Shown in pieces: positions 1 to 23,463 of a stretch of 23,463 nt of DNA (the stretch's first letter is position 1; every line of letters starts with the position of its first letter). A program made the position numbers and the translations under genes. Source of the DNA: a virus. Location: the IMG/VR virus record IMGVR_UViG_3300043773_000806, positions 1 through 23,463 of that record, one strand, 5' to 3'. The notes beneath the pieces are model-generated. The model was given only the letters and a program-made list of their open reading frames with translations, ran no database searches and had not been told where the DNA came from.

Positions 1-470
1 ACAGCGGCATCCGCGAAAAGGAGTGGGGACGCGACGGCGTGCCTGACCGTCTGGAGAAGTACGCGGCGAACCACAAGGTGAGCAGCGTGGCTCTTGTCAC
101 CGACTTCGAGCAGGCTGCCAAGGCGATCCAGAATGGCTACCCGGTCGCTGTCTGCTCAATGCAGGGCTTCTCGATGACGCTCCGCGACGGGGGCTACCTG
201 TCGCCAATGGGGTCGTGGGCTCATTGCATGATGTTCGTTGGCGTGCGGTGGAAGCCGTACCCCGCCCTGCTGTGTGCGAATAGCTGGGGCGAGTGCTACT
301 CGGGCGACGTAGACAAGACGCTGCCCGTGCAGTTCCAGCGGTCGGCCGGCTGGGTGCGAGCCGAGACATGCACGCGGATGCTCAAAGGCGAGGACTCGTT
401 TGCGTTGTCTGGCTACTCGGGATTCGCCCCACGGAAGCTCGACGGCAACTGGCTGGAGGGCATCCTGTGA
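1..470 (+). CDS. Papain-like (C1-type) cysteine peptidase, 5' partial
   Basis: The reading frame is open from base 3 with no stop upstream, so the gene very probably begins outside the window; the GTG at 39 is not a convincing start. The visible part matches the C-terminal half of the papain fold. An NGYPVAVC segment resembles the NGPV-type strand, a histidine sits in SWAHCMMFVGV (the usual catalytic His strand), and CANSWGE matches the NSWG motif carrying the active-site Asn. The catalytic Cys would be in the missing N-terminal part. In a phage, such a peptidase could attack host wall peptides (endolysin) or process a protein. It is followed at once by a lipoprotein-like gene and two small membrane proteins, which favours a lysis role. 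The fold assignment is fairly safe; the role is inference. Confidence 0.6.
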   Translation, partial: SGIREKEWGRDGVPDRLEKYAANHKVSSVALVTDFEQAAKAIQNGYPVAVCSMQGFSMTLRDGGYLSPMGSWAHCMMFVGVRWKPYPALLCANSWGECYSGDVDKTLPVQFQRSAGWVRAETCTRMLKGEDSFALSGYSGFAPRKLDGNWLEGIL

Positions 471-769
471 GATGGCTTGTGTGCTTCTCTGTGGCGTTTG
501 TGGGCTGCGTGGCATCGCTGCCCGGTGACACTGGCATCACGGCAGACCTCGCGTGCGAGACGGCCCGCATGGTGATCGTGATGCGGCGAGAGATCGCACC
601 GGCTCCGAAGTCCGACGTGTGCGAGAACTGCGACGGCACCGGGAAGATCGGCGACGGGCGTATCGTCATGACCTGCCCGGTCTGCAAAGGCACCGGGAAG
701 AAGCCCGCCAGCGTGGTAAAGCATCCGCCGGTCGTGCTGCCCTGCCCGGACGGGAAGTGCCCCAAATGA
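467..769 (+). CDS. Small putative lipoprotein with DnaJ-type zinc motif
   Basis: Start is the GTG at 467, which overlaps the preceding stop (GTGA) and gives 100 residues. The N-terminus (MRWLVCFSVAFVGC) is a short hydrophobic signal ending in Cys14, a weak lipobox (FVGC). Residues 52-78 hold two CxxCxGxG-like units (C52/C55 and C70/C73), the spacing of the DnaJ central zinc finger, and a further C93/C98 pair lies at the C-terminus. The protein probably binds zinc and may be exported and lipid-anchored, but no J domain is present, so it is not a DnaJ homologue. Its position between a peptidase and membrane proteins suggests a cell-envelope job, perhaps analogous to a spanin; that is inference. 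Confidence 0.6.
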   Translation: MRWLVCFSVAFVGCVASLPGDTGITADLACETARMVIVMRREIAPAPKSDVCENCDGTGKIGDGRIVMTCPVCKGTGKKPASVVKHPPVVLPCPDGKCPK

Positions 770-1128
770 CGCTCGCCGACCTCCAATCCCAATGCTGGGC
801 CGCCCTGCCACCGCTCCGCAAAAGGCTCGTCGGCCGCGACACGGTGAACGACCTCGTTCAGCTATCGGTGGCGAACTGGTCTGGCGACTACCTCGCCGCG
901 TGCCAGGACAACCAGCAGCGTGACGTTTATGTGCATGCCCTGCTCACGGCTGTGAAGCGTGAGCATCAGGCTGCGGGCGACAAAGACCCCGGCGAGTACG
1001 GGTTTATCTGGGTTCTGCTGCTGCAAGCCGTTGCGGTGGCCGTCGTACAGTGGCTGGTGGCATGGTGGCTTGAGCGACTGTCACACCGGGCGTTGCTTAC
1101 CGTGATGCAGTACGAGCTAACGAAATGA
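766..1128 (+). CDS. Hypothetical protein with one C-terminal membrane segment
   Basis: ATG at 766 overlaps the upstream stop (ATGA), giving 120 residues. The first ~75 residues are soluble and mixed-charge. Residues 78-101 (YGFIWVLLLQAVAVAVVQWL and following) form one clear transmembrane helix, followed by a short basic/amphipathic tail. I do not recognise the family. The sequence begins MTLADL, as does the gene at 3031. It lies in a four-gene chain with 4-base overlaps, so it is translationally coupled to the lipoprotein-like gene upstream and the holin-like gene downstream. A role in lysis or envelope disruption is the simplest contextual guess. Confidence 0.6.
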   Translation: MTLADLQSQCWAALPPLRKRLVGRDTVNDLVQLSVANWSGDYLAACQDNQQRDVYVHALLTAVKREHQAAGDKDPGEYGFIWVLLLQAVAVAVVQWLVAWWLERLSHRALLTVMQYELTK

Positions 1129-1385
1129 CAGACGCCGCCAAAGACACCATGTTCGAGCTGCTCTCGAAGTACGGCTTTCCGTCACTGGTCGCCGTGTTTC
1201 TGGCGTGGTTCATCCGCACTGACCTACTGATACCTTTGCTTGACGAACACCGTACGACAGTAAAGGAACTGCGGGAGACGCAGCGAGAGATTGCCAAGGC
1301 GATCACGGAGCAGACGAAGCTCCTGTACGCCCTACAGCCGAAGATGAACGCGACAGGCAGCGACGCCGGGCGCGACCAGAACTAA
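1125..1385 (+). CDS. Holin-like small membrane protein
   Basis: 86 residues, ATG overlapping the previous stop (ATGA). One transmembrane helix spans about residues 17-36 (YGFPSLVAVFLAWFI) and is followed by a long charged helix, residues 37-72, with heptad-like spacing and probable coiled-coil character. This layout (short N-terminus, one membrane span, amphipathic cytoplasmic helix) is that of BhlA/UviB-type and other single-span phage holins, but I see no residue-level match that proves the family. It ends the peptidase/lipoprotein/membrane cluster, where a holin would be expected. Alternative: a phage membrane protein of other function. Confidence 0.5.
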   Translation: MTDAAKDTMFELLSKYGFPSLVAVFLAWFIRTDLLIPLLDEHRTTVKELRETQREIAKAITEQTKLLYALQPKMNATGSDAGRDQN

Positions 1386-1417
1386 CGACCTTACATCCCT
1401 ACGGTAGCGCACTTCCC

Positions 1418-3034
1418 ATGCCCATGTCGCCACGTTTGCTTCGCCCCAGGGCCAGCAACGCCAATGTCGCGTCGGACGCCGACGCCCGCGCCTACATCGA
1501 AGCGGTGAGGCTTGCGGATGGGCAGTACATGGAGCCTGCCGTCCAGTTGGCGGTGAACTCATTCGTCGCCGGGTGCAAGGCGGACGGTATCTGGTCGGCC
1601 ATCAAAGCCAGTTGCATCCTCTGCGGCGCTCGCACGCTCTCGGGGGCGTTGACGCCGCTAGTCGGATCGGCACCGACGAATAACAACTTTGTGAGCGGCG
1701 ACTACAACCGAAAGACAGGTCTTGTCGGCAATGGATCGACGAAGTACCTGAACACCAATCGCAACAATAACGCCGACCCTCAAAACTCGTTTCACATGGC
1801 GGTCTATAGGTCAGTGGCAAATGAGGCAGCAAGCGCCGCGTTGATCGGAGCTGGAGGTGGCGGAGACGCTGGCAGAAGTAATGTCAGCGTTGTTCAAAAC
1901 GAACCGTTGACCGGTGGCTATTTTTTTCGCTCACGAAATAACGCGGCAAACGGCGACGGACTTGGCTTAAGTAGCGCAGGCCAAAACGATGCCGGTTTTG
2001 CTGGTCACGCGCGAACCAGTTCAACCAATGTGGACTGGGTTGCCGTTAGCCAATCAGGCTCCTTCTCTCGCGCCAGCGACACCCCGCTCAATCAAACGAT
2101 TACTGTTTTCGGGCAGATTTCGTCGGCGCAGGTTTTTGGTGGCGCTGCGGCGTCTCGCCTCGCCTTCTACTCCGTTGGCGAGTCGCTCAATCTTTTCGCG
2201 CTAAGCTCTCGCGTCTCCACGCTTTACACCGCAATCGGGGCCGCCCTCGCCCCGAACTACGCGGACGCGGACGTGAACGCTTACATCAACGCAGTCGAAA
2301 CTGCGGACGGGCAGCTACTAGAAACCGGCGTTCGGGACGCCATTAATACGTTCATCACCGGCTGCAAGTCGGACGGTACATGGACAGCGATCAAAGCCTC
2401 CTGCATCCTCTGCGGCGCTCGCACGCTCTCCGGTGCGTTGACGCCGCTGGTCGGTGCGGCACCGACGAACAACAACTTCGTGAGCGGCGACTACAACCGG
2501 AAGACGGGGCTGGTTGGCGACGGATCGACAAAATATTTGGACAGCAACCGTGCTAATAACGCAGATGGGCAAAACTCCAATCACCATGCGCTTTACATCA
2601 CCACAGTGCATGCGATCACGGGCGGCTTTGCGGGCGGGTACATGGGCGCAGGACTAAGCAGTGGCGCAAATAACATTGGCAGATCAACAGCAGCGGGCAA
2701 CCCGTTGTTTACCCGTAGCAGGAATTCAACTGCGGACGTGCATCCAGATTCTTCAAGCGGTACCGCCACAGGCCTGGTGGGCATAAGCAGATCAGACTCA
2801 ACTAGCTACAGCCGCCGCGTTGGCGGCGCATCCGCAACACTGACGGTGTCTTCGCAGTCGCCATCTTCAGAGAACGTGTGGGTGTTTCGCAGAAACAGTC
2901 CAGGGACGCCAGGAACCGAAGTGTTCTCAAACGGGCGAATGTCTTTTTATTCAATCGGCGAATCTCTTGACCTCGCACTATTAGACACGCGAGTGTCAGC
3001 CCTCTACACCGCCATTGGAGCCGCCATTCCATGA
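1418..3034 (+). CDS. Tandem-repeat fibre / receptor-binding-like protein
   Basis: 538 residues formed almost wholly by two copies of one unit (residues 20-277 and 283-538). Each unit starts with a helical AYI.AV..ADGQ segment, then G(C)K.DG.W.AIKASCILCGARTLSGALTPLVG, a FVSGDYNRKTGLVGDGSTKYL block, a variable stretch rich in Ser/Asn/Gly, and a closing FYS(V/I)GESL motif with S.LYTAIGAA. The GARTL/KTGLVG pattern is one I associate with phage and bacterial surface proteins that carry a concanavalin/LamG-like beta sandwich. A tail fibre or receptor-binding function is inferred from that and from the position next to the lysis genes. No Shine-Dalgarno is visible before ATG 1418; a second in-frame ATG lies at 1424. 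Confidence 0.55.
   Translation: MPMSPRLLRPRASNANVASDADARAYIEAVRLADGQYMEPAVQLAVNSFVAGCKADGIWSAIKASCILCGARTLSGALTPLVGSAPTNNNFVSGDYNRKTGLVGNGSTKYLNTNRNNNADPQNSFHMAVYRSVANEAASAALIGAGGGGDAGRSNVSVVQNEPLTGGYFFRSRNNAANGDGLGLSSAGQNDAGFAGHARTSSTNVDWVAVSQSGSFSRASDTPLNQTITVFGQISSAQVFGGAAASRLAFYSVGESLNLFALSSRVSTLYTAIGAALAPNYADADVNAYINAVETADGQLLETGVRDAINTFITGCKSDGTWTAIKASCILCGARTLSGALTPLVGAAPTNNNFVSGDYNRKTGLVGDGSTKYLDSNRANNADGQNSNHHALYITTVHAITGGFAGGYMGAGLSSGANNIGRSTAAGNPLFTRSRNSTADVHPDSSSGTATGLVGISRSDSTSYSRRVGGASATLTVSSQSPSSENVWVFRRNSPGTPGTEVFSNGRMSFYSIGESLDLALLDTRVSALYTAIGAAIP
1475..2248 (+). repeat. Fibre protein repeat unit 1
   Basis: First in-gene copy (residues 20-277). It aligns with unit 2 at an offset of about 263 codons. 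The N-terminal core around 1610-1740 is nearly identical at DNA level to 2399-2529, including an unbroken stretch of over 25 bases, while the Ser/Asn/Gly-rich middle (about 1780-2150) is divergent and less GC-rich. Confidence 0.85.
2264..3031 (+). repeat. Fibre protein repeat unit 2
   Basis: Second in-gene copy (residues 283-538), running to the C-terminus. Core and closing motif match unit 1; the middle portion (about 2560-2940) has its own sequence. Confidence 0.85.
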
Positions 3035-3345
3035 CGCTGGCTGACCTGACGCTGCCCATTGCCTACGACGATGCCAAGCAGTACGCCTTGGTATTCACTC
3101 CCGCATTGGCCGAACGCCTCGGGGAACTGCACGCGATCCACGGCTCGCAGAAGTGCGTGCCGATGCCGCGCACGCTGACCGATGGGCGGCTGATGCTCAG
3201 CGCGGACGTTCTCACCGAAGTCGGGCCGGGCGGATTGCTGGAAGCCATGTGGGCCGCAGCGGATAAGGCTGTGCTGGCCCAGGCGGTGGAGGTGCTGCCT
3301 TGGGCTGACGCTGTGGCGTTGCTTCCGCCGTCGCCGGTCGAATGA
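3031..3345 (+). CDS. Hypothetical protein coupled to the fibre-like gene
   Basis: 104 residues; ATG 3031 overlaps the fibre gene stop (ATGA), so the two are probably translated together. Soluble, mildly acidic, with a central PMPRTLTDGRLMLSADVLTEV segment and an Ala-rich helical C-terminal half. There is no membrane segment, signal or catalytic motif that I can see. I do not recognise the family. The close coupling suggests a partner of the fibre-like protein, for instance a folding or attachment factor, but this is only context. Transcription of the next gene starts afresh from its own promoter at 3388. Confidence 0.55.
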   Translation: MTLADLTLPIAYDDAKQYALVFTPALAERLGELHAIHGSQKCVPMPRTLTDGRLMLSADVLTEVGPGGLLEAMWAAADKAVLAQAVEVLPWADAVALLPPSPVE

Positions 3346-3387
3346 CCGTACACCCACAGAGTGCAGACGCGCCGATCTGGATAAGCA

Positions 3388-3415
3388 TTGACCCAGTTGA
3401 CGATGCTCGTAGTCT
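3388..3415 (+). promoter_or_regulatory. Promoter copy 1 (leaderless type), before the methyltransferase
   Basis: TTGACC (3388-3393), 16-base spacer, TAGTCT (3410-3415), then exactly 6 bases to the ATG at 3422. A second TTGAC lies 9 bases after the first (3397-3401). The same arrangement occurs at 4734-4761 and 5593-5620. A sigma-70-type start 6-7 bases after the -10 box would put the mRNA 5' end at or next to the A of the ATG. Confidence 0.7.
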
Positions 3416-3421
3416 CGCGGC

Positions 3422-4267
3422 ATGGAACGGAAGCCGCTGACTTTTGGGTCGCTGTTCGCAGGCATCGGAGGCTTTGACCTCGGCCTCGAACGCGCCGGGA
3501 TGGTTTGCAAATGGCAGGTCGAAATCGACCGTTACGCCAGCAGCGTTTTGGCGAAGCGTTGGCCGAGCACCCCGCGATGGGGCGACGTGCAGACGTTCCC
3601 GCCAGACGATGCCGACGAATGGAATGTCGATCTGATATGTGCCGGCCCGCCGTGCCAGCCGATCAGCCAGGCCGGTCATCGCAAAGGAGCCGACGATGAA
3701 CGATGGATGTGGGGCGAGTGCCTCCGGGTTATTGCGACTCTCAGGCCAAGCCTGTTTGTGGCAGAAAACCCCACCATGCTTCTCCGCAATGATCGAGGCC
3801 GCACGTTCAGCGGAATCCTCGCGGCCCTTGCCACCATCGGGTACGAATCGGAATGGCACGTCATTCCCGCTGCCTCCGTTGGTGCGCCGCACCAGAGAGG
3901 AAGGGTCTTTGTCATGGCCCACGCCCACGAGCAGCGATGGCGGTGGTGCGACGAAGCGGGAGCACTGCAAGGATTGGGAGCATCGGGGGATCAACCTGCC
4001 GGAAGCGGTCCAGAGGGCAGCGGTGGGCGACAAGAGGTGGCCGGGTCCGAAGGGGACGCTGGTCACGTTCGACGACGAAGGAAAGCCGCTCAACGTGTGC
4101 CAGGACTGCCTCGAACCCCACGACTGGACTGGCCCCCTGAACCCGACGTGGGTCGAGTGGCTCATGGGTTTCCCACTAGGGTGGACCGACTTAGATGTCT
4201 CGGAAACGCAGTCGTGCCACAAGTCGCCGAGTTCATCGGCCGCGAAGTGCTCGATCGCATAGCCTGA
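3422..4267 (+). CDS. DNA (cytosine-5) methyltransferase
   Basis: 281 residues. Methylates C5 of cytosine using S-adenosylmethionine. Visible motifs: I, LFAGIGGFDLGLE (11-23); IV, GPPCQPIS with catalytic Cys78; VI, AENP (114-117, usually ENV); VIII, QRGRVF (158-163); X, LGNAVVP (260-266). Order and length fit a compact phage enzyme, probably for self-protection against restriction or for DNA marking. Oddity: between motif VIII and motif X (about residues 166-245) this frame reads as Gly/Arg-rich low-complexity sequence, while the +1 frame over the same bases reads as a conserved-looking protein segment with better codon use. The target-recognition part of the product is therefore uncertain. 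It has its own leaderless-type promoter and no Shine-Dalgarno. Confidence 0.85.
   Translation: MERKPLTFGSLFAGIGGFDLGLERAGMVCKWQVEIDRYASSVLAKRWPSTPRWGDVQTFPPDDADEWNVDLICAGPPCQPISQAGHRKGADDERWMWGECLRVIATLRPSLFVAENPTMLLRNDRGRTFSGILAALATIGYESEWHVIPAASVGAPHQRGRVFVMAHAHEQRWRWCDEAGALQGLGASGDQPAGSGPEGSGGRQEVAGSEGDAGHVRRRRKAAQRVPGLPRTPRLDWPPEPDVGRVAHGFPTRVDRLRCLGNAVVPQVAEFIGREVLDRIA
3915..4262 (+). other. Alternative-frame coding segment inside the methyltransferase
   Basis: In the frame one base ahead of the methyltransferase, an open stretch (its longest ORF opens at ATG 3639 and ends at 4262) reads WPTPTSSDGGG, then a span ending in LNPTWVEWLMGFPLGWTDL and a Ser-rich tail. From memory, WPTPT...D..GG and LNP.WVEWLMGFP.GWT are recurring signatures at the C-terminal side of phage cytosine methylases. 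Third positions in this frame between about 3940 and 4160 are overwhelmingly G/C, unlike the methyltransferase frame there. Either the gene switches frame here, the region codes in both frames, or compensating indels have scrambled the main frame. No ribosome binding site for an independent gene is evident. Confidence 0.5.
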
Positions 4268-4297
4268 ACGACGCTACTCACCGTAGGTGCGGCGGCG

Positions 4298-4338
4298 GAA
4301 TTAGGTAGGATCGCAGAAACTAGGTAATAAACTAGGTA
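4298..4338 (+). repeat. TAGGTA triplet array, copy 1
   Basis: 41-bp direct repeat, partner of 5149-5189 (35 of 41 bases identical by eye). It contains TAGGTA at 4302, 4321 and 4333, i.e. start-to-start spacings of 19 and 12, exactly as in copy 2. It lies in the intergenic region after the methyltransferase. It is probably a binding site array for a phage regulator or replication protein; function inferred. Confidence 0.75.
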
Positions 4339-4351
4339 GTACCGAACACAA

Positions 4352-4425
4352 CCCGCCGTCAGACCGGCCGCACGCCACATGCGGCCAACTGGACGCTTCC
4401 CTCATAGCAAGCGGCTGACGGCGGG
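4352..4425 (+). other. Nested inverted repeat (possible three-way-junction RNA or DNA cruciform)
   Basis: An outer perfect 11-bp inverted repeat (CCCGCCGTCAG at 4352-4362 with CTGACGGCGGG at 4415-4425) encloses two further hairpins: GGCCGCA/TGCGGCC (4366-4372 and 4380-4386, 7 bp, 7-base loop) and CGCTT/AAGCG (4394-4398 and 4409-4413). All three stems can form together. There is no T-run after it, so it is not an ordinary terminator. It lies outside any convincing reading frame, between the TAGGTA array and the 4516 gene. Candidates are a small structured RNA, a leader element, or a protein-binding cruciform. Confidence 0.55.
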
Positions 4426-4488
4426 CAGGGGCGAGACGTACCGCGCCGGGATACAAACCGGAAGGCGACGAGTGGGCCGCCCCAGTGG

Positions 4489-4518
4489 CATTTTCGCAAT
4501 TCGCGAATCTGGAAAATG
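4489..4518 (+). promoter_or_regulatory. Operator-like palindrome over the start of the 4516 gene
   Basis: Arms CATTTTC (4489-4495) and GAAAATG (4512-4518) and a perfect inner palindrome ATTCGCGAAT (4499-4508) share one centre between 4503 and 4504; only the 3-base connectors do not match. The right arm contains the ATG of the 4516 gene and its GGA ribosome contact. This suits a dimeric repressor site or an mRNA hairpin hiding the start. Confidence 0.55.
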
Positions 4519-4737
4519 ACTCTCCCAGCCGAGCGAACCAGCGCCGTGATCCGCACGCAGGAGTTCCTGCTGCGGCTCGCCTCGCCGTACAACGGCGGCA
4601 TCAAGGGGGTGACGAAGCCCGTCCGCGAGGAGGCTAGGCGGCTGCTGCGACACTACCCCCACTGGTTCGACCTCGGCCGTGCCGATGCGTTCGACACCGA
4701 GGCCGCCAGCCGGATCGGCATCCAAGACGAGCGTTGA
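4516..4737 (+). CDS. BPSL0761-like small protein
   Basis: 73 residues from ATG 4516. The pattern ...PAERT.AV....EFL..L......(V)T.PVREEARRLLRHYPHWFDL resembles, from memory, the small BPSL0761 family found in phages and Proteobacteria, whose biochemical function is unknown. Sequence is basic and helical with no membrane segment or metal motif. The start overlaps a 30-bp palindrome, so expression is probably controlled at this point. Its stop codon lies within the -35 box of the promoter for the next gene (TTGACC at 4734), so the two genes are adjacent but separately started. Confidence 0.6.
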   Translation: MTLPAERTSAVIRTQEFLLRLASPYNGGIKGVTKPVREEARRLLRHYPHWFDLGRADAFDTEAASRIGIQDER

Positions 4738-4761
4738 CCTAGTTGACCCAGCGGCTAGGCT
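4734..4761 (+). promoter_or_regulatory. Promoter copy 2 (leaderless type), before the 4768 gene
   Basis: TTGACC (4734-4739), 16-base spacer, TAGGCT (4756-4761), 6 bases to ATG 4768; second TTGAC at 4743-4747, again 9 bases after the first. The geometry is identical to the copies at 3388 and 5593. Confidence 0.7.
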
Positions 4762-4767
4762 GCGGGC

Positions 4768-5079
4768 ATGAGCGACATCGACCTCCTGGCCGACGCCCGC
4801 GAGTGGCTCGCCACCCAGGGCGACCGCGTGCAGACGCATAGCGAGGCATGCCACCGCTGGCACCCTGCCTGTCTCGTCGCGCGGCTCGTCCGCGAGGTAG
4901 AGCGGCTGCGGCTCACCGACGCGGAGTATCTCGCCCTGGCCCAGGCGAGAGACGCCTATGCCGCGAACAGCGACGACGAGGAGTGCGTGGAGATCGCGGT
5001 TGCGATCCGCTCGCTACTGGAACGGAATAGCACGGATCGTATCGGCAAACCGACGAAAACCGTCGAATCGCAGACATGA
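4768..5079 (+). CDS. Hypothetical protein with CH-x2-H-x2-C motif
   Basis: 103 residues, starting 6 bases after a consensus-like -10 box, with no Shine-Dalgarno; the mRNA is probably leaderless. The motif CHRWHPAC (C28, H29, H32, C35) could hold a metal ion and is followed by an amphipathic helix LVARLVREVERLRL. The remainder is acidic and helical, ending in a polar tail. Short phage proteins with a similar Cys/His segment before an EVERLR helix are familiar to me but have no assigned function. I cannot name a role. It sits between two regulatory blocks, the promoter just upstream and the inverted repeat and TAGGTA array just downstream. Confidence 0.6.
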   Translation: MSDIDLLADAREWLATQGDRVQTHSEACHRWHPACLVARLVREVERLRLTDAEYLALAQARDAYAANSDDEECVEIAVAIRSLLERNSTDRIGKPTKTVESQT

Positions 5080-5089
5080 TTCGGTAAGA

Positions 5090-5115
5090 AAAACATATCA
5101 CTTTTGATACGTTTT
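5090..5115 (+). promoter_or_regulatory. AT-rich inverted repeat, operator-like
   Basis: AAAAC (5090-5094) and TATCA (5096-5100) pair with TGATA (5105-5109) and GTTTT (5111-5115), with one mismatch and a CTTT centre. It is AT-rich against a GC-rich background and lies between the stop at 5079 and the second TAGGTA array. No T-run follows, so a protein binding site is likelier than a terminator. Confidence 0.45.
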
Positions 5116-5148
5116 GCGACTCAACACGCCGCAGAGAGGGACGCGGCT

Positions 5149-5189
5149 GAATTAGGTAATGTCGCCGGAACTAGGTAATAAATTAGGTA
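5149..5189 (+). repeat. TAGGTA triplet array, copy 2
   Basis: Second 41-bp copy, with TAGGTA at 5153, 5172 and 5184 (spacings 19 and 12, as in copy 1). It ends 30 bases before the likely start at 5219. An in-frame ATG at 5159 lies inside the array, which argues against that ATG as the gene start. Confidence 0.75.
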
Positions 5190-5218
5190 AGACGCTACTG
5201 AAATCAGGGAGAGACGCG

Positions 5219-5425
5219 ATGGAAGCCATGACAGATCGGCAGAAAAACATTGTTGAATGGGCGATGGAAAAGGATCGGCTCGCTACTCTCCGCGACGAGT
5301 TCGCGGCGGCAGCGTTGGCCGGGCTGACTCACCCAGAAGATTGCCAAGCCGGGCCGCTGCGGATGGAGTTGGTTTGCAAGATGGCATTCGCCTGGGCTGA
5401 TGCCATGCTGGCGGCTCGCCGCTGA
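5219..5425 (+). CDS. Small phage protein, function unknown
   Basis: 68 residues from ATG 5219. I chose this start because GGGAG lies just upstream (5207-5211) at a suitable distance, while the longer frame from ATG 5159 begins inside the TAGGTA array. Sequence: a helical charged N-terminus (TDRQKNIVEWAMEKDRLATL), then RDEFAAAALAGLTHPEDC and a C-terminal MAFAWADAMLAARR. The last segment resembles a very common class of small phage proteins ending AxxxADAMLxAR, which are of unknown function and often found in early or accessory regions. No metal motif or membrane segment is seen. The TAGGTA array 30 bases upstream may control it. Confidence 0.6.
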   Translation: MEAMTDRQKNIVEWAMEKDRLATLRDEFAAAALAGLTHPEDCQAGPLRMELVCKMAFAWADAMLAARR

Positions 5426-5592
5426 ATTGCACTACTGAGCGAAAGTGCGGACACATGATTGACGAGATGGCCGGTTCGATGCTGCCATCACTGTTGCTGA
5501 GGGCGCTGGTGGCGCTGTGGCGTGAACAGCCGACAGGGCTGGCGGCAAACTTGCGGCAGGGGCATCACCACGGTCACGCTTCTGAACGAGCG

Positions 5593-5620
5593 TTGACCCC
5601 GTTGACGGGTCGCATAGGCT
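5593..5620 (+). promoter_or_regulatory. Promoter copy 3 (leaderless type), before the XF1762-like gene
   Basis: TTGACC (5593-5598), 16-base spacer, TAGGCT (5615-5620), 6 bases to ATG 5627; second TTGAC at 5602-5606. Together with the -10 box, the six bases before the ATG (CGCGGC) match copy 1 exactly and copy 2 closely. Confidence 0.7.
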
Positions 5621-5626
5621 CGCGGC

Positions 5627-6085
5627 ATGAAGCCGTCGCAGCCGAAACTGAGCGTCGTTCCCTGCCACTTGGACGAGGCGAAAGCGTTCGTTGCCCAGCA
5701 CCATCGGCACCACAAGCCGCCGGTCGGCCATAAGTTTTCGCTGGCGGTTGCGGATGAGGACGGCAAAGTGCGGGCCGTGTGCATTGTCGGTCGCCCGGTG
5801 GCTCGGATGCTGGATGACGGCATGACGCTGGAACTCACGCGGCTGGCGAGCGACGGATGCCCTAATGCCTGCTCCTGCCTCTACGGGGCCGCCTGGAGGG
5901 CTGCGAAGGCTCTCGGCTACGGCAGGCTCATCACATACATCTTGGATGACGAACCGGGCGTGACGCTCAAGGCGGCTGGCTGGAAGTGCCTTGGTCAGAG
6001 AGGCGGCGGCAGCTGGTCGGTGCCAAGCCGGCCGCGAGTCGATAAGCATCCGCTCCAGAAGAAGTTGTTGTGGGAAGCAGGCTGA
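5627..6085 (+). CDS. XF1762-like protein (GNAT-type fold)
   Basis: 152 residues, first codon 6 bases after the -10 box. Recognised by the chain: LDEAKAFV..HHRHHKPPVGHKFSLAV near the N-terminus, then VCIVGRPVAR, TLELTRLASDGCPNACSCLYGAAWRAAKALGY, and ITYILDDEPGVTLKAAGWK..G..GGGSW. This order (strand, acceptor loop, helix, strand, AGW) is typical of GNAT-like acyltransferases and of the XF1762 family found in phages and prophages. The substrate is unknown. Possible roles include modifying a host protein or countering a defence system, which is inference. It shares its promoter type with the methyltransferase and the 4768 gene, implying joint control. Confidence 0.7.
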   Translation: MKPSQPKLSVVPCHLDEAKAFVAQHHRHHKPPVGHKFSLAVADEDGKVRAVCIVGRPVARMLDDGMTLELTRLASDGCPNACSCLYGAAWRAAKALGYGRLITYILDDEPGVTLKAAGWKCLGQRGGGSWSVPSRPRVDKHPLQKKLLWEAG

Positions 6086-6172
6086 ATGACGCAACAGCGG
6101 CGACCTACCGCCACACGCCCCTGCAAGGGTTCCACGCCTAGCCCCTAACCTAGACGGCACAGGAGACCACGC

Positions 6173-6529
6173 ATGGCCGACGCCACAATCAGCCGCCGTT
6201 ACCGCGACTTCGACATTGTTCTGCACACGGCCACCTCCCTGGCCACCACGCTCGACGTGCGAGACGTGGCGGGTGCCATCGTGTCTTTCGGCACCATGAA
6301 CACCAACACCAGCACGCTGCAGATGTTCGTGAGCCCCACCCGTGCCGGGTCGTTCTCTCGCCTCTACAAGGCTGATGGCAGCATTGCAGCCCTCACCCTC
6401 GCCCCCTCGAGCACCGAGGCCCGCTCCTTCAGCCTGCCCGATGAGGTGTTCGCTGCCGAGTTCCTCAAGATCGTCAGCGTTACCACCAACAGCACTGGCA
6501 CCGTTGGCGTGGTGATGTTCAAGAGCTAG
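6173..6529 (+). CDS. Hypothetical, probably virion-associated protein
   Basis: 118 residues from ATG 6173, with a good Shine-Dalgarno (AGGAG in CAGGAGACC) 7 bases upstream, unlike the leaderless genes before it. Composition is rich in Thr/Ser/Val/Ala with alternating hydrophobic residues, suggesting a beta-sandwich; segments include DFDIVLHTATSLATTLDVRD, VSFGTMNTNTSTLQMFVSP and ARSFSLPDEVF. There is no signal peptide or membrane helix. Small all-beta proteins of this kind in phages are often head decoration or tail proteins, but I do not recognise the family. It stands alone between the accessory region and the packaging genes, so it may be the first gene of the structural operon. Confidence 0.55.
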   Translation: MADATISRRYRDFDIVLHTATSLATTLDVRDVAGAIVSFGTMNTNTSTLQMFVSPTRAGSFSRLYKADGSIAALTLAPSSTEARSFSLPDEVFAAEFLKIVSVTTNSTGTVGVVMFKS

Positions 6530-6547
6530 GGCAAAGACGCCCCCCCT

Positions 6548-6880
6548 ATGCCGCAACGCATGCCAGCGTACGTGCCCCCCCGCCTGCAGACGAGGCCACG
6601 CCGTGACGAGACGGCCCGCCCCAATGCAGCCGCCCGTGGCTACTGTGATAAGGCCCACCGCAGATGGCGGCAGGCTGTGCTTACTCGGGACGCATGGGCA
6701 TGCCGTCAGTGCGGGAAGATCGACAACGCAAACCACGCCGACCACCTCCTGCCTGTCTCGCATGGTGGAGCAAGGTACGACGTGAACAACGGGCAGACCT
6801 TGTGTCGATCTTGCCACGGCAGAAAGACGCGGAGAGAGCAGGCCGAGAAATGCACGCAGACGCAACAGGACGCGATCTGA
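6548..6880 (+). CDS. HNH endonuclease
   Basis: 110 residues. The HNH domain occupies about residues 48-97: CRQC (C52, C55), NHADHLLP (metal-binding D65/H66), the Asn of DVNNGQTL (N80/N81), then CRSCH (C86, C89, H90) and a basic tail KTRRE. The four Cys should bind a structural zinc ion. HNH proteins directly upstream of the terminase genes are typical of HK97-like cos phages, where they help the terminase cut the concatemer, so this is the likely role here. A 19-base gap separates it from the gene before; there is a run of C and no clear Shine-Dalgarno before ATG 6548. Confidence 0.88.
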   Translation: MPQRMPAYVPPRLQTRPRRDETARPNAAARGYCDKAHRRWRQAVLTRDAWACRQCGKIDNANHADHLLPVSHGGARYDVNNGQTLCRSCHGRKTRREQAEKCTQTQQDAI

Positions 6881-7051
6881 CGGCAGACAAAACTCAGCCG
6901 TCGAACCGCACGCGAGGCGAACGGCACGACTGCGGCGACGCTGCGAGCCGTGGCAGGGTGGTCCAAATCACGGCACCTTTGCCAAATAAAAACCCCGGTC
7001 GTCTGTACTGTGTGCATTTTGATGAGTTATCGCTAGGGGGTAGGTAATCCC

Positions 7052-7522
7052 ATGGGTAAGCGCGGACCCCGACCGACTCCGACCGCAATTAAGCTCGCCA
7101 GAGGCACCCTTAAAAACACAGCTAAGGCCGAGCCTCAACCTCCGGCAACTGGCATATCCATGCCCGGCCATCTCGGCAACGTAGCCCAGGCCCGGTGGGA
7201 CGTTCTCTTGCCGCTGCTCCAGGCGGTCAAGGTGATGACGCAGGCCGACATCGAAGCGCTCGCCCGGTACTGCGACACGTACGAATGGTGGCTTGCCACT
7301 CGTGCAAAACTCAAAAAGGAAGGCGACACATACCCGATCCTGAACGACAAAGGCGAAGTGAAGTACATCGCTCAGCGTCCAGAGGTGAGCATTGCCCACA
7401 AGCTCGCGGTGCAGCTGCGGCAGCTTGAGCAGGATTTCGGGCTGAACCCCAGCGCTAGAACCGGCCTGAATGTCGAAAAGCCGAAGCAAGAAGACGAAGA
7501 CGACGCCCGCATGTTCGCTTGA
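7052..7522 (+). CDS. terS: Terminase small subunit, P27 family
   Basis: 156 residues. The N-terminus MGKRGPRPTPTAIKLARGT is the signature of the P27-type small terminase, followed by a helical core (ARWDVLLPLLQAVKVMTQADIEALARYCDTYEWWLATRAKLKKEG) and an acidic C-terminus (EKPKQEDEDDARMFA). The protein recognises the packaging site on phage DNA and recruits the large subunit. It is followed by the large terminase in an overlapping frame. Upstream, 7034-7050 contains a G-rich tract and one TAGGTAAT at 7041, the same word as in the intergenic arrays. The packaging site may lie in 6881-7051 or inside this gene; I cannot identify it. Confidence 0.88.
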   Translation: MGKRGPRPTPTAIKLARGTLKNTAKAEPQPPATGISMPGHLGNVAQARWDVLLPLLQAVKVMTQADIEALARYCDTYEWWLATRAKLKKEGDTYPILNDKGEVKYIAQRPEVSIAHKLAVQLRQLEQDFGLNPSARTGLNVEKPKQEDEDDARMFA

Positions 7523-9035
7523 TGCGAAGGCTGCGGAGATCGCGGTGCGGTTCTTTGAGGAGAACCTGACGCACGCGAAGGGCGAGCTCGGCGGCAAAGC
7601 GTTCCTGCTCGAGCCGTGGCAGAAGGAATACGTCGGCCGGCTGTTCGGCACGATGAAAAGCGACGTGCGGCAGTATCGCACAAGCCTTCTTGCGATCCCG
7701 CGAAAGAACGGCAAGAGCACGCTCTGTGCTGGCATCGCTTTGAAACTCATGTTCGACGGCGAACCTGGGGCCGAGATCTATTCGTGTGCCGCCGACCGCG
7801 ACCAGGCCCGGCTCGTCTTTGAGATGGCGAAGGTCTGCGTTGAGAACTCGCCGAAGTTGCGGAGCCGCCTGCGGGTCTTTCGTAACTCGATCGTGCGGGA
7901 GGACACGCACTCGACGTACAAGGCGCTGTCGGCCGAGGCGTTCACGAAGCACGGCCTGAACGCTCACGGGATCATCTTCGATGAGTTGCACGCCCAGCCC
8001 GACCGGGAACTGTGGGACGTGATGACCACCTCGACAGGAGCCCGGCGGCAGCCCTTGTGCGTTGCGATCACCACGGCGGGCTTCGACCGCAAAAGCATCT
8101 GCTGGGAAATCTGGCGTTACGCCCTGGCCGTGCGTGACGGGGCGATCAAAGACGAGACCTTCCTGCCTGCGATCTATGCGGCTGATCCAGAGGACGATTG
8201 GACGAAGGAGGCGACCTGGCGAAAGGCGAATCCGAACCTAGGCGTCAGCGTGAAGCTCGATGACCTGCGGGTGCGGTGCAAGCGTGCCCAGGACATGCCG
8301 AGCGAGGAGAACACCTTTCGGCGGCTGCACCTAAACCAGTGGACCGAGCAGGATACGCGGTGGCTGCGAATGGAGCATTGGGCACAGGGCAACAAGCCCT
8401 GCCCGGTGATGCTTGACGGCCGGGAGTGTTTCGCGGGCCTCGACCTCGCCAGCACGTTCGACACGACCTGCTTCTGTCTGCTGTTCCAGATGGACGATGG
8501 CACCTTCTGGGTGGAGCCGCACTTCTGGATTCCAGAGGAGAACATGCGGGAGCGGGTGAAGCGGGACCGCGTTCCGTACGACCAGTGGGCAAAGGAAGGG
8601 AAGCTGCACCTGACGCACGGCAACGTCACGGACTTCGACCAGGTGCGGGCTGACATTATGGCCCTGACGAAGAAATACAACGTGCGGCAGGTGGCGATTG
8701 ACCGCTGGAACGCGACCCAGTTGGCCACGCAACTGCAAGGCGATGGCGTGAATGTCTTAGGTTTTGGGCAGGGCTACGGCTCGATGAGTTCGCCTGCCAA
8801 GCGGCTGGAAGCGTTAGTGGTTGGCGGCAAGCTGCTCCACGGCGGGCATCCCGTCCTGGCGTGGCAGGCGTCGAACGTGGCGATTCAGCAGGACCACGCC
8901 GGAAACATCAAGCCCAGCAAGGCGAAGAGCAACGAACGGATCGACGGCATCGTTGCGTTGACCATGGCCCTTGGCATCCACGCGACAGCGACGGCCCCGG
9001 CACCCGAACAGAACTGGGACATCATCTCGTTATGA
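7470..9035 (+). CDS. terL: Terminase large subunit (HK97-like)
   Basis: 521 residues; the ATP-driven DNA packaging motor and nuclease. ATPase: PWQKEYV adenine-side motif (49-55), Walker A AIPRKNGKST (75-84), Walker B GIIFDELH (167-174, D171/E172), and a TTAGF coupling motif (201-205). Nuclease: FAGLDLAST (321-329, D325), then AIDRWN, and a C-terminal ERIDGIVALTMA supplying the last Asp. Length is normal for the Terminase_1 family. ATG 7470 overlaps terS by 53 bases; I see no alternative start shortly after, and the Lys/Ser-rich N-terminus could be a tail. Its stop overlaps the portal start (ATGA), so packaging motor and portal are coupled. Confidence 0.92.
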   Translation: MSKSRSKKTKTTPACSLDAKAAEIAVRFFEENLTHAKGELGGKAFLLEPWQKEYVGRLFGTMKSDVRQYRTSLLAIPRKNGKSTLCAGIALKLMFDGEPGAEIYSCAADRDQARLVFEMAKVCVENSPKLRSRLRVFRNSIVREDTHSTYKALSAEAFTKHGLNAHGIIFDELHAQPDRELWDVMTTSTGARRQPLCVAITTAGFDRKSICWEIWRYALAVRDGAIKDETFLPAIYAADPEDDWTKEATWRKANPNLGVSVKLDDLRVRCKRAQDMPSEENTFRRLHLNQWTEQDTRWLRMEHWAQGNKPCPVMLDGRECFAGLDLASTFDTTCFCLLFQMDDGTFWVEPHFWIPEENMRERVKRDRVPYDQWAKEGKLHLTHGNVTDFDQVRADIMALTKKYNVRQVAIDRWNATQLATQLQGDGVNVLGFGQGYGSMSSPAKRLEALVVGGKLLHGGHPVLAWQASNVAIQQDHAGNIKPSKAKSNERIDGIVALTMALGIHATATAPAPEQNWDIISL

Positions 9036-10336
9036 GCGAAAACGCCGCCGCCGATTACAAGATGTTCGACCTGCGTGGCATCGACTGGCCCGAGGTTTCG
9101 CCGTCTCGCACGCCTTCGGGCATCCGCGTCAACGCCGACAACTCGATGGCGTGCTCTGCCTACACGGCCTGCATTCGGGTCATATCGGATGCGGTATCAG
9201 CCCTGCCGCTGCATGTGTTCGAGCGGATGGCGAACGGCGGCAAGCAGAAGGCCACTAGCCACCCCGTGTATCGGCTCCTGCACCAACAGCCCAACCCGTG
9301 GCAGACGGCTCAAGAGTTTCGGGATTGGATGACCGGCATGTACCTGCACTACGGTGCGAGCTACGCCGAGATCCGCCCAGGTGCTCGAGGTGCCGTCTCA
9401 GAGTTGTGGCCCCTGCACAGCAGCCGCATGGAAGTCGAGCGGCTGGAAGACGGCACGCTGCGGTATCGCTACAGGGAGCCAAGCGGCCGGCAGACGATCT
9501 ACAGCCAGGAGCAGATCTTCGCCCTGCGGTTCACGACCGAAGACGGCATCAAGGCGATCCCGACCTACAAGATTTTCCAGAACGCCATCGGCCTGGCCCA
9601 GGCGTTGGAGGCCCACGGGTCCACCTATTTCGGCAACGGTGCCCGGCCCGGCATTGTGCTGGAGTCGGAGAACCCCATTCCGGCCGAGGCCGCCGAGCGA
9701 CTCCGCGAGCAGTGGGAGCGGATGCACCGTGGTGCAGATCGGGCGTTCCGAACGGCGGTCCTGCCGAACGGGGTGAAGGCCCACGAGCTCAGCGGCAGCA
9801 ACGAGGCGGCGCAGTTCCTGGAGACTCGGCAGTACCAGGTCATCGAGATCTGCCGGGCCTTCCGCGTGCCACCGCACATGATCCAAGACCTGACCCGGTC
9901 GACCTACTCGAACATCGAGGTGCAGGGCACGGAGTTCGTGCAGCACTGCCTGCTGCCGCACCTAAAGCGGTGGGAGGCCGCCATCAGCCGCGACCTCATC
10001 GTGGATGATGAGACCTTCTTCGCTGAACACTCGGTGAGCGGCCTGCTGCGTGGCGACCACGCGAGCCGGTCGGCCTACTACGTCTCGGCCCTGCAGAACG
10101 GGTGGATGACCATTAACGAGATCCGTGAGCTTGAGAACCTCAACCCGATCGGGCCGGAAGGTGACAAGCACTTTGTGCAGCTGAACATGACCACGCTGGA
10201 CAAGGTGGGCCAGGATCCGCCTGCCCCGGAGCCGATGCCCGAGCCGCCAGCCGAGGAAGAGGACACGCCTGAAGACGACGCCGAGGACCAGGCCGAGGAC
10301 GCGGCCGAACAGGAGGAGCAGACCGATGGAAATTGA
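9032..10336 (+). CDS. Portal protein, HK97 family
   Basis: 434 residues from ATG 9032 (ATGA overlap with terL; the frame is open further upstream, but that part is only a shadow of terL). Typical segments: SMACSAYTACIRVISDAVSALPLHVFER, HPVYRLLHQQPNPWQTAQEFRDWM, LHYGASYAEI, and near residue 280 RAFRVPPHMI followed by a stretch ending in the EVQGTEFVQHCLLPHLKRWE stem region. The C-terminal ~55 residues are Pro/Glu/Asp-rich and probably flexible. The dodecameric portal forms the vertex through which DNA enters and to which the connectors bind. It overlaps the protease gene by 11 bases. Confidence 0.92.
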   Translation: MSENAAADYKMFDLRGIDWPEVSPSRTPSGIRVNADNSMACSAYTACIRVISDAVSALPLHVFERMANGGKQKATSHPVYRLLHQQPNPWQTAQEFRDWMTGMYLHYGASYAEIRPGARGAVSELWPLHSSRMEVERLEDGTLRYRYREPSGRQTIYSQEQIFALRFTTEDGIKAIPTYKIFQNAIGLAQALEAHGSTYFGNGARPGIVLESENPIPAEAAERLREQWERMHRGADRAFRTAVLPNGVKAHELSGSNEAAQFLETRQYQVIEICRAFRVPPHMIQDLTRSTYSNIEVQGTEFVQHCLLPHLKRWEAAISRDLIVDDETFFAEHSVSGLLRGDHASRSAYYVSALQNGWMTINEIRELENLNPIGPEGDKHFVQLNMTTLDKVGQDPPAPEPMPEPPAEEEDTPEDDAEDQAEDAAEQEEQTDGN

Positions 10337-10997
10337 ACGCCGCTGCCTGACCGTAGACGAGGCACCCGAGTGCGAGCTGCAGCTCGAGACGCGATCTAGC
10401 GGACGCGAGGCGATCCGTGGGCTGGCGGTGCCCTATAACCGGCTCTCGCTCGACCTCGGTGGCTTTCGGGAGCGAATCCTGCCGGGCGCTTTCGACAAGG
10501 TGCTGAACCGCCAGCGTGGCAAAGGCGAGATCCTCAGCTACTACAACCACAACAGCGACATGTTGCTGGGCCGCGAGTCGGCCGGCACGCTTGAGATCAT
10601 CGCCGATGGTCGCGGGATTTCATATGTCGTGGAACCGCCGGATACGTCGGCTGGCCGTGACGTTCTCGCCCTTGTGCGTTCTCGGAACCTGCGTGGCAGT
10701 TCGTTCGCCTTCACCGTGGGCCAGAAGGGCGAGCGGTTCACGACGGACGAAGGCGGCAAAGCGATCCGCGAGATCGTCGAGGCTTCCGGCCTTTACGAGG
10801 TCGGCCCCGTGAACGTGCCCGCCTACGGCAGTGCCACGTCTGCGGTGGTGGCCCAGCGTTCGTATGAGGCGTGGCTGGCTGCCCAGGCTGCGGCCGTCGA
10901 AGCCGACGCCGATGCCGAGCCCGAAGTGAAGAGGGCCGTGCGTTCGCTGGTCCGTGACGCCGCTGCGGCGTGGGCACTGAGGCTTCGCCGTGTCTGA
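10326..10997 (+). CDS. Prohead maturation protease (peptidase S78, HK97 type)
   Basis: 223 residues. Family features: RGLAVPYNRLS near residue 31, ERILPGAFDKVL (49-60), the catalytic His in YYNHNSDMLLGR (H75), and the catalytic Ser in LRGSSFAFTV (S126 most likely, S125 possible). The C-terminal segment YEVGPVNVPAYGSAT is typical, and an Ala/Glu-rich helical tail follows. The enzyme cleaves the N-terminal scaffold-like domain from the capsid protein after prohead assembly. Its gene overlaps the portal before it by 11 bases and the small zinc-ribbon gene after it by 8 bases. Confidence 0.9.
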   Translation: MEIERRCLTVDEAPECELQLETRSSGREAIRGLAVPYNRLSLDLGGFRERILPGAFDKVLNRQRGKGEILSYYNHNSDMLLGRESAGTLEIIADGRGISYVVEPPDTSAGRDVLALVRSRNLRGSSFAFTVGQKGERFTTDEGGKAIREIVEASGLYEVGPVNVPAYGSATSAVVAQRSYEAWLAAQAAAVEADADAEPEVKRAVRSLVRDAAAAWALRLRRV

Positions 10998-11160
10998 AGC
11001 ACGCTGCACCTGCGGCGAAAAGCTCCGGTGCCGCTCAAGCCGTCCGTGTGGTGACGAGCGGCAGCGGTATCTGCGTTGCCCGAGGTGCGGAGCGCGGGCG
11101 GTGGCGTTTGTGAAAACAACACTTTCCGAAGTGCGGTTCTGCAAGAGAGCCACGCGATAG
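10990..11160 (+). CDS. Small zinc-ribbon-like protein
   Basis: 56 residues from GTG 10990, overlapping the protease stop in another frame and ending with TAG at 11160; too short for most ORF cut-offs. The sequence runs MSEARCTCGEKLRCRSS, then RPCGDERQRYLRCPRCGAR and a basic tail. The Cys pairs CTCG and CPRCG, with two more Cys between, are arranged like a zinc ribbon with two knuckles. Codon use is GC3-rich in this frame. It lies between protease and major capsid, where small auxiliary genes are common. A nucleic-acid-binding or head-assembly role is possible; no function can be assigned. Confidence 0.6.
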   Translation: MSEARCTCGEKLRCRSSRPCGDERQRYLRCPRCGARAVAFVKTTLSEVRFCKRATR

Positions 11161-11209
11161 TGGCAAGGTGGACTCCATCGGCAATACCGCCGCAGGAGTC
11201 TCACCGAAC

Positions 11210-12529
11210 ATGGACAATCTGAAGAAGCTTCAGGACGAGGCCGTTACCCTCGCCAACCGGATCGACGCCGTGCGGGCGATCGAGGGCGACGAAGACAAGG
11301 TCGCCGAGCGTGACCTGGAGCTCGAGACGCTGAACAAGCGGGCCGGCGATCTGGCCAAGAAGATCGACTTCGAGAAGTCGGTGGTCGAGTCGGCCAAGAA
11401 CCTGCGGTCGGTGGTTGAGCGTTGCTCGCCGGCTCCCGAGGTGAAGGAAGAGCGGAGCGAAAAGGTCCGCGTCGAGGCGGTTCCGTTCTCGGGCCGGCTC
11501 CGTGCGTTCGAGAACGCAAAGGACGCCTACCAGGTCGGCATGTGGTTCAAGGCCAAGGGCGGTGACGCCGAGGCCAAGCGGTGGTGCCAGGACCACGGCG
11601 TCGAGGCTCGTGCCCAGGGTTCGACCGGTTCCACGACCGGTGCGGCCTTCGTGCCCGACGTTCTGTCCTCGACCGTGATCCGGCTCGTGGACCAGTATTC
11701 GGCCTTCGCTCAGAACGCCACCAACGTGGTGATGCCGAGCGACGTGCTGCTGTTCCCGCGTCGGACTGCCGGTGCGACCGCGTACTGGATCGACGAGAAC
11801 TCGGCCATCACTGCCAGCGACCCGACCTCCAATCAGGTCACGCTGACGGCGAAGAAGGTGACCGGGGCGGTGGTCATCGCGTCGGAGCTCCTGCAGGACT
11901 CCATCGTGTCGATCGCCGACTGGATCGCTGCCGAGCTCGCCCTGACGCTCAGCAACGCCGTTGAGGCGGCTGCGTGGAGCGGCAACCCGAGCAACGCCCC
12001 TGCCGTGGCCGGTCTTGTCACGACCCACACGGGCGGCCTGCTGGCTGCGTCTGCTGCCACCTACGCCGCCTCGCTGGTGACGGCTGCCGGTGACACGCCC
12101 GACGAGGTGACGAAGGCCAACCTCCTGGCGATGATGGCCAGGGTTCCGCAGCACTCGCGCCAGGGTGCCAAGTGGTTCTGCTCGCCGTTCTTCTTCGCCA
12201 CCTGCATGCAGAACCTCGACCTCGCCCAGGGCGGGTCGGTCGGTCTGTCGCAGGGCATGGGTCCGACGTTCCTCGGCTCGGAGGTGGTCCTGACTGACCG
12301 GCTCCCGAGCGGTGCGGACTCGACGGGTGCCATCATGGCCCTCTACGGGAACATGGCGAACTCGAGCTACTACGGCATCCGCCAGGCCCTCGAGATCGCG
12401 TCGAGCGATCAGGTCAACTTCCTGTCGGATCAGACGGTGATCCGTGCGGTGGCTCGCGTGGCGATCACGCACGCGAACCTGGGAAGCGACACCGTCGCCG
12501 GCCCGATGATCGGCCTCGTGGGTGCGTGA
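11210..12529 (+). CDS. Major capsid protein, HK97 fold
   Basis: 439 residues from ATG 11210, chosen over GTG 11168 because a GGAG lies upstream (11195-11198) and MDNLKKLQDEAVTLANRIDAV is the usual beginning. Residues 1 to about 85 form a charged coiled coil, the delta/scaffold domain that the S78 protease should remove. The mature part shows family landmarks: GAAFVPDVLSSTVIRLVDQYS, VLLFPRRTAGATAYWIDENSAI, QVTLTAKKVTGAVVIASELLQDS, an AELALTLSNAVEAAAWSG region, and a late QVNFLSDQTVIRAVARVAI. It builds the icosahedral shell. A strong terminator follows, which limits transcription past this highly expressed gene. Confidence 0.93.
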   Translation: MDNLKKLQDEAVTLANRIDAVRAIEGDEDKVAERDLELETLNKRAGDLAKKIDFEKSVVESAKNLRSVVERCSPAPEVKEERSEKVRVEAVPFSGRLRAFENAKDAYQVGMWFKAKGGDAEAKRWCQDHGVEARAQGSTGSTTGAAFVPDVLSSTVIRLVDQYSAFAQNATNVVMPSDVLLFPRRTAGATAYWIDENSAITASDPTSNQVTLTAKKVTGAVVIASELLQDSIVSIADWIAAELALTLSNAVEAAAWSGNPSNAPAVAGLVTTHTGGLLAASAATYAASLVTAAGDTPDEVTKANLLAMMARVPQHSRQGAKWFCSPFFFATCMQNLDLAQGGSVGLSQGMGPTFLGSEVVLTDRLPSGADSTGAIMALYGNMANSSYYGIRQALEIASSDQVNFLSDQTVIRAVARVAITHANLGSDTVAGPMIGLVGA

Positions 12530-12558
12530 GCCTGACGGCTTGACGTGACGTGCAAACT

Positions 12559-12597
12559 GGGCGGGCCGCTCCAACACGGGGCGGCCCGCTCTCTTTT
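12559..12597 (+). terminator. Intrinsic terminator after the capsid gene
   Basis: Perfect 9-bp stem GCGGGCCGC (12561-12569) with GCGGCCCGC (12581-12589), an 11-base loop, then a T-rich tail TCTCTTTT (12590-12597). It stands 31 bases after the capsid stop. The GGAG ribosome site of the next gene starts at 12598, immediately after the tail. Confidence 0.85.
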
Positions 12598-12607
12598 GGA
12601 GTCACGC

Positions 12608-13342
12608 ATGATCGTCAAGGTAGGTGGCACTGAGGTTGATATTGCTGTCGAGTGCGTGATGAGCGGCCCGCGATTCGGCCCCATCGGCAATCTCTTCGGG
12701 TGGGCTCAGGCACTGTTGCCTCTTGGCATACGCCCCACGCTTCACCAAGGAGCGTTTTGGTCGCAGGGCCTCACCCGTGTCATGGAGCAGTTCATTGACA
12801 CTGCCCAGTATTTGCTGGTGGTTGATTTCGACACGTACTTCTCACGCGAAGACTGCGAGCAACTCATCGCCATAGCCATGACGTTCCAGTGCGATGCGAT
12901 AGCGCCGCTGCAGGTGAAAAGAGAAGACGGCAGACCCATGTTGACGCTCAAAGACACGCTGGACAATCCGCCGCCTGACGGCACTACGAGCCTGCCTGCG
13001 TCGTGGTTTGCCGAGCCTGTGCAGGAGGTGGACACGGCGCACTTTGGCTGCACGGTAATCAGCACGGCCGCCCTAAAGAGGGCCAAGAAGCCTTGGTTCC
13101 TTGAGACGCCAGACCCGAGTGGAGGCTGGGGGGACGGCAGGCGCGACTCTGACATTGCGTTCTGGGCCAATTGGCGAGAGAGCGGCAACCGCGTGTTCGT
13201 GACTCCTCGTGTGTGTATTGGTCATGGTGAGTGGGTCATTACGTGGCCTGGGCAGGGGCTTGGCAAGCCAGTTTTCCAATGGACCTCGGATTACCAGAAG
13301 ACAGGAAAGAAGCCCGAAACTGCATGGAGTGTGCCCCAATGA
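12608..13342 (+). CDS. Glycosyltransferase-like protein (GT-A type)
   Basis: 244 residues from ATG 12608, with GGAG just upstream; the longer frame from 12545 runs through the terminator and is not used. Features: an N-terminal strand and loop SGPRFGPIGNLFGWAQALLPLG, QYLLVVDFDTYFSREDCEQL with a DxD-type motif (D73, D75) that in GT-A enzymes holds the nucleotide-sugar metal, and a later TAHFGCTVISTAALKR with FLETPD and RDSDIAFWANW. The set looks like a small phage glycosyltransferase or a degenerate relative. The acceptor could be a virion protein, phage DNA or a host surface sugar. Its place inside the head operon favours a virion substrate, which is inference. Confidence 0.6.
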   Translation: MIVKVGGTEVDIAVECVMSGPRFGPIGNLFGWAQALLPLGIRPTLHQGAFWSQGLTRVMEQFIDTAQYLLVVDFDTYFSREDCEQLIAIAMTFQCDAIAPLQVKREDGRPMLTLKDTLDNPPPDGTTSLPASWFAEPVQEVDTAHFGCTVISTAALKRAKKPWFLETPDPSGGWGDGRRDSDIAFWANWRESGNRVFVTPRVCIGHGEWVITWPGQGLGKPVFQWTSDYQKTGKKPETAWSVPQ

Positions 13343-13578
13343 GGAAGATTACATTCACCCGCGCGTGGCGTGCCTATCGCAAGGGGCAGTCTGTCGAGAT
13401 GACGGGCGGGCTGGCGACGCAGCTGGTGGCCCAGGGCGTGGCCATAGAAGACCGGCAGCAGGATCTGATCGAGACCGCAGCGATTGAGACGGCTGCCGAG
13501 ACGGCCGACGCCACGCCAAAGAAACGAGGACGCCGTGCAGTACCGAAGCCTGACTCGCCAGACACCGCCAGCCGTTGA
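13339..13578 (+). CDS. Small hypothetical protein in the head-tail connector region
   Basis: 79 residues from ATG 13339, which overlaps the glycosyltransferase-like gene stop (ATGA). The first half, MRKITFTRAWRAYRKGQSVE followed by MTGGLATQLVAQGVA, matches a common short phage segment seen between capsid and connector genes: a beta strand, a YRxG turn, then a helix and a final strand. The second half is Ala/Glu-rich and then basic (KKRGRRAVPKP), probably disordered. Function unknown; such proteins may be head completion or minor structural factors. Overlaps the next gene by 44 bases. Confidence 0.6.
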   Translation: MRKITFTRAWRAYRKGQSVEMTGGLATQLVAQGVAIEDRQQDLIETAAIETAAETADATPKKRGRRAVPKPDSPDTASR

Positions 13579-14149
13579 ACCCGTCACGCTGAGCGAGGCC
13601 AAGGCCCATCTGCGGGTCGATACCACGACCGACGACGCCTACATCGGTTCCCTCATCACGGCGGCCCGTGAGTGGTGCGAGCAGTACCTGGACCGCACGC
13701 TGGTTCACACTCAGTGGGTGATGCGGTTCGACAAGTTCCCGCCAGACGGCACGCACGACATCGAACTGCCACGCCCGCCGATGGCCTCGGCTGGCACAGT
13801 GACGGCGGTGGCCCTGACGTTCACGTTTGAGAACGGCACCACCTCGACCTACTCGACCGCCAGCTACCGAGTGGACCGGGACAGCACGCCAGGGGCTGTA
13901 AAGGCTCTCTACGGGCAGACGTGGCCGCCGCACCTGCAGGACGATAACGCGATCAGTGCGACCTGGTGGGCCGGCTACGGGTCCAGCGGCACGAGTGTGC
14001 CGGCTGCGATCCGGCACGCGATGCTGATGCTGGTGGCTCACTGGTACGAAAGCCGCCAGGCGGCAGTCGCTAGCGGCGCTGTGCCGCAGGACGTGCCTTT
14101 CGGCGTTCGCTCTCTGCTTGATTCGTCCAAGTGGGGTGCCTACCGATGA
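13535..14149 (+). CDS. Head-tail connector (gp6-like / phiE125 gp8 type)
   Basis: 204 residues from GTG 13535, with GAGGA a few bases upstream. The family signature PAVEPVTLSEAKAHLRVD, then DDAYIGSLITAAREWCEQYLDRTLV, forms the helical connector core. A beta domain follows (ELPRPPMASAGTVTAVALTF), and then helices with AIRHAMLMLVAHWYESR. The last residues GVRSLLDSSKWG are typical of this group. The protein forms the ring under the portal that begins the neck. The gene overlaps the preceding one and hands over to the adaptor gene by an ATGA overlap. Confidence 0.85.
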   Translation: MQYRSLTRQTPPAVEPVTLSEAKAHLRVDTTTDDAYIGSLITAAREWCEQYLDRTLVHTQWVMRFDKFPPDGTHDIELPRPPMASAGTVTAVALTFTFENGTTSTYSTASYRVDRDSTPGAVKALYGQTWPPHLQDDNAISATWWAGYGSSGTSVPAAIRHAMLMLVAHWYESRQAAVASGAVPQDVPFGVRSLLDSSKWGAYR

Positions 14150-14463
14150 TCGATCCCGGCAAGCTCCGCGAGCGTGTAACGGTCCAGATCGCCAGCGGCA
14201 CGACCAATACGCTTGGCGAGACGGTGCTGTCGTGGAGCAACTCTTCTGCCGTCTGGGCCAGCGTCGAAGGCGTATCGGCCCGCGAGGCCCTAGAGGCTGG
14301 GCAGGAGGACACGACGATCACGCACCGCGTGCGGCTGCGATATCTGCCGGGCCTGACGCAGCGTGACCGCTTCGCGTGGCGCAGCAGGACGCTGAACATC
14401 GTCAGCCTGCTCGAGTACGGCAACCGCAGCGAACACGTCGCCATTTGCGAAGAGGTGACGTGA
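14146..14463 (+). CDS. Head-tail adaptor / head closure protein
   Basis: 105 residues from ATG 14146 (ATGA overlap). The opening MIDPGKLRERVTVQ and the middle VWASVEGVSAREALEAGQ followed by THRVRLRYLPGLTQRDRFAWRSRTLNI match the SPP1 gp16-type head-tail adaptor family (Phage_H_T_join). These small all-beta proteins close the DNA channel under the connector and bind the tail. Length is normal. The frame is also open for 15 bases upstream (GTG near 14131), but the overlapping ATG is the better start. Confidence 0.85.
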   Translation: MIDPGKLRERVTVQIASGTTNTLGETVLSWSNSSAVWASVEGVSAREALEAGQEDTTITHRVRLRYLPGLTQRDRFAWRSRTLNIVSLLEYGNRSEHVAICEEVT

Positions 14464-15191
14464 TGTCATCGGGCATTGACGTGCGAGTGGAGTTTCCTGA
14501 ACTGCGGGAGCTTCAAAAGGCGTTCAGAAACTTTCGCCCAAGCCTGGCACGGAAGCACATGGGCGCGGCAATCCGGCGAAGCCTGAAGCCAGGGCTGACT
14601 GCTCTGCGGTCCAACGTCAGCCGTGGCCCCACAGGCAATCTTGCCAGGGCCATCTCCAGCAAGGTGAAAACATACAAAAGCGGCAACGCCGTCGGATTGG
14701 TTGGTTTTGTTGCGGCAGGCAGCGGCAAGTCTAAGTCTGCAGGCGGCGGCTCGGTGAAGAAGGGAAAGGACCGTGCGTACCACGCTGGGTTTTTAGAGTT
14801 CGGCACGAAAGAGCGAATCATTAAGACATCGTCTCGCCGTGGCGGGGCTTCAATAGCGTCTAGCTTCAAGTCTCTTGGGCCATTCAAGATCGCCAGAACC
14901 GCCAAGCGTGGCAAGTTTGCCGGCGTGGTTCGCGTAAACACGTCGCCAAAGTACCCGAAAGCGTTTTTCCAGAAAGCGCCACGCGGCCAGGTTCTTAGCC
15001 TTCGCGCTATGCCCGTTGGCGGCAAGAAGGGTCAGCCTCCGGTGAAGACGGCCTACAGGGAGTCGTTGGGCCAGATGCGTACGCTGCTGTCCGTTGAAAT
15101 GACAAAGTCGCTCATCAACGCCCAGAAAGACCTTGCGGCCAGCTTTCCTGTCAAACGCAACCTCCCGGACCTTGGGCCGACGCCCTTCTAG
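14463..15191 (+). CDS. HK97 gp10-like tail component
   Basis: 242 residues from ATG 14463 (the preceding in-frame GTG 14460 is an alternative). GAGGTGACG upstream serves as a ribosome site. The sequence is strongly basic: VRVEFPELRELQKAFRNFRP, then a core with AAIRRSLKPGLTALRSNVSRG.TGNLARAI, YHAGFLEFGTKER (a hallmark H.HFLEFGT-type segment), and FFQKAPRG with a helical C-terminus. This matches the HK97 gp10 family, which sits at the head-tail junction or completes the tail. It is longer than many gp10 proteins because of a Lys/Ser/Gly-rich stretch around residues 80-100. Confidence 0.75.
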   Translation: MSSGIDVRVEFPELRELQKAFRNFRPSLARKHMGAAIRRSLKPGLTALRSNVSRGPTGNLARAISSKVKTYKSGNAVGLVGFVAAGSGKSKSAGGGSVKKGKDRAYHAGFLEFGTKERIIKTSSRRGGASIASSFKSLGPFKIARTAKRGKFAGVVRVNTSPKYPKAFFQKAPRGQVLSLRAMPVGGKKGQPPVKTAYRESLGQMRTLLSVEMTKSLINAQKDLAASFPVKRNLPDLGPTPF

Positions 15192-15194
15192 ACC

Positions 15195-15611
15195 ATGCCC
15201 CTCAAATCACCCGAAGCCGTTCTTCGCACCGCTCTGGTTGGCACCACTGCGGTCACGTCGCTGGTTGGAACGAGGATCTACCCCGTGCTGGCTCCTGCGT
15301 CTGCGGCCCTGCCGTTTGTCACTTGGCGGCGGTCTGGCATCCAGCGAGAGCAGACGCTGGCAGGCCCGATGGGGCTGCCGCGAGTCACCGTCGAGTACAG
15401 CATCTACGGCACGACCTACGAAGAGGCCCGCCAGGTGGCCGACGCCATGCGGGTCGTTCTGGATGGGTACGGCGGAACGGCGGACAATACGACGGTACGG
15501 CAAACGTCGCTCGAGGATGAATCCGACGACTTTGTACAGCTGGCAGGAGCGGATCTCCCGCCGGTCTATCAGGTGACGCAGCGTTACGACTGCTGGTGGA
15601 GCGAGGAATAA
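15195..15611 (+). CDS. Tail completion protein (DUF3168 / gp17-like)
   Basis: 138 residues from ATG 15195, three bases after the gp10-like stop. The pattern SPEAVLRTALVGTTAVTSLVGTRIYPVLAP, then ALPFVTWRRSG, VTVEYSIYGTTYEEARQVADAMRVVLDG, and a final VYQVTQRYDCWW is the DUF3168 signature. These small proteins cap or terminate the tail tube next to the connector. Order (connector, adaptor, gp10-like, DUF3168, tube) is standard for siphoviruses. Confidence 0.8.
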   Translation: MPLKSPEAVLRTALVGTTAVTSLVGTRIYPVLAPASAALPFVTWRRSGIQREQTLAGPMGLPRVTVEYSIYGTTYEEARQVADAMRVVLDGYGGTADNTTVRQTSLEDESDDFVQLAGADLPPVYQVTQRYDCWWSEE

Positions 15612-15614
15612 AGC

Positions 15615-15992
15615 ATGCCATACACGCCCCATGATGGTTCCGGCACCACGTTTACCTTTGCGGGAGCTGGTTACACCGTTACGAGCATCACCTACAGCAT
15701 CACCGACAACGCCGCCACCGATCAGATCGACGTTTCGCATCTCGGCCAGACTGTTGGGGCCACCGTGCTGACGATGAGCCGCCCGCTCAAGGGCTCCGCT
15801 GGCGACACTGGCAAGGAAGTGTCGATCGAGTACATCGCTTCGTCCGGCGCACCGATCGCGCAGGGCGCCACAGGGACGCTTGCAATCACTGGCGGCATCG
15901 CTCTTTCGGTCAGTGCAACGTGCAAATCTTCTAGCGTCACTCTGACTGTCAATGACGCCGTGCGAGGCTCTGCCTCCTTCCAGGTGCCGTAA
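15615..15992 (+). CDS. Probable tail tube protein (candidate 1)
   Basis: 125 residues from ATG 15615, with GAGGAATAAAGC as ribosome site overlapping the previous stop. All-beta in character: GTTFTFAGAGYTVTSITYSI, TDQIDVSHLGQTVG, then a Ser/Ala/Thr-rich half ending in VNDAVRGSASFQVP. The TDQIDVSHLG segment recalls the N-terminal fold of lambda gpV-type tube proteins. The position directly after the DUF3168 gene is the usual place of the major tail protein. A second small beta protein follows, and sequence alone does not tell which is the main tube subunit. Confidence 0.55.
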   Translation: MPYTPHDGSGTTFTFAGAGYTVTSITYSITDNAATDQIDVSHLGQTVGATVLTMSRPLKGSAGDTGKEVSIEYIASSGAPIAQGATGTLAITGGIALSVSATCKSSSVTLTVNDAVRGSASFQVP

Positions 15993-16011
15993 TCGCTAAG
16001 GGAGGATCCCC

Positions 16012-16329
16012 GTGGCGACCTACAGCACTGGCATAACAGCCACATGGGGTGGCGTTGCGTTTGTCGAGATTACGGACCTTTCATGGTCGTACGGCGGCGC
16101 TAACAAGGGGCGTGCTGTGCCGTGGACCGACGAGGCCGGCAGTGTGACGGTCACGTGCCTCGGCTCGGCGAACACGAGCACTGCCGAGTTTGGGCTTCGC
16201 AAGCAGCTGGTGTTGGCGGGTGGAGGCCAAGCCTTGACCAACTATGCAATATGGGAGTCAGTGAGCGTCGCGCCAGAGTTGAACGGCGTAACCAGATTCA
16301 CCGTGACGTTCAAACTGCTGGATAACTGA
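16012..16329 (+). CDS. Probable tail tube or second minor tail protein (candidate 2)
   Basis: 105 residues from GTG 16012, preceded by a strong GGAGG (in GGGAGGATCCCC). All-beta: ATYSTGITATWGGVAFVEIT, DLSWSYGGANKGRAVPWTDE, AGSVTVTCLGSANTSTAEFG, then SVSVAPELNGVTRFTVTFKLLDN. The N-terminal WGG-(V/A)-F motif and final strand FTVTFKLLD are features of small phage tube subunits. Together with the gene before it, it fills the place where one tube protein is usual, so one of the pair may be tube and the other a decoration or a tube terminator. It precedes the chaperone gene by 3 bases. Confidence 0.5.
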   Translation: MATYSTGITATWGGVAFVEITDLSWSYGGANKGRAVPWTDEAGSVTVTCLGSANTSTAEFGLRKQLVLAGGGQALTNYAIWESVSVAPELNGVTRFTVTFKLLDN

Positions 16330-16332
16330 CAC

Positions 16333-16686
16333 ATGGGACTCAAAGAACAAATCAAGGCCGCGAGCGTGCGCAAGCCGCTGAAGCTGCACGTCAAGGAATG
16401 GAACCTTGATGTGTACGTTCGGGTGATGAGCGTCGGCGAGCGTGACGATTGGGAACTGTCTTGGATCGACATTCGCCAGAAAGGCGTGGCCAAGTTCCAC
16501 AACTTCCGAGCCTTCTACCTGGTGCGGACGCTGTGCGACGAGCAAGGCGTGCGGATCTGGAAAGACGACGAGCTCGGAGAGGTAGCGGAGTTAGACGGCG
16601 CTGTCATGGGCGAACTGTTCGATGTGGCCCAGCGGCATAACAAACTTACGGAGGCGGACGTAGTCGAACTAGCCGGCGAGCTTTAA
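16333..16686 (+). CDS. Tail assembly chaperone (gpG-like)
   Basis: 117 residues from ATG 16333. Mostly helical: MGLKEQIKAASVRKPLKLHV, then VKEWNLDVYVRVMSVGERDDW, FYLVRTLCDEQGVRIWKDDE and MGELFDVAQRHNKLTEADVVELAGEL. It resembles the tail chaperone that in many siphoviruses coats the tape measure during assembly. The C-terminal helix is followed at once by CTT-TAA-C, a +1 slippery stop, after which a gpT-like frame continues, as with lambda G/GT. Position between tube and tape measure supports the role. Confidence 0.7.
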   Translation: MGLKEQIKAASVRKPLKLHVKEWNLDVYVRVMSVGERDDWELSWIDIRQKGVAKFHNFRAFYLVRTLCDEQGVRIWKDDELGEVAELDGAVMGELFDVAQRHNKLTEADVVELAGEL

Positions 16687-16702
16687 CGCGAGACCATCTC
16701 GC
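16681..16702 (+). other. Putative +1 programmed frameshift site with hairpin
   Basis: CTT (16681-16683), stop TAA (16684-16686), then C: the same layout as the CTT-TGA-C site of the RF2 gene. Shifting forward one base on CTT (to TTT) gives the frame that is open from 16673 to 16993. A perfect 6-bp hairpin GCGAGA/TCTCGC with loop CCA begins at 16688, one base after the stop, and could stall the ribosome. Confidence 0.55.
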
Positions 16703-16714
16703 CGCTTTTTGTTC

Positions 16715-16993
16715 ATGCTTGCGAGTCACTTAAAGATGACCGTTGGCGAACTTGAGCAGCGAATGGATAGCAGGGAGTTAAGCGAGTGGCTGGCTTTTGC
16801 AAGGTATTTCCAGCCGCTCGACAACTCCTGGGCGCAGACCGGCGTGCTTGCCAGCGCAACGCTTGCTCCGTACTCGAGGAAAGGCCAGTGCCCGAAGCCG
16901 ATGGATTTCGTCCCGATGGAAAAGCCGCCGCAGCATAAAACGCAGATGCTTGATGTTCTGGCGCAGATGAAGAAAGACCTGGACGGTAAGTGA
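16715..16993 (+). CDS. Tail assembly protein T-like domain (likely made as a frameshift fusion)
   Basis: 92 residues from ATG 16715, or 94 from TTG 16709; no Shine-Dalgarno precedes either. The frame is already open from 16673, upstream of the gpG-like stop. Content: MLASHLKMTVGELEQRMDSRELSEWLAFARYFQPLD, then a variable stretch and PKPMDFVPMEKP with a Lys-rich end. The MTVGELEQRMD...L.EW.A pattern is typical of the T-like half of tail assembly chaperones, which binds the tape measure. Missing start signals and the slippery stop upstream suggest a G-T fusion made by a +1 frameshift, not a separate protein. Confidence 0.65.
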   Translation: MLASHLKMTVGELEQRMDSRELSEWLAFARYFQPLDNSWAQTGVLASATLAPYSRKGQCPKPMDFVPMEKPPQHKTQMLDVLAQMKKDLDGK

Positions 16994-16994
16994 C

Positions 16995-18332
16995 ATGAGT
17001 ACGGCACTCGGCCTAGCGATGCAGATCAGCGCCAATACGGCGCAGCTGGCGACTGCTATTGCCGACGTTAACCAGCGTCTGGACTCGCTTGGCGAGGCTG
17101 GCAAGAAGGCGTCCAGCGATCTCGGGACACTCAAAAACATCGAGATCGGCAAGCTGGCCCTGGGCGGCATTAAGGCGGCAACGGACGCATTTATCAGCCT
17201 GGGCACTGCCGTCACCGGCGCTGTCGCGGGCGTCACGAGTTTTGCGTTGTCCGTGGGCGAAGAGCTCGACGCCCTGAACGACGTGGCCAATCGAACCGGC
17301 GTAGGCGTTGAGGCATTGCAGGCATACGCCAGAGCCGCTGCCGACACGGGCGTAAGCGTGGAGTCGTTCGCCAAGCAGATACAGAAGCTCACCGTTAACA
17401 TCGGTGCGGCATCGCTTGATGACAAAGCCCAAAAGAAATTTGAAGCCCTCGGGATCGTATTTGAAGACCTTAAAGCGTCCACTCCAGAGAAGCAGTTCGA
17501 GATGGTGGTTGACGCCATCTCTCGAATCGCAGACCCGGCAGAGCGTGCCGCCACTGCCGTCAAGTTCTTCGGCAAGGGCGGCATTGAACTCGGCGAGCTC
17601 TTTACGCTTGGGCCTGGTGCCCTGACGCAAATGCGTGAAGAGGCCGTGTCGCTCGGCCAGGTCGTTAGCTCAGATGCAGTGAAGGCTATCGACAACATGA
17701 ACGATTCGTTTGCTGCTGTCTGGGCAACAGTGAAAGGGCTGACTGGTTCAATCCTTGGCGAACTTGCAGGACCAATCAGCCAGATTGCCCAGGAGCTCCT
17801 TGGCGTAATCAAGCAGGCTGGACCGCAGCAGATTGCCCAGCAGGTGGCCCAAGGGCTGCTCGACTTTATTCAACTGGCCGGAAATGCCTTCCTTGAGCTG
17901 GCCAAGTTCATCGAGGCGTTCGTAAAAAAGTTTGCCCCAATCCTTGGTCTTGATATTCGCAGCGAAGCCGAAAAGGAGTTGTCAAAGCTCCAGACAGAAC
18001 AGATGCGTGCAGCGCAGGGCGAAGGAGCGGCCGTCGATGGTTTCGGAAGGCCGATCGCCAACGCAGCTGCCGTCGAGGAAGAGAACCGCAAGCGAGTAGA
18101 GCGGATTGCCCAGCTAGAAGCACAAATTGCGTCCGAGGCGTCGAACAGCGTCCTAAATCAGTTCCAAGCCAATTTCAACGCAGCCATCGACACTGCGGCA
18201 AAGTCGCTTGAACAGCGGATGGAGAATGATGCCGCCGCTAACGAGCCAAACCCCGCAGAAGAAAAGCAGGTGAAGCTGCTCGAGCAGATCAACCGTAACG
18301 GCCAAATCGGAACCGTGGAGATTCTGAACTAA
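16995..18332 (+). CDS. Tail tape measure protein (short)
   Basis: 445 residues from ATG 16995, one base after the previous stop. Helical throughout with an N-terminal ALGLAMQISANTAQLATAIA segment, a hydrophobic stretch around residues 55-90 (GKLALGGIKAATDAFISLGT, VTGAVAGVTSFALSV), the common TMP block ELDALNDVANRTGVGVEALQ followed by YARAAADTG, a hydrophobic region near residues 245-320, and a charged coiled-coil C-terminus (ENRKRVERIAQLEAQIA). At about 0.15 nm per residue, the usual rule for tape measures, this would mean a tail near 65 nm, short for a siphovirus. The TAATG junction couples it to the next tail gene. Confidence 0.8.
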   Translation: MSTALGLAMQISANTAQLATAIADVNQRLDSLGEAGKKASSDLGTLKNIEIGKLALGGIKAATDAFISLGTAVTGAVAGVTSFALSVGEELDALNDVANRTGVGVEALQAYARAAADTGVSVESFAKQIQKLTVNIGAASLDDKAQKKFEALGIVFEDLKASTPEKQFEMVVDAISRIADPAERAATAVKFFGKGGIELGELFTLGPGALTQMREEAVSLGQVVSSDAVKAIDNMNDSFAAVWATVKGLTGSILGELAGPISQIAQELLGVIKQAGPQQIAQQVAQGLLDFIQLAGNAFLELAKFIEAFVKKFAPILGLDIRSEAEKELSKLQTEQMRAAQGEGAAVDGFGRPIANAAAVEEENRKRVERIAQLEAQIASEASNSVLNQFQANFNAAIDTAAKSLEQRMENDAAANEPNPAEEKQVKLLEQINRNGQIGTVEILN

Positions 18333-19327
18333 TGGCCGTCGTCAGCTTCCGCGAAATCCTGCCTCGCACGTTCCAGCATAAGTTTGGCGAATCGCCAACG
18401 GCGACGCGGGTTTTTAACGTCACGCTGGACCAGGCGACGCCGACGCAAGAAATCCTAAACGCGGTCGGGATATTCCATGGTGCATTTCACCCGGAATACA
18501 CCTATCTGCTCTGCACTGACGGCAGCGTGACAGAGGCTGACGCATTTCACGCGGAAGTCACGTACTCGTATGAGGTGCCGCAAGTTGGCACAGACGAGTT
18601 TGACCCGAACCCGCTGTCTCGGCCTGATGTCTGGTCGTTCTCGACAGGCGGTGCGGAAGTGCCGTGTATGTACTACTACGCCGGCAACTCAATCGCCCCG
18701 CTCATTAACTCGGCTGGCGACTTCATTGAGGGCGTTACGTGCCCAGAGTCTGAAATCCGCGTCACCATTTCAGGCAATCGGCCAAGGTTTGATTACGCCT
18801 TGGCTGCAAGCGTCTCGAACTGCATCAACGGCCAGGCATATCTTGGCGGTGCCCCGTATACGTGGCTCTGTGCCGGTATCAGCGGACAGCAGCAGCTCGA
18901 GGTAGTGAACGACGTGCAGGTGAAGTATTGGTCTTTCTCTACTGAACTGATCTACCGGGCCGGGACGCACCTGCTGTTTCTGCCTGACGTTGGCTTTCAT
19001 TACCTATCGGCCAATAAAGACGACGACTCGCCGCCGGGCGGCGAAGGCACTTCATCTGGAGACGAGCCGCCGTATATCCCTGGCGGCGTTGGAACCCAAG
19101 GTGGCGTGCAACTGATCCACGGCACGAACGTGCGACAGGCCGGTGGAGTCCGCAAGCGTGCGTGGTGTTACGCACCGGAAGAAGGCGAAAAGAAAGAGTC
19201 GCCCAGCGCGGTGGCGCTTAATACTGACGGCACGATGAAGCCCGCAGGCGCGCCGCCAAACATCTTGGTGCGTCGAGTCCACCGCACGATCAACTTTGCC
19301 CAGTTCTTTGGAGTCCCAACCTTTTAA
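18332..19327 (+). CDS. Tail-tip/baseplate-region protein, unknown family
   Basis: 331 residues; ATG overlaps the tape measure stop (TAATG). The sequence looks like a globular beta-rich protein: an N-terminal RVFNVTLDQATPTQEILNAV, then EVPCMYYYAG...INSAGDFIEGV, ISGNRPRFDYALAASVSNCING.AYLGG..YTWLCAGISGQQQ, and WSFSTELIYR...HLLFLPDVGFHYLS. A Gly/Pro/Ser-rich linker sits near residue 235, and a basic C-terminus follows. I recall similar proteins after tape measures in environmental phages, always as hypothetical. By position it should replace the distal-tail or tip protein of better known siphoviruses, but I see no recognisable Dit or lambda J domain. Confidence 0.6.
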   Translation: MAVVSFREILPRTFQHKFGESPTATRVFNVTLDQATPTQEILNAVGIFHGAFHPEYTYLLCTDGSVTEADAFHAEVTYSYEVPQVGTDEFDPNPLSRPDVWSFSTGGAEVPCMYYYAGNSIAPLINSAGDFIEGVTCPESEIRVTISGNRPRFDYALAASVSNCINGQAYLGGAPYTWLCAGISGQQQLEVVNDVQVKYWSFSTELIYRAGTHLLFLPDVGFHYLSANKDDDSPPGGEGTSSGDEPPYIPGGVGTQGGVQLIHGTNVRQAGGVRKRAWCYAPEEGEKKESPSAVALNTDGTMKPAGAPPNILVRRVHRTINFAQFFGVPTF

Positions 19328-19336
19328 CGGTGCCGC

Positions 19337-19705
19337 ATGCCTGATCTCAACTACACGATCAACGGACAAGTTTCCAAAGGCTCTTTCTCGCAGTCGTTCG
19401 CCGCGTCTGGAGTGACGGCCGACATTGCTACGGCTGGCGTTTTGGCCGTGACGCTTAACCTCGGCACGTCTGTCACGCAGATCTCGACCGCAAGCCTTGG
19501 TGCCGTTGGCCTGGCGTTTGCTCGGTCGCTGGCGACTGCCACGACGCACACAGTCTCATTCGGGCGGTTCTCTGGCGGGAATATCTACGAGACGGCTCGC
19601 CTGAAGGCAGGCGAAGCAGCGATCCTGCGTCTTGCACCAGGCGACTACGCCGCGCGTGCGGCCGTTGAGGGCACCCGCCTTGTGTTGACTATCTACGAGG
19701 ATTGA
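19337..19705 (+). CDS. Tail-region beta protein, unknown
   Basis: 122 residues from ATG 19337; only a weak ribosome site is visible. Sequence is small-residue-rich and strand-like: MPDLNYTINGQVSKGSFSQS, GVTADIATAGVLAVTLNLGT, then GLAFARSLA, VSFGRFSGG, YETARLKAGEAAILRLAPGD and a final TRLVLTIYED. The ARLKAGE.AI.RLAPG pattern suggests a small beta-sandwich like those found in phage tails and head fibres. No function assignable. It belongs to a run of four unnamed tail-region genes (18332-20782). Confidence 0.55.
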   Translation: MPDLNYTINGQVSKGSFSQSFAASGVTADIATAGVLAVTLNLGTSVTQISTASLGAVGLAFARSLATATTHTVSFGRFSGGNIYETARLKAGEAAILRLAPGDYAARAAVEGTRLVLTIYED

Positions 19706-19706
19706 C

Positions 19707-20204
19707 GTGGGCGCTCGCAAGCCAGATGGCAGCGCGGCAAAGACCGAGCGTGTCACGTTCACGCGGCCGGCGGCTGAGCGTATTGCCAAAGTCGTGCGTC
19801 GCATTGAATCTGGCGACCGCGACTCCACTGGCCCGAAGTATCTCGCTCGAGATGGCGGCGGCTCGTCGGGCAAGACCTTCCGCATCTGCACCTACACCGG
19901 CGTGTGGTCAATCAACGCCTCAAAGACCGTTACCTTCAAGAATCAGACGGCCACGCCAAATACCGTGTCGGCCGTAAACCTCTTCTTGACGCTGCCCGAC
20001 AACGGCCAGCGTAACTGTGCCATTGCGAAAGACGGCACCGCGTGGCATCTCATCCAGTGGCAGTGGGATGCGTCCACGGCTCTAAGCAGTGCAACGCTTG
20101 GCACTGCGTCGCTTGAGTTCGGCCGCATCAACGTGCCGTCGTTGGGCACGGCGTCAACTGTGTCGATCTCGGTCACGACCTGCTCAACGGCAACGGCATC
20201 GTAA
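19707..20204 (+). CDS. Tail-region protein, unknown
   Basis: 165 residues from GTG 19707, right after the previous stop. Basic N-terminal third (KPDGSAAKTERVTFTRPAAE, RIAKVVRRIESGDRD) that looks helical and could bind another protein or nucleic acid, followed by a beta-rich Thr/Ser/Asn part (FRICTYTGVWSINASKTVTF, then NTVSAVNLFLTLPDNGQRNCAIAKDG, WHLIQWQWDAS) ending in many Ser/Thr/Val. This two-part layout suits a minor tail or fibre protein, with an attachment end and an exposed end. Its stop overlaps the start of the next gene (TAATG). Confidence 0.55.
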   Translation: MGARKPDGSAAKTERVTFTRPAAERIAKVVRRIESGDRDSTGPKYLARDGGGSSGKTFRICTYTGVWSINASKTVTFKNQTATPNTVSAVNLFLTLPDNGQRNCAIAKDGTAWHLIQWQWDASTALSSATLGTASLEFGRINVPSLGTASTVSISVTTCSTATAS

Positions 20205-20782
20205 TGGCGCTCATCAACCAAGGCGGGAAGTTGCTGCTGCAAAATGGCGCGCTCGCCAGCGGGGCGGAGTGCTGCTGTGGTGGGGCCTGCGAGTGTGCTA
20301 CTTCGCAAATTACAGGAAAGACGTTCGGCGCAACGGTAACAGTAACGATACCGGAGAGCGACGTTGATTGCCCAGGAGGAACTCACACTGCAACGTTTGA
20401 ACTTCAATGGCAAGGTCAATTCCAGAGGTATTTTTTGTGCCAACAAATAGTGCTTGGTAGCACCAGCTTTTTCGACCCTGAAACGGAACAGGAAGTTTCT
20501 GTCGACACAAACGGCAGCGTTGCTGTTTTTTTGGCCTGCCAGGAAGACGGCAGCTTTCTCAGTGGCGCATACTTTTACGCATCGAACGATTGCTTCGACT
20601 CTGTTGGGTATACGTGCACGATTGGGAACGGAAATTTTGTTAGCGTTGGTCCAGAACAAGGCGAGTTCTTGACGCACGCTACATCTACGCAAAACGGGCA
20701 GTGTGTGCCCCAAGGCGGCTCAGCCAGTTACACAAGTGCAGCCACTGGCGTAACTGTTGAGTGGACTATTACGGTGGCTTAG
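20204..20782 (+). CDS. Cysteine-rich tail-region protein with atypical base composition
   Basis: 192 residues from ATG 20204 (TAATG overlap). The N-terminus MALINQGGKLLLQNGALASG is followed by AECCCGGACECA, a dense Cys cluster that could bind metal or form disulfides; further Cys occur along the chain, about 13 in all. The rest is beta-rich and acidic/aromatic (FELQWQGQFQRYF, FFDPETEQEVSVDTN, AYFYASNDCFDSVGYTC). The 3' two thirds of the gene use many A/T-ending codons and contain T-runs near 20431 and 20525, unlike neighbours, which suggests recent acquisition of an exposed host-range module. Function unknown. Confidence 0.55.
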   Translation: MALINQGGKLLLQNGALASGAECCCGGACECATSQITGKTFGATVTVTIPESDVDCPGGTHTATFELQWQGQFQRYFLCQQIVLGSTSFFDPETEQEVSVDTNGSVAVFLACQEDGSFLSGAYFYASNDCFDSVGYTCTIGNGNFVSVGPEQGEFLTHATSTQNGQCVPQGGSASYTSAATGVTVEWTITVA

Positions 20783-21148
20783 ATGTCTTTTGCTGTTAGC
20801 ATAGACGGTGCGATTGTAGGCGACGCCGCAGCGCCCAAAATCGCAAAATTCCCACAGTCACAGCAGCAGCCCGGCCCCGGCACCGAACTCAAAGCCCTCC
20901 TGAAAGACCGGCTCGGCATCGAGTCCTCGCCGACGTGTTCGTGCAACAAGATGGCCGCGAAGATGAACGCCGCTGGCCCCGACTGGTGCGAATCCGAGGC
21001 GGGGCTTGCGGAGATCCTCGGCGTCATGCGGGCCGAGCACGGCAAGCGGTTGGCTGACGGCCGCACGCGGCTCCCGTGGAGCGACTTCGGGGCGAAGCAG
21101 CTTGTGCGGCTCGCCTGCCGGCGGGCCAGGGTGAAGGCTGCGAGTTGA
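20783..21148 (+). CDS. Small protein with Cys-x-Cys helical C-terminal domain
   Basis: 121 residues from ATG 20783, directly after the previous TAG. The first 30 residues are tail-like (FAVSIDGAIVGDAAAPKIA), and the remainder is a helical domain: PGTELKALLKDRLGI, SPTCSCNKMAAKMNAAGPDWC, then ESEAGLAEILGVMRAEHGKRL and WSDFGAKQLVRLACRRAR. Cys52, Cys54 and Cys69 are placed to bind one metal. I recall this CxCxxxAxxMNxxGxxWC domain as a C-terminal piece of unrelated phage tail-region proteins with no known role. It closes the tail operon before the metabolism genes. Confidence 0.55.
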   Translation: MSFAVSIDGAIVGDAAAPKIAKFPQSQQQPGPGTELKALLKDRLGIESSPTCSCNKMAAKMNAAGPDWCESEAGLAEILGVMRAEHGKRLADGRTRLPWSDFGAKQLVRLACRRARVKAAS

Positions 21149-21164
21149 CACCCCGCGTACGGTG

Positions 21165-21187
21165 ACGGGCGAAAGGGAAGGCCCGTG
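21165..21187 (+). promoter_or_regulatory. Hairpin presenting the ribosome site of the HExxH gene
   Basis: ACGGGC (21165-21170) pairs with GCCCGT (21181-21186). The purine loop GAAAGGGAAG holds the Shine-Dalgarno-like GGGAAG, and the 3' arm runs into the GTG start at 21185. It could tune translation initiation. Confidence 0.4.
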
Positions 21188-21466
21188 CCGGAAGACCACA
21201 ACGTCACCATCGACGGCAAACGCTGGCTGCTGCGATTCACCAAGTTGAAGGGTGACGCGGCCGGGTGGACGTTCTTCGACGGAGCCGCCCGTCCTCGCAT
21301 CTTGATCGACGAGCGATCCCGTGGGTGGTCTCGCGTCGAGACGATCCTGCACGAACTGGCTCACGCGACGCTGGGGCCGAACATCAGTGAAGAGGCGGTG
21401 ACCGAACTGGCCCGAGTGCAGCGGCGGGTATTGGCGATGCTCTACACGATGACGCCGAAGGAGTGA
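21185..21466 (+). CDS. Small HExxH putative metallopeptidase
   Basis: 93 residues from GTG 21185, with GGGAAGG just upstream. HELAH (H56, E57, H60) is the zincin active-site motif, in a helix VETILHELAHATLG; a Glu from ISEEAVTELA (E69, E70 or E74) could be the third ligand. The N-terminal part is a small beta sheet (NVTIDGKRWLLRFTKLKGDA, WTFFDGAARPRILIDERS). Such minimal zincins in phages resemble the core of ImmA/IrrE-type or SprT-like peptidases that cut repressors or repair crosslinked protein. The target here is unknown. It starts the metabolism-like cluster. Confidence 0.6.
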   Translation: MPEDHNVTIDGKRWLLRFTKLKGDAAGWTFFDGAARPRILIDERSRGWSRVETILHELAHATLGPNISEEAVTELARVQRRVLAMLYTMTPKE

Positions 21467-21468
21467 TC

Positions 21469-21708
21469 ATGCCGAAGGCATCTGGCTTGCTTGACGAAGT
21501 CGAGTCGTGCATCGCGGGCAAGGGCTCTTGGTTGGATCGCCTGCCGCCCGAGGCTCTCGCTGAACTGGAAGAAGTTCGCACGCGATTCAAGGCAGGGCAG
21601 TACACGGCGAAGCCCTACCAGATCGCAGCGGCAATCATCGCCAGCGGCAAGCGTCGCGGATGGCACTTACTTGAAGACAAGGCGATGGTGAAATGGCTAA
21701 AAAGCTAG
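21469..21708 (+). CDS. Small helical protein, unknown
   Basis: 79 residues from ATG 21469; AAGGAG at 21458-21463 gives the proper ribosome spacing, so this start is preferred over GTG 21463. Sequence: ASGLLDEVESCIAGKGSWLD, RLPPEALAELEEVRTRFKAG, then AKPYQIAAAIIASGKRRGW and a final DKAMVKWLKS. This order (SWLDRLPPEA..ELE..R..F, then IA.AI...GKRRGW......V..WL) recalls small phage proteins with a winged-helix-like C-terminus that accompany replication or packaging genes. It overlaps the phosphoesterase gene by 16 bases, so the two are probably coupled in expression. Confidence 0.6.
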   Translation: MPKASGLLDEVESCIAGKGSWLDRLPPEALAELEEVRTRFKAGQYTAKPYQIAAAIIASGKRRGWHLLEDKAMVKWLKS

Positions 21709-22877
21709 CAGCCGAAGTCGCTATCGCCACGGCAGGCGATAAGGGCATCACCATTGAGGAAGTCTCCAAGAAGGAGACCGCTGACGGTGTAGAGGCCCGG
21801 TCGGTCTCGGCACGCATCCGCACGGTCGAGGATCTGCTGCGGCACATCGAGGCCGATATGGCCCGCTTCGAGATCGCCACCAGCGAGGCGACCAAGTGGG
21901 AAGGTCTGACAGCCGACAAGGAAAGCGGCGAGCCGGTAGTGACCGAACTGCACCGCGTCCATGTGAGGCTCAAGCCACGCGGCGGGCCGACGACGCGGCA
22001 GTGCGTCGAGGCGATGATCGACGCCGCGAAGAAAGACATCAAGCGAGATATACCCAAACGGGTATACCCCAAGCCGAAGCGCGACGGGCTCTGGCAAGTG
22101 CTGGTGGTCGCGGATTGTCATTTCGGAAAATACGCCTGGAACAGAACGACCGGCGGCGATGACTACGACCTGGGGCTGGCTGAGCACCTTGTCGGCAACG
22201 CCGGAAGCCAGCTTCTAGAGGTGGGTGACTCCCACTCGCCAACCCGCCGCACGATTGCGTTCCTCGGAGACCTGTTCCATTACGACCGACCGGACGGCAG
22301 TACCACAAGTGGTACACCGCTCGAACGTGACGGGCGGCTTCAGAAGATGATTCAGGTGGGGTGCGACACGTTATTGGCGATTGTCGAGCGGTCAGCCGCT
22401 GCGGTGCCGACCGACGTGGTGATCGTCAACGGCAACCACGACGAGGTGCTGACGTGGACATTTCAGAGAATCATGCTGGAGCGGTTCCGTGGATCGAAGT
22501 CGGTGCGAGTCAAAGAAGAGTTCACCGGGCGGCAGTACGTGACGCACGGGCGGAATCTGCTGGGCTTCGCCCACGGGCATCGAGCCAAACGCAAGCTGCC
22601 GCAGATCATGGCCCTGGAAGCCTCGCAGCAGTGGAGCGAGTGCCCGTACCGCGAATGGCATACCGGGCACTTCCACTCGCAGGCTGCGGAGTGGCAGCGA
22701 CCTATCGAGACGCTCGACGGCGTGATCGTGCGGACGGCCCCGGCACTCTGCCCGCCCGACGATTGGCACAGCGTCAACGGGTTCATCGGCTCTAGACAAG
22801 CCTGCGAAACTTTCCTCTACAGCCCCGATGGTGGGCTGTCATCAATGCACGTCAGCGAAGGGAAGAAAAGGAAATGA
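21693..22877 (+). CDS. Metallophosphoesterase (calcineurin-like)
   Basis: 394 residues from ATG 21693. Two-metal phosphoesterase motifs in order: VVADCHFG (D141, H143), FLGDLFHYD (G192-D193), VNGNHDE (G247-N248-H249-D250), FAHGHR (H294) and HTGHFHS (H326, H328). The N-terminal 130 residues form a separate part: a charged helical segment including VEDLLRHIEADMARFEIATS and then a basic RDIPKRVYPKPKRDG linker, perhaps DNA- or partner-binding. Related phage proteins are sometimes annotated as nucleases or phosphatases of DNA metabolism; the substrate is not evident. It is coupled to its neighbours on both sides (16-base overlap upstream, ATGA downstream). Confidence 0.8.
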   Translation: MAKKLAAEVAIATAGDKGITIEEVSKKETADGVEARSVSARIRTVEDLLRHIEADMARFEIATSEATKWEGLTADKESGEPVVTELHRVHVRLKPRGGPTTRQCVEAMIDAAKKDIKRDIPKRVYPKPKRDGLWQVLVVADCHFGKYAWNRTTGGDDYDLGLAEHLVGNAGSQLLEVGDSHSPTRRTIAFLGDLFHYDRPDGSTTSGTPLERDGRLQKMIQVGCDTLLAIVERSAAAVPTDVVIVNGNHDEVLTWTFQRIMLERFRGSKSVRVKEEFTGRQYVTHGRNLLGFAHGHRAKRKLPQIMALEASQQWSECPYREWHTGHFHSQAAEWQRPIETLDGVIVRTAPALCPPDDWHSVNGFIGSRQACETFLYSPDGGLSSMHVSEGKKRK

Positions 22878-23362
22878 CCACAGCGACCCTCGAATCATCC
22901 ATCGACTCGCTCCGCGACGCCGTCGCTGCACGCATGGCGGCGACTGATCCGAACGATCCGAAGATGCAGGGATACCGCCTCGACCAGGGCGACCCCGAGC
23001 CTGTGGCGTCGTGCTGCGAGGGCACGCGGACGCGTGGCGATTCGCTCTTGAAGTCCGAGGTGCATCCCACATCGCAGGCGTACTTCGACCTCCTCGACCG
23101 GATGAAGTCGCTGCACTCCAGCAAAAGCCGCGACTACGGCAGCGAGCACGACCCGCTGGCGAACATTCGCAACGGTGCCCTGTTCGTCGGCATTGAGCCG
23201 TGGAAGGGTGCGATGGTGCGGCTCTCGGACAAGGTCACACGGCTCGCCACGTTCAACAGGACGGGGACGCTCACGCACGAGGGGGTCGAGGACAACCTCA
23301 TGGACTTGGCGTCCTATGCGCTGCTGGCCCTGCTGCTGCACCGGGAGGAGCAGGGACGGTGA
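22874..23362 (+). CDS. MazG-like / DUF1599-type nucleotide-processing protein
   Basis: 162 residues from ATG 22874 (ATGA overlap). The C-terminal half has the features of the DUF1599 / all-alpha NTP pyrophosphatase group: KSRDYGSEHDPLANIRNGAL, KGAMVRLSDKVTRLATF and then HEGVEDNLMDLASYALLALL, in which E139 and D144 could bind Mg2+. The N-terminal 60 residues are variable and include CCEGTRTRGD. In phages these proteins act on nucleotides or are linked with modified-base pathways; the exact substrate cannot be told here. Presence of a methyltransferase and this gene in one phage could reflect defence against restriction. Confidence 0.65.
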   Translation: MTTATLESSIDSLRDAVAARMAATDPNDPKMQGYRLDQGDPEPVASCCEGTRTRGDSLLKSEVHPTSQAYFDLLDRMKSLHSSKSRDYGSEHDPLANIRNGALFVGIEPWKGAMVRLSDKVTRLATFNRTGTLTHEGVEDNLMDLASYALLALLLHREEQGR

Positions 23363-23463
23363 GCCACCCCGACACGCCACGCGAGCCGCTGAGTGACGCC
23401 TATCTCGCTCAGTGCGAGATGGACGCGAGGCAGTTCAGCGGTGCCTACACCGGGACGGCTGGC
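23359..23463 (+). CDS. Unknown protein, 3' partial
   Basis: GTG 23359 overlaps the previous stop (GTGA), and the frame stays open to the window end (35 codons). It begins MSHPDTPREPLSDAYLAQCE and then MDARQFSGAYTGTAG. Too little is present to name a family. GGGAGGAG at 23343-23350 is a suitable ribosome site, and codons end mostly in G/C, both of which support a real gene. Confidence 0.55.
   Translation, partial: MSHPDTPREPLSDAYLAQCEMDARQFSGAYTGTAG

Follow-up and report, generated by a model that had tools for sequence, protein, structure and literature searches.

The classic leaderless message of a phage is that of lambda cI expressed from PRM, where the transcript begins at the AUG, and the sites of the CII-type activators of lambda are formed by TTGC-N6-TTGC around the -35 position.

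Among bacteria, the TA-led leaderless genes carry TANNNT, a sequence that resembles the sigma70 -10 box, about 12 bp before the start codon and have no Shine-Dalgarno sequence (PMC3160421). The SAS and ESAS of cluster K mycobacteriophages are short repeats located close to the ATG, at a fixed distance, in front of many unrelated non-structural genes, and are almost absent from the host genomes; the SAS is a GGGATAGGAGCCC-like sequence of 13 bp with AGGAG, 3-9 bp ahead of the start codon, which has the look of a ribosome site, the ESAS is a 17-bp inverted repeat, and the consensus of the upstream part differs by subcluster (PMC3203893, PMC11373665). A signal for translation was the first proposal for these start-associated sequences, and in Adephagia a -35/-10 promoter has been drawn within an ESAS (PMC3203893, PMC11373665).

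Here we analyze a stretch of 23,463 nt (hereafter the window), a 23.5-kb IMG/VR virus record that encodes a terminase and capsid genes and in which three genes are preceded by copies of one element. Comparison with related phages suggests that this element is best read as a leaderless promoter cassette that is particular to the lineage and probably under a phage-specific regulator.

Three copies of a putative promoter in the window

The pattern TTGACC-N16-TAGNCT-N6-ATG matches the window exactly at 3388-3424, 4734-4770 and 5593-5629, all on the plus strand, compared to 4e-5 sites expected under a first-order Markov model of the window with both strands counted; when the second TTGAC is added to the pattern, the expectation under the Markov model is 3.5e-8. 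The TTGAC-N4-TTGAC doublet is found in the window only at the three promoter copies (0.037 expected). The earlier note had described three copies with fixed TTGACC/16/TAG(T/G)CT/6/ATG spacing and a second TTGAC, and these matches agree with that description exactly. The copies (delimited so as to include the five bases directly 5' of TTGACC, which are GAGCG in copies 2 and 3 and AAGCA in copy 1), the genes behind them and two adjacent conserved features are the following:

3349..3376, plus strand: conserved intergenic stretch TACACCCACAGAGTGCAGACGCG, upstream of copy 1
3383..3415, plus strand: promoter copy 1, AAGCA, TTGACCCAGTTGAC, N8 and TAGTCT, exact match (-35 box 3388-3393; second TTGAC 3397-3401; -10 box 3410-3415)
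3422..4267, plus strand: C5 DNA methyltransferase (PF00145, E 3e-50; phrog_363, E 6.2e-73), ATG 6 nt past the -10 box
4516..4737, plus strand: conserved 73-aa ORF, TGA stop inside the -35 box (TTGACC) of copy 2
4729..4761, plus strand: promoter copy 2, GAGCG, TTGACCTAGTTGAC, N8 and TAGGCT, exact match (-35 box 4734-4739; second TTGAC 4743-4747; -10 box 4756-4761)
4768..5079, plus strand: 103-aa CHxxHxxC protein, ATG 6 nt past the -10 box
5588..5620, plus strand: promoter copy 3, GAGCG, TTGACCCCGTTGAC, N8 and TAGGCT, exact match (-35 box 5593-5598; second TTGAC 5602-5606; -10 box 5615-5620)
5627..6085, plus strand: Mom-like DNA modification protein (phrog_1384, E 2.5e-37), ATG 6 nt past the -10 box

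The product of the 5627-6085 gene, previously described as an XF1762 protein, belongs to PHROG 1384, a family of Mom-like DNA modification proteins, and has relatives in phages of Mycobacterium, Microbacterium, Streptomyces and Synechococcus; no family match was found for the 103-aa protein in profile searches. The three cassettes sit between conserved genes and the terminase, where the relatives are strongly divergent in the genes that they carry. Homologues of the 73-aa ORF that are 81-90% identical occupy the same place in three related records (L006, L007, L032), and the TACACCCACAGAGTGCAGACGCG stretch recurs in four (L006, L007, L008, L208), with a different methyltransferase behind it in L006 and L007.

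Two other repeats were observed in the same part of the window. Two near-identical triplets of (T/C)TAGGTA (4298-4345 and 5150-5192), with identical internal spacing (0, 19, 31), lie in the gaps that precede the small ORFs at 4516 and 5219; a cluster of this kind was not found in those related loci that were searched. Another start-proximal repeat, ACACGCCGCAGAGAGGGACGCG, which often ends at an ATG and contains the Shine-Dalgarno-like GAGAGGGA, is present at 5124-5145 of the window and in L008, L013, L020, L036, L045, L190, L448 and L472, and resembles a start-associated sequence of the leadered type in these phages.

The promoter type of the window (class A) shows the canonical sigma70 layout, namely a TTGACA-like -35 box, a 16-18 bp spacer and a TANNNT -10 box, in the form of TTGACC, 16 bp and TAGNCT. 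A scan with the consensus of E. coli called no promoter here because TAGGCT agrees with TATAAT at only three of the six positions, and such a scan says little about a -10 box as GC-rich as this one. No Shine-Dalgarno match was found before the 3422 gene, and the sole candidate for 16S rRNA pairing before the 4768 and 5627 genes is the AGG inside the -10 box itself, so that the claim that all three genes lack a Shine-Dalgarno sequence holds fully for the first gene and with this qualification for the other two. The accompanying claim that structural genes possess such sequences is correct: matches of 4-7 bases precede other genes of the window, several of them structural (AGGAG at 6173, AGGAGG at 10326, AGGAG at 11210 and GAGGTGA at 14463).

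The element resembles the described systems in part. As in the TA-led genes, the T of TANNNT is at -12 before all three ATGs (and also in the relatives), and there is no Shine-Dalgarno sequence apart from the AGG that belongs to the -10 box in copies 2 and 3; however, the TA-led genes are a genome-wide host feature (PMC3160421), whereas the phage cassette is repeated and carries an upstream element that is fixed. Like the cluster K SAS/ESAS, the element is repeated near the ATG of unrelated genes and differs in its upstream part between subgroups, but it has no Shine-Dalgarno sequence, its repeat is direct with a 9-bp spacing, and only 6 nt separate its -10 box from the ATG. Neither a GGGATAGGAGCCC-like AGGAG sequence nor 17-bp inverted repeats were found upstream of the three ATGs, the repeat being the direct TTGAC-N4-TTGAC; given the absence of AGGAG and inverted repeats, the phage element is a variant that stands beside the cluster K SAS/ESAS rather than a member of that group. 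With lambda cI the element has in common the predicted start at the AUG, but cI is one regulated gene, whereas here the promoter is repeated and the genes behind it are interchangeable. Similarly to the CII-type sites, there is a direct repeat with a period of about one helical turn around the -35 position, although in this case it is TTGAC-N4-TTGAC with a 9-bp period.

Conservation of the geometry in related phages

A search with the terminase as the query yielded 390 related stretches in viral contigs, and the best 80 of the 390 were kept; judging from the kind of metagenomes, the phage group seems to come from lake water. The search of related phages for the pattern, which had been suggested as a check, detected the TTGACC-type unit in five further contigs at the first scan, always with the ATG at 6 nt and with the 71-aa gene or other methyltransferases behind it. 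The site of copy 1 also precedes other methyltransferases in L006, L007, L032 and L362, and the site of copy 2 precedes the 71-aa gene in L005, L006, L032 and L111.

When ATG-started frames were counted in the window and 86 related records, TAGNCT was located 6 nt before the ATG at 19 distinct starts and at any other spacing at 0-4. To avoid circularity, the spacing was also analyzed at sites that were chosen by the upstream half, RAGCRTTGACCNNNTTGAC, alone. Among the matches listed, which comprise 101 distinct sites including the window's own three copies, TANNNT lies exactly 8 bases past the second TTGAC in 21 sites and at any other spacing in at most 3, TAGNCT is found 17 times at N8 and 0 times at other spacings, and in 17 of the 21 TANNNT-N8 sites the ATG follows exactly 6 bases further, before unrelated genes; these counts are neither complete nor independent, since many of the sites share descent, and independence is better judged by how many unrelated genes follow the element. 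A loose scan of viral contigs for the doublet was used only through a context filter, the matches listed being mostly chance occurrences in unrelated viruses.

The fixed spacing within a single genome could result in part from recent duplication. Loss of the spacing in close relatives, which the earlier note had named as evidence that would count against its claim, was looked for, and the spacing was found to be kept, which lends that claim strong comparative support; as judged by comparison with the relatives, both the geometry and the constraint on it are evident. In class A, the second repeat is more tolerant than the first (TTGCC in L032 and L362), which makes the first TTGACC the likely -35 box.

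The conserved part spans about -39 to -7. An alternative to a promoter is that the upstream element is a translation signal, which the ribosome or an RNA-binding protein would recognize in the mRNA, with transcription starting further upstream. Such a signal would be compatible with the constant distance to the ATG and with the AGG within the TAGGCT of copies 2 and 3. However, the -10 variants (TAGGCT, TAGTCT, TACGTT, TAAGAT, TAATCT, TAGATT, TACAAT) retain T, A and T, as in a -10 box, also where AGG is absent (TAGTCT, TACGTT, TAAGAT, TAATCT), and conservation reaches about -39, with the 16-bp spacing between the -35 and -10 boxes. Moreover, L007/L008 and L362 keep the element although no ATG lies at N6, as do two cases where the next gene has its own Shine-Dalgarno sequence (L190/L420, with GGAG before the start, and L052, with AAAGGA). 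Because a promoter kept without the N6 ATG precedes a gene with a Shine-Dalgarno sequence, we favor a promoter over a ribosome site; the latter was rejected as the main explanation on the strength of the -10 variants without AGG and these Shine-Dalgarno genes, and a translation signal appears quite improbable. The comparison thus backs the view of the element as a promoter with a predicted transcription start at the ATG.

Proposed promoter classes

Further upstream elements with the same -10/N6/ATG end are present in relatives and define the following classes:

Class A': upstream element TAGACCAATTTGAC
Class D: upstream element TAGACTCGCTGGAC
Class B: GGGGCATTTC, then TGGAC 4-5 bases on
Class C: GGCTGCAAG-N5-TGGAC, before an HNH gene

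All classes share the core T(T/G)GAC-N8-TANNNT-N6-ATG. Only in class A is TTGACC a consensus-like -35 box; classes B and C have no TTGACA-like -35 box and depart from the canonical sigma70 layout. A methyltransferase 96% identical to that of the window is found under class B in L049, and Mom genes are found under class B in L040, class A' in L073 and class D in L268. All records with at least two clear copies are of a single class (six A and three D), with no A/D mixture, and a reversed-pattern control over whole records gave 0 matches. Given that classes B and C occur together within a phage, in L049 and in L060, the rule of one class per phage is limited to the A and D groups, where the comparison shows class fidelity.

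In G435 and G436, a 300-aa gene is preceded by the arrangement CCCCCTGCGG...TCGAC-N8-TACCCT-N6-ATG, and G441 has one that is similar. The loci concerned are L456:3960-4859 (minus strand), L458 and L468/L469; this leaderless-looking start is possibly a fifth promoter class.

Exchange of genes at the start codon

Six records compared over the methyltransferase slot show 62-89% identity over -45..-1 and 20-44% identity from +3 on. Because the upstream 45 bases are alike and similarity is at background just after the ATG, the comparison shows that coding sequences are exchanged at the ATG. The occupants of the element include C5 methyltransferases of the phrog_363 and phrog_116 types, an N6/N4 methyltransferase and a phrog_757 methyltransferase, and those of the other promoter classes include Mom-like proteins and a phrog_4848 protein; DNA-modification genes are the majority of the recognisable occupants. 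The putative regulon of methyltransferase, CHxxHxxC and XF1762 genes is accordingly too narrow for the element, given that the promoter belongs to the resident phage and is followed by genes that change. A homologue of the 103-aa gene follows the 71-aa gene in L005 and L111 and overlaps the stop of the latter; the 103-aa gene of the window stands directly on the promoter that elsewhere drives the 71-aa gene followed by this homologue.

Boundary sequences of lambdoid phages allow gene exchange, and the element might likewise have been kept mainly as a homology patch for recombination, with its promoter look being secondary. The abrupt change in coding sequence just past the ATG, behind similar upstream sequence, would be expected in this case, and in the window the 103-aa gene could have been joined to the promoter through short common GGCATGA-like stretches. 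A homology patch does not readily account for the variation of the N8 and N6 bases at constant spacing and box positions, nor for the -10/ATG geometry that is shared by classes with unlike upstream sequence. As the main role, recombination is therefore highly doubtful, but it is compatible with the promoter reading, and both can apply at once.

Host and candidate regulators

The first TTGACC of class A, a near-consensus -35 box with a 16-bp spacer, and the tolerance of TTGCC in the second repeat of L032 and L362 would also fit an ordinary constitutive host-type promoter that travels with horizontally acquired (moron-like) genes, in which the second TTGAC has no role. However, the full class A pattern has 0 matches among the genomes of 84,980 species of bacteria and archaea, 392 genomes from one candidate phylum, which has distant terminase relatives, show no enrichment of the core T(T/G)GAC-N8-TAGGCT-N6-ATG (4 forward versus 6 control matches), and the promoter class tracks the phage, not the gene. 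A host promoter was rejected on the first two of these results, and we consider this origin unlikely. The terminase did not point to a host: its matches in MAGs of mixed phyla and in phage-like loci in the genomes of one phylum are only about 50% identical.

Small proteins that consist of a bare LexA DNA-binding domain, with no peptidase domain, are encoded in phages of classes A, A' and D, with a divergent member in the class A record L184. They were found at L457:14677-14907 (minus strand) and in L458, L460, L466, L184, L081 and L472, and have diverged in the recognition helix. As candidates for the regulator, they occur in several promoter classes and are not cleanly matched to class.

Proposed mechanism and implications

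We propose that each site is an autonomous sigma70-type promoter of the phage lineage, consisting of the TTGACC -35 box, a 16-bp spacer, a GC-rich TANNNT -10 box, N6 and the ATG. From this layout, RNA polymerase would be expected to start at, or within one base of, the A of the ATG, and we infer that the resulting mRNA would be leaderless and translated as such. The second TTGAC (about -25 to -21) and the bases immediately 5' of the -35 box probably form the site for a phage-specific regulator, either an activator or a repressor, because relatives keep the -10/N6/ATG end and carry a different upstream element that is uniform per phage in the A and D groups. The unit would serve as an expression socket behind which accessory genes, many of them for DNA modification (anti-restriction), are swapped with the junction at the ATG, incoming genes falling under the promoter class of the resident phage. 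Judged on the sequence comparisons, this combination of an autonomous leaderless phage promoter, a probable regulator site and swappable genes is likely. Against it weigh the negative E. coli consensus scan, the possible share of recent duplication in the fixed spacing, the missing TTGACA-like -35 box and the co-occurrence of classes B and C, and the persistence of the promoter in L007/L008 and L362, where N6 is not followed by an ATG. More speculatively, it is possible that each sublineage has a private promoter class, made up of an upstream element and its own activator or sigma-like factor, on a constant leaderless -10/N6/ATG end; genes captured at the ATG would come under phage control at once, and the unit would be a plug-in slot for anti-restriction genes.

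If this proposal is right, it would explain how these phages swap DNA-modification genes without loss of control, given that the promoter stays in place and no ribosome site is needed, and the element would clearly exemplify a family of phage promoters designed to give leaderless messages. The sublineage-specific upstream elements would then provide a direct route to the cognate regulator.
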